Assembly (NCBI GenBank): GCA_022495995.1
Contig: JAFEMH010005427.1
Span: 1-64,000 of the forward strand
DNA length: 64,000 nucleotides
From: Adenophora triphylla var. japonica
Lineage: Eukaryota; Streptophyta; Magnoliopsida; Asterales; Campanulaceae
Direction of reading: 5' to 3'
Shown piece after piece: positions 1 to 64,000 of the stretch (positions are counted from its first letter, which is position 1; every line of letters begins with the position of its first letter). The notes beneath the pieces are model-generated. The model was not told the DNA's origin. It did no database searches and saw nothing but the letters and a program-made list of their open reading frames with translations. The translations under genes and the position numbers were made by a program.

Positions 1-179
1 ACAAGTAAAAGATAACGTTTACATCCAACTATGTCGATTGCTTTCGACACCGGTCCCGGACGTTCGGTCTTGCACGTAATGCAATCCTCATGAAATACCG
101 GGCCGGGTGAATTGTCCGATCATTAAAGCGTCTCCCCCTCTTTACGGTGACAAGGGGAGATACCCCATCCTTCTTCCCG

Positions 180-1395
180 GCATCAAAACCCGCCCTGAAT
201 ATAATAATGGTTCCGAGGATTCAACCATCGACCAATCAAGGACCCCACCTCGGCAAATTCTTCTAGGCGTTTGATCGAGGCTCTGGGTCCATTCATATTG
301 TTGGACGGAAAGGATGAAGTTGGACCCTTACAAGGAGATTGGAACTCCCATCCTTGGCGGCTCTCAACCCTTATAACATGGCTATCCCAAATAGCGGCAA
401 CTTTGCTAGACATGGGGAGGAGTGGGTTCGGTTTTTGGATGCGCTCTTAATGACGAGGAGCCAACTCTCCTTGACATATTGAACATTGTAGAAATATCGA
501 AAAGCTCCCATGGTCGGCTCGTACCCTAAGCTACGGCGAGAGGACAATGAAGCCGACAAGAACCCGGTACCATTAGCTCCTAGCATGGCTGCACCGCCTC
601 ACATCGTCCAAAAATTCACGAGATGAAGGGATCCGAGTGGAAGACGAAGTCCCCGTTGAAACTGTTGGAAGTAAAAATGGACAAAGTCTTGGTTATAATA
701 AAAGTTGTCCTCTTCCTTCTTCGTCTTAAGCTCCATATAGCCCATATAAGTTAGCCTTGTACTCGCCTTTGTTTACTCCCGTATTTGGAGTACAGCTTTT
801 CCAACATGGGATCCCCGCTCTTGGGGTCCTCTCTTGTCTCTGTCCTAATCCTTGGCCTCCTCTTCCTCGGCCTCCTTTTCTTCGGGCCAAGCGGCCACGG
901 CTTGTGCTTCTTCCATGAAAGCATCTACTATTTGAGTAGACGAGGAGGGTTCTCCTTCTCTTCCCGTCATATCTGCATAAAGACGAGGAGAAAAAGTTAG
1001 TAACCTCGTCCATGGCTGATTTAGGACGGGGAAGGGAGATTCCCCTCCTCGTCATTTCATAAGGCCGAGGAGGGAGCCGTACCTCTCAGGCGCTCATGCA
1101 TTTCGCGATCAGAGGCCGGGTAGAACAGTTCGATGTGCTCCATCATCCAGCATCCTCAAAAACTATAATGTTGGGTGAACCGAGACTCAATCCATGTATC
1201 TATTCTTGTGGAATCGGGGTATTGGAGGAATAGACGAAGTTCGAAGTAACTCTCAAGCTTTGGCCCCTTGCTTACATCATCTAGGGTGAGCATCAACCAT
1301 GGACCTCTCTCTTTACGATAGACCCTCAGATTGCCAGTATGATATCCATAACGGAATCGGGGAGAATGGTCCCAAGAACGAGCCATTTCTAAGGG
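180..1395 (-). pseudogene. Antisense gene of element E, Transposase_28-like, decayed
   Basis: Broken minus-strand reading frames run from about 1386 down to 183. The piece at 586-371 contains GYEPTMGAFRYFYNVQ, which closely resembles GYEPTTVGLF in the antisense gene of element D. This is the pattern of the plant Transposase_28 (putative gypsy-type transposon) family. A piece starting MARSWDHSPRF at 1386 may be the N-terminus. Stops and frame changes interrupt the rest, so no protein is likely. Minus-strand sequence at about 1760-1600 resembles a UTR ending in a splice donor (CTCAG|GTATG), as expected for a spliced antisense transcript starting near the 3' LTR. The function of this family is unknown. 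Confidence 0.5.
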
Positions 1396-2019
1396 GAATC
1401 AAAAATGAAAGGGGGAGTTCATTCAATATTCAAGAAAGTTCATATAAAATACAAAGAAAATCAAAGGTTTGAAGTTTTGATAATTTATGAAGAAAAGCTT
1501 CATTCTTTAACAATGGTGGTTCGCCTGTTCTTGGCATATTCAAGATTCTTCCCAACAAACCCTAGGAAGCTGGAAATCAGAATCAAAATGCACAAAAGGG
1601 AAGAAATTTCATACCTGAGTTTGAAGAGATTGATGAAATCACAACAGGATGCTACTTCGTCGGAAAAAACGAGTTCACCGGAAACTGGGAATGAAGAACC
1701 TGTGTCGCCGGAGAATTTTCTTGCTATTCTCTCTCAAATACTTGGGGTTCGTAAAGATTAAAATAACAAGGGTTTTAGTTTTTATACTCCCTTAATCGGG
1801 TCAAACCCATGGGTAAAGCTAAAACCCTGTCCACGGCGCCCCAAGAATTAAATGCGAAATGATGGTTTCGGCGTGACAAGACTGGGGGGCCCCAGAATGG
1901 CAACCGTCAGTTATATGAAGCGACGCCGAGGGCACGTGTCAACCCCGTTCGTATTCCATATGACGAGGACGAGGTGACTTTCTACTCGTCCTAATCCGAG
2001 CTAGAAAGTCGGGGGCCAC

Positions 2020-2776
2020 TGAACGGTATAAACCGAGATATGAACATGGGTTTGCTCAAGCTGAGCCTAATTGAATTGGGCCATGAATATTATCTAAATA
2101 ACCAAGTATCAGGGCCGAGTAAGGTCTTCCTTGTATGACGAGGAACGTTTATCTCGGCCTTAGGTCAACATGCTCGGGCCGTCATGCCGCAAGTGACGAG
2201 GAAAGAAAAGTTCTTACCTCGGCATTTCATCACCATGACGAGGAAACAAAATTATTTACCCCGGCACATCTTCGTGTCGGCCAATCTCCAAATGACGAGG
2301 AAGCAGAATCATTTACCTCGATCTATTCGCCAAAGCCGAGGTAGAACATTCATATTCCTCGGCGTTCCGGCTAGCAGAATATACAGTCCTTATACAACAA
2401 GGATTACACATTCATGATTCAATCAGGATTGTAATCAACTATACCACTTCAAGTCAAACAAGGACTCTTTAACAGATATAATTCTCTTAGGATTACATCT
2501 TATTATCTCTTACAAGTTTACTTCAACATGGATTCTATCAATCCATCCCTATAAATACAAGCCCCATGGCTCATTATTTGGTACGTTACTTTTTACATTG
2601 GGAAAACTCTGTCCATTTGTTTTCTCATATACTGGCTTGTGAACTTACTCTCATGTAGGAGGCCTTTAGTCGGATCCGCCCCGGCTTAGTTTACGTGTTT
2701 TCTCTTATTTTCAGGCCTTGCAATCACCGGAGCAATCATCGCTTGGATTTGGGTTGAATTGACGATTTTGGCATCA
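2020..2776 (+). repeat. 3' LTR of element E
   Basis: The LTR starts TGAACGGTATAAA directly after the purine tract and ends TTGGCATCA. A TATA box (tataaata) lies near 2550. Its start resembles the solo LTR at 4863 (TGAATGGAATAAA), and both end GGCATCA, so the two belong to related families. Confidence 0.7.
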
Positions 2777-2987
2777 TCACAGTTCATTGTCGCGCGACAA
2801 GTCGGGACCCGTTTCTCCATAACTTATGGAGAAACGCGTTTCTTCCTAGATTTTGGCAATAATAAATATTGCAGCTTGTTAATGGTTTTATTAGTTGTGC
2901 TTTATTTACTTGTATATTATTTATACAACAATAAACTTACAAAATTACATTAAGACTATTTTTTATTTGGAAATGTGATATTTATTT
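2777..2987. other. Short flank between element E and MULE-1
   Basis: It starts with a palindromic segment (gggacccgtttctccataacttatggagaaacgcgtttc) and continues as AT-rich sequence. No gene is visible. Confidence 0.4.
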
Positions 2988-3169
2988 CGGGGTTTTATCA
3001 ATAAATTCTTAAATATGGTGTAATTTACCAAATAAAAACATTACATTTCAAATTCTACCTTCCCCCGGGTTGAAATCAAAACTCTCATAGAATTTCTAAC
3101 CCTCTTTATAATAATTTTAAATACCGAAACTGCCCTCACCTCTCAAATACGTGACCATCTTAGTTCAGC

Positions 3170-3412
3170 AACAGTTCTCCTTTCCGTCTCGAGCTTGTCG
3201 GCACAACTACGATTCCTCTTTTCTGATTCACCTCCGACGGCTCCCAATCCGGACATTCATTGGCCACAACATCGATCTGAACTCCTAGCACCTGTTGCTC
3301 CAGAACGAGAATTATTGTGCTGCTCATATCGCGATTGATGAAGGAAGGGACGAGATGTGCACTTGCTCGTAGCTGCCATCATGACTTCCATGGAAGGTTA
3401 TGGCAAGGCATA
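3170..3412 (+). other. GC-richer segment inside MULE-1, possible captured host sequence
   Basis: This block is richer in G and C than its surroundings and resembles a UTR or exon (ctcctttccgtctcgag, cctccgacggctcccaatcc). The motif gacggctccca recurs in the UTR region of the MAD2 MULE near 29290, so at least the first half belongs to the MULE family itself. No protein could be recognised. Confidence 0.35.
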
Positions 3413-3605
3413 TAGGGTTGTTCAAAAAATTCGTGTAACCGGATCGGACCAATAGAACCGGATCAGACTAGTAAAAACTGGACCAAATTAATAGTATTGG
3501 TCTGGTCCTGGTTCCAAATTTTTATGGAATCGATTATTTGATCTGATCCTGATTTCGAAAAAATATAAACGATCCTGGACTGTAACCGGACCGATTATCT
3601 ACATA

Positions 3606-3608
<3 letters not shown>

Positions 3609-3652
<44 letters not shown>
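3609..3652. repeat. (AT)n microsatellite
   Basis: About 22 uninterrupted AT units inside the hAT element at 3413. Confidence 0.95.
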
Positions 3653-3655
<3 letters not shown>

Positions 3656-3756
3656 TCTCTCACGGCACCACCATCTATCTCTCATCGATGGCGCAGCTCT
3701 CTCATCGACGGCGCAGCTGCAGCAGAAGAGAATATATGCCTCTCTCAGTTTTTTGC

Positions 3757-3894
3757 GTTCTCATGGCTTCCAACCTGGAGGTCATGAGTTCGATCCCCCC
3801 AGAAGTTAGAGGGAAGGCTTTCTCTCCCTAGGATTTATCTCCTAGGCGCTTCTGTGCGTGCATGTGTGTGTGTGTGTGAGTAGTGAAAAAAAAA
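3757..3894 (+). mobile_element. Possible tRNA-derived SINE
   Basis: A B-box-like GAGTTCGATCCC lies at 3786-3797, about 25 bp after a possible A box (tggcttccaacctgg). A TG-rich run and A9 close the segment. No convincing target duplication was found. Confidence 0.4.
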
Positions 3895-4312
3895 TTGCAG
3901 AACATTCGACCTCTGTTTTTTGTTGTTCCTACATTGATTTATATTTCTTTTTTTTTTGTTTCTTTGTTTTGTGTTTAATTTTTTTTTCTATTTTATGGTT
4001 AAATTTGAAGGTGAACAATTAACGTTTAATGGTGTCTATTTTGTGGTTTGAATATTAAATATTTGTGACAATTTTTTTGTTTATTTAACTAGTGATAATA
4101 CTTAATTGAATATTTGTTATCGTAAAAAATTATAATATATTGTAATTTATAGAATCGACGGAACCGGGCCGAAATCAGACCAATGGGAGCGATCCTATAA
4201 TGTAATGGTCTGGTCCTGATCCTATATTTTTACAGAACCGAAGTATTGGTACGATCCTGATTTTTTTAAATTTTGACAAAATTCGGACCAATCCGAACTG
4301 TGAACACCCCTA

Positions 4313-4862
4313 ACGGCATATCTATAGTATAGTGAGAGGGGTCACTTGACCCCCTCATATTCCAATTTTTTTTCACTTTACCCCCTTTTTTTTGTGAGCA
4401 TTTATATTTACTTCAATTGACCCAGTCGGATTTTATAGTATAACCCCCTCAAATTGTGTATTTATATTTTATGCTCCCCTAAATATTTATTTTTTAGATT
4501 TGTTCCAAAATAAATGTCTATATTCTAAAAAACTTGATCCCCAAATATTTTTTTACTAATTTTTTTAATCATATTTCATTACCTAATTACAAAACGAAAA
4601 GTTTAAAAAGTGAATAGCAAGAATATTTATATATCATTGTTATTAAATTTTATAAAAGATACACATTTTTGGAATGCCTCTTAATTAGATTTTTTATTTG
4701 TATTCATTAGGTATTAGTGATTAGTGATTTAGTTATATTTTAATTTGACATTTGTTAATGGTCGTTCGCCTGGATATATACTTTTTCACATAACTTTTGC
4801 GGCCTAGTTAATTTTTATCTTATTATATTTTGGGATCGTAGGCTTAGATAAATTTTAGAGTA
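4313..4862. other. AT-rich non-coding stretch in MULE-1
   Basis: AT-rich with short pyrimidine blocks (ttgaccccctc, tttacccccttt). The same style of sequence resumes at 5690-5960 beyond the solo LTR. No gene is visible. Confidence 0.5.
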
Positions 4863-5518
4863 TGAATGGAATAAAAGTGACGGGCTAGGTCCAACATAAG
4901 AAGTCCAGTTATTCAGACATTATTGCCACCACATCCTTGGTAGGTCAGCCCAATTATTATAAAGCCCACGGCCCAGCATCAAAGATCAGTCGACCTAGCT
5001 CATTGTCCGACCTCCGTGGTTCCGACCTAGCTTTGTCCGACGTACGATCCATATCTCATACGGGCATTATCCGGCTATATCATTCAGTCAGGTAGACCTA
5101 GACCCATGCAGGCGACCTCGACCTACAAAGAATACATCGACCTACATAGTCTTAATACGCCTACAACTCTTTTCATAACGGAAGTCCTACAAATTAGGAG
5201 TTATTTACGTACATGATCTCTTACACAATATGATCCATGATTCTAGAAATTTCATACAATCCTACTACAATTATATCTCTTATCAACGCCTATAAATACC
5301 TTACAACATCCACGGTTTTGAGGTAATTGCTATTTGTTATTCTGAATCTCTTGTTCATTATAATTTATCAGCTTATACACCATACTTACTCTCACGCCCG
5401 TGGGTCTAAGCCGGTGATCATTCTGGCTAGTCGTGGGTTCCTTGTTTCAGGTCAAAAGCTAGGAGATCAGTCCTGATTGCTGGACGTAGACTGATTCAAC
5501 ACGTTTCTTGCGGCATCA
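4863..5518 (+). repeat. Solo LTR, gypsy type
   Basis: It starts TGAATGGAATAAA and ends CGGCATCA. The flanks are gagta and gggta, 4 of 5 identical. A TATA box (tataaata, 5291-5298) is present. No primer site, purine tract or coding sequence adjoins it, so this is a recombined solo LTR related to the LTR of element E. Confidence 0.75.
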
Positions 5519-5576
5519 GGGTAGTTGTTTGTTTAGACCACCTGCCTAAATAAATTTAAACTTATATAGAGGCTTT

Positions 5577-5684
<108 letters not shown>

Positions 5685-6189
5685 CATTATTATTGGAATT
5701 CATAACTATGAAAAATAGGTTATACATGCAATATTATAATTTTAGATCTTCATTTTCCCCCTAGTCTTAAAAGTTGACCCCCTACTCTTAAAAAATGTCT
5801 CTTTTCTTAATGAATACTTTAAGCTATTACAAGAGTGATAATTGAAAATATTTTTATTAATGACTACTTTAAATTATTAAGTGGCAAAATTTTAACCCCC
5901 TTCACTTAAATTATGGGTTGTGGAACTGAGGTATATGAGAGAGATAAAGCTTGATGAAAAGTGGAGATGGCCAAAATGGGCTCAAATTCGTGGGAGGTCC
6001 GCACGGACCGTTGCCCGCGGCCCGTTTGGCCCCGGCCCGTCCAGCCCGTAACCCGTCCAGCCCGCTTTTCATACGGGACGGGCTTGGATCAAGGAAGTCC
6101 GCACGGACCGGGCTTTGGCCCGCGGATCAGAAGATCCGTTTGGTCTGTGGCCCGTTTGGCCCGTTATCAAAGAAGTCTGCACTGACGTA

Positions 6190-6315
6190 TTTGAATTCTA
6201 AACCCTAAACCCCATATTCTAAACCATAAACCCTATATTCTAAACCCTAAACCCTATATACCCCATACCCTAACACCTATACCTTAAATTATATTTATAC
6301 CAATACCCTAAAGTA
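6190..6315. repeat. Degenerate telomere-like (CCCTAAA) repeats
   Basis: Repeated 'taaaccctaaacccc', 'aaaccctatattc' and similar variants of the plant telomere unit. A second patch lies at about 6645-6830. They flank the Stowaway at 6318, so one patch was split by it. Confidence 0.6.
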
Positions 6316-6317
6316 TA

Positions 6318-6604
6318 CTCCCTCCGTCCCGGCGAAAGAGCCACAAAATTTGTCCGACACGCAAAATAAGAAATGTGATGTAGGAAAGAGAAAAAATTTA
6401 AATGTTGTGAGTATGAAAAATTAAATAGGAGAGAGAATGAGTGGGAGGTGATGTAAGAAAGAGAATGTTGTGAGTGTAAAAGTAAAGTAGGAGAGAGAAT
6501 GAGTGGAGAGAATAGTGATTTAAGGTTTCCTTTTTGGGAAAGTGGCTTTTTAAATGGGACGCCCAAAAAGGAAATAAATGGCTCTTTCGCTGGGACGGAG
6601 GGAG
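6318..6604. mobile_element. Stowaway-type MITE
   Basis: Terminal inverted repeats CTCCCTCCGTCCCGGCGAAAGAG and its complement, TA duplicated on both sides. Confidence 0.9.
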
Positions 6605-7074
6605 TATACCTCTATATCCTAAACCTTATAATATATGCCACTCACTAAAACTAAACCCTATATATCCCATACCCTAACCCATACCTTAAATTATATGCCA
6701 TATACAATTATAACTTATACATTATACCATATACCATAAATCATTTATCATAAACCTTATACCCTAAACCATTTATCATATATCTTATACCTTAAACCCT
6801 ATATTACATATCATAAACTCCATGCATATCATAAATCATTATCATATATGTAAAGAAATGTTTACTAATATTATTGATAATTGAATATTACATAATAGTA
6901 ATAATTTAGAGAAAAATATTTAATAATAATAATAATAATAATAATTTAACTATTAGAAAATATTAATAATGCTTTTACTTTACACCAACCCCTAAAGTAT
7001 TTACCATATTGCTCAAACTGAAAAAAAAAAAAAAAAACTATAAATCTTACTCTAGGACGTAGGGAGTAAAAAAC

Positions 7075-8262
7075 GTCTAAAATATTATTTTCTAGTCAAT
7101 AAAAAAATAAAAATAAATAAAGGATAGTTCGTCCCTCTTTTCTTTTATATACTTTCATTTGTTTATCTTTTTTCTATATTTTTTTCTATACATTTTTGTA
7201 AAAAAAAATTACTAATAAATATGTCTAAAATATTATTTTCTAGTCAATAAAAAATTAAAATAAAATAAAAAATAAATATAGGGTAGTCCGTCCCTCTTTT
7301 CTTCTATATACTTTCATTTGTTTAGCTTTTTTATATCTTTTTTTATATACCTTTTTGTAAAAAAAAAAATCACTAATAAACAAAGTCTAAAATATTATTT
7401 TCTAGTCAATAAAAAAATTAAAAAAAATAAAGGATAGTCCGTCCCTCTTTTCTTTTATATACTTTAAATTGTTTAGTTTTTTTCTATCTTTTTTTATATA
7501 ACTTTTTGTAAAAAAATCACTAATAAACAAAGTCTAAAATAGTATTTTCTAGTCAATAAAAAATTAAAATAAAATAAAAAATAAATACTCCCTCCGTCCC
7601 ATTAATAACTTCACCTTTTACCCAAAATGGCGTTCCGTTAGAAGCTTCACCTTTCCTTTTTTGGCAAAGAATCTTTACTATTTCCTCCACTCATTCTCTC
7701 TCCTATTTCACTATTACACTCACAACACTTTTCAAATTTACTATTTCTTCCACTCATTCTCTCTCCTATTTTACTATTACACTCACAACATTTTCTTCAC
7801 CCTTAATTTACGTGTCAGACCTAAAATGGTGAAGTAATTACTGGGACGGAGGGAGTATAGGGTAGTCCGTCCCTCTATTTTTCTATATACTTTCATTTGT
7901 TTAGCTTTTTTATATCTTTTTTTTTATATACCTTTTTGTAAAAAAAAATCACTAATAAACAAAGTCTAAAATATTATTTCCTAGTCAATAAAAAATTAAT
8001 AAAAAATAAAAATAAATAAAGGATAGTTCGTCCCTCTTTTCTTTTATATACTTTAAATTGTTTAGTTTTTCTTCTATCTTTTTTATATACCTTTTTGTAA
8101 AACAAATCACTAATAAACAAAGTCTAAAATATTATTTCCTAGTCATTAAAAAATTAAAAGAAAATAGAAAATAAATATAGGGTAGTCCGTCCTTCTTTTC
8201 TTTTATATACTTTCATTTGTTTAGTTTTTCTATCTTTTTTAATATATAAAACAACTAATTTT
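7075..8262. repeat. Minisatellite, six copies of about 147-162 bp
   Basis: Each unit contains gtctaaaatattattttctagtc, then aaaggatagtccgtccctcttttc, then ctttttgtaaaaa. Units start near 7075, 7223, 7385, 7532, 7964 and 8122. The fourth unit is interrupted by the Stowaway at 7588. Confidence 0.85.
7588..7855. mobile_element. Stowaway-type MITE inside the minisatellite
   Basis: CTCCCTCCGTCCCATTAAT end and its inverted partner (attactgggacggagggag), TA on both sides. It splits one minisatellite unit, so it is younger than the array. Confidence 0.9.
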
Positions 8263-8584
8263 CTTATGTCTAAGTGATTTTATATTTTTTTAAAAAAAAT
8301 CTTATTAAATACTAAATTTCTTTTTATTTTTTCATATGTTTTCTGATATTTTCCATGTTTTTTCTGATTTTTTTAAAAAGATAAAAAATGAAATAAAAAA
8401 TAGGAAAACCCGTTTGGCCTGTGGGTTGGTCCGTACGGACCAAACGGGCTGGCTTGGACATCCAAATTGGGATGGGCCAGGCCGGGTTTGGGCCTGTTTC
8501 ATCAAACGGGCTGACGGGCTTCAACCCGTCCGCCCGCGAATTGATTCGTACGCGTCGAATCGGGATGAGCCGGCCCGTTTGGCC

Positions 8585-8782
8585 ATCACCGATGAAAAGA
8601 AAAGGAAGAAGAAAGATAAATTTTTTTGAAAATATTAATAAAGAGGCTGAAAAGTCCTTTTTCGAAAATGTTATAAATAATTTATCACCGATGAAAAGAA
8701 AAGGAAGAAGAAAGATAAATTTTTTTGAAAATATTAATAAAGAGGCTGAAAAGTCCTTTTTCGAAAATGTTATAAATAATTT
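8585..8782. repeat. Direct tandem duplication, 99-bp unit
   Basis: Two nearly identical units start atcaccgatgaaaag at 8585 and 8684. The first seven bases overlap the right end of the hAT at 5962-8591. The unit is 33 codons long, so open frames across it show a repeated peptide that is not a real protein. Confidence 0.9.
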
Positions 8783-8788
8783 ATAGTA

Positions 8789-9065
8789 CTCCCTCCGTCC
8801 CAATAGAAGCTTCACCAATTATCTAAAAGGGCGTCCCGTTAGAAGCTTCACCTTTCCTTTTTTGGACATAAAATATTATTATTTCCTCCACTCATTCTCT
8901 CTCCTACATTATTTTAATACTCACAACACCATTATAATTTATTATTCCCTCCACTAATTCTCTCTCCTATTTTCAAATTACACTCACAACATTTTTTTTT
9001 CCCTCCCATTACCATAATTCCCGTGCCCAAGAAAAATGGTGAAGCAATTGATGGGGCGGAGGGAG
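8789..9065. mobile_element. Stowaway-type MITE
   Basis: CTCCCTCCGTCCCAATAGAAGC end and inverted partner (ttgatggggcggagggag), TA on both sides. Confidence 0.88.
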
Positions 9066-9264
9066 TATTTTTTTTGGCTTTTGAAATGTGGATTACAGCT
9101 ATAACTGCAGTCTACAAGGAAATGGTTTTATAACAGCCCAACAATTGCTTTGTTAAAAAAAAAGGCCTACTCTCATTTTCCATACAGAAAAAAAAATAGT
9201 TTTTTTTTTTTTAGGAACTTGAAAGTTTGTAAGTTTCTAGATGGTTCAGATGAATAATGATGTA

Positions 9265-9548
9265 CCCCTCCGTCCCGGAACAATCTTCACACTTTTCCTT
9301 TTGGGCATCTCAAAACTTACTTTACACATTTAAAACTTACCTAAAATGGAAATGAATTTTTACTATTCCCTCCACTCATTCTCTCTCCTACATTATTTTA
9401 ATACTCACAACACCATTATAATTTACTATTCTCTCCACTCATTCTCTCTCCTATTTTATTTTCACACTCACAACACTTTCAATATAATACTCCCTCCTTA
9501 AAACCAGTGCAAACAGTGTTTGTGAAGATTGTTCCGGGACGAAGGGAG
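9265..9548. mobile_element. Stowaway-type MITE
   Basis: CCCCTCCGTCCCGGAACAATCTTCAC end and inverted partner ending gaagattgttccgggacgaagggag, TA on both sides. An extra internal ctccctcc copy lies at 9490. Confidence 0.85.
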
Positions 9549-10310
9549 TATTGATAAATAATTTTTTATTTTAAACAACTGATAAATTAAGTCGTATGTT
9601 GTTTAAAATGTATGTATGACTGCTTTCGTTAATTCTTATCTTTTAACAAATTTGATTTCTTGATTAATTAAAGGGCATGCGATATCAGACAATTGTGAAA
9701 TCACAGAATCGTGGAATCAATTTATCTATATTATTTTTAATGTTATTTGACAACAAAATCATGTCATTCCTAAGGCTTTATGAGAACAAATTCGTGGTGA
9801 TCAATTGATTTCTCAATTGTTTAAAGAGCAATGACATCACACAATTGCGAAATTAATTTGACATCACACAATTGCGAAATTAATTTATCAATGTTATTCC
9901 CTAGGCTTTATGAGAACAAATTCGTCGTTATCGTTAAGCAACTGAGAAATTGAGTCATCAATTGTGAAAAATCGATATATGAATTTATCAATTTTTGTAC
10001 TCAAATTTGAACAAATGAAAAATGAATATATCAGTTTTATACTCACTCAGGTATAATGAAAAATGATTTTCTCAATCTTTTACAAATGAAAAATGAAATT
10101 CTTTATTTCTAAAATTTGAATCATATCATGAGTGTACATTTTTTATTTGTATTGATGATACGATTAAAACGATTTTCAAAATTATTTTTTCGATTATTAG
10201 ATATTGAAATATTGCATTTTAAAATTTTGAGGAAAAAAAAAAGAGAAAAGAGAGAAAGAGGGAGAGAGAATGAGAAACGTTGACTAGGCCCAGGGCATAG
10301 CGCCAGCTAG
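9549..10310. other. Right subterminal part of MULE-1
   Basis: AT-rich, with short repeats (acatcacacaattgcgaaattaattt twice near 9840-9890). The motif gaaaaatgaatatatcagttttatac also occurs near the right end of the MAD2 MULE (31296-31376). No gene is visible. Confidence 0.5.
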
Positions 10311-10462
10311 CTGACGGAGGGTGTCCACGTGTGAGTGTTGTGAGGTGGGGGGGAGGGGCATTTTGGTTCAACGAAAATTTAAGGACTTTTTGTCAAATTT
10401 CAAAAATTTCTGTTTTATTGATATTTTTTTTATTACTAAGAAATTTATTGGTCAAAACCTCT

Positions 10463-11297
10463 TATTTATTTTGGGACAGCTTAAAATACGATATTTATTA
10501 TGGAGGGAAAGTAGGATACATATTATTATGCATATAAGCCTAATCCGCCAATTCATCAACAACAAAATGGGACACTAAAGTCTTGTTTGGCAGAAAAGAA
10601 TTGATGCTAGTGGCATCTAGTTGAGAAGAAAAATCCTACTTCATTCAGGGGTTGACATATAAGTAAACCCCCAAATTCCATTACAAAAAGTAGATAAGAA
10701 TCCAAATGCTAATTAGATTTCTTCCAAGCCAAATAATTTTGTTGGTGTTTAATTCCATTAGAAAAAGTAATCCAGATAAAGCCGTGGCCAAAACGCAACG
10801 ACTTGTACAAAGTAAAGTTAAAATGTGTAGCTTTCAAGGTCAATTTCTTCAAATATTGCAATGGGGGCCAAGGAAGACTTGTTTGTTTAGCCGTTTGATA
10901 TTAAATCCATCATGTTGTAGAGATTTTTCATTGGTAATTTTTATTTTTCCAAAATTAATATTATACTATTTTAATTATAACGTTTTAGCAACTCTGTTCA
11001 TAAAGAGTTACTTTGTGGTAAGAGTCAAAATTCACAATGTGTGAAATCTCGCATTCAATTCCTTCCTTTCTATGTCTTTAAGAACATCATTATAAATTAT
11101 CTATAGTATAAATGGGGGATGTCTTTGCTACAGTTCTTTGAACAGTAGCAAGTGACGAAATCCCCATTTTGCCCTCATACTTTTGTTCCTTTCCCATTTT
11201 GTCCTTAAATATTTTTTTTTTAATTTAAAATTTTTTTTTTTAAAAAAATCACGTGGCCTTGGACACGAACATGTACTAGTAAAGGGATGTACTAGTA
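10463..11297. other. AT-rich flank without recognisable genes
   Basis: Open frames of 68-112 codons here have biased AT-rich composition and no recognisable motif. I see no gene, only unique-looking AT-rich DNA. Confidence 0.4.
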
Positions 11298-11670
11298 ACC
11301 AACGGTCTCATGGCCTGGTGGTATCTTGGCCGGCTTTCCTACGGGAAGGTCGGGGGTTCGATCCCCCCTGTGGGGGATCTTGTGGATTAATTCTTCCATT
11401 GGGTTTCAGGAGCCTTGGAGTCCCCCGGTGCACATCCGTGCAGTTAAGGAAGCAGCATTGCTGGGCTTGCAACCTCAGTGTGGGGAGTTCAACTGTCGTG
11501 TTGTAGGAGGGCTCCCTTGGGGCCAGGAGTATAAGGGGTGCTGTCACCCTGGCTGCCTCGGGCATATACCGCGATTTACATCCCCCAGCACTCTGAGGGG
11601 CCGGAGCCTTGGGGTCCAGAATTAGTCCGACGTAAGTTGGGAACCTGGGTATCAAAGAAAAAAAAAAAAA
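11298..11670 (+). mobile_element. tRNA-derived SINE with 17-bp target duplication
   Basis: The tRNA-like head has a B box GGTTCGATCCC (11355-11365) and an A-box-like tggcctggtgg (about 11313). The body is about 300 bp and GC-rich, and the tail is a run of about 15 A. The direct repeat aaagggatgtactagta flanks both sides (11281-11297 and 11670-11686). Open frames inside it are by-products of this composition. Confidence 0.85.
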
Positions 11671-11892
11671 AAGGGATGTACTAGTAAAGGGATAAGTGGG
11701 AACCCCTACTGATCCTATTTAAAAATAAAAGTTTTAGCAGCATGGATCCTATATGCAGTAACATTGCTCAATAATTGTTGTTACATTAAATTAATCTTGT
11801 AATTTCAAATTCAAAGATTACTCCTCAATTAATTTTTTAATCTTGTGAGTATTAGTCCCCAAAGTTTTTGATCTTTTGAGTATTAGTTCCTA

Positions 11893-11998
11893 AAGTAGTG
11901 ACTCAGTGGTAAATCAAGTCTCACCTTCTGTTAGATTTAGGATTCGATTCCTCCTATTTTTTTCTTGGCCTGAAACATCATAAAAAGAAAAAAAAAAA
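11893..11998 (+). mobile_element. Short tRNA-like SINE
   Basis: Contains tgactcagtggtaaatc (A-box-like) and GGATTCGATTCC (B box, 11940-11951), followed by a pyrimidine stretch and a poly(A) tail. No clear target duplication. Confidence 0.5.
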
Positions 11999-12469
11999 GT
12001 ATTACAAACTTATGTGAATTTCAAACTAATTTTTTTCTCCAAAATTCAAAAATTGAAATTGGGTTGTTAATGATAGTTCCATCTTTATCATGGGTCAGTT
12101 TTGGGGCATTTACCAAATAATCTCTCTAAAGAAATAATACTACTTCCTAGGACAATTTCTAATTTGCTTAACCATTTAGTCCCTAGCTTAATAATTACAC
12201 CCTCCCAACATTTTACTAATTAAAAACCTTACACTACGGCAGATTAAGAAGAAAAATAAGAATGTTAAACGCAGGAAAGAAGGACAAGGGAGTAGTTTTA
12301 AAAAAAAAAAAATTTTTGAAGGTTTGAGGTTATTATAAATTTCTCTTTTTTGTTGTTAATGTTTTGAAAATCGACTTTAAATCATTTTAATAAACTTCTA
12401 GTATTACAAAATTGTTCTTTCTACTGTTTATTTATTAATAGTGAACTTAGTAATCTAAGAAAATGAATA
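11999..12469. other. AT-rich DNA, no gene seen
   Basis: No motif, splice pattern or repeat recognised. Confidence 0.4.
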
Positions 12470-12529
12470 CTCCCTCCGTCCCACGTGAATACAAACTTAT
12501 TTCCTTTTTGGTCCGTCCCACGTGAATAC

Positions 12530-13365
12530 TGATGACGCCACAGCTTTTCGGGGTCAGGAGCGGTTCAAGGATATCTGGCTAGGATATATTTGGTGGATTT
12601 GTGTACCTAGATCACAACACAAACAAGCACCGTTAAGGTCAAAGTTGGATGTTACTCCAACTCAGGCCCTCGGGTGTGAGAGTAAGAATACTGAGTAATA
12701 AGGCTTTGAATACCTCTGGAGTGTGTGTGTTTAGGTTTAGAGAGTAAAAGAGCTTACTCTATTGTATATGGAACTTACCTTGCCAAAGGGGGTAAAGGCC
12801 TTCTATTTATAGGCAATGCCATGGTGCTTGTTGAGGTAAGCAATGAGATCGGCCACTAGGGGCACTTTGGTATTTGACCGGCTACACGTGTCCGCGGCTA
12901 ATTGGTCTGTCGGGGAGGGAACATTGGCTCCGTCCAGGGGGACATGGCCGAAAGAGACATGAGCCGTGTAGCCGGCTTATTGCATTAAATGGAATAGTAA
13001 GTGCGCGGGTGAGCCGCATTGAATGCGTGATGGGGAGGCGGCAGTGGCCTGTCGAGCCGGTAAGCTAACTTGCTCGGTAAGGCTTGACGTGCTTAAGGGA
13101 AAAGATGTGCCGCGGTCGACGTTGTGCCGCGCAGTCAAAGATATATGACGCGAGCACGGTTGATGCGGGCATGACTCATGCGGGCACGGATCCAGCGAGC
13201 AGGGTCCCAATGGTCCTCGAAGAGGATGATGCGAGGAGGGACACGATCTTGACCACAAGGGCCTATTTGTCCGCGGTCTCCCCTCCCGCGGTCTAGGAAC
13301 TGCCACGTCACCGGTTCCTTGGACTAGGCAGGCGCGGGCCCGGTCCGGTAGATCCGGGCTCATCA
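12530..13365 (-). repeat. 3' LTR of element D
   Basis: It begins TGATGACGCC and ends GGGCTCATCA in plus-strand reading, matching 24718-25544 with several small indels. On the minus strand the purine tract ggagctaggggccat precedes it. Confidence 0.9.
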
Positions 13366-13949
13366 ATGGCCCCTAGCTCCAAGTGTGATTATTTATGGTG
13401 CGAGTGAGGAGCTACTGAAGCTCGGTCTGCCTCAACTGCTCCTCGCGCGAGCACCAGTGTTAGCGCTTTTGTTGCTGTTGCCTGGCCCCATGGGCCTAGG
13501 GGAACGTTCGGGAGGCACCAGTGAGTGACACGTGGTCCCCTGCATGGCGTGCCTCCCGGTTAACAGGTGAGCCCCTTGGCGGATGAAAAGACGGGTTAGT
13601 GGTACATCGAGGGTACGTGTCGCTCATCGAGGGGGTAATAAATGCAAAAGGCATTTAATTTTTGAATTTTCAAACGTTTGGAAACGGTTCGTGGTCGAGG
13701 TAGGATTTGTGGGCTAATTAATACGGGTTAACGGGTTAACCCGCATAGGTAGGCCTTATAAATACCAAACCACTTAAACCTCAAACCCTTTTTACCGTTT
13801 CCAAACCTTCAGAGCTTTTGAGAGAGAAATCTTCTTTGCGAAATCCAAGCTAGTGCTTTCCGAATCCCTTTCTCAATCCTTCTCTCGTAAGTATTGGGTG
13901 CTTTTCTTCTTCATCTCCTTCTACTTTTTCTTTTACGAGTTTTGAACGA

Positions 13950-16900
13950 GATGACCACTCGTGAATTTGGACCCCGCCGTCCCATAGAACTAGGAGATGG
14001 ATCCACCTCGATATCTTTGCAGTGCAGCGTAAACGGGTGGTGGTATCTTTAGGAAGGTAGGATTGGGGTGGATAAGGCTATCCCTTAGGTGTTTCTGTTT
14101 TACGTGAGAGAGATGATTGGGGGCCTTTTGTCCCACCCGGTTGTGGGAGGCCAAGAAAAGTACATCTACAATCGTAATGTCTTAGTCTTGAGGGATCACC
14201 GAAGGCTAAGAAATTTTGTAATGGGGGTTTTGTGCGGGTTTCCCCGCAGAGAGAGATCGGGCTACGAACGCAGTTGAACTTGTGAGGAGAGCGATCCGTG
14301 TCCCCGAACAGATAAGCGGTGGGAGAAGTGTGAGCTAATGGACCCGAACAAACCAATCTTTGCCGCAGACACCGGCACTGAATGACCCGCTGGATGTCTG
14401 TCACGAGGACCGTATTTCCCAACGTGGTGCCCGCGGCCCACAGGGATGTTAACCCAATTGATCCGAGCGTAGCGAGGAGCCGGAGCCTCCCGAACTTTGA
14501 GACCTCTGGATCCGGTGAGGTTGAATCAGAGATGGTCCCTGCCCGTGGTGACCCCACCGGTCTCTTTGGCTCCTCGAGCTCGGAGACCGAAGAAGATGAC
14601 CAAGAAGAGGGGGATAGGAGGGTAGCGGGGACCCCCAAGAAGGCCACTGAGACCACCAATATAGTGGATGCCTTCGAGAGCTCGACTCAGGAGGAGGAGG
14701 AAGTGATTGTGGCCCTGCCCGAAACAAAGGCAAGAGGCCGGTAGGGAGGTGAATCCTGGCCGTGGCCGTAAGAAGGCCAAGGAGGTGGCCACCATTGATT
14801 GGGAGGAGAACATATACGAAGTGTATAATGTGGACCGCAATGCCTATCGTGTCCGCACCTTAGGACATGTTCATCTGAAGGACAAGGACAAACTGCGGCC
14901 AGAGACGGTAGCTGATGTCCGCGAGGGACAATAAGGCCTGCATTTTTATGGAGCCCGGTTTGAGAACGGATTGAGGCTGCCTGGACCCCTTCTTCTATTT
15001 TTTTTACGGAGTTTAATTCTCGCCCTTTGCCCATGCACTCCGACTCCCGATGCCATCAGGGCCATTGTCTCTTTTATCGCGGTCTGCGGATTCCAAGGCT
15101 ATGAACCTACCACAGTAGGGCTTTTTATGCTTACTACGAGAACCGGATCATTGCGGCAATATTTTGAGTTTGAAGGCTAGGAATTATTCTACCCGAACCT
15201 TCTCTCCTCCCTCAAATAAATTTGACCCAATGGAACCAAAGGGACATCTTGGTCATTGAGTCTAGGTTTGGATGGCCGCTTCTCAGAAACCCTCAAATCC
15301 GATCCCAGATGAAGGTGGCCGCGAGTAGCTATCCGCACTTCCTCCGCCGATGCCCGCTGCCGTGCCCCAGAGAAATATCGGCCCGGTATTTGGAGAGCGG
15401 GGATGAGCCCGTATATGACGTGGGCGCCGTAGTGGAGGATGAGCCTCTGCGATCTACTCGGGGTGGCTCCTCGCGGGGAGGGCGCCCCTCATGCCCTGAG
15501 TAGTAATAGAGCCTCTGCCCGCGACCACGATTGGCGGGTGCACGAACATTACCGGTTCGAGGCGGGCCGTTGTAAGACACATCTTTGGGCGGCGAGTGCG
15601 ATCCCCCGAAATAATTGGTCTACGATTCCACTATGAAAGCTGTTTTGCCAATTTACTTTGCTTTTGATTTTGAGCTTGTTTTGCTAACCATTTTTCTTTC
15701 CCTCCCGAGTAGATCCGGACTCCGTACAATTTCGATGGCTCCTCCACTAAGCTGTTGCTCAGCGAAGGCCAAGAACATGAAGGCCAACAAAGAAGGCCGC
15801 CACGAAGAGCGGAGAATGAGATGGGAGGGTTCCCTCGAAAGACAGGCGTGCTGTTGTGGCGGGAAAGCGGGGATACTGCACTGCTCCCGAGAATCATTCG
15901 GCGGGAACTGCCTCCACCTCCCCGGGTCCTCCACCACCCACCGCTGTCCGGGCGTCATCTCACAGCCGCACTATTGCCTCCGGGCATAATCGGGGAGCAA
16001 TCCAAGAAGAGACTGAGAGAGATGCGGATGCGGCGCACGGGGAGAGGTCTTCCAAGACCCAGAAAGTGGTGGATACCTCTGTTCGCAGCCCCCCTGCTGC
16101 TGACACCGCTTCTACCACTGCTCCCCCAATCGCGGGGACAATCTGCCCAATCGCCTATCCTATCTCCTCCCTGGCCACCCGCGAGGCATGGGAGAAAAGG
16201 AAGCAGTGGGGGATGTACCCGCCATTACTTGGGGTAGACCTATATGCCTTGCGCCCAAAATTAGCTTGTGGGCATTGGGCTTATCAACCGGCTCTTCGCC
16301 CCAGACTTCTACCACCCGGGTGGGTGAGAAGGAGAACCCGTCGGCCTTTGATGGGGGATATTGGGGTTGCCACTGCGAGGTAGGGACCTTTCTTCCGACT
16401 TCCTCACTTAGCCTTTGATTTTCTACCTTATCCTCGACTTTCTTCCTCGCGAGGTGGAGCATGAGGCCATGAGGCTCAGGGAGACTTGTGACGGCACGTC
16501 CGCCGAGATCGCCAATAATACCAAGGACTGGCGGGCAAACTCCATGGCTTGGAGCGAGGCCCGGGAGAAGGTGGGTACTCTGAGCTCCCTCACGGATGCC
16601 GAGGAAAAGGAGGCTCACCACCAAGGAGTCCGATCGAAGGGCTTCCGGGAGAGGGTGACTGAAGTGGAGCAGAGCCTAGAAAAAGGCAAAGGGTCGGCGG
16701 AATGAGCTCCGCGAACACAAGACCAGGCTGAGCAAAGGAATGAAGAGCTCGCAACCAAGCTGGGAGGCTGCGGAGGAGTCTGGTCAAACTCCTGGAGGCT
16801 AAGAGCGACGAGCTCTCCGAGAAAGCCCATACCTCTCACGCAGTTTGAGCTGGAGAGGGAGAGGATGCGGCCGAGGCTCGCGAAGAAGGCTGTAGAGGAG

Positions 16901-17450
16901 TATAAGAACTACGACCGGTTCACCGCGGAGTGCTTGGCCCGGTACGAGGGCGAGGTGTCCAGGACACGAGATCCGGAACCGCGGCCACGGGCATGTTCTC
17001 CGCGCGACGGTTGGCCGTAATTGGCTCGGCTGGGTTGCTGCGATGCGGAGTGTGTGCCGGGCATGCGCTAGTTCCCTTTTCCGAGGAAGAGGTCAAGGGT
17101 TTGGATCTCTCACGGCGGCCTCTCTGCCCCCGGTGGCCGAAGTGGCCGCCCTCGGACGATCTCAGGCCCGGATGCTCTGCGCTTCGGGGACAACCGCTTT
17201 ATCCATAGGGGATGCCACAGCTCGGATTCTTCCGGGGGGGCCAGCCGCTTGGAGATCCTATTCCCGGCGGGCGGCTCCGCACCCGGCCTCCGCCGAGCAA
17301 CAAGGCGCTCCTCATGCGAGGTGACCCAGGAGACCGGCCACCGCCCTCCCGACTCACGGACTCCGAAGCGGGCACAGGGGTGCGGCCACGAGGAAGCCGA
17401 AGTGGGCAAGCGATGGAGCGGCCGTCGAGGAGCCCAGGAAAGCTCCCTCG
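13950..17450 (+). pseudogene. Antisense gene of element D, Transposase_28-like with coiled-coil end
   Basis: This is a broken gene on the strand opposite to D's gag-pol. The frame at 14971-15180 holds DAIRAIVSFIAVCGFQGYEPT, in the style of the Transposase_28 family and matching GYEPTMGAF of element E. Upstream frames (14382-14744, acidic with SSSSETEEDDQEE) look like an N-terminal or linker region. The frame at 16415-16705 (EVEHEAMRLRET, EVEQSLEKGKG) is a charged coiled coil, like the C-terminus of the antisense genes in A and B. Many stops and shifts are present and exon boundaries could not be fixed. The function of the family is unknown. Confidence 0.5.
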
Positions 17451-18858
17451 GTATAGGATTTTTGTTTTTTCTTGTTGTAATAGATTAGGACCTTTTTGTA
17501 ATAGTGTAGGAACCTTGTAAATATTTCCTCAACATAAATAGAAGAATTTTTCCACTTGGCTCCTTTATTATTTATCTTAATTGCTTGTCTCGTAGGCTAT
17601 TTTTGAGTAGTTTGGCAATTTTCGAGCACCTCGGTACTTGCATTCTTGCCTATTACTTTTCCGAGCGTTTTTGACTTGCAATTAACTTTATACTCTCCTT
17701 ACGCGGGCGGCGGCTAGTAGGCCCTTTGCCCGCATTTTTGAGTTTTCCTAACTCTTTATTCAAAACCACTTAGGCTTTTCGTGAGGAGTCGGCCTTATTC
17801 TTCTATGATCGCGTTTGTTTAGCCTTGTGGCAAAGTTAGGGAGTCTTGACCCCGGTTGTCTATTGGCTTTGTTAAACTAGTTTGATCACTCTCATCCATT
17901 TACACTTATTCCCGGCCTTGCGGTACGTGGTGTAAGTCAAAAGTAGCAAGGCAAGCATACTTTCGTAGGGCATGCGAGAAGGTGGCCGTGAGGCTATTGT
18001 CCACGTATGACGAAGGTAGGAGCATATTTTAGCATAGAGGCCCTTTAACCCCCTGGCATGCATCTGTATCCCCTTATTGGAGGTTCTCACTTATTTGACC
18101 ACTTTATTCAAAACTCCACTAAGGTTTTTCGTGAGGGTCTCGTGGCGATCAGTGAACGGGCTTATATGTAGGCCTTTGTCACATACGGGCATGCGAGTAA
18201 CGGCCACTAACGAGGTCCTTCGCGCAATTAGTGGGTCCGGACTTCAGGTCATTGTCCCCACTAGAGTCCGTAGGCACGGGCATCATGGCCTTTGTACCTA
18301 CGTTCATCTATATCCACTTATTCTTGGTGGTGTCACGCGAGCGTGACAGAGGGAGTCCTCCCGCGATCACGGTACGGATCGTAATGGATCTTTGTACATA
18401 TATAGGCATGCGGATCCTTAGATCTTTGCGCATCGGTAAGTAGGAGCTCATATGTTGGCTCTTGAACTCATTGGCATCCGCACGCGGGCATCCACCTTAG
18501 CTTTTGAAAGGTGGTGGGAATTGATTTTGCATCAAAATATGATGATAACTTCTCCACTTATATATATATAGTCTATACTCCTTCCAAAAATTACAAAGAC
18601 TTCAAAGAAGTATCTCTTAAGGTGAGTCGCTATTCAGGAGTGCTTAAGCTCTTACTCCCTCTTTTGGTCGCAACATATAGGTGCCCTCTTTGACTATCTT
18701 TGTAACCTCATATGGACGCTTCCCATTTCGGGGACGGCTTGTTGAAACCGGGTTGGGTCCCTTGGACCTCTACGCTTACGAGTACCCGAGTCTCCCAGCG
18801 AAAAACTCCTTTTATTTACTCTTTTATCATGGTGCTTCTTCGCTTTACTGTTTGTAGT
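17451..18858. repeat. Non-coding region of element D with long-period repeats
   Basis: It lies between the converging ends of pol (minus) and the antisense gene (plus). A 34-bp motif (ctttattcaaaaccacttag...cgtgagg) recurs at 17753 and 18102, a 349-bp period. Variants of gggcatgcg recur near 17969, 18186 and 18408. Tandem repeats in this position are known for Tat/Ogre elements. Confidence 0.5.
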
Positions 18859-19836
18859 TCACCATTTTTTCATGTGCCCGCATTCTCTTTCCTTCGAGAT
18901 CGTCCAGGTCACACCTTGTTTGCCTCGTTTTGAGACTCGTCGAAGTATGTGACTACTGTACGAGGGTAGGGCTACCTCAGCTGGAGCCATTGCCTCGACC
19001 CGTACGTGAGCGAGAAGGGAGTTTCTCCTGTTGAATTTCTTATCGTGGTGCGGACAACCCACAATGCGATGCGGAGCTCGTCCAACCAACGTCCTCCTCG
19101 TCCTTCCAAATTTTTCTTTAAGGCGGTTAGGACTAGCTTGTTCGCGGCCTCGAAGCTTGACCATTTCCCCGAGGATAGGCAAGCTGCGGACTTACGGTGT
19201 TGCACCTTCATTCTCACACATTCGGCGGTGAATTTTGCGGAGAATTGGGTGCCATTATACTGAAATTATTGCTCGGGGGAACCCCAATCGACAATAGATG
19301 TGGTCGTGGACAAAACTGATAGTGTTATCCTCGGAAATAGTGGCCAAGCCCTTTGCTTCCGTCCACTTGGTAAAATAATCCACGGCCACCACAGCGTACT
19401 TGATGCTTCCTCTAGCCGTTGGAAATGGTCCAATAAGATCTATCCCCCACGTATCAAACGGCCACGTTGGTACTACCAAAGTCTGCTCTGTTGATGGTAG
19501 TCTAGGGATGTCCGCAAATCTTTGGCACTTATCACATTTTCTAACATACTCCTGCGCATCCCTTCTCATTGTGGGCCAAAAGAATCCTTGGAATTTGATC
19601 TTGTACGAGAGGGTGCGAGCACTGGATGTCCGCCCACAAACTCCTTCATGAACCTCATAGAGTAAGTTGGTGACCATGTGAGTCTTAACACATCTTAGTA
19701 AAGGTTTGGTGAATGATCGCCGAAAAAGCACCCCATCGAGGACGAGGTATTTCGCGGACACCGTTCGATGGCTCACAGCCTTTCTTGGATCCTCGGGGAG
19801 GGTTTGCTTCTCGATGTAATCCTTCATTTCATCCAC
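18859..19836 (-). pseudogene. Integrase region of element D
   Basis: The minus frame 19836-19255 shows the zinc-binding part (YVRKCDKCQRF) and the start of the catalytic core (WGIDLIGPFP, first aspartate; VVAVDYFTKWTEAKG). At about 19245 one extra base breaks the second catalytic site, expected as SDNGTQF. The frame 19217-18972 continues with EAANKLVLTALKKNL and WLDELRIALWVVRTT, which carry the third catalytic residue region and the strand after it. Ty3/gypsy integrases insert the cDNA into the nuclear genome; this copy cannot be functional. Confidence 0.8.
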
Positions 19837-19999
19837 CCGAGTCCCTTACTTGATCCTCAATATTGTTTATACGTATTCGATCTATAGCGAGGTCTCTCAG
19901 TGAATTCAATCGGCAATTTGTCTCCAACTCACCAATTTCTTGCTCGGTTATTCTTGAGAGGAGGTCGGCTTCCACATTGTCCTCTCTCATGACTTGGTT

Positions 20000-20999
20000 C
20001 ATTTCATAGTAAGTGAAATTTTTGATGAGGGTTTTTGCAAGGTCACAAGATGCGAGTTAGTCTTGGGTTGATAGTATCATACTCCCCCTAATTTGATTAA
20101 CTATGAGGCGAGAGTCACTATTGATCTCAATATTACGAACTCCCAAGTCTCTTGCCGACTCCATGCCCGCTATGATTGCTTCATATTCGGCTGATTGTTT
20201 GATGCCTCGAACTTGAACCTCAAGGCCCTCATGAATTTCTCCCCGCGGGGTGCAATCGAAGTATGCCCGCTCATTTGATTAACTTGCTCGCGGAGCCGTC
20301 CACATATAAAGTCCACACCTCTTACGGACGCTCCCTTGGTTGAACAATTTACGTGCTCGGGCTTTTGGGTCATCTTACGATTACGCTCGCTTTCTTTTTT
20401 AGGTCGTCATTAATTTGAATGATGATTCTACTACAAAATCAACTAAGGCCTGCGCTTTGATTGTCTTTCTCGGGGAGTAGGTGATGCTGGAACTCGGTGA
20501 GCTCTATAGACCAAGCTAGCATTCTCCCCGAGGACTCTGGTTTTATGTAAAACCTTTCTAAGCGGGGCCTCGGTTAGTACGGTTATAGGATGTGCGGAAA
20601 AGTAGGCTCTTAATTTTCGAGCGGTCTGACAAGCAAGGCGTAAGCTAACTTTTCTATATTAAGATAACGCCCTTCTACGGCGGACAATGCCTTACTTACA
20701 TAATAAAGCTGGTTTTTGGGAGTTATTCTCCTCCCTCACAAGAACATTTACTCTTGCCCGGATCGATGCGGCTAAATATAGAAAAAGCTCTTCTCAGAGC
20801 ACCGGCTGCTGAGTAGAGGTGGGTGCCCGAGGTATGTCTTGACTTCTTCAAAAGCCCGATGGCACTCAGGTGCTCCATGTAAATTCATCGACTCTCTTCC
20901 CCCTTTGAGAGTTTTGAAGAAGGGGAGGCATCTCTCTATTGGCCAGACCGCGAGATGAAGCGGCCAAGTGCGGTGATGCGACCATTGAGTTTTGTACAT
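20000..20999 (-). pseudogene. RNase H regions of element D
   Basis: After RT, minus frames show RAFEEVKTYLGHPPLL and, out of frame, YYVSKALSAVEGRY and IEKLAYALL, typical of the RT-linked RNase H. The frame 20373-20170 (EKFMRALRFKFEASNNQ) matches the EFEASNNEAEYEA block of the second, archaeal-type RNase H. Two RNase H domains are the mark of the Tat lineage. Stops and shifts are frequent. Confidence 0.65.
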
Positions 21000-21026
21000 C
21001 CTTCACGCGGGCGGGAGGTTTCATGT

Positions 21027-21830
21027 CTAATAGGGCCTGGATTTTCTCGGATTAGCCTCTATCCCTCTTTGGTTGACCATGAATCCGAGAAACTTGCCCG
21101 CCTTGACCCCGAAAGCGCACTTAAGGGGGTTTAGCTTCATCTTGTTATGGCGCAAGTTTTTGAAGGTTTCCTCCACATCGAGCTCGTGGGAGTTTTCCTT
21201 AGTTTTTATGACCATGTCGTCAATGTAGGCCTCTAGATTTCTGCCTAGCTGGTTTTTAAAGACCGGATTGACCATGCGGCGATATGTGGCTCCTGCATTT
21301 TTTAGCCCGAAGGGCATCATAGTGTAGCGGTATGTCTTGCCGCAGCAATGAAGGCTACGGAGCGGACATCTTCGGGAGCCATCTGATCTGGTGGTAGCGG
21401 AGTAGGCATCAATGAAGCTTAGAACCACGTGTCCGGCTATAGAATCCACCAATCTGTCTATGCGAGGAAGAGGAAGCAATCTTTGGGGCATGCCTTGTTG
21501 AGATCGGTGAAATCAACGCACATCCTCCATCTGCCATTGGATTTCTTAACCATGACCACATTGGCCAGCCACTTGGGGTAGGAGATCTCCTTTATTATCC
21601 CCGCTTTTAGCAACTTTTCCACCTCTTCCTTGATGGCAATCTCTTTCTCCGGGGAGAAATATCTGGATTTTTTGGTGAATGTTTTTGAAGGAGGGGTCAT
21701 CGTTGATTTTATGGAGGATCACGTCTCGGCGATGCCTTGCATATCTTCCACCCTCAGCGAATACATCGCAATTTGCTCTAAGGAACTCAATAAGTATCCT
21801 TCTTTCCTCATTTGTGAATTTCCAGCCCAA
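21027..21830 (-). pseudogene. Reverse transcriptase region of element D
   Basis: The minus frame 21700-21458 holds YPKWLANVVMVKKSNGRWRM and CVDFTDLNKACPKD. The next frame, 21491-21027, holds IDRLVDSIAGH, MPFGLKNAGATY, the catalytic YIDD box, and GVKAGKFLGFMV. The two overlap in different frames, a frameshift near 21480. The region around SFIDAYSATTRSDG is also damaged compared with the FMDAYSGFNQI block seen in related copies. The upstream frame 21830-21546 carries the protease-RT linker. Confidence 0.9.
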
Positions 21831-22299
21831 CCTTAGCTTGTTTGCTCGGGAAGTGGGGATTGATTACCACCTCCTCGAGCTCGTCGTTAGGTTGAAGGTC
21901 GTGATTTCACGATTGTGCGGGGAGTCAATGACAATAGTTGGGGGGTTGACACGAGCTTCGGTCGGCGTTGCCATTGAATATATGATATCGCGGTCAATTT
22001 CCCCCTCTATTCCTCGATCAATATATCCTCCTCAGCGAGGGCGACCCTGCTTTGATTTTACGCTCATCTTGAGCTCCACCTTTGTGGAATGGAAAGAAAG
22101 CATGCCAATTGGTACGGGTGGCGGCGGGAGTGCAAGGGCTTTCCCCTTTGTTGATTTGTCCTCGCCTTTTCCTCTATTATTTTGTCCTTGCCCTCTATCT
22201 GCGCGGGCGGGATGTACAGCCTTTCTGTTCTTTCCTTTTTTCCTCCGGTGCTCGGAGGAATCTCCCGGCTGGTTCTTGATGGTAGCAACCCCGGGGGTG

Positions 22300-22620
22300 T
22301 TAAATTTCACCCTTTGGTGGGGACGGACGCAACTATTCCCAATTCGGCTGGCCGATTCTGTAGAATGGCATTGTATTGGGAAGGAAGATCGACCACCATG
22401 AAAGTTATCTTGGCCGTCTTCTGCGTGGGTTTTTCTCCAATAGCTACGTCAAACACAATCGTCCCCTTTACCCTTACAGGCGTGGTTTGTGAAGCCTTCG
22501 AGCATGCCCGCATATGGAGTGAGATGTGCTTAGTCATTCTCATTCCAATCAAAGTATGGTAGTAAAGTATGTCGCGGGCGGCTCCGAGTATCTACCCGAC
22601 ACACGGCCTATGTTTGCCGG
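22300..22620 (-). pseudogene. Retropepsin region of element D
   Basis: The minus frame 22552-22307 reads IGMRMTKH and FMVVDLPSQYNAIL, the C-terminal half of a Ty3/gypsy aspartic protease. Just upstream (about 22600) the expected catalytic DTGS reads DTRS in a different frame, so both the active site and the frame are damaged. Confidence 0.7.
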
Positions 22621-22899
22621 TTGATTCTCATTACGAGGGTGAGTGGGCGTGTGGAATGAAAAAGGGTGGAGGCAAGTTCACTCCTTTTGAACCCAATTTC
22701 CGGCTCTTCCTCCGGGGCGAGGCGGGGATGGAAAAAACCTTCTCTAATGTCCGAATTTGGAGAGACAATCGCCTACTAGTGGGAGGCTCCTCCCAGTGAA
22801 GTTAATGTCGTAGTCCCCAAAATCGTCATCATTATTATCTCTTTCATTCCTGTCGGTCCCCGGGTGTGTCGTGCCGCTGGCGATCATTGTTATTGGGGG

Positions 22900-24168
22900 C
22901 GTATTGGTTCCCTTAACCCACTTGGTTAGCTCCCGTTATTAATTTTCTGTTTGGATTACTCGCTTGATGGAAACAATCCTCGATTAAGTGCCGTGGTCGT
23001 TGTGAAACTCACGGAATTTAAGTCTACTCCTCTCATTTGGCTTTCGAAGCATGGGGGGAGGAGGAGGAAAGTCTGAGGCTCTCATGATCACCACCCTTGG
23101 GTCGGTGAGCTCTGTATAAACTGTTTCGGCCACGGCCTTTTTGAGCCTTTCCGATCCCCGGCCTCTGTTTTTGCCACGATTATTGGCATGAGCGGGCTCA
23201 GGGGTGGTCTCACTGGACTTGGCTTATCCTTTCTTTCGCGAGATGCTCGTGGAGCGGAGCACACTAGGCTCTTCGGCGGAGGCAATGGCCGATGCCACTT
23301 TCATACATTTCCTCCATCGATTTAGGTTTCTTTGGAGGCAAAATTCATTTTGAGGAAGGAGTTGCGAGGCCGCCTTCAAAACATAGTCGATGTCCCCCTC
23401 GTCCGGGTCCACAATCTCCTCGCTCACCTTCTGAACCGGGATATATAATCTTTTGTAGGCTCATTTGGTGCACCTTGACACGGACAAGATCTGTCTTTGG
23501 TCTAGCGGGCACACGCTGCTCCGGCAAAGGCATTGAGGAAGAGGACTACGGGCGGCGAATGATTTGGATCTGCGGGGCTTGAGGGCTAGCATCGAGATAG
23601 GGCCTTGCCGGTGAAGGTCGCGACAGCTTTGCACATCAGTGACTCATCCGCGGAGAATAAAGCCATCGGCCCTCAAATCTTCCCATATGACTTTTGGCAT
23701 TTTGGATCCGTCATAGGTGTCCATCTCAGGGGGTTTGCCGCCTTCCGGATCGGTGCCGCGCAATTTTATCGGCGAAGGCGTCCATAGTGCGGCCACACTT
23801 CAGGCGGCCTTCGATGGGTTTCCCACATCTTCGCATGAATTCCACAAACTCGGGGTTACGATCATCAACCTTTTGCTTTTTAGCCCGTGGAGTCACGGCC
23901 TTCTCCTTGGCGGAGCCGGTGCAGCTTTGGACTTCGCACGGTGATTTGCTGTGCCTCTTCCCCCTTTCCTCGCTATCATCTACATGCACCACGCTCCGTC
24001 TGGCCTGGCCATCCGCGCTCGAGGTCGGTCAACCTTTTGCCCCCAGCCTTGACTAGCAAGCGAGTGTGCGGGAGCTCGTTGGGAGAACCTTTGTGACCCT
24101 TGAGGAGGCTGTAGCCCTCCATTGGCCTCTATTTCAAATATTTCCATCTCCGCGTCGTTGATGGCCAT
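22900..24168 (-). pseudogene. Gag region of element D
   Basis: Minus frames 24168-23980 (start MAINDAEMEIFE), 23992-23726, 23533-23345 and 23427-23224 run in order as fragments of one gag. EEIVDPDEGDIDYVLKAA and NRWRKCMKVASAIASAEE resemble the segment before the zinc knuckle. Near 23000, FREFHNDHG followed by IVSIKRVI corresponds to the knuckle-like CxFHxDHG...CxxLKxxI block of Tat gag proteins, with its cysteines lost. Gag would form the particle that carries the RNA. At least four frame breaks are visible. Confidence 0.65.
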
Positions 24169-24717
24169 GGCTTCCGCGACCGGTTTGGATTTGGAGGCTA
24201 GGATTTCCTTCCTTCTCGGGATACGTTGCAGGGAAAGTGGGGTGGTCGGATTGGTGTTTTTATGCGAGCTTGGGGAGTTTTGGGCTAGTGTTTAGTAGGG
24301 CTTGAGCTTTCTCGGCCACGGGCTTCCTCGGTTAACCGGTGGAGAACTCGTTGAGTGGGGATTTTGAGGTGAGAATGGGCCCCCATTACATTGAAGACAG
24401 AGTTGGTTTGCCTTTCCCTATTGTTATTGGAGGGTTCGGCTTGGTTTTCCTCCTCTATGGTTAAATGACCGACATTTTTAGAATTTGAGACATGTCACGA
24501 AAGGTGAAAATAACTGAAAGAAGTGTCTTTTGACGGTCGAGTTGTTTAGACTACGGGGTGTGTACGAAAACAAAAGTTTTAAATGGGAAAAACTTAGTGA
24601 CGTAAAATAGAAGAGCCTTTCGGCCTTGAATTTGTTTAGGACACGTGAGGTGCCTTGAAAACAAAAGATTTTTAACGAGAAACGAAAGAAAGTCGGTCTT
24701 CCGGCAATGGAACCACT

Positions 24718-25544
24718 TGATGACGCCACGGCTTTTCGGGGTCGGGAGCGGTTCAAGGATATCTGGCTAGGATATATTTGGTGGATTTGTGTACCTAGAT
24801 CACAACACAAACAAGCAGATTAAGGTCGAAGTTGGATGTTACTCCAACTCGGGCCCTCGGGTGTGAGTAAGAATCTTGAGTAATAAGGCTTTGAATACCT
24901 GCGGAGTGTGTGTGTTTAGGTTTAGAGAGTAAAAGAGCTTACTCTATTGTATATGGAACTTACCTTGCCCGAAGGGTAAAGGCCTTCTATTTATAGGCAA
25001 TGCCGTGGTGCTTGTTGAGGTAAGCAATGAGATCGGCCACAAGGGGGCACTTTGGTATTTGACCGGCTACACGTGTCCGCGACTAATTGGTCTGTCGGGG
25101 AGGGAACATTGGTGTCCGGGGGACATGGTGAAAGAGACATGAGCCGTGTGGCCAGGCTTATTGCATTAAATGGAATAGTAGGCGCCGGGTGAGCCGCATT
25201 GAATGCGTGATGGGGAGCCGTAGTGGCTGTCGAGCCCGGTAAGCTAACTTGCTCGGTAAGGCTTGACATTAACCAGGAAGCGGCATGTGCCGCGGTCAGC
25301 GTTGTGCCGCGATCAAAGATATATGACGCGAGCACGGTTGATGCGGGCATGACTCATGCGGGCACGGATCCAGCCCGAGGGGGTCCCAATGGTCCTCGAA
25401 GAGGATGATGCGAGGAGGGACACGATCTTGACCACAAGGGCCTGTTGTCGCGGTCTCCCCTCGGCGGTCTAGGAGCTGCCACGTCGTCTTGGTTCCTTGG
25501 ACTAGGCAGAGCGCGGGCCCGGTCCGATGGCATCGGGCTCATCA
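24718..25544 (-). repeat. 5' LTR of element D
   Basis: Matches 12530-13365. It begins TGATGACGCC and ends GGGCTCATCA, followed by the duplicated AATAC. Confidence 0.9.
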
Positions 25545-25809
25545 AATACTGGCCCAAAATGGAAATAAATTTATTATTTTATATTCACCCTACCTCACCC
25601 ACTCATTCTCTCTCTTCATTTCCTACCACACAATTTATTCAACCAACTCCACTCATTCTCTCTCTTCATTTCCTACCACACATTTTCATTATCTTAATAA
25701 TATTTCTTAATAATTGTGCCCGGAAAAATGGTTTGTAATGACGTGGGACGGAGGGAGTATTTATTTATGGACAATTTTGAAAAGAAGTAAACACGCAAAG
25801 GGAAATAAT

Positions 25810-25938
25810 AGTATGTTTGACAACTCGATTTCAATCTATTGAATTGAAATTGAAAGGGTTAAATTAGTTTCACGAAATTCATTTTGTTCTTCCAATTTCA
25901 AATTCAAATCTTGAAATTGAGGTTGCCAAACATACCCT
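25810..25938. mobile_element. Small inverted-repeat element (MITE-like)
   Basis: Ends gtatgtttgacaactcgattt and, inverted, gtatgtttggcaacctcaattt, about 129 bp in all. The target duplication and superfamily are unclear. Confidence 0.55.
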
Positions 25939-26120
25939 AAAACTTTTTGGAATATTTTTTTATTTGACTAAAAATTAATCAATTCAAAGTAGATTACACA
26001 ATTGAGAATTTGATCCGGATGTTTTTATTGGGACAAACCATTTTTCTTCAAGTTCCTGATTAAATCATATTACTTAAAATTTCTTATAACACTGCATGAG
26101 TGTTATAGAAATAATACATA

Positions 26121-26413
26121 CTCCTTTTGTCCCACATGAAAGGGCATTTTTGTATCCTTGCACGAAAATTAAGAAAAGTGATGTAGGAAAGAGAAAAAGT
26201 GTATAGTGAAATAAATGTTGTGAGTGAAATGTGATGTATGAAAGACAAAGTGAGGTAGGGAATAGTTAGTGAATATTTATTGTGAGAGTATGACAAGTGG
26301 GTCCCACAAATAAAGAAATACTGTAATAAAAAAAAAATCATTTTTGGGTTGTGCTCTTTCAAATGGAACGCCCAAAAATGAAATTTGTGCCCTTTCAAAC
26401 GGGACGAAGGGAG
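26121..26413. mobile_element. Stowaway-type MITE
   Basis: CTCCTTTTGTCCCACATGAAAGGGC end and inverted partner (cctttcaaacgggacgaagggag), TA on both sides. Confidence 0.85.
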
Positions 26414-26759
26414 TATAATATTATATTCACTTATATGTGAATATAGTATTGTATGCATTATTATAGAAATAATACAATATGTGAAGGAAATTTTCGAGTA
26501 TCATGATACTTTTTTTAGAAGTTTTTGACCACTCTCCTTTTTATATTTGTAAAATTAAATGTTTGAAAAGTTGACATCAAAAATTTTTATCCATCTTTTT
26601 TATTTAATTGTATACCAAATAAATAATTTAAAAATGTCCCACTAAATAAAATTTGAAGATTCGTTTATAGAAAGAGGGACTACGTATATTTACACATAGT
26701 AAATCCTTCAATTCGGGTTAAACCGGGTCATAAAACTAACCGGTTAAAACGAGTCGAAC
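26414..26759. other. AT-rich sequence, possible upstream region of the next exon
   Basis: AT-rich, ending in 'aaccgggtcataaaactaaccggtt'. No gene is visible. Confidence 0.3.
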
Positions 26760-27017
26760 CGTTTGTATGGAATAGAACGCAGCCGTCGTCTGTTGGAAAC
26801 TTCGATTCGAGCGCCTCAGACCTCAGTCTCTCCTTATCCCTCGTACCCACGATTGTTCCCCGGCGAGATTCTCGGCTACCGACCACCCCCGCGAGTGCCA
26901 ACTGCCTCTGACCGGCGACCAAACAGAGCAGCCGCATTGTTTCTTCCTTTTACCTGGACCGTGAGTCATAGGAGTATAAACTCTCAGACCTCATCAATAC
27001 TCTTGGGATTTCTCAAG
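26760..27017 (+). other. Possible first (5' UTR) exon of the TAF1B-like gene
   Basis: A GC-richer block with pyrimidine-rich stretches ends at AAG|GTACGT, a good splice donor at 27017/27018, followed by T-rich, intron-like DNA. The next matching acceptor (ttgtgctccag) is at 32188, directly before the exon that starts the TAF1B-like protein. Linking the two is inference; the exon could belong to another gene. Confidence 0.35.
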
Positions 27018-28542
27018 GTACGTATATTTTCTTAATCTTATTTTCCATCAGTTTTGCTCATTAATGTTGCTCCTGATTTTATATTTTAGTGATGTTAGTA
27101 TGGATTATACTGAAAACATTAGTTTAGATTTTTAAAATAATGAAATCGGGACTTGAATTTAGGGTTTGAAAAGAATGACATTTTCGAAAATTGGGATTTT
27201 TTTTTTACTTCATCCGTCCCGGAATGATCTTTCCGCTATTTTTCTTGTTAATACAAATGAACTTTGAGCACTAATTTTAGGTTAATTTAGTTATCCTAAA
27301 AAAAATCTAAAACTTGATATTGATATACAATCATTTTTTTTTGTGTGTGTTTTAGACTCTGAATTGTTGATGTGAGTGATTCTATTGATCATTTGTTTTA
27401 GACTTTTAGTTTGTTTATCTTGTATGGGTGATGCTTTTACTGTCAATTTTATTTATTCCTAAATATTTCACTACCTGAAGGTCCTGAACTGTAATATCCT
27501 GGTTCCGCTAATGGCTCCAACCTGTTAACATCACCCTGAATTTAAATAATTGTTTGTCAAAATACTCAAATTGTATTCTTGAATTTTGGCTTGCCCTATT
27601 AATTTTGATGAAATTCTGCAATCAGGGTTCTGAAATTTTAGGGCTTGTACTGTTTGTTAAGGTATGATCAGTATAGATAGGGCAGTTCTTAGTCTTTTTA
27701 TTGGTGAAGTTTATATATTTTTGGGATTTGAGGGGTATTTGCGTATGAGTGTGTGTCTTGGCGTGGGTAAGAATATTTCCTGAATGCATATTGAAGGAAG
27801 CTAGAGTTCAAGATGATTTATTCCTTTAGACCTGAAAACTGGTGATGCTTATGAACACTTAAATTTGAATTGGTGATAGTTCTTATATGAATTTCTGAAG
27901 TATCCCATAGCCAGTACTTGTTCTACTTTTAGTTTGTTCATTATAATTTTTTTTTGGTACAAATGGAAAGATCAATAACAATACGATTTATTAGGTATTG
28001 GTGGGTTGAGGGTCTTGAGACATGATGCAGACATAATTCACTGCAGTATCCATCCATTGAAAGATCTAGTTGTCATATTTAAATATTAAAATATTACGTC
28101 AATAGATACATCATAGCTTCTCATTCTGCAGGAGGTTAAACTTTTAAGGGTATTCAGAAGTTTTGTAATTAGGTTAGTCCAGTTCAGAACCATCTTTTTC
28201 GAACAGGATATATGTAAACAGATTGTAGTTCTACCCGATGTTTTTCTACCTCGCTTTTGGCCAAAGTTCATTATGTATGTGGTTGTGCATGTATTTATAT
28301 ATAAACATTTCTTCAGCATTTGTTTTGTAAAAAGTCTAGTTCGTTGCATCCAGTTATTTGTGTGTGTGTAAGGGGTGGGGGGGCTGCTTTTTTTAACCAT
28401 GGTTTTTCAGTGCTTGTCTTTGAAGATATTATACTTACCTAACCTGTCATATGCAGAAGTTGATGATGGTGGTTGTGTTTTTGGTTTTTCTTCTTAAGCT
28501 TATTACCGAGCCATTTTATGTCTTTACAAATGTCATGTTCTC
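27018..28542 (+). other. Intron-like sequence
   Basis: T-rich DNA without open frames of note. It contains a decayed Stowaway end (catccgtcccggaatgatctttccgc at 27210-27240). It probably belongs to the intron of the TAF1B-like gene. Confidence 0.4.
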
Positions 28543-28702
28543 GGATCATATCTATGTTACCTGGACTCGGGTACAGGTATTCTATGCGGGTACAGATCCG
28601 ATTCACTTTTCCTAAAAAAGTTGGACACAGGGCCACCGTCCTGAATTTGGACACGGGTACGGGGATACATTAATAACAAAATATACTGACTCTATTTATA
28701 TA

Positions 28703-28989
28703 CTCCCTCCGTCCCAGCCTAGTGTGAACCAAAATATTGGGCACACCGATTAAGGAAAAGTAAGAAAGAGAAAAAGTGGAGAGAGAATGTTGTGAGTGTA
28801 AAAGTAAAATAGAAGAGAGAATGAGTGGAAGGAATAGTTAGGAGAGAGAATGTTGTGAGTGTAAAAGTAAAATAGGAGAGAGAATGAGTGGGGTAAATAG
28901 TGAAGATTCCCTTTCATTTTGGGCAGTTCACACTCGGCTGAGACAGACCAAAAGGGAAATAAGTGTACACTCGGCTGGGACGGAGGGAG
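28703..28989. mobile_element. Stowaway-type MITE
   Basis: CTCCCTCCGTCCCAGCC end and inverted partner (ggctgggacggagggag), TA on both sides. The internal stretch aggagagagaatgttgtgagtg is duplicated. Confidence 0.9.
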
Positions 28990-29234
28990 TACTTTGCTTA
29001 TCATACAAAATAGTTTAATTAATTTTTTTGTACAAAAGTATCATGTTATAATTTTAAGGGATTTTTACCAATAAGTCCATGAGATAGTGTGGAATTTACC
29101 AATAAAAACACAACATTTCATATTCTACCTTATGATCCTTGGGTTGAAATCAATAACCCTGTAGAGACCTTACTATAATTGTAAATGGCAAGACTACCCT
29201 TGCCTTCCCACACGTACGCGTCTTCTCTTCCGCT

Positions 29235-29459
29235 CCTCCCCCAAATCGTTTCAAACCCTAGCCCGTCGGTTGAGGCGTTTGTAAGGCCGATGACGGCTCC
29301 CACTTCCCCCACTTCTTGATTGCTTCGTTGATTTTGCAAAACCCTAGTTTTTCACATTTGTAATTTTCGTCTTTGTTCCAGATTTTCGTTTTCACGAACC
29401 CGCCTGTAACTTGTTCGATAAAATTCATCACAGACGAACCCCAATATATTTTGTAATAG
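29235..29459 (+). promoter_or_regulatory. Likely promoter and 5' UTR of MAD2
   Basis: A GC-richer, pyrimidine-rich stretch with 'aaaccctag' motifs (29256-29262 and 29339-29345), typical of promoters and leaders of plant genes expressed in dividing cells. The first half resembles the subterminal region of MULE-1, so part of the leader may come from the transposon. Confidence 0.4.
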
Positions 29460-30872
29460 ATGGCTTCGAGAACCGCAACCAAAGACATAATCACTTTACG
29501 TGGATCCACGGCTATAGTTAGCGAGTTCTTCGGTATGGATTTGATTTGATCTTTCAGTATCTTTGATTAGGTTTTAGGGATTTGGAGAACCTTTGACTGA
29601 TTTTTTTTTATGCAAACCCTTTTTTCCAGGATATGCTGCAAACAGGTCAGAACCCTAACGAGTTTTAATTTAATTATTTTAATTTTAAATTTTGTATTCC
29701 CTCCGTCACAAATTGAATGACCAAGAGCAAATTTGAAATTTTTTTGGTCATTCATTTTGGGACAGAGGGAGTAGTTTGTTGGCTTGGATTGAAATGTAAT
29801 TTTTTTTATTGCAAAAATGTGTAGTATTCTGTACAATCGTGGGGTTTATCCCGAAGAGAGTTTCGGGAAGGTGAAGAAATATGGACTCCCTTTGTTGCTG
29901 TCTCAGGATGAGGGTGTCAAAACCTTCTTTGCAAATCTTAATGCTCAGCTTTCTGGTAAATTTTGTAGTCTGTGTATGATTGTTTTAAAATAACTTTATA
30001 ACAAAAATTGTGTGTCCATGAGAAAGACAGAATTGGTGTTCGTTGAATGCTTGTAGTTGTTTGGTTGTTTGCTTACTTGGTGTCTATACTTTATCTTTGC
30101 ATAGAGTGGCTTGAAGCTGGGAAGTTGCAAAGGGTGGTTTTGGTAATAATGAGCAAGTCCACCAATGAAGTCCTGGAGAGGTGGAATTTCAGTATAGAGA
30201 CTGACCGCGAGGTTGTTGAGAAAGGGTAAATTTCGCAATAGACTTTCTTTATCCTTGCAGATATAAACATTTTCAAATATATTGTTTGTTGACATTAATG
30301 AAATCTTCTGTTTGATTTGATTTTCAGTGAGTCAAGGGAGAAGAGCGATAAAGAAATCATGAGAGAGATTCAAGCAATCATGAGACAGATAGCATCCAGC
30401 ATTACTTATTTGCCTTGCCTTGACGAACCCTGTAATAATCTCGTCGATATTTATCAATCAAAATTCGAATAATGTGGACGGGCTTCTGAAGTTTACACCA
30501 AAAAAAAAAAAAAAAAACAAAACAAAACAAAGCAAAAAACTAATGCGTTGTTTTGTTTGGTTTGTTTAAACCGCAGGTGTGTTTGATGTGTTAGCATACA
30601 CTGATACTGATGTAGCAGTCCCATTGACTTGGACTGAGAGTGATCCAAAACTTATCGATAATCCCCAGATGGTGAAATTGCACTCATTTGATACTAAGGT
30701 AACATATGTATTGGCTAATTTAAGTTGAAATGTCAGTTTTTTAAGATAAGGTTGACTTTTGGTGTCAAAAAAAGAAGATAAAAGTTGACTTATTGGATTA
30801 TTTTGGTTTTTGCAGATACACAAGGTTGATACTCTGGTTTCGTACAAGAATGATGAATGGGATGAGCAGTAG
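29460..30872 (+). CDS. MAD2: Mitotic spindle checkpoint protein MAD2, complete, seven exons
   Basis: MAD2 is a HORMA-domain protein at unattached kinetochores. It binds CDC20 and helps hold back the anaphase-promoting complex until chromosomes are attached. Exons: 29460-29532, 29630-29645, 29825-29955, 30105-30225, 30328-30431, 30577-30698, 30816-30872; all introns are GT-AG. They sum to 624 nt (207 residues plus TAG), against about 209 for Arabidopsis MAD2. The product starts MASRTATKDIITLRGSTAIV and ends VDTLVSYKNDEWDEQ. Recognisable blocks are the N-terminal FFGYAANSILYNRGVYP, RWNFSIETD, the ITYLPCLDEPC loop, and the C-terminal 'seat-belt' region (DTDVAVPLTWTESDP). Exon 2 is only 16 nt, and intron 2 holds a 75-bp Stowaway. 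No stop or frameshift is present, so the copy may be functional. The gene lies wholly inside a MULE with a 9-bp target duplication. Confidence 0.97.
29697..29771. mobile_element. 75-bp Stowaway-like MITE in MAD2 intron 2
   Basis: Inverted ends ccctccgtcacaaattgaatgacca and its near complement, TA on both sides. It can fold into a near-complete hairpin. Confidence 0.8.
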
Positions 30873-31176
30873 AACGAGTATATTTCGTCCCCATGCTTGT
30901 TCGTTTATGTTTTCTATGTTCTATTAGGATATGATGTGAATCATTGATTCACATTTTGTTAATGGGAGTGAGAAATACGATTATGTGTGTTGTATTTGAA
31001 CCTGTATTCATATCCATGAATGATAATGATGAATTTGAAGCAATTGTTTTGCTATGTAATCTACTTTCGGGTGTTAAGCTTTCAAATAGTGCATTAATCA
31101 TCCTCTCGTCTTGGAGTTCTGATTTCACTATTCTTGCCACTTTTTTGTTGTTAAACACTTGTGATTGTACTATGTA

Positions 31177-31182
31177 AATAAA
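31177..31182 (+). terminator. Polyadenylation signal, probably of MAD2
   Basis: AATAAA about 305 nt after the MAD2 stop, in T-rich sequence. It lies inside the MULE, so the transposon carries the whole transcription unit. Confidence 0.45.
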
Positions 31183-31547
31183 GACTTTCTTTTAACTTGC
31201 AATTGTGATTACGCAATTAATTTATTATTTCTTTGTTCAACTTAATTAAGACTGCTTACCTGTCTTCAAAAGTAGGTAATCAGATTAATTAGAGGTGTGA
31301 AAAATTGATAAATGAATATCTCAGTTTTATACAGCTGTGAAAAATTGATAAATGAATATTTCAGTTTTATACAACTGTCAAATCAAACAACTGTCAAATC
31401 ACAGAACTGTAAAAAATAGAGTGACATGGGTAAAATGATCCAGAGACTTATTGACTAGATTTGAAAATGACAGGCTTTAAAGGTAGTATTCATTTGGCTA
31501 AAGGACTTATTGGTCAAAGCCTCTAATTTTAATTCTAAATAAAATTA

Positions 31548-31902
31548 CTCCCTCCGTCCCAGACCAAGAGTCCTACTTTCCTTTTTGGTCCGTCCCAGAC
31601 CAAGAGTCCCTTTCCTTAAATGAAAAGTTTTCCATATATTTATACCCTTATCATCTCCATATATTTACAAAAAAAACCATTACTATTTCTCCCACTCATT
31701 CTCTCTTCTATTAAATATTATTAACTTTTACATTCTCTCTCTTATTCCCTACCACACATTTAACTTTTACATTCTCTCTCCTATTTCCTACCACACATTT
31801 AACTTTTACATTCTCTCACCTAAAATTTTCTACCCACTTTAAAAAAATTTATTAAGAAGCGTGAAATCCCCCCCGAGGACCCTTGGTCTGGGACGGAGGG
31901 AG
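31548..31902. mobile_element. Stowaway-type MITE
   Basis: CTCCCTCCGTCCCAGACCAAGAGTCC end and inverted partner (ggacccttggtctgggacggagggag), TA on both sides. An internal 'catttaacttttacattctctc' repeat occurs three times. It starts 15 bp beyond the MULE's right target repeat. Confidence 0.9.
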
Positions 31903-32188
31903 TATAATTTTAATGAAATTTGGTTATGATATATTATAATGTATATTTACATAAAACACTAACATTAAAATTTGTAAAATCATCGTAAATGTAAATGAAG
32001 TCGACTCACTCATTTTTTTTTCAATTTTTCTTACCGTATCCGACTGAAAAAACGGGTGTCGGGTACGGATTTCATACCCATGTCGGTGTCGTGTCAGACA
32101 CGCTTTAACATTGGATCATATCAACATCTATTATTCTTAGTTAATAAATTCAATTTTGGTACTTGATTTTTAATTCCTTGTGCTCCAG

Positions 32189-32370
32189 GAACCGCATCTA
32201 TACTCACTGAAATGTCTGATAGATCGGAGTTGTGCGAAAAATGTGGCCACAAGGGATTCAGTGATGGTGGTGATGGTTTGTTTCTTCTACTGCCAACGTT
32301 GCCGGTCTCAACTTGAAGGAGTTAGAGACACTGTTGTTGATGCGCACAACTTAATTAAGGGTCATGCAAT
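32189..32370 (+). pseudogene. First coding exon of a TAF1B/RRN7-type zinc-ribbon gene, broken
   Basis: After the acceptor ttgtgctccag, an ATG at 32212 starts MSDRSELCEKCGHKGFSDGG. One base out of frame it continues FFYCQRCRSQLEGVRDTVVD. The two CxxC pairs form the N-terminal zinc ribbon of plant TAF1B/MEE12-like proteins (RRN7 family), which act with RNA polymerase I at rRNA promoters. A frameshift of one extra base near 32280 separates the pairs. At 32371 the exon is cut by a hAT-like end (taggggtggaaatggtt), and more than 31 kb of repeats follow, so the rest of the gene is outside the window or lost. Assignment rests on the short ribbon only. Confidence 0.6.
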
Positions 32371-33070
32371 TAGGGGTGGAAATGGTTCGGTTTAACTCAG
32401 TTTGGACAAATTTAGAAGTCAAACCGCTAGCATTGGTTTAAAGAAATTTCAAATCGAGCTAAACCATATTCAGACCGAGCTAAACCAAACCGCTATGGTT
32501 CGATTTGGTTCGATCTAAACCGCGATTTGATTTGCGGTTCGACCACGGTCCAAACCGCTTTCAAACCATAATTTTTTTGTTGACCATTTTATGACTAATG
32601 AATATAAATAAGTACTTAGAATAAATACAAGCATAACTTGATTACTTTGAAACTAGAGTAGGTTTTGGGGGAAACAAGTTTCTCCCTAACATTATAAAAA
32701 GTCTTGTTTTTAAATAAGACTTTTTATAATGTTAGGGAGAAACAAGTTTCTTCATAACATTGAAAAGACTTCTTATAACATTTGGAAGAAACTAGTTTCC
32801 TCATAACATTGAAAGATTTTTTAAGGAGAAATTAATTTCCCCAAATATAATAAAAAATTTTGCTTAGCATTATGTTATATAATAAATAAATTATTAATAT
32901 TTTTTTAAATATATTTACAAAACTGTTTCATGTACCGTGATTCTTTTTTTTTATGAAAGGATTGCAGAAGGAAGCTTCAAACAATAATTGAAAAGGTTTG
33001 AATTTATACAATTTTGTTCATCTAATTAAAATTATTCAATTGAAATTGATTTAATTGAATTGTTCAAATT
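32371..33070. mobile_element. Left part of a hAT-like element with aaaccgc repeats
   Basis: It begins TAGGGGTGGAAATGGTTCGG, a hAT-like terminus, next to the broken exon, then has many copies of aaaccgc/gcggttt (32390-32560). The AT-rich part from 32640 contains several 'gggagaaacaagtttc' palindromes; related sequence reappears at the right window edge (63945-64000). The other end is not in the window. Confidence 0.5.
32678..32743. repeat. Perfect 28-bp inverted repeat (hairpin)
   Basis: Arms 32678-32705 and 32716-32743 are exact reverse complements (gtttctccctaacattataa...), separated by 10 bp. Shorter relatives follow at 32745-32840. Confidence 0.85.
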
Positions 33071-33470
33071 TCAGCATAACTTGATTAAACACCAGATTGC
33101 ACTAATAAAACACCAAGTTCATGGAATAAAACATCAAGTCTTACTACTAAATACCAAGTAACTAAACTAAAATACCAGATTGCACTAATAAAACACCAAG
33201 TTCGTAGAATAAAACCTCAAGTTTCACTACTAAAACTTCAAGTTTCAGCATAACTTGATTAAACACCATATTGCACTAATAAAACACCAAGTTCATGGAA
33301 TAAAACATCAAGTCTTACTACTAAATACCAAGTAACTAAACTAAAATACCATATTGCACTAATAAAATATCAAGTTCGTAGAATAAAACCTCAAGTTTCA
33401 CTACTAAAACTTCAAGTTTCTGCATAACTTGATTAAACACCAGATTGCACTAATAAAACACCAAGTTCAT
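33071..33470. repeat. Tandem repeat, 174-bp unit, split by element A
   Basis: Units start tcagcataacttgattaaac at 33071, 33245 and 33419. The third is cut at 33470 by element A and resumes at 63384, fading near 63530. Each unit is itself two related halves of 83 and 91 bp, each with 'gcactaataaaacaccaagttc'. Confidence 0.9.
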
Positions 33471-34073
33471 TGTTAGGCCCTACATTTTCAGTCAACTTGT
33501 TTTCAACTTGTACATAACATCTTGGTACTAACAACTTGAGTTTTCCTACTACATCTTGATCATCTTGCAGGTTGAATTATTGTTATATTAAACCCTACTT
33601 TTCAGGGAACGTGCCAATGGATTAGGAGACTGATTCAACGTCGTTTCTTCATCAAAGTATCCAGCAACGGACCACTCTCTCCTCCATCAACAATGTGGCG
33701 AGAATATCTCAACAAGCTCAACTTATTTCCGAGATTATAGGCCTGTTCTTATCTTTGAATTTTAGCCGTTATTTGAGGTATAAAAGGGGGATAACAACTG
33801 TATTTTGCACACACAATCTCACTAGCATAAGCTCCCTTACATACGCTCTTAGTTTTGTACTCAAACTCAATCATTAATATACCTTTTGGTCAAGGCAGGT
33901 TTCTAAACCTCCCTGGGTTTTGTGCCGGCGAACAAGTTGTTCAAGGGCTTTCCCTAGTCAACAAATTCCTTGTGTTCATTTCTATTTTATCCAATAATCA
34001 TTGTACCCTGATTCTTATCTCTTTTGTCATTTTTCTTGTCATTGGTTGTACTTGTTGAAATTTGACCAAAACA
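33471..34073 (+). repeat. 5' LTR of element A
   Basis: Starts TGTTAGGCCCTACA, ends GACCAAAACA. TATA box in gaggtataaaagg near 33779. Pair of 62781-63383. Confidence 0.95.
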
Positions 34074-34116
34074 ATTTGGCGCCGTCTGTGGGAATACTTT
34101 GATTATTTGCGTAGAA

Positions 34117-35311
34117 ATGACCAATCCGTCGTCCGGCAGTCAAGGTGAGAGGAGTCAGCCGCTTCCTAGTTCCGGCACCCAAGGCAATCCATCTTCGAAT
34201 TCGGAAGCTATCAATTTGGAGCTAATGTCCAACATGGTCAATATGTTGAAGAAAGTGAATGACCGGTTGGATGCTCAGGAGCATACGAACACCATGATAT
34301 TCAATGCCATTGATACCATGCGTAAAGGGAAGCAAACTGAAACTCAAGTATCTACTCCATTTTCACCTTTGCATCCTAGATCTTTGTTTGGTGCAGGTAC
34401 AGGACCAAGCCATTTTGGAGATATCCCTATGTCCAGTACCTTGCCGCCAGGAAAGCACAATCATGACGTCCATTCCAATCACGCAACCAGATTCAAATTT
34501 ACAGCCTAGCCAACCTGTCTTGTCATCTTGCTATACCTATGTCACACCTTCGATGGGGGCAAACAGGGAGTTTCTTTAATGCTTTTGATACTTCTGCATC
34601 TCAATTTAATAATAATCCTCTTTTCGCAGAGAATCAACTTGTTAAGAAAATGCAGACTATAAAAGAGTTGCTTCGAAGTGTACTCTTGGAGTCAACTTGC
34701 TTTATCACCAAGTTTCTCCAACTTGCTATAACGAATCTCGTTTTGTTCCAAAGAATAGCTAATGTAGAGATCCCAAAGAAGTTTTTAGTCCCTCATATGA
34801 AGAAGTATGACGGAGAACCGATCCAAGCAGAGCATGTGCCGCCGTATCAGAATCGATGGATATTATAAGTATCCCCCTGTTTTTAAAGAAGCATGTTTTT
34901 GCAGGGGTTTTCGCTCAACTTTGTCGGGACCAAATTTTTAAAATGGCTAACAGGACTTCCTCTAAACTCTATTTCTTCTTATGCTCAACTTGTCAACATG
35001 TTTACTAATCAATTTTCGTGCAACAGGGCATTTGACAAGTTGACTAGTGACCTTTACAGAATTGTGCAACAGCCTAACGAGAGTCTTAAAGAATATTTGC
35101 ACAGGTTTAACAAGGAGGCAGTGACCATACCCAGCTTGGATATGTCCACAGCTACGGAAGCATTCCGTATAGGCTTGAGGAAGAGCTCTCCATTTTATAA
35201 TGAGTTGGTGATGACTCCTGCGAAACAACTTGAAGAAATCAGAACCAGAGCCTTGCGTTTCATCAGATTGGAGGATGACAGCCTGGCAATGGAGAAGTCA
35301 ACTAGGAGGAC
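34117..35311 (+). pseudogene. Gag of element A, N-terminal part
   Basis: The ATG at 34117 (MTNPSSGSQGERSQPLPS) lies 40 bp after the primer site. The order matches gag of element B: RLDAQEHTNTMIFNAID, PRSLFGAGTGPSHFGDIPMS, then in shifted frames EIPKKFLVPHMKKYDG, and from 34893 the conserved capsid block (KWLTGLPLNSISSYAQLVN, FDKLTSDLYRIVQQPNESL, TEAFRIGLRKSSPFYNEL). At least three frameshifts lie between 34480 and 34900. At 35311 the Athila-like element interrupts it; the remainder resumes at 42563. Confidence 0.85.
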
Positions 35312-36848
35312 TGATGGAGGAAAACTCCCTCTTGTAATAAAAACCGAGCAAGTGTACTCACTACCGGTGTAGCAGTATGCAAATGCAGGGGTCGAATCCA
35401 CAGAGACTCGTTGGTAAACAAGTAAAGTAAAAGCAGTGAATTTAGTAACCACAATTTATAGAATTGATTTAGAACTAAAAGCATAAGTAAATAGCACAAA
35501 CTAACTAAACGAGAAAACAAATTATGAGCAGAGATTCGTAAATTGGATTTCACTTCACCATCATTCTATGCAAAATTTCACTTATAAAACATCAACTCAA
35601 CTTCTAGGGTTCATTCACTTTAGCTAGGATCGACACGGTTAGGTGGCCGGATTACAATCCTAAATACTCTTTTTAATATTGTAGATTCTATTACGGTTTC
35701 ACAATATGCCAAGAATACATTAAGAACATAAGAATAAAAGAACCTAACTTTGATCAGTTTATATTACGGCCCCGATTAAAGTTATTCAATTAATAGTAGT
35801 CTATGTATCAAAATCTCAAATTAATGGCGAATTCGACACCCAATTATTCAAAGACGAGTTCGTATCTTAACATACATCTCAAATCTAAGAACAAGGAATT
35901 TAAAATCTATTATTGAACTAGAAGAAATCAAATAGAAAGAATTAAAATATTAATGCATAGAAATCCGGTGAAGATCAAAACAATCTACAAATCTAAGAAA
36001 TTAGCTACACATAATTTACAAATAATAAAACCTGGAATTGATGAATAATTCTTCTCTTCAATGGAATTGTAAAAGAAAAAATAATCAAACTCTAATCTAT
36101 GATATGATATGTGTTTTCCTTAACATGGCTGCAGAATTTATATAAATAATAGGGTTAGGGCGAACACTGTAGATCAAGGCGTGGAAATCCCAAGAATGCC
36201 CTTGAGTAATACGTGACACTGTTGCTGGAAATCGGACTAGCGCGACCGCCCAAGCTTGTAAGCGCGGTCGCCCTAGTTGGCCGAGACTTTTGTGCTTAAT
36301 TCTTCCTTCAAGTGCGGTCGCCCAAGTTGTTTAGAGCGGCCGCCCAAGTTGGCAGGGAGTTTGGCCACATTTTCTTCCAATTTTGCCTTGGCCCCAAGCA
36401 GCTTCCTTCTGGCCCAGCTATGGCCCTGACAGCTTATCTCCTGGCCGGCCAATGCAATACAAAGCTCGGCCATGCCTTGGCCACATTTTAGTACCACTTT
36501 TATTCGTTTCGTCTCGCGATTTTCTCGTCGCACTTTGATCGCTATAATGACTTCTTTTGTGCTTCGCTCTTTGAAATTTTATTTTTCATTTAATCCCATG
36601 AATTTTTATAAATCAAATTCGTCCAAAATTTCCATATTTCCAGTTTAGTCCCTGAATTTTCCAATATTTCCCATTTAGTCCTTGGACTTCCAAATGTCAG
36701 TTTTGTCCCAGATTTTTCAGAATTGCAATTTCAGCCCCTGAACTATCAAAACACTAACAAATCATATCAAATATACATAAAACTCTGGAATCAAACACAA
36801 AGAAAGCCTAAAAGTGCATCATTTGGATGGGTAAATACACATCCATCA
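35312..36848 (-). repeat. 3' LTR of the Athila-like element
   Basis: Nearly identical to 41023-42557. It contains four spaced copies of a GCGGTCGCCCAAGTTG-like motif (36238-36352). Confidence 0.95.
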
Positions 36849-38699
36849 AACACCGACAAACTAACCTTTTGCTCGTCCCGAGTAAAACAAAACTAAAAGA
36901 AGTAAAATAAAACTACTCTAAATAAAATATTAAAACAAAATAATTATTTTTTGGGATGTTCTATCACAGATGAGTCATTGGCCACACAAGTCTCAGATTC
37001 TCACCAACACACATAATCAACAAGTGCCACTACAGTAATGGGATTACAATCACATTGAAGCATAAAACTCACAATTTTCCACCGCGGCCTGAATGATGAA
37101 TGAATTATGGGAGGTCACTGTCAACAACCTAAGATTGTTTATGGATTCTCTAAGTGATGCTCTAAACCAATATGTCATAGACAGTACAACCCACAAAGTA
37201 CACTCATATGCACATTTACACGATTGTCAACCCGGTTACTTAATATTGAAAGAATGATATGGCCTAAAAGTTAAGTTGCGAAAGATCGCATGGTTCGGTT
37301 CACGGTTACAAAAGAAGGTAAGGACATACGAAAGCAAGAAAGTGAAACTAGAAAGTCTTCTTTTAACAATACATCCTCACTTTGATGATAAATTCTCCAC
37401 TCACCCTTATTACTTCCCAATGTGCCAACCCACAAACTAAAACTTTTTCATACATTGACATGTGGTTGAGCACATTCCATTACTTTCTTTGGTCACCTTG
37501 AAACATGATTTTCACTTGAACATTAGAGAGGGCAAGGCTTTTTTTTTTTTTACTTTGCACAAATATATCACAAAGAATGTGCATTTAATATTTTGCTCAA
37601 GCCCCTCTTTTTATTACATAACATGACCCACTTCTTTATTTTCGTGACCAATTTCCACTCAATCCTTTGATTTTCATGACATCCCCCAAAATATCCCCAT
37701 TCTTTCCCTAGTTTCACTTTCTTGAAAAGGTGCGAAAATAGTGTATAAGTTAAAATGGTGGGATAATGAAGGTACAAATGAAAGCGAATGGTGGTCTAAG
37801 ATAACCTCCCACTTTGTGAGAGATTCCATTCTTTTTCAAGCTCAATAGGGGTTCTAGCGGAAAATTTTATATAAGTGACGAGAAAGTTTAAGGCTTACAA
37901 AAAGGGATTCAAAGAATAGCCATATATATCAAGTAACCTATTGACGTGTTATTGACAATCATGCAAACATGTTCTAGGGACCCCGAGAATACACGAAGTG
38001 ATCCCATAAAAATTACCTAAGTTGATGACAATGACCAAGAATATGATACGGAAGTGAGAGGTGGTGCAATCATAATTTAAATGTTTCAATGCAATCCCAA
38101 TCACCACACTAATAATAGCACATGTGATTTTTTTAAAATTAAAGCACACTCTAATCATCACAGACTTTGGCCAACATCCCAACTATGAAAAGAACAAAAT
38201 TTTTTAAATTTTTCTATTTTTTTGGAGGGTGACACTATATACACTCCCCTATAAACCCACAAACTCGGAGAGTTGCCTACCCCCAAACTCAAAACATGCT
38301 ATGTCCTCAGAGCAGAGAGAACAAAAGCACGCCTTGGGCTTAACGGATGGGAAGACACTACTAAACAGTAATTAACATAAAAATAAAACATACCTCATTG
38401 GGTTGCCTCCCAAGCAGCGCATTTGGTTAGAGTCGTTAGCCCAACTATGGTCCCAAGCTTACTTGGCCTTTGCTTTGCGGCCTTTGGACCATTTCTTCTC
38501 CTCACGGACACAAACGCCCTTCTCTTTCCAAATCAGTTCTCCATTGTTAACAAGTAGGGGTGAAGCCACATTTATTTTTGAAACTTTACGCTTGTGCTTA
38601 CCCCTCTTTCTTTTCTTTTTATTGGGGTTTCCACCCCCAAACTCAACCTTTTCTGCAACCTGCAAAACACCATTCTTGCAGCCAAGATCAAGAGAGTTA
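36849..38699. other. Non-coding 3' region of the Athila-like element
   Basis: No RT or integrase motif in any frame. A lysine-rich frame on the minus strand (38758-38459, with NPNKKKRKRGKHKRK) corresponds to the basic stretch that follows gag-protease in Athila relatives. The rest is AT-rich. Confidence 0.6.
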
Positions 38700-40964
38700 T
38701 CATGCACAAAAATATTTAAAAAATATAGAATCAGATAAATCACTATAACTCTCCTCACTAACTCTCGATTTTGAAGGCCCTTGTGGTAAATGTGATGGAT
38801 TCGACTCTTTATGGGAGTCGTGTGGGGTGTGATACGACCCGTTACTCCTAGAATATTGGTCGGCCTTAATGTTACTAGTCATGGGACAAACGTCCGCATT
38901 ATCCCCACTTTTCTCACATCCATTCACATCATCTTTAAAAATTGGAAAATCGGTTATGGCTCCTACAAAACCATCTTTGGGGGAGGGTTTCTCATCAGTT
39001 TTAAGCATACAAAACTTGCATTCTTCCCCCATACCTCTCAAGGACACCACCCCTTGACACACATCAATGGTGGCCTTAGTGTCAAACATAAATGGCCTCC
39101 CAAGCAGAATGGGAGTTTTCAGTTGTTCCTCACTTGATCCCTCCATACACATCACATAAAAGTCAATGGGGATAATGATTTTATCAATTTTAACCAACAC
39201 CCCTTCAATAACCCCTAAAGGTCTTTTGATTGAGAGATCCGCCAATTGCAAGTCTCTCTTGGGTGGTTTCAACTCACATACCCCCAAACTTCTAAAAACA
39301 TGAAAGGGCATCACATTAACACTTGCCCCAAGATCCAACAAACCTTTAAAATTTTGACCCCCTAAAGAAATTGGGATAGTGAAACCCCCGGGGTCTTTTT
39401 GAACATGTTTAATCTTTTCAAACTCCACACCTCTCTGGGATGTGGTTTTCACAACATTGGGGGGAGGGGTTTCTAAATTTAATGCAGAAAATACATATTG
39501 AACCTCCCCAATCTCATCCTCTTCCTTACTAACATTATCAATATTATCACATTCAAAATTATCAAGGGAAGAAAGAAATACCTCCTCAATTTCCTCACTT
39601 TCATCCCACACTGTTGTGATTGACTTTGCTTGCTCAGGTGGGTTCTTCTCTTTCATCAACTCTTGGGCAACCTTCACAAGTTGTTGTACTTGTGTGCCCA
39701 TCTTTTCAAACGCAACATCTGTATTTCTATTGCTTTGCTGCATCTCCATCCTTAACTGCTGGACTGCCATCTCCCAAGGCTCCCTACCTTGTTGTCCAGG
39801 TAGTGGCACATGAAGAGGTTTCACTTGCTGATTATGATGGCCACCCCATGGATTGTAGTTACCGTATGGGTTGCCTTGGGGTGGTGGTCTTGGTACATAG
39901 CCATTGAACGCATGTGCCTGTTCAGGATTATACAAGAAATTTGCTGCACTTGGACACATATTAGTCACATGAGATGATAAACCACAATTTGTACAATAAT
40001 CAGTAATAACATTGGCACCAGCAGAAGTGCCACAAGCAGTCAATTTATCCAATTTATTATTTAAAAGTGCAATCTGCTTTGAAATATTATCACTAGCATT
40101 CAATTCAAGTACCCCCCTTGTTTTACCCCTCGAACTCTTTTGTTGAGAGTTAGCACTCAACATCTCGTATAACGCTTTAGTCTCATCCGGGGTCTTGGCT
40201 CCTATTGAGCCTCCAGCAGCATTGTCAACCATTGATTGACCATTGTCATTCAAGCCATCATAAAAGGCTTGGTTCAGTGAGGGTAGTGTGAAATTGTGTT
40301 GGGGACATTGCATTAACATTGTATTAAATCTTTCCCATGCCTCATGAAAGGGCTCCCCCACATCTTGGGAAAATGTCATCAATTTCTGTCTAAAACCAGC
40401 CAAAAGATGATGTGGGTAATATCTTTTAAGGAACACATCTTGTAATTCTCCCCAAGTACTAATGCTGCTCGGTGCAAGCATCATCAACCATGTTTTAGCC
40501 ACTCTCTTAAGAGTGTAAGGAAAACACTTCAGTCTAATTTGCTCCTCAGTCACTCCCTATCTTAACAAAAATTTAGCAACAACAATAATATACTCTTTAA
40601 GGAACGTGAGTGCATCCTCACCAGGCAATTCGTGAAAGCTTGGCAACATGGCAAAGTATTGTCCTTTGACCTCTAGATTTTTTGCTGTATCAGACAGCAC
40701 TATGCAAGAGGTAGATGTGTCTACCCGAGGTCTCAAGAAATCATTCATAGTTTGTGCCGGTGGTACTGCCATCTCGGCTTTCTCTTCCTCTACCTCGGTG
40801 GCGGAGGGTTCTGATTCGGTGTCCGAATCTGAGAAAAGGGGATTAAAGAGGGGATCGCCCTCAAATACTTCCTCAAGAAGCTTAGTGTCTTTAGCTTTAT
40901 TAAGTCTGTTTATGTTGTCGTTCAATGGCACCAATGTAGGCTTCAAAGAACGACGACCTTGCAT
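38700..40964 (-). pseudogene. Gag-protease of the Athila-like element, one in-frame stop
   Basis: A single frame of 755 codons runs from ATG at 40964 to the stop at 38700. Only one TAG (40559-40557) interrupts it, within a block that in relatives reads through into EEQIRLKCFPYTLK. In order: acidic N-terminus (FSDSDTESEPSATEVEEE), capsid part (FLKRYYPHHLLAGFRQKL, EPFHEAWERFNTML), zinc knuckle CTNCGLSSHVTNMC (CX2CX4HX4C), a Q-rich linker, and a retropepsin (PISLGGQNFKGLLDLGASVN, ILLGRPFMFDTKATIDV) with DLGAS as the catalytic site. The product would form particles and cut itself. The stop may be a mutation or leaky; its context (TAG GGA) is not a known leaky one. Confidence 0.88.
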
Positions 40965-40998
40965 TCACTACCTAACCTACTTGTTTACCTGCAACAAG

Positions 40999-41016
40999 TC
41001 CCCGGCAACGGCGCCA
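40999..41016 (-). other. Primer binding site, tRNA-Asp type
   Basis: The minus strand reads TGGCGCCGTTGCCGGGGA six bases inside the 5' LTR, complementary to the 3' end of plant tRNA-Asp. Confidence 0.88.
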
Positions 41017-41022
41017 AAAACT

Positions 41023-42557
41023 TGATGGAGGAAAACTCCCTCTTGTAATAAAAACCGAGCAAGTGTACTCACTACCGGTGTAGCAGTATGCAAATGCAGG
41101 GGTCGAATCCACAGAGACTCATTGGTAAACAAGTAAAGTAAAAGCAGTGAATTTAGTAACCACAATTTATAGAATTGATTTAGAACTAAAAGCATAAAGT
41201 AAATAGCACAAACTAACTAAACGAGAAAACAAATTATGAGCAGAGATTCGTAAATTGGATTTCACTTCACCATCATTCTATGCAAAATTTCACTTATAAA
41301 ACATCAACTCAACTTATAGGGTTCATTCACTTTAGCTAGGATCGACACGGTTAGGTGGCCGGATTACAATCCTAAATACTCTTTTTAATATTGTAGATTC
41401 TATTATAGTTCCACAATATGCCAAGAATACATTAAGAACATAAGAATAAAAGAACCTAACTTTGATTAGTTTCTATTACGGCCCCGATTAAAGTTATTCA
41501 ATTAATAGTAGTCTATGTATCAAAATCCCAAATTAATGGCGAATTCGATACCCAATTATTCAAAGACGAGTTCGTATCTTAACATACATCTCAAATCTAA
41601 GAACAAGGAATTTAAAATCTATTATTGAACTAGAAGGAATTAAATAGAAAGAATTAAAATATTAATGCATAGAAATCCGGTGAAGATCAAAACAATCTAC
41701 AAATCTAAGAAATTAGCTACTCATAATTTACAAATAATAAAACCTGGAATTGATGAATAATTCTTCTCTTCAATGGAATTGTAAAAGAAAAAATAATCAA
41801 ACTCTAATCTATGATATGATATGTGTTTTCCTTAACATGGCTGCAGAATTTATATAAATAATAGGGTTAGGGCGAACACTGTAGATCAAGGCGTGGAAAT
41901 CCCAAGAATGCCCTTGAGTAATACGTGACACTGTTTCTGGAAATCGGACTAGCGCGGCCGCCCAAGCTTGTAAGCGTGGTCGCCCTAGTTGGCCGAGACT
42001 TTTGTGCTTAATTCTTCCTTCAAGCGCGGTCGCCCAAGTTGTTTAGAGCGGCCGCCCAAGTTGGCAGGGAGTTTGGCCACATTTCCTTCCAATTTTGCCT
42101 TGGCCCCAAGCAGCTTCCTTCTGGACCAGCCATGGCCCTGACAGCTTATCTCCTGGCCGACCAATGCAATGCAAAGCTCGGCCATGCCTTGGCCACATTT
42201 TAGTACCACTTTTATTTGTTTCGTCTCGCGATTTTCTCGTCGCACTTTGATCGCTATAATGACTTCTTTTGCGCTTCGCTCTTTGAGATTTTATTTTTCA
42301 ATTAATCCCATGAATTTTTATAAATCAAATTCGTCCAAAATTTCCATATTTCCAGTTTAGTCCCTGAATTTTCCAATATTTCCCATTTAGTCCTTGGACT
42401 TCCAAATGTCAGTTTTGTCCCATTTTTCGTAATTGCAATTTATTCAGCGAACTATCAAAACACTAACAAACCATATCAAATATACATAAAACTCTGGAAT
42501 CAAACACAAAGAAAGCCTAAAAGTGCATCATTTGGATGGGTAAATACACATCCATCA
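41023..42557 (-). repeat. 5' LTR of the Athila-like element
   Basis: Starts TGATGGAGG and ends ACACATCCATCA in plus-strand reading. Pair of 35312-36848. Confidence 0.95.
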
Positions 42558-42562
42558 AGGAC

Positions 42563-43649
42563 CCCTACTCCTCTATTTGAGTCCTCAGACAGAAAATCAA
42601 ATTCCTATCATTATAAGTCTAATAGGGGCAAACCCCCTGCTAAATCTGAATCTTCTAAAGTTTATTTTGTAGATGATGATCAAGATGAGGATGATAATGA
42701 CTATCCTAAAATTTCTGATTACTGCTTTTCTGTGGACATTGCAGGAGTCCTTTGCGCCATGGAAAATCTTGGAGACAAAGCAAGATGGCCTAAGAAGAGT
42801 GACAAGCCCTCAACTTGGAAGGATAAGTTCAAGTGGTGCGCGTTTCATGAGGATTTTGGGCATATCACTGAGAATTGTTTTGCCTTGAGGAAGGAGATTG
42901 CTCATCTATTGTCAAAGGGTCTTATTAAGGATTTGTTGGGTAAGAAGAGGGTCAGAAATGAGTCCAAAGAGCCTGATTCTGGGAGCGATCCGGACCCGAG
43001 AAAGTTGCACCTCCTCCGGCCACCAAGGTAGTAAATGTTATTTCAAGGTGGATCCCATATTTGTGGTACAACTTATTCTCAGCCAGCGTCATGCCAAGAG
43101 TTCTAAGGAGGATCAGTCAGAACTGCCCTCAAGGTGTCGCGACTTCACAGATGGTCAAGTTATCTCCTTCGAAGATGAGGATAAGGATAACACGTTGGAC
43201 CCCCATCATGATGGTCTAGTTGTCCAGTGCGGATTGCTAATTGTGTGGTCAAGAGAATTCTGATTGATGGCGGCAGCTCAGTTAATATAATCTTCACTCA
43301 TGCTCTGGAAGAGATGGGCATTCCTTTGTCAGAAGTTGTGAAGAATTCGTCCGTACTGGTAGGGTTCAGTGGTGAAGTAAAGCAAACAGTCGGAGAAATC
43401 AAGTTGCCTATCTATTTGGAGGGTATGAATTTTATGGAAAGGTTCTGTGTGATTGAATGCTCATCCTCGTACAATGTCATTTTGGGAAGACCTTGGATCC
43501 ACAACATGAAGGCCGTGCCGTCAACCTATCACCAGTGTGTCAAATTTCCAACACCTTGGGGTGTGGCCAAGTTGAAGGGAAATCAGCAGGTTTCTAAAGA
43601 GTGCTACAAGGTTAATATGAAAGCAAGTTCAGTCCCTCGTCAAGCATAG
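42563..43649 (+). pseudogene. Gag C-terminus and protease of element A, ending in TAG CAA TTA
   Basis: Resumes the gag frame broken at 35311. ISDYCFSVDIAGVLCAMENL and the knuckle-like WCAFHEDFGHITENCFALRK are followed by a frameshift near 43000. The protease follows (ILIDGGSSVNIIFTHAL, catalytic DGGS; YNVILGRPWIHNM). It ends at TAG 43647-43649, in the same frame as pol. Compared with element B the CX2H/CX4C-type region is intact, but the linker is out of frame. Confidence 0.85.
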
Positions 43650-43655
43650 CAATTA
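43647..43655 (+). promoter_or_regulatory. Possible readthrough stop UAG-CAA-UUA between gag-protease and pol (element A)
   Basis: TAG CAA TTA fits the UAG-CAR-YYA context of leaky stop codons known from tobamoviruses. Pol continues in the same frame without another stop. Element B has the identical site at 49712. Confidence 0.6.
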
Positions 43656-46600
43656 AAGAAAAAGGCCCAGGATGTTCTTGAAGCAGTGGAGCATGAGACG
43701 AAAAGTATTTCTGTTGATGAGTCAAACCCTGAGGCCCAAGTGCAAGTTAGTACAGATCTTCCATCCGAAATTGAGGAGGAGCTGATTGAGTTCTTGAAGA
43801 GTCAAAAACGTTGTTTTGCGTGGAAGCATGAGGATATGACAGGAATAAGCAAGGACATCATTACTCACAAGTTGAACATTGATCCAACCATCCGTCCTGT
43901 CCACCAGAAAAGAAGAAAGTTTGCCCATGAGCGGAACCAGATTATAAAGGATGAAGTTGAGAGGCTTTTGAAGTCCAAGATGATCAGGGAAGTTCAATAT
44001 CCAAGGTGGTTAGCTAATGTTGTGGTGGTAGAGAAGAGGAACGGCAAGTGGCGAGTATGCGTGGACTTCACAGACTTGAACAAGGCCTGCCCGAAAGATC
44101 CATTCCCTCTTCCTCATATTGATTCTCTAGTTGATGAGACAGCTGGCCACGATATCTTGACATTCATGGATGCGTCCTCAGGTTTTCAGCAAATTCAAAT
44201 GGAGCCCTCAGATCAAGAGGATACGGCATTCATGACTCCGGAAGGTATATATTGTTATATTGCTATGCCATTTGGTCTTAAAAATGCAGGGGCAACTTAT
44301 CAGAGACTGGTGAACAAGATGTTCAAAGATCAACTTGGCAAGACAATGGAAGTCTACATAGATGATATGGTAGTAAAATCCAAGCATATTGAAGATCACG
44401 TGGAGCATCTTGCTGAGGCGTTCAACATCTTGAAAGCTTTCAACATGAAACTTAATCCAGCAAAGTGCAATTTTGGTGTTAAAGCAGGAAAGTTCTTGGG
44501 CTATATGGTGACTAAGAGAGGAATTGAAGCCAGTCCCGAACAGATCAAAGCTATTCTCAACTTGGAATCTCCCAAGAATATCAAAGACGTCCAAAGGTTA
44601 ACAGGTAGAGTAGCTGCCCTAAATAGATTTATATCTAAATCATCTGATAAGTGCAGGTTATTCTACGAAGTGTTAAGAAAGAATAAACTCTTCCAATGGA
44701 CTGACCAACATGAGGCAGCTTTTAAACAACTTAAAGAATACTTGATGATGTCACCCCTACTTGCTAAACCAGAACGTGGTGAACACCTTTATTTATATTT
44801 AGCTGTATCTGAGAATGCAGTTAGTGCAGTGTTGGTGAAAGAAATCCAAGGTGAACAGCATCCTGTTTATTATATAAGTAAGTCTTTACTAGATGCTGAA
44901 ACGAGGTACTCTCATCTTGAAAAGTTAATTTTAGCCTTAACTACTGCTGCTACAAAACTGCGTCATTATTTTGAAACACATTCTATAACTGTTAGAACTA
45001 ACTACCCTGTGAGAAATGTGTTGAGAACTCCAGAGATGTCAGGCAGATTGGCCAAGTGGTCGGTCAAGTTGAGCACGTATGACATTTCATATGAGCCAAG
45101 AACAGCTATCAAATCTCAGGCTCTAGCCGATTTTGTAGCAGACTTTAGTCCAAGTTTGCAGCCCGAGGTGGAACTGGAAGTGCAACACCTTGAAGGTAAA
45201 ACAATTCCTAGATTTTGGAGATCGTATACGAGATGGAGCTTCAAATTCCAAAGGAATTGGCTTGGGAATAGTTCTGAAATCCCCTCAAGGTGATATCATA
45301 CCTCAAGCTGTATCTTGTGAATTCAATGCGACGAATAATGAAGCTGAGTATGAGGCTTTAATCATGGGTTTAACTACAGCTTTAAGTTTAAATATTACTC
45401 ATATAAATGTATATGTTGATTCTCAATTGCTCGCTAACCATTTCAATGGCAGTTATATGGCGAAGCATTCCAAGATGACTCTGTATCTCCAACATGTTAA
45501 AGCTTTGGCTTCAAAATTCCTGTCATTCTCTTTGGAACAGGTCCCTAGAGAAGAGAATACAGAAGCGGACGCATTGGCCAACTTAGGTTCAACTTGCAAG
45601 TCTATGTTGCATACTAATATTCCCATTATTTATGTTAAGTACCCGACAATAGACCAAGTTTAGGAAACTCAAGAAGTTACTCAATCTAATGGGGCACAAG
45701 ATACAAGTTCATCTTGGACCCAACCTATAATTGAGTTCCTTCTACTTGAAACTATTCCACCTGATATTAAGAATGCTAGATCTTTTAAAATGCGTACTTC
45801 AACTTTTGTTTTAATAAATAATGTGTTGTTTAAGAAATCTTTTGCAGGACACTATTTGAGATGTATTGACAATAAGCAAGTTGAGCTCGTGCTAAGTGAA
45901 ATTCATGAAGGAACATGTGGAAATCATTCTGTTGGGAAAGCATTGGCTTCGAAGGCCCTCAAGACTGGTTATTACTGGCCAACCATGCGTCAAGATGCCA
46001 TGAGCTATGTGCAGAAATGTGATGCCTGCCAGAGACACAGTAACATCTTGTGGGCAAGTTGCCTAAAGCCCCTGGAGGCAAAGTGTTTATGCTGGCAATG
46101 ACTGATTATTTCTCAAAGTGGATTGAGGCAGAGGCCTATGTGCAAGTAAGAGACAAGGAGGTAGTTTCATTTTTAAAGAAAAATATTATTAGCAGGTTTG
46201 GTATACCATCAGAGATCATATGTGATAATGGATCCCAATTCATAAGTAAGAAGACTAGAAATTTTTGTGCTCGTTGGGGCATCAAGCTGATCATGTCTAC
46301 GCCTGTCCACCCTCAAGCCAATGGTCAAGCTGAATCAAGCAACAAGTTGATTGTCAACAACTTGAAGAAACGCCTAGATCAAAAGAAAGGAAAATGGGCT
46401 GAAGAATTACCACTTGTACTTTGGGCAGACAGGACCACTACAAAAGGGGCCACAGGTAGAACTCCATATTCCTTGGTATTTGGAGCAGAAGCTGTAATTC
46501 CAGTCGAGGTGACAATCCCAATAGCAAGGTATGATTTATTAACTCAAGATGAAAATAATCTCTTGCTAACCCAAGATCTAGATACAATTGATGAGATCAG

Positions 46601-46812
46601 GGATTTAGCCAAGATAAGGATGGCAGCCTATCAACAACGGATTGCTAGATCTTACAACAAGAATGTCAGAATAAGAAGATTCCAGGCTGGTGATTTAGTT
46701 TTGAGAAAAGTATTTCAAAATACAAGAGAACTGAATGCAGGTAAATTAGCTCCCAAGTGGGAGGGACCATATCTTATTGATGCTGAAGCTGGCAAATGGG
46801 CATATTGGTTGT
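43650..46812 (+). pseudogene. Pol of element A: RT, two RNase H domains, integrase
   Basis: RT: WRVCVDFTDLNKACPKDPFP, MPFGLKNAGATYQRLVNKMF, YIDDMVVKSK. First RNase H: PVYYISKSLLDAETRYSHLE. A frameshift near 45225 precedes the archaeal-type second RNase H (DGASNSKGIGLGIVLKSPQG, NNEAEYEALIMGL, VDSQLLANHF), the mark of Tat elements. GAG changed to TAG gives a stop at 45661. Integrase follows: zinc part YVQKCDACQRHSN, then a deletion of about 70 nt at 46050 that removes the first catalytic aspartate block, then CDNGSQF and the PQANGQAESSNK block. Element B cuts the last codons; they resume at 56806-56873 (STPSGDRVPRSWNAIHLKL, stop TAA 56871). Confidence 0.9.
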
Positions 46813-47404
46813 TGTTGGGCCCTACATTTTTCAGTCAACATGTTTACAATTTAAACTTAATAACCTGGTACTAACAACTTGAATTGTTCCATTTACAACT
46901 TGGCTTTCTGCAGGTTGGGACGCAGTAACGTTCTTCCTATTTTATAGGGCTCGTGTCAAAGGAAGCAATGACTAAGTCAAAAACGTTTCTTCAGCAACAA
47001 ATCTTATCTTCCTCAAACAGCAAATGGCGGAAATATCTCTATTGGATCAACCTCTTTCCCGAGTTTATAGGCCCATGATTCTCTTTGTAGTTAGCCGTTG
47101 TGGAGAGGTATAAAAGAGACATACCACTGTATTTTGCACACACACGATTCACTAGCTTAAGGTCTCTTTCAATACGCTCATAGTACTGTAATCCTCAAGA
47201 ACATTTAGTAAACTTTCGGTCAAGGCAGGAGCCAGATCCTCCCGGGGTTTTATGCCGGCGAACAAGTTGTTCAAGGGCTTTCCCTAGTCAACAAACATCT
47301 TGTGTCCATTTCTATTCAACTTGATAGTCATTGTACCTAGATTCATATCACTTTAGTCACTTTTCCCATCATAAAAATATAATTGTTGAAATTTGACCAA
47401 AACA
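46813..47404 (+). repeat. 5' LTR of element B
   Basis: Starts TGTTGGGCCCTACA, ends GACCAAAACA. TATA box tataaaag near 47109. Pair of 56209-56800. Confidence 0.96.
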
Positions 47405-47446
47405 ATTTGGCGCCGTCTGTGGGAAACTTTGATTATTCAAGTAGAA

Positions 47447-48641
47447 ATGGTTAATCCATCTTCCAGCCGAGTCGGCCGCTTCTGTTTCCAATGCCCAAGG
47501 CAACCTTCCTCCAAGTGCGTAAGCCATCAATTTGGAGATAATGTCCAACATGGCGGACATGATGAAGAAAATAGGCGATCGGTTGGATGCTCAGGAGCAT
47601 ACGAATACCATGATATTCAATGCCATTGATAGTCTGCGTAAAGGGAAGCAAGCGGGGACTCAAGTATCCACTCCGTTTTCACCTTTACTTCCTAGATCTT
47701 TGTTTGGTGCAGGTACAGGACCGAGCCATGTTGGAGATATCCCGATGTCCAACACCTTGCCAGTGGAAAGCACAATTGTGACATCCATTCCAATCGAGCA
47801 ACCAAGATTCGGCCTACCAGCTAGCCAACCTGCGCTATCATCTTGCTACACTTATGCTACACCCTCAGTGGGGCAAACGGGAAGTTTCTTTAATGTTTTC
47901 GATACTTTCGCACCTCAAGTTAATAATGCTCCTCTTTTCGCAGAAAACCAACTTGTTAAGGAAATGCAAACCATTAAGGAGTTGCTCCGAAGCGTGCCTG
48001 GAGTCAACTTGCCGTATCACCAAGTCTCTCCAACTTGCTACAATGAGTCTCGTTTTGTGCCAGCAATAGCCAGTGTGGAGATCCCGAAGAAATTCTCAGT
48101 CCCTCATATGAAGAAGTATGATGGGAGTACCGATCCAGCAGAGCACGTGTTGCTGTATCAGGAATCAATGGATATCATAAGTATCCCTCCTATGTTTAAA
48201 GAAGCATGTTTTTGCAGGGGCTTTGGCTCAACCTTGTCAGGACCGGCCTTAAAATGGCTAACAGGGCTCCCTCTAAACTCTATTTCATCTTATGCTCAAC
48301 TTGTCAATATGTTCATTAATCAGTTTTCATGCAACAGGGCATTTGACAAGTTGACTAGTGATCTTTATAGAATTGTACAACAGCCTAACGAAAATCTTAA
48401 AGAGTATTTGCACAGGTTCAACAAGGAGGCAGTGACTATACCCAACTTGGATGTGTCCACCGCTACGGAAGCATTCCGTATAGGCTTGAAGAAGAGTTCA
48501 TTGTTTTACAACGAGTTGGTGATGACCCCTGCGAAACAACTTGAAGAAATCAGAACCAGGGCCTTGCCTTACATCAGATTGGAGGAAGATAGCTTGGCGA
48601 TGGGGAAGTCAACCTGGGAGGACTCCTACTCCTCTATTTGA
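47447..48641 (+). pseudogene. Gag of element B, capsid part
   Basis: ATG at 47447 (MVNPSS), 41 bp after the primer site. A frameshift between about 47465 and 47530 moves to the long frame 47532-48641. That frame carries MKKIGDRLDAQEHTNTMIFN, EIPKKFSVPHMKKYDGSTDP, KWLTGLPLNSISSYAQLVNM, FDKLTSDLYRIVQQPNENLK and TEAFRIGLKKSSLFYNELV, a Retrotrans_gag-type capsid. One extra base near 48615, compared with element A, shifts into a stop at 48641; the rest of gag follows in the next frame. Confidence 0.88.
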
Positions 48642-49714
48642 GCCTTCGACAGGACGACCTGGATTCCCATCACTATAAGTCCAACAGGGGCAAACCCCCT
48701 GTTAAAACTGAACCCTCTAGAATTCATGTTGTAGATGATGATCAGGAAGGTGATGATAATGATTATCCACAAATTTCTGAATATTGCTTTTCTGTGGACA
48801 TTGCAGGAATCTTGTGCGCCATGGGAAATCTTGGAGACAAAGCAAGATGGCCCAAGAAGAATGACCAGTCAACAACTTGGAAGGACAAGTCCAAGTGGTG
48901 CGCGTTTCATGAAGATTTTGGGCACACCACCGAGAACTGTTTCGCCTTGAGGAAGGAGATTGCTCATTTATTGTCCAAGGGTCTTCTCAAGGATTTGTTG
49001 GGCAAGAAGAGGGTCAGGAGTGAATCCAAAGAACCTGATTCAGGGGAGCAGTCTAGACCCGAGAAAGTTGCACCCCCTCCAGCCACCAAGGTAGTGAATG
49101 TTATCTCAGGTGGGTCTCATATTTGCGGCACAACTTACTCTGCCGCCAAGCGTCATGCCAAAAGCTCTAAAGAAGATCAATCAGAATTGCCTTCAAGGCA
49201 TCGTGACTTCACCGATGGTCATGTTATTTCCTTTGAAGATGAAGATAAGGACAACACGTTGGACCCTCATCATGATGGTCTAGTTGTTCAGGTGCAGATT
49301 GCTAATTGTGTGGTCAAGCGAATTCTGGTCGATGGTGGCAGTTCGGTCAACATCATCTTCACTCATGCTCTTGAAGATATGGGCATCCCTCTGTCCGAAG
49401 TAGTGAAGAATTCATCCGTACTGGTAGGGTTCAGTGGTGAGGTGAAGCAAACGGTCGGAGAGATCAAGTTGCCCATCTACCTGGAGGGTATGAATTCCAT
49501 GGAGAGGTTTTGTGTAATTGAGTGCTCTTCCTCGTACAATGTTATATTGGGAAGGCCTTGGATCCACAACATGAAGGCCGTGCCATCGACTTACCATCAA
49601 TGCGTCAAGTTTCCAACACCTTGGGGTGTTGCCAAGTTGAAGGGAAACCAGCAAGTCTCTAAGGAATGTTACAAGATCAACATGAAAGCAAGCTCGACCC
49701 CTCGGCAAGCATAG
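48638..49714 (+). pseudogene. Gag C-terminus and protease of element B
   Basis: An open frame of 358 codons. ISEYCFSVDIAGILCAM and the knuckle-like WCAFHEDFGHTTENCFALRK come first, then a lysine-rich linker, then the retropepsin: VKRILVDGGSSVNIIFTHAL with catalytic DGGS, VGEIKLPIYLEGM and YNVILGRPWIHNMKAVPSTY. It ends at TAG 49712-49714, followed in frame by pol. This part has no internal lesion, unlike gag before it and pol after it. It frees the mature proteins from the polyprotein. Confidence 0.9.
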
Positions 49715-49720
49715 CAATTA
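49712..49720 (+). promoter_or_regulatory. Possible readthrough stop UAG-CAA-UUA (element B)
   Basis: Same TAG CAA TTA as element A, with pol in the same frame (first pol codon 49715). Conserved although the two copies differ at many sites. Confidence 0.6.
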
Positions 49721-52700
49721 AAGAAAAAGGCCCAGGACATTCTTGAAGCAGTGGAGCACGATACAAAAAGCGTTCCTGTTGATGCATCAAATCCTGAGGC
49801 CCAAGTGCAAGTTGGGATAGACCTACCGTCCGAAATCGAAGAGGAGTTGATCGAGTTTCGAAAGCCGAAATGCCGTTTCGCTTGGAAACATGAAGGCATG
49901 ACAGGGATAAGCAAGGATATTATTACTCACAAGTTGAACATCGATCCGACCATCCGTCCCGTCCCGTCAAAAAGAAGGAAGTTTGCCCAGAGCGGAACCA
50001 GATCATAAAGGATGAAGGTGAGAGGCTTCTGAAGTCCAAGATGATCAGAGAAGTTCAGTACCCAAGGTGGTTGGCTAACGTTGTAGTGGTGGAGAAGAAG
50101 AATGGCAAGTGGCGAATATGCGTGGACTTCACCGACTTGAACAAGGCCTGTCCGAAGGATCCATTCCCTCTCCCTCATATTGATTCTCTAGTTGATGAGA
50201 CGGTGGCCACGACATCTTGACATTCATGGATGCGTCTTCCGGGTATCAACAAATTCAAATGGAGCCTTCACCAAGAAGATACGGCATTCATGACTCCGTA
50301 AGGTATATATTGTTATATTTCTATGCCCTTTGGTCTTAAAAATGCAGGGGCAACCTATCAAAGGTTGGTAAACAAAATGTTCAAAGACCAACTTGGCAAG
50401 ACGATGGAGGTCTACATAGACGATATGGTGGTCAAATCCAAGCACATTGAGGATCATGTGGAGCACCTTTCTGAGGCATTCAACATCTTGAAAGCCTTCA
50501 ACATGAAGCTCAATCCGGCGAAGTGCAACTTCGGTGTTAGAGCAGGTAAATTCTTGGGATATATGGTGACCAAGAGGGGAATCGAAGCAAGTCCTGAACA
50601 AATTAAAGCCATTCTCAACTTGGAATCCCCTAAGAACATCAAGGACGTACAAAGGTTAACGGGTAGAGTAGCGACTTTGAATAGATTTATATCCAAATCA
50701 TCTGATAAGTGCAGGTTATTCTACGAAGTATTAAGAAAAAACAAACTTTTTCAATGGACTGACCAACATGAGGCAGCCTTCAAACAACTTAAAGAATACT
50801 TGATGACGTCACCCCTACTCGCCAAACCCGAACATGGTGAGCATCTTTATTTATATTTAGGCCGTATACGAAAATGCCGTTAGTGCGGTATTGGTGAAGG
50901 AAACCCAAGGTGAACAACATCCTGTTTACTATGTAAGTAAGTCTTTATTATATCTTTGAAACAAGGTACTCTCATCTTGAAAAATTAATATTAGCCTTAA
51001 CTACCGCTGCTACCAAATTACGTCATTATTTTGAAACACATTCCATAACCGTTAGAACTAATTATCCTATGAGAAATGTGTTTGAGAACCCCGGAAGTTG
51101 TCGGGCGGGTTGGCCAAGTGGTCGGTCAAGTTGAGCACGTATGACATTTCATACGAGCCGAGAACGACCATCAAATTGCGAGGCCCTAGCCGATTTCGTA
51201 GCTGACTTTAGTCCAAGTTTGCGGCTTTCGAGGTAGAGCTGGAAGTGCAACAACTTGAAGGTAAAACTATTCCTCGATTTTGGACATTGTTTACAGATGG
51301 AGCTTCAAATTCCAAAGGGATTGGCTTGGGAATAGTCCTAAAATCCCCTCAAGGTGATATCATACCTCAAAGAGCTGTATCTTGTGAATTCGGTGCAACA
51401 AATAATGAAGCCGAGTATGAAGCCCTAATCATGGGTTTAACTACGGCTTTGAATCTGAATATTACACATTTAAATGTATTTGTTGACTCTCAATTGCTAG
51501 CTAACCATTTTAATGGCGGTTATATGGCGAAACATTCCAAGATGAATCTGTACCTCCAACATGTTAAGGCTTTAGCTTCGAAATTTCTATCATTCTCTTT
51601 GGAACAGTCCCTCGAGAAGAGAACGCGAAGCGAGACGCCTTGGCTAACTTGGGTTCAACTTGCAAATCAATGTTGCATTCTAGTATACCAATTATTTATG
51701 TTAAGTACCGCAGATAGACCAAGTTGAGGAAATCCAAGTGGTTACGCCACCTACTAGCGGCACAGATGCTAAACCTTCTTGGACCCAACCTGTAATTGAA
51801 TTTCTTCAACTTGGAACTATTCCACCCGATGTTAAGAATGTTAGATCTTTTAAGATTCGTACTTCCCGACCTTCAGCCGCTTTTTGATAGATAATGTCTT
51901 TGTTTAAGAAGTCTTTTGCGAGGCACTACTTGAGATGTGTCGATAATGATCAAGTTGAAGTGGTGCTTAAAGAAATCCATGAAGGAATATGTGGGAACCA
52001 TTCTGGAGGAAAGGCATTAGCATCCAAGGCCCTCAAGACGGGATACTATTGGCCAACCATGCGTCGAGATGCCATGAGCTACGTACAGAAGTGTGATGCC
52101 TGCCAAAGACACAGCAACATCTTGCATCAACCTGCCGAGCCCCTACATCCTATAGTCTCATCTTGGCCTTTCATGCAGTGGGGCATGGATATTGTAGGCA
52201 AGTTGCCTAGAGCTCCCGGAGGCAAAGTGTTCATGTTGGCTCTAACCGATTATTTCTCGAAATGGATCGAGGCAGAAGCTTATGTACAAGTAAGAGATAA
52301 AGAGGTAATTTCATTTTTAAAGAAAAATATCATTAGCAGGTTTGGTGTACCATCGGAGATTGTATGTGACAACGGGTCACAGTTCATAAGTAAGAAGACC
52401 AGGGACTTTTGTACTCGCTGGGGCATCAAGTTAGTCATGTCGACACCTGTCCACCCTCAAGCCAATGGCCAGGCTGAGTCAAGCAACAAGTTGATCATCA
52501 ACAACTTGAAAAAGCGTCTAGATCAAAAGAAGGGAAAGTGGGTTGAAGAATTATCACTTGTGCTATGGGCAGATAGAACTACTTCTAAAGGAGCCACAGG
52601 TAGAACTCCCTATTCTTTAGTATACGGAGCCAAGCCGTAATTCCAATTGAAGCGGCAAATTCCCCTACAGCAAGGTATGGCTTATTAACTCAAGATGAAA

Positions 52701-53026
52701 ATAACCTTTTGCTAACTCAAGATTTAGATACAATTGATGAGATCAGGGATTTAGCCAAGATAAGGATGGCAGCTTATCAGCAGCGAATTGCTAGGTCTTA
52801 CAACAAGAATGTCAGAGTTAGAAGGTTCCAGGTTGGTGATTTAGTTTTAAGAAAAGTATTTCAAAATGAAAGAGAATTGAATGCAGGTAAGCTGGCTCCC
52901 AAGTGGGAAGGCCCATATCTCATCGATGCTGAAGCTGGCAAAGGTGCATACTGGTTGTCAACCCCAAGCGGAGACAGAATCCCTAGAAGTTGGAACGCTA
53001 TCCACTTGAAACTTTATTTCATGTAA
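49715..53026 (+). pseudogene. Pol of element B: RT, two RNase H domains, integrase
   Basis: Open pieces in order: 49751-50008 (linker; one base lost near 49990), RT with YPRWLANVVVVEKKNGKWRI and CVDFTDLNKACPKD out of frame, then 50323-50883 with MPFGLKNAGATYQRL and YIDDMVVKSK. A GAA-to-TAA stop is near 50300. The first RNase H (50880-51230) is disrupted. The second RNase H is 51245-51727 (WTLFTDGASNSKG, VDSQLLANHFNG). Integrase is 51894-52640 ([28 protein letters not shown] with the first aspartate, CDNGSQF with the second, PQANGQAESSNK with the glutamate) and 52709-53026 (RRFQVGDLVLRKV, WEGPYLID), ending LKLYFM. At least six one-base changes break the frame. Confidence 0.92.
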
Positions 53027-53138
53027 GTCCAGTTATTTATAACTAGACTCCTCAGGTACGGTTTAAATTTATGTCAAGTTTAATTACGCATTTCAATTTT
53101 TCACTCTTATTGAAACATTACTGACTTGAGCGTCGGAG

Positions 53139-53664
53139 GGGCGTTAGCTATGCTAACGCCCAACCCTAACATGAATTTGTTTTGCAAGGTGTAACTTGAG
53201 CAAACGGAGTAGGCTCAACAGGTTGACACGCCGTGCAGGCGATACTTGTTGAGACCTAAGCTGGAACAGGACAAACATGTTGACACGCCAGTACAGCTGA
53301 TACATGTTTGAGCCTGAGGAGGACAAAGGTCGAAGCATGTTGACACGCCGATGCAGTGATACATGTTTGAACTGGAGGAGAAAATTTCAACATGTTGACA
53401 CGCCGATACGGGCGATACATGTTGGAATTCTAGGCTGAGAGGGATAGAACTTGTTGACACGCCGGGACGGGCGATACTTGTTCTATCTCTTCAAACGAAT
53501 TACCTACGATCAAAGGTACTTATGGTTAAAAGATATTCATCTTTTCTTACGAATTAAGGTTTTGGCACCTTCGCACAGGCGCACGTTTTCACACTTCTTC
53601 AAGTTGTGAACTATTGGTTGTAACATTTTCATGTTACCTACGGTTTATAACATTTACATGTTAT
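53139..53664 (+). other. Run of about nine hairpins after pol of element B
   Basis: First a perfect 10-bp stem with 3-nt loop (GGGCGTTAGC-tat-GCTAACGCCC, 53139-53161). Then five tandem units at 53214-53253, 53273-53309, 53333-53368, 53383-53429 and 53443-53487. Each has a shared loop (gttgacacgcc...gatac) but its own stem (e.g. CTCAACA/TGTTGAG, AATTTCAACATGT/ACATGTTGGAATT, GATAGAAC/GTTCTATC). Then AAAAGAT/ATCTTTT (53528-53545), GTAACAT/ATGTTAC (53620-53637) and ATAACAT/ATGTTAT (53647-53664). The region lies between the pol stop (53026) and the antisense gene's stop (53973). Confidence 0.8.
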
Positions 53665-53972
53665 CTAAAGAACAAACAAGCGTCTCTCAGAGACATAAGA
53701 TACTTTGCTAAAAAACCATTAAGTAATTTCCAAAAGATTTTTTGCAAACTAAAGGACAAGTTGGATAAGCCAACAAGTCCCTAAAAACCTAAAAAAGCTT
53801 GGAGTACTAGACCAACCTAGTACCCCCAAATAAATTGTCTCGGCTCTTATGAGCCATTACAAACTAAAAAACCTTGTTTTTGGGGACACTCCCCCCATTT
53901 GTTGTACCAGCAGAGGTACACAAAAATTGTTTTTTCATCATCCAAAAATACCCAAAAGTTTTAAAATGTTTT

Positions 53973-55767
53973 TCAAACTTCTTGGCTTTCTTGCCTTGAT
54001 GTTGTCTTCTTCCCTTGATCATTTGGAGTAACCCCTATGGTGTTCAGATCCTTGTTAGCATCATCAACTAGGGCTTCCAGGGCCGCGGAATTCACTTCTT
54101 CTGCATCCGCTGGCTCCCCAATATGGTCCTCCAAAACTTTTCTCTCGTCCTCCAGGTTCCAAGTTGTGGCTTGCCCACTTTTATACTCCTCAATCATCTG
54201 AATTCGAGCCTCTAACAAAGTCTTGGTGGCATGAAATTTAAAGTCCCCCTCCGCAGCCTCAAGTTCTTTCATGTGAGCCTTGTTCTCAGCCCTGATGGAT
54301 TCCACTTCTTTTTCTAAGCTTTCAAAATCCCTCCTCAAACCTTCCATTTCACCAGCGTGCTTGTTTGCTTCCTTCTTCCACTTCTCCACTTCCTTGGCAC
54401 TTTTTGTGGCCTCCTTCTTCGATCCTGCAACCTCATGACTGAGCCTAGCCGCCTTGATCTTCAATACATCAATGTGGGCCACAATAGGGATCATAATTTC
54501 CTGCATAAAAGGAAGCATTAATATTCTATCAAACTCCTTGAAAAAACTCAAAGGTCCCTTCATCTTTACCTTCTCAACAACAGCTCTGAACTTTTCTCCT
54601 AACTTTCCCATATCCATGTCACCACTTGTATCTGTGGCTTCAGCATCCACTAGCTTTCTCTTCTTCGCATCCCCCTTCTTCTTGGATGCAATCATATCGG
54701 AGCTAGCCACAACAGACACTGGGGTGGGGGGTTTACTGTCTTGCCTTGCTAAAATCTTTGCTCTAGCCGCAGCAAGTAGGCCAGCAGCACTAACGGTGTC
54801 CTTAGAAAGGGTGGCTGCAAAAAAGGTTGAAAAGTTAGAACAAAATAAAGGAATTAGAACAAGTTGGAGATAGGCAAAGATTTCAGGTATTTAATTAACC
54901 TGTGGACATTGGGGTGGGCTCAGATAAAGTTTCTTCAAGATTTGTTTCTTGGACTTCTTCAGGACCGACTTCCTCGTCTTGATCTGCAACAAATTGAACT
55001 GGTAGTACCTTAAAAGTTCTCACTAACAGGTCCAAATCATAAATCTTGCTCACATTCTCCTCCGTGTTGTCCTTAAAAGGAAAGAGCACATCCAATTTCG
55101 CAACTAAGCCAAAGAGAAAATTGGAGAATTAGTTACATGATTAATTAAGGAGAATTATTAGAATTAGAAAAATTGCCTATACTACCTTGGGACCTCCATT
55201 TGAAGTTGGCACCCTCATCCTTCACCAAGGTGCTCTTCTTGGCGAAAAAGAATTTGTTCTTCCACCCTCTATCAGCGGTATCAACATTGTCATTTAGAAA
55301 GGACATCCTACCAGTTCTAACCCTAAAGCCATACCTCCCTAAACCAAAACTCCTAATTTCATTTGTGAGAGCGAATTCCTCTAACCTATTTCCAACTCTG
55401 TTTCTGCATTTAACCTTACGAGGGTTTGTAGGCTTCTCCAACCTTGGGGCATAAGTTGGGCATAGTTAAGTTTGGTAGCAGCAAAGAACTTGGTGATTAA
55501 GATCGGGAAAGGGAATTTCAAACCAATGGTGAAGGGGTATTCGGGGAAACATACCCATTCAGGGGAATAACATTCTGGGGTTAGGTCAAGGTGGGTAAAA
55601 AACTCAGTTTCATATGCCATGGCATGATTCTTCTTGATGATTTCTAAATTAGTAGCAGGGATTCTACACTTCTCTTTTTCAGGGTTCTTCAACATGTTTT
55701 GGGTGAGAAAACCCGCGGGCAAACCCTCTCCACTCTCGATTAAAGTTACCACCTTTCTCTTCCCCAT
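53973..55767 (-). pseudogene. Antisense spliced gene of element B, Transposase_28-like plus coiled coil
   Basis: Exons by GT-AG signals and comparison with A: 55767-55186, 55103-54900, 54814-54570, 54500-53973. Exon 1 holds LEIIKKNHAMAYETEFFTH, PEWVCFPEYPFTIGLKFPFP and GWKNKFFFAKK, in the style of the plant Transposase_28 family. Exon 2 is acidic; exon 3 is basic (SKKKGDAKKRKLVD); exon 4 is a long coiled coil (KKEATKSAKEVEKWKKEANK). One base is lost near 55385-55380, the only lesion seen. With that base counted, the coding length equals that of A (1560 nt). Intron 3 (69 nt) has no stop and is in frame, so it could be retained. A leader intron (donor CTG|GTGAGT near 55824) is also visible. Role unknown. 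Confidence 0.75.
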
Positions 55768-56208
55768 TTTTCAAGCTTAAAACAAAAATTCAAAGATGGA
55801 ATTGAAAAGGAAACAAGTAACTCACCAGAAAGTTCTATTTTGGTTCTCTCTCCGGTCGTCTTCCTTGGGTCTCCCTATAAAACCTCCGTTGAAATTACCG
55901 TTCTGATTTGGTGAAAGGGAGAGTTGGAAAAGGAGTATATCTATTTGTGGGGAACTTAAAAGCGGTTGGACTTTAAAACCAACACAACTTTTTGCTTTGG
56001 AAAACCACTCAAACTGTCCTATCACGTCTCTTTCCATTTAAAAACCGCCGTTTTCTCATACACTTTTGGCAAGCTTTTTGAATTCCTTTGTCCCTTTCTT
56101 CTCTCTTAAAAACCGTCGTTCCTTTCTTTCTTATTTTGGCAAACTTTTTGAATTCCTTTGTCTCTTTCTATCCCTCATTTTAAAAAATTCAAAAAGTTTG
56201 GGGGCAAT

Positions 56209-56800
56209 TGTTGGGCCCTACATTTTTCAGTCAACATGTTTACAATTTACACTTAACAACCTGGTACTAACAACTTGAATTGTTCCATTTACAACTTGGC
56301 TTTCTGCAGGTTGGGACGCAGTAACGTTCTTCCTATTTTATAGGGCTCGTGTCAAAGGAAGCAATGACTAAGTCAAAAACGTTTCTTCAGCAACAAATCT
56401 TATCTTCCTCAAACAGCAAATGGCGGAAATATCTCTATTGGATCAACCTCTTTCCCGAGTTTATAGGCCCATGATTCTCTTTGTAGTTAGCCGTTGTGGA
56501 GAGGTATAAAAGAGACATACCACTGTATTTTGCACACACACGATTCACTAGCTTAAGGTCTCTTTCAATACGCTCATAGTACTGTAATCCTCAAGAACAT
56601 TTAGTAAACTTTCGGTCAAGGCAGGAGCCAGATCCTCCCGGGGTTTTATGCCGGCGAACAAGTTGTTCAAGGGCTTTCCCTAGTCAACAAACATCTTGTG
56701 TCCATTTCTATTCAACTTGATAGTCATTGTACCTAGATTCATATCACTTTAGTCACTTTTCCCATCATAAAAATATAATTGTTGAAATTTGACCAAAACA
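56209..56800 (+). repeat. 3' LTR of element B
   Basis: Pair of 46813-47404 with two visible differences; preceded by the purine tract aaaaagtttgggggcaat. Confidence 0.96.
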
Positions 56801-56985
56801 GTTGTCAACCCCAAGTGGAGATAGGGTCCCTAGGAGTTGGAATGCCATTCATTTAAAGCTCTATTTTATGTAAGTCAAGTTGTTAAAAACTAGACTTCTC
56901 AGGTATGATTTAATTTATGTCAAGTTCATTCGGGTGTTTCAATTCTCAATTTTATTGGAAATCCTTACTAACTTAAGCATCGGAG

Positions 56986-57462
56986 GGGTGTTAGCTACGC
57001 TAACACCCAATCCTAACATGAATTTGTTTTGCAAGGTATACGACTTGAACAAGCGAAGTAGGCTCAACATGTTAACACGCCAGTACGGCCTCGACATGTT
57101 GAGACCTAAGATGGAGCAGGTTGAACATGTTAACACGCCAGTACGGCTCCGACATGTTTGGACCTGAGATAAAGAAGTTCAACATGTTAACATGCCAGTA
57201 CGGCTCTAACATGTTGAAACTTTAGCTGGAGAGGGATGGAACATGTTGACACGCCTGGACGGCTTAGACTTGTTCTATTTCTTCAAACGACTTACCTATG
57301 ATCAAAGGTACATTTTACTTATGGTTAAAAGATTTACATCTTTTCTAAAGAATTAAGGTTATGACACATTCGCCCGTGCGCACGATTTCACACTTATTCA
57401 AGTTGTGACTATTGATTGTAACATTGACATGTTACCTACTGTTTATAACATCAACATTTTAT
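56986..57462 (+). other. Run of hairpins after pol of element A
   Basis: Same order as in element B. GGGTGTTAGC-tac-GCTAACACCC (56986-57008) differs from B by a paired C-G to T-A change. Four tandem units follow: 57063-57103 (CTCAACATGT/ACATGTTGAG), 57117-57166, 57175-57222 (AAGTTCAACATGT/ACATGTTGAAACTT) and about 57236-57278. Then AAAAGAT/ATCTTTT, GTAACAT/ATGTTAC (57418-57435) and a last hairpin with one mismatch to 57462. The pol stop is at 56871-56873. Confidence 0.8.
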
Positions 57463-57712
57463 CTATTGAACAAACACAAGTATTTATGAAGAACCTCAAA
57501 TACTTCTATAAAACTTCAAAATATTCCCAAAAGGTTTCGCAACTAGTGGATAAGCTGGATAAGCCAACAAGTCCCTTAAAACCTACGAAAAGCTTGGAGT
57601 ACTAAACCAACCTAGTACCCCCAAATAAATTGTCTGGGCTCTTATGAGCCATTACATAACCAAATAAAACTTGTTTTGGGGACACACCCCCCATTTGCTG
57701 CGCACCAACAAT

Positions 57713-60544
57713 CAAGGTTCTAAAAAGCGCTAGGCGGATGCTAGGCGGCGGAGCCGGGCCTAGCGCCTAGGCGGGGACTTGTGAGCACCCCAACCCGGGA
57801 CCTAACACGTGTCCCGAGCGAAGGGAGCTCAAACTAAGAAAAACCATCTAAACTTTTAAAACATTTATTTGCCTTTAAAAGAAAACCACCTTTCAAACTT
57901 ACAATTTTAAAATCAATTAGTAATATCTCTACTTAGAGGAAATCCAACCATAACTTTAATAAACCGATATCAAATCAAATACATTGGAAACCTTAATTAA
58001 CATCTGTTTAACAAAAGGGTTTTCCATACAAAATATAAAAGAGGAATATTCACAAATACTCCTAACAACCCATTCCTATACTTAACTTGTCAAGCCCCAA
58101 AAGCAAAGTCCACAATGATACCCCGTCCTCACTGATTCGGGTCACCTGTCTCGGAATCTAAAACAGTAAAGGGAGAGGGGTGAGAATAAATCTCAATGAG
58201 CTATTATGAATGCAGCAAGATGCCATACAGGATGCAACACGTAGCATGGCAACATTTAACACATTATGAAAGCAGTAAACACCTTACGTTACCTCATTTT
58301 ACCTTTTCCCGTCTGAACAATAAGTCGTACAACGTTGGGAGTAAAACTCCACTCTTTGGTGAAGCCGCCCCATGCACATTCACCGCTTATAGGTCTCATA
58401 CCCCAGAGATCCATATAAGAAAAACAGGATACATATATGACCCCTATATTTAGAGTATCATATACTATCATCGCCACTGCAGAGAGCCGTTGGCTTCATA
58501 CAGAGCATTCCCCCGGTTTCTCCTAATCGCAGCAGTATGTAAAGGCTACTTATCACTCAAGACAAGGCTGCACAACCCCCACCCCGTGGCCACAGAGTGG
58601 GGAAGGGTCACCGGTATGATGTACCTTCAATCACTTATTGAACAAATCAATAATTGATTGGCATCCATCATACCCACCCGAACATATACACATTCAAGCA
58701 CATAATAGATACTTGAATTATAATCCACAAAATGGGATAATCATATAACAACATGGTAATGTATACTCATGCAAATCAATACCATAGTGCAACAATTTAG
58801 GTAATGCACAATGCATAATATCATCCATGCATATGAACTCAATTGAGGTACAATATAACCACATAATCCACACCGGGATACAAAATAATCATGTACCAAT
58901 TAATCCACATCGGTATACAACACAACAACATACTCATCTTCCAATAACGAAATAGTGAAACTTATGGTTTCTACGCTATTTCTAACTAATCACTAAAGAT
59001 AGGGAGTGAGGCTACTATATATCATAAACCACTCTTACATAGTCATTATACGACCTCGAATAACATTTATTAAAGTTCAAGTTTTATTTCCCAAATTGGA
59101 ACTATTTTGGGAAGTCACAAATCAAGCCTCTCAACCATTTTCGGAACAATGTTTAAACTACTTCCACAATTCCATTTTGATCACTTAAGATGTCCTTATG
59201 TAGCCAAAGTATTCTACTTTAATCTAGGTTAAAGAGATTTCATTTTGGTTCCAGTTTGGTTAGGTTTGAATAGCTATAAAGTTGAGGTGAGAGAATCTGA
59301 CCAGGGGACGACTCGTCCCCCAGGGCACGACTCGTCCCCAAATTACCCCCCACTGAACCTGGCGTCCCCCTATAGGTCACGACTTCCCTTCGTCCAAGGG
59401 ACGACTCGTCCCTCAGCCCAGAATTTGTAAAACCGCAGCAACAACAACCATTCCTCAAAAAAATCCCAAGGATCCAACCAAAAGCATTCTAAGTTATAAA
59501 TAAAAAGGGACATTTCCAACTTTGTTAACTTCAATCTACCCATTTAACTCCATGAAACCATGTCTTAAACCTAAATCAATTCAACATCCATAAATCATAA
59601 TTTTTCTATAAAACAAACCAAGTTCCCATTCAACCCCTTACCTCATTTAAAACTAAATTTCCTAGTTTAACTCCACCCATTTCTTAAATACATTCTTCAA
59701 CTTCCAAGAAGGTTTCTAAAGCCTCAAACAACCATTATAAAAATCAATCACAATATCAAACATTCATGAGCATACAAAGAAAGAAAGTCATAATAACTCA
59801 CCTTTGGATGAGATAAGGAAATGCTAAATCTCTCTAGCTAGATGAACTCCCAAAGATGATCCAACTCCAAAGGTGCTCCTAAACTTGAGTTTGGAGGAAG
59901 ATTTGCTTGGCTTCAAGAGGAGAGATTGAGAGCTTCCATGGAGGATCTTCAATGGTTTCTCTAGGAGAAAGTATGAATAAAATGAAGAAGGAGGAAGAAG
60001 AGTGAGGAGTAAGAGGGAGTAGGGGAAAAAGGTGAGGAGGAGAATGAAGGGGGGGCCGGATGGAGGGGTATGGGGGGAGAGGAGAGGGGGACACTTGTCA
60101 CCAAGGAGAAGAACAAGACCAAATTGGCCCCTCCTACAAAATCAAAAAGGCTTTCACCACAAACTAATAATCCTTCCCTAAATTAATTATTCTACCCATT
60201 TTAACCTCCTTTTATTATTTATCAAATTTCCATTTTATTATTTTCCCAAAATGCTTTATTTAATATCCAATAAATTCTCCAAAGATTTTAATCTTACTTC
60301 TCACCCAATTTATCTTAAATTAAGAATTTAAAAAAACATAATGGAACACATAAAATAAATATAAATATTAAAAGCATCAAATATAATATAAAAATAAATG
60401 CCTAGGGTTGGGGTCGTCACAGGACTAGTCGGGATTTGTCGAAATTAGTCGGGACCTAGGCGGGGCTTAGAACTAGGCATTGGAGAGGGGCCTAGCGCCT
60501 AGGCGGGGCCTAGGCGCCCTTAGGCGGGGTCTTTTAGAACACTG
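57713..60544. mobile_element. hAT element in element A, containing a solo LTR
   Basis: Inverted ends CAAGGTTCTAAAA and CAGTGTTCTAAAA, perfect 8-bp duplication CCAACAAT (57705-57712 and 60545-60552). Without the LTR inside, it is only about 190 bp, filled with 'cctaggcggg' repeats. Confidence 0.88.
57780..60421. repeat. Solo LTR of 2.64 kb inside the hAT
   Basis: Begins TGTGAGCACCCCAACCC and ends GGGTTGGGGTCGTCACA, with GGACT duplicated on both sides (57775-57779 and 60422-60426). Length and ends fit the long LTRs of Tekay/Del chromoviruses, but no coding part is left to confirm it. No gene is seen in it. Confidence 0.85.
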
Positions 60545-60626
60545 CCAACAATGGTACGATGAATAAACAGAAAATAAATTGTTTTTGTTACCCTTCCTTC
60601 CAAACTACTTAAAACATTCAAATTGT

Positions 60627-62420
60627 TCAAACATCTTGGCCCGCTGCCGCTGGTGTTGCAGTTGTCTCCTTCTCATAATTCTTCTCTTCAACTTGAGTCA
60701 CCACTACGGTACTCAAAACTTTGTCGGCATCATCAACCAGTTTGACAATAGCTTCAAGGGCCGGTGAATTCACCTCCTCCCCATCCACCGGTTCGCTAAT
60801 GAAGTCTTCTAGAGTTTTTTTCTCTTCCTCCAAATCCCAATTTGGAGCCTGCCCATTCTTGAACTCCTCCATGAGTTGAATCCTAGCCTCCAACAGTGTC
60901 TTGGTTGCATTAAACTTGAAATCTTCCCTTGCTGCATCAAGTTCCTTCAAATGAGCCTCGTTTTCCTTCACCTTCTCAGTACAAACATCTGCCAACTCCT
61001 TTCTCAAGGTCCCAATGACTCTCTTCAGTTTCTCTACCTCACCAGCACTTATTTTGGCTTCTTTCTTTGATTCCTCAGCCTCATAAATGCATCTAGACAC
61101 TTTGATTTTCAAAACATTGACTTGGTCCATAATAGGACCCATCATCTCCAAACCCTGCGTAAAAGAAGTATTAATACTTTGTAAATTCTTTGGTATAAGG
61201 TTCAAAATTTCCTTGTTTTACCTTGTCAACAAAATCTGTCATCAAAACACCAAACTTCTCTCTCATCTTTTCCACATTCAAAACATCACTCATTTTCGTG
61301 GCTTCAACCTCCATCACTTTCCTTTTCTTTGTTTCATCCTTCTTCTTGGATACACTCACTTTAGAATTGGATGCCATGGAGTTGGGAGTTGGGGGCTTGC
61401 CCTCTTTCCTTACAGTCCTCTTTGCTTTAGCATCAGCAAGTAGGTCCGCGACACTCATATTGGTTTTAGAACGAGTAGCTGCAATAAAGGACATAGAATT
61501 AGAACAACTTGAAGGATTAGAATAATTTGAAGATAGGCAAAAAATTTAAGATGTTAATCAAACCTGTAGACATCTTGATAGAACCTGGCAGAGACTCTTC
61601 AGGGTTAACTTCTTCTTCCAAACCCTCAACCTTTTTAGCGGAAAACAGGACAGAGAACGCTTTGAAAGACCTGACAAGTGGATCCAACTCGAAAATCTTC
61701 TTCACGTTCTCTTCTGTCTCTTCTTGTTCTGGGAAGAGCACGTGCAATTTGGCGACTTCTACAAAGGAAAATTTAAGTTGGTTAAGATTAGGTGTGCAAA
61801 AATTTTAAGAATGTGTGAAATCAAAGGAAATTTCCCCTACCTTGGGACCTCCACTTCGAAATTACACCAGCCTCTTGACCTAGGCTATCTTTCCTAGCAA
61901 AGAAAAACTTGTTTCTCCATCCTCTATCGGCAGAGTCATTGTTGGAATTCAAGATGGGATCACCACCACTCTTAACTCTAAAGCAATACCTCCCAAGACC
62001 AAATCCCCTTATATCGGTAGTATAAGCCAACTCTTCTAGACCCACATCCAAACCGGTTTCCTCCTTCAACCTAGCTAGGGTTTGTAAACACCTCCATCCT
62101 TAAGGCATAATCTGGGCATAGTTAAGTTTGACAGAAGTGAAGAACCTAGTAGCTAAGTTCGGAAAAGGAAATTTTAGACCAATGATGAAAGGGTATTTTG
62201 GGAAACACACCCATTCAGGGGAAAAACACTCGGAGGTTAAGTTGGGATGGGTGAATAAAATAGTTTCGGATGGCAGTGCATGATTCTTCTTAATGATTTC
62301 CAGATCTGCCTCAGAAATCAAGCACTTTTCCTTATCAGGTTCTTTCAACAAATTTTAGGTTACGAAACCCTCAGGAAGACCTTTATCACTCTCGATTATG
62401 TTTAATTTCTTTCTTCCCAT
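60627..62420 (-). pseudogene. Antisense spliced gene of element A, Transposase_28-like plus coiled coil
   Basis: Exons 62420-61841, 61758-61564, 61478-61222 and 61154-60627 join in frame to 1560 nt (519 codons plus stop), with GT-AG introns of 82, 85 and 67 nt. Exon 1 carries LEIIKKNHALPSETILFTH, PEWVCFPKYPFIIGLKFPFP and GWRNKFFFARK; exon 3 SKKKDETKKRKVMEVEATK; exon 4 the coiled coil (EAEESKKEAKISAGEVEKLK). Two in-frame stops in exon 1 (near 62357 and 62101) are TAA where element B has CAA. Otherwise all splice sites and frames match B. Its start lies close to the 3' LTR, so its promoter is probably between the two. Function unknown. Confidence 0.75.
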
Positions 62421-62780
62421 TTTTTACTTAAGAAAATTATCAACAAAAAATTGAGAAGGGGACGAAGAACTCACCAGAATTTTTACTTGTTTTTCTTCTT
62501 GTGTTCCTCCTTGATTTCTCTCCAAAGAAAACCCTTTTGTTAAAGATTTTTTTCTGTGAAAGGGAGAGTTGGGGAAGGATTCTAATTTATTAAGGGAGAG
62601 GTTGTAAACGGTTGCAATTCTAAAGAACCATCTTGACCTTTGCCTTGGAAATACACAAAATCGTCCCATCAAACCTTTTTCATTAAAAACCGCCGTACAC
62701 TCTATCCATTTTTGGCAAACTTTTTAAATTTTTGTCTCTTTATATTCTTTATTTTAAAATTCAAAAAGTTTGGGGGCAAT

Positions 62781-63383
62781 TGTTAGGCCCTACACTTTCA
62801 GTCAACTTGTTTTCAACTTGCACATAACATCTTGGTACTAACAACTTGAGTTCTCCTACTACATCTTGATCATCTTGCAGGTTGAAATATTGTTACATTA
62901 AACCCTACTTTTCAGGGAACGTGTCAATGGATTAGGAGACTGATTCAACGTCGTTTCTTCATCAAAGTATCCAGCAACGGACCACTCTCTCCTTCATCAA
63001 CAATGTGGCGAGAATATCTCAACAAGCTCAACTTATTTCCGAGATTATAGGCCTGTTCTTATTTTTGTATTTTAGCCGTTATTTGAGGTATAAAAGGGGA
63101 ATAACACCTGTATTTTGCACACACAATCTCACTAGCATAAGCTCCCTTACATACGCTCTTAGTTTTGTACTCAAACTCAATCATTAATATACCTTCTGGT
63201 CAAGGCAGGTTCCTAAACCTCCCGGGGTTTTGTGTCGGCGAACAAGTTGTTCAAGGGCTTTCCCTAGTCAACAAATTCCTTGTGTTCATTTCTATTTTAT
63301 CCAATAATCATTGTACCCTGATTCTTATCTCTTTTGTCATTTTTCTTGTCATTGATTGTACTTGTTGAAATTTGACCAAAACA
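62781..63383 (+). repeat. 3' LTR of element A
   Basis: Pair of 33471-34073 (about 16 differences), preceded by the purine tract aaaaagtttgggggcaat and followed by TTCAT. Confidence 0.95.
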
Positions 63384-63530
63384 TTCATGGAATAAAACAT
63401 CAAGTCTTACTACTAAATACGAAGTAACTAAACTAAAATACCAGATTGCACTAATAAAACACCAAGTTCGTAGAATAAAATCTCAAGTTTCACTACTAAA
63501 ATACCAAGTCACTAAACTAAAATATTATGT
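63384..63530. repeat. Continuation of the 174-bp tandem repeat
   Basis: Resumes the unit cut at 33470 (ttcatggaataaaacatcaagtc) and ends near 63530. Confidence 0.9.
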
Positions 63531-64000
63531 TTCGTAACCCTAGCTTTCATGGCATTTTTATTCGCTGTATGTTTCACTCTCATTTTGCTTAAAATCGAAC
63601 GGTAAGTGTATAGTTATTATGAATATGACAATAGGGTCACATGAATAAATAATTATTAAAAAAAATTCATTTTGAAAGTGTGTATTTTTAAATGGAACAC
63701 TCAAAATAAAATGTTAGCGTCTTTTTTAATGGGACGGAGAGAGTATTGAGTAAGGGTAGTGGCCGGTAGGGGGTAATTTTGTTATTTTTCTTGGAAAGCA
63801 AGTACTTTGATTGGACAATGCATGTGATAAGATGATGGGTGGGTGAAGGAAGGAATGAGCTTTTAGGAATTACAGTACAAATAAATGTTTCTATAATAAC
63901 AAAGATTTTCAACTGTTTCATGTACCCTTTTTTTAATAAAAAAAAGACTTTTTATAATATTGGGGGAAACTAGTTTCCCCCAAAATTTTCTGTTGAAACT
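63531..64000. other. AT-rich window end with a decayed MITE end and a palindrome
   Basis: gggacggagagagta at 63732-63746 is a decayed Stowaway end without a visible partner. 63945-64000 (gactttttataat...gggggaaactagtttccccc) matches the palindromic repeats at 32645-32760. No gene is visible. Confidence 0.5.

Follow-up and report, generated by a model that had tools for sequence, protein, structure and literature searches.

A whole MAD2 gene as probable cargo of a multicopy Pack-MULE in Adenophora triphylla var. japonica

Introduction

In rice, Pack-MULEs were reportedly described by Jiang in 2004. Accounts of those of rice and other plants are given in PMC8277862, PMC13317346 and PMC9168764, and in the available parts of these sources they consist of MULE ends and a 9-bp target-site duplication (TSD) around host sequence, are multicopy and show no transposase inside, all of which they share with the element reported here. 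What they carry elsewhere is mostly gene fragments, to which the accessible text of PMC9168764 adds “functional genes or fragments”; as a rule such fragments lack function once captured, although expression and signs of selection are seen in many (PMC13317346, in part). Pack-MULEs are seen as shuffling mostly fragments, and whether working genes can be moved is an open question.

In Drosophila, Ssk-FB4, as presented in the available part of PMC8277862, resembles our element in having a nearly complete host gene, 9-10 bp TSDs, a MULE assignment by its authors and multiple copies, but ~200 bp of the 3’ UTR are missing from it, it is polymorphic among lines and its parental gene still exists, whereas our element includes leader and AATAAA and no donor was found for it. 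KI-MULE / ULP1-like is likewise a plant MULE family with a captured protease gene or domain (PMC8277862, PMC13317346); from the portions of these papers at hand, it is likely not functional, repressed and heterochromatic according to the former, and its conservation suggests an advantageous function according to the latter. Its cargo is protease-like, whereas ours is a checkpoint gene of the host that encodes a normal, conserved protein. The Arabidopsis Pack-MULE AT1G49715 has likewise been transposed and is bounded by MULE ends and 10-bp TSDs, but its TIRs are long (short here), and the available part of PMC2869330 does not describe it as a complete checkpoint gene or a multicopy family. Judged by titles and the beginnings of abstracts, the Pack-MULE and Mutator-like papers searched include no plant case like the one below, although rice may offer a precedent, and the sole match pairing “mutator-like” with “MAD2” was the Oxytricha genome.

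Here, we analyse a stretch of 64,000 nucleotides (the window) in which, unlike in typical Pack-MULEs, a whole intron-bearing gene lies between MULE ends; its frames appear constrained at two sites, and the searches revealed no unlinked donor. We put at roughly 93% the probability that a multicopy Pack-MULE captured MAD2 as an entire gene and now carries it in at least eight insertions, two of them intact sites, because the contigs with exon 1 share the left end, TSDs flank the insertions and related empty sites exist. A whole intron-bearing checkpoint gene would thus have moved repeatedly, with two sites constrained and a non-mobile copy not found, so that one can test directly whether a DNA transposon has relocated an important gene.

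Results

Ends, duplication and gene of the window element

The features of the two elements, with window coordinates and strand, are as follows.

29049 to 29057 (no strand): left copy of the TSD, TAATTTTAA, found on contig C2336 too
29058 to 31523 (+): Pack-MULE with MAD2, 2466 bp, from its ends, TSD, homology to el2 and genome matches
29058 to 29224 (+): left arm of the MULE, including its left terminus and a TATAA at 29174, from homology to window 2988-3161 and genome matches
29225 to 29459 (+): captured MAD2 leader with one 9-codon upstream ORF at 29290, homology to el2 not significant
29460 to 30872 (+): MAD2, 7 exons, 207 aa, from splice sites, HORMA and PDB match
29460-29532, 29630-29645, 29825-29955, 30105-30225 (+): MAD2 exons 1-4
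30328-30431, 30577-30698, 30816-30872 (+): MAD2 exons 5-7
29695 to 29773 (no strand): small MITE-like inverted repeat within intron 2, shared with C2336, C20 and C2068
31177 to 31182 (+): AATAAA polyadenylation signal
31290 to 31400 (+): right-arm subterminal repeats, homologous to el2 (0/500 shuffles)
31432 to 31523 (-): MULE right end with terminus at 31523, colinear with the right end of el2 from base 1 (0/300 shuffles)
31524 to 31532 (no strand): right copy of the TSD, TAATTTTAA
2988 to 10462 (+): el2, same-family MULE without MAD2, with TSD TATTTATTT at 2979-2987 and 10463-10471

An earlier sequence-only reading had placed a perfect 9-bp repeat exactly outside ends that match as inverted termini, and its coordinates hold exactly: the two copies of TAATTTTAA (29049-29057 and 31524-31532) abut the element, and the tips GGGATTTTTACCAATAAGTCC and GAGGCTTTGACCAATAAGTCC, with ACCAATAAGTCC as common stretch, agree as inverted termini at 17 of 21 positions. 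The same reading named the AT-rich duplication as its weak point. The 9-mer is indeed locally common (5 occurrences on the + strand of the window), yet under an AT-matched null, drawn from AT-rich places of the window, p is 0.0002 for an exact, in-register 9-mer, or 0.0009 with a slip of ±1, so that a chance TSD at this element is unlikely. MULEs often have long terminal inverted repeats (TIRs). Here the arms resemble each other in inverted orientation over about 21 bp only, with a score reached by 2 of 300 shuffles, and the arm-versus-arm comparison with shuffles found no long inverted similarity; judged by its arms, the element would be a short-TIR type of MULE. No transposase domain was detected inside it: its other ORFs of at least 78 aa, 7 in number, have no Pfam match.

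The gene between the arms proved as complete as that reading had claimed, with all seven exons, correct splice sites, no lesion and a poly(A) signal (AATAAA at 31177). All junctions are GT-AG, and a 624-nt open frame closing with a stop encodes 207 residues. The protein contains a HORMA domain (4.6e-24), is identical to human MAD2 at 92 of 190 residues and has a PDB match at 1.3e-56. The TATAA at 29174 in the left arm stands ~50 nt ahead of the cargo and occurs in the arm of el2 as well. The inverted repeat in intron 2 (29695-29773) is presumably a Stowaway.

Delimitation of the arms by a same-family element

The right end of el2 at 10462 had been overlooked in the earlier reading; with it, the TSD TATTTATTT of el2 is identical at 9 of 9 bases. 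The left arms of the two elements are alike over 29063-29224 (0/300 shuffles, z 22), and the right arms are colinear for ~90 nt from base 1 (0/300 shuffles, z 7.5), with the deeper right-arm repeats also matching (0/300 shuffles). The resemblance to the MULE at 2988 noted previously is therefore borne out, but over 167 nt of the left end rather than 200 bp. Testing the element piece by piece against el2, homology on the left was found up to 29200 (three pieces, each 0/500 shuffles), while for 29201-29260 the score was reached by 50 of 500 shuffles; on the right, 31290-31400 gave 0/500 and 31400-31523 gave 1/500, and no piece within 30873-31289 was significant (48 to 457 of 500 shuffles). As homology to el2 is confined to the arms, the ~2 kb between them, i.e. 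the MAD2 transcription unit, is the cargo. On these alignments, el2 validates both ends of the window element.

The genome points the same way. The sequence-only reading had allowed that 29058 and 31523 might not be true termini genome-wide, and the opposite was found: in a search with the left arm (1,523 first-look candidates, 40 scored), 35 of the 40 scored matches begin at arm base 1. Among these 40, the 11 MAD2-bearing matches extend to base 167 at 87-100% identity, and the other 29 end at base 159 or before; the latter lie off the 17 contigs with MAD2 exons, bar one located elsewhere on C20. The right terminus is present at 6 of the 8 MAD2 sites and in el2.

MAD2-bearing insertions across the host genome

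The host genome (2.48 Gb, assembled in 8,432 contigs) was queried for further MAD2 copies, a check that the earlier reading had proposed. With the protein as query, all 78 candidates were scored, giving 54 exon matches on 17 contigs. With the HORMA profile, 26 candidates yielded 11 matches, and no more than four MAD2 contigs were listed; C161 and C5453, found by the protein query, are not among them. Since one search missed copies that the other found, copy counts are lower bounds. MAD2 exons thus lie on at least 17 contigs, 11 of which carry the MULE left end. These 11 all include exon 1, and conversely every contig with exon 1 (11/11) bears the same MULE left end.

The 11 contigs fall into 8 insertion sites, three of them represented by paired contigs (the window contig C5427 with C2336, C20 with C5453, and C2068 with C161) and five by single ones (C7657, C376, C5174, C2389 and C719). 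The surroundings of C5427 and C2336 align in pieces that are 90-99% identical, indicating the same site, and C2336 carries the insertion too. Homology among the MAD2 copies ends at the left terminus, beyond which the flanks differ. Both ends are present at 6 of the 8 sites, and five of these six have a perfect 9/9 TSD, all different: TAATTTTAA at the window site and on C2336, AAAAATCAA on C376, ATCTTAATA on C2389, TTTGGAATA on C5174 and TAATATTTT on C719. At C7657, where both ends are also present, the TSD bases are alike at 7 of 9 only. Duplications of 9-11 bp are characteristic of MULEs. These termini were placed by eye from 12-base tips and, except for C719, offsets of up to 3 bases were then scanned, with the best fit at zero offset. 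For C20/C5453 and C2068/C161, no right end was found in the DNA read. The five perfect, differing duplications at two-ended sites also confirm the family's termini, and the spread of MAD2 by transposition is seen directly in the duplications at these sites; the suggestion that the element had made MAD2 mobile thus holds at 8 insertion sites.

MULEs frequently land close to the 5’ end of a gene. This behaviour, together with a duplication that is AT-rich and locally common, would suit a MAD2 gene that is native at this place and flanked by two separate MULE pieces by chance. We regard such a coincidence as extremely improbable and reject it on the other insertion sites: the left arm joined to the 5’ part of MAD2 recurs at seven more sites, with different flanks and, at four of them, perfect TSDs. 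Copying of MAD2 into a MULE already resident at the window site is very unlikely as well. Gap filling of this kind has been proposed as a way in which Pack-MULEs arise (PMC8277862, in the part available), but the left arm and the MAD2 5’ part are common to all eight sites, from which it follows that the cargo moved as a unit; capture in place could account for the founder at most.

Six further contigs, C324, C1414, C28, C690, C672 and C1724, hold fragments only, and no MULE end was found on them within the roughly 3.1 kb read. Apart from fragments, the protein query found no MAD2 without a MULE end in the genome, bearing in mind that such searches can miss copies. On C324 (166292-169447) and C1414 (381045-384200), a piece of exon 3 is joined straight to a piece of exon 7, the middle being missing. 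A diverged, older group with the 3’ half of MAD2 (exons 4-7) is made up of C28 (926770-929907), C690 (99658-102801), C672 (270669-273809) and C1724 (228690-231845); its members are 82-92% identical to one another, have some flanks in common, show stops in 3 of 4 cases and have aligned blocks 73-87% identical to the window copy. Either an older capture or a decayed native gene could have left them. The MAD2 Pack-MULE on C719 (167700-172721) is ~5 kb long; upstream of its MAD2 leader it has an additional GC-rich stretch, which may be a second host fragment taken up by the element.

Related empty sites

Three of the insertion sites have related empty counterparts, in one case on one side only. 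For C5174, 40 of 40 scored matches to the joined flanks (791 candidates) cross the junction uninterrupted. For C161/C2068, scoring 40 of 533 candidates identified four paralogous places in which the flanks are 231-241 nt apart, compared with about 2.1 kb at the site itself; the sequence of one of the four places was inspected. For C20/C5453, C4830 has the left flank to its last base, followed by other sequence without a MULE end; the right flank was not found on C4830 (40 of 88 candidates scored). The left flank of C7657 is a repeat.

C2068/C161 was considered as the native locus, on the grounds that its right end is missing and that its codons 115 and 165 match other non-window copies. This was rejected because of the 231-241 nt spacing in the four paralogous places, which instead indicates an insertion whose right end was lost together with ~235 nt of target. 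By eye, we take this target to resemble an F-box/FBD-type gene; an 86-aa piece of it had no Pfam match.

Intact frames and substitution pattern

Six contigs, representing three sites, span all seven exons (C5427, C2336, C2068, C161, C20 and C5453), and four of them, at two sites, have an intact frame and intact splice sites (C5427, C2336, C2068 and C161). The third full-gene site is broken: on C20 MAD2 has lost an acceptor and has one stop and a 5-nt deletion, and on C5453 there is a frameshift in exon 5. The other five sites have lost most exons: exons 1-3 and part of exon 4 remain on C7657 and C5174, exon 1, exon 5 and part of exon 6 on C376 and C719, and exon 1 on C2389; among these five, translation covered C7657 only.

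The proteins of C5427 and C2336 are identical, with 4 synonymous and 0 nonsynonymous codons between them (P 0.003); as both contigs share the insertion, these changes postdate it, barring gene conversion. Branches were assigned by parsimony, taking C20 and C5453 as the reference; the neutral nonsynonymous fraction is 0.76, and samples are small throughout. The C2068/C161 branch has 6 synonymous and 0 nonsynonymous changes (P 0.0002), part of which may predate its insertion. On the window-site stem, 3 changes are synonymous and 2, at codons 115 and 165, nonsynonymous (P 0.09, alone not significant). Between the window and C2068, dN is 0.004 and dS 0.081, with differences at 12/624 positions in the CDS and 45/755 in introns. 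The two intact sites therefore show the substitution pattern expected of purifying selection. A tree of ten copies was made; among the three full-gene sites introns differ by about 5-6%, which suggests that MAD2 spread within a limited period.

Given the unbroken frames and this pattern, the two intact insertions, at the window and at C2068/C161, most likely supply the cell's MAD2. That the C2068/C161 copy alone works and the window copy is a functionless passenger seems unlikely: only the window site has the two amino-acid changes at codons 115 and 165, as a passenger might show, but none of the 4 changes between the two contigs with the window insertion is nonsynonymous, and the frame and all splice sites are intact on both. 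MAD2 acts in the plant checkpoint, according to the available parts of PMC4060054 and PMC9357983, and we infer the same function for the intact copies.

Model for capture and spread, and the native gene

In the mechanism that we propose, a non-autonomous MULE would have captured one whole MAD2, including leader, seven exons, six introns and 3’ region, between its arms. A single capture is suggested by the left boundary, i.e. the left arm and MAD2 5’ part common to all eight sites. The MAD2-bearing element would then have transposed to at least eight places, presumably driven by a transposase supplied elsewhere, and the window copy would be one complete insertion with both ends and the 9-bp duplication. 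Transcription may start from the MULE left arm or from the captured leader, with the TATAA as a putative driver of MAD2.

The native MAD2 gene has likely been replaced by a transposed copy, a reading that fits the MULE left end on all 11 exon-1 contigs. For the fuller proposition, in which the native gene is gone, the two constrained MULE copies supply MAD2 and the MULE arm adds promoter sequence, we see about even odds. Somewhat less probable, though a serious possibility, is a native MAD2 that still exists outside the assembly or was overlooked, the MULE copies being extra: the assembly is in thousands of contigs and the first-look filter loses copies such as C161 and C5453, but every candidate of the protein query was scored, the left end of the MULE is present on each contig with exon 1, and constraint, not free decay, is seen at two of the MULE sites. 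If replacement by the transposed copies is correct, an important gene has turned mobile, and its position and dosage would shift by transposition.

Other features of the window

Contig scans found no relatives in bacterial/archaeal and viral contigs. In the window there were no tRNA or Rfam matches, and neither 10 ORFs outside the MAD2 element nor 3 ORFs scanned inside el2 had a Pfam match. Tandem repeats, SSRs and MITE-like stretches are contained in el2 (2988-10462). Near the MAD2 element, the window contig has MITE-like insertions at 28703-28990 and 31547-31903, both absent from C2336. Further along, between 34000 and 53000, long retrotransposon-like ORFs in near-duplicate copies are discernible by eye.
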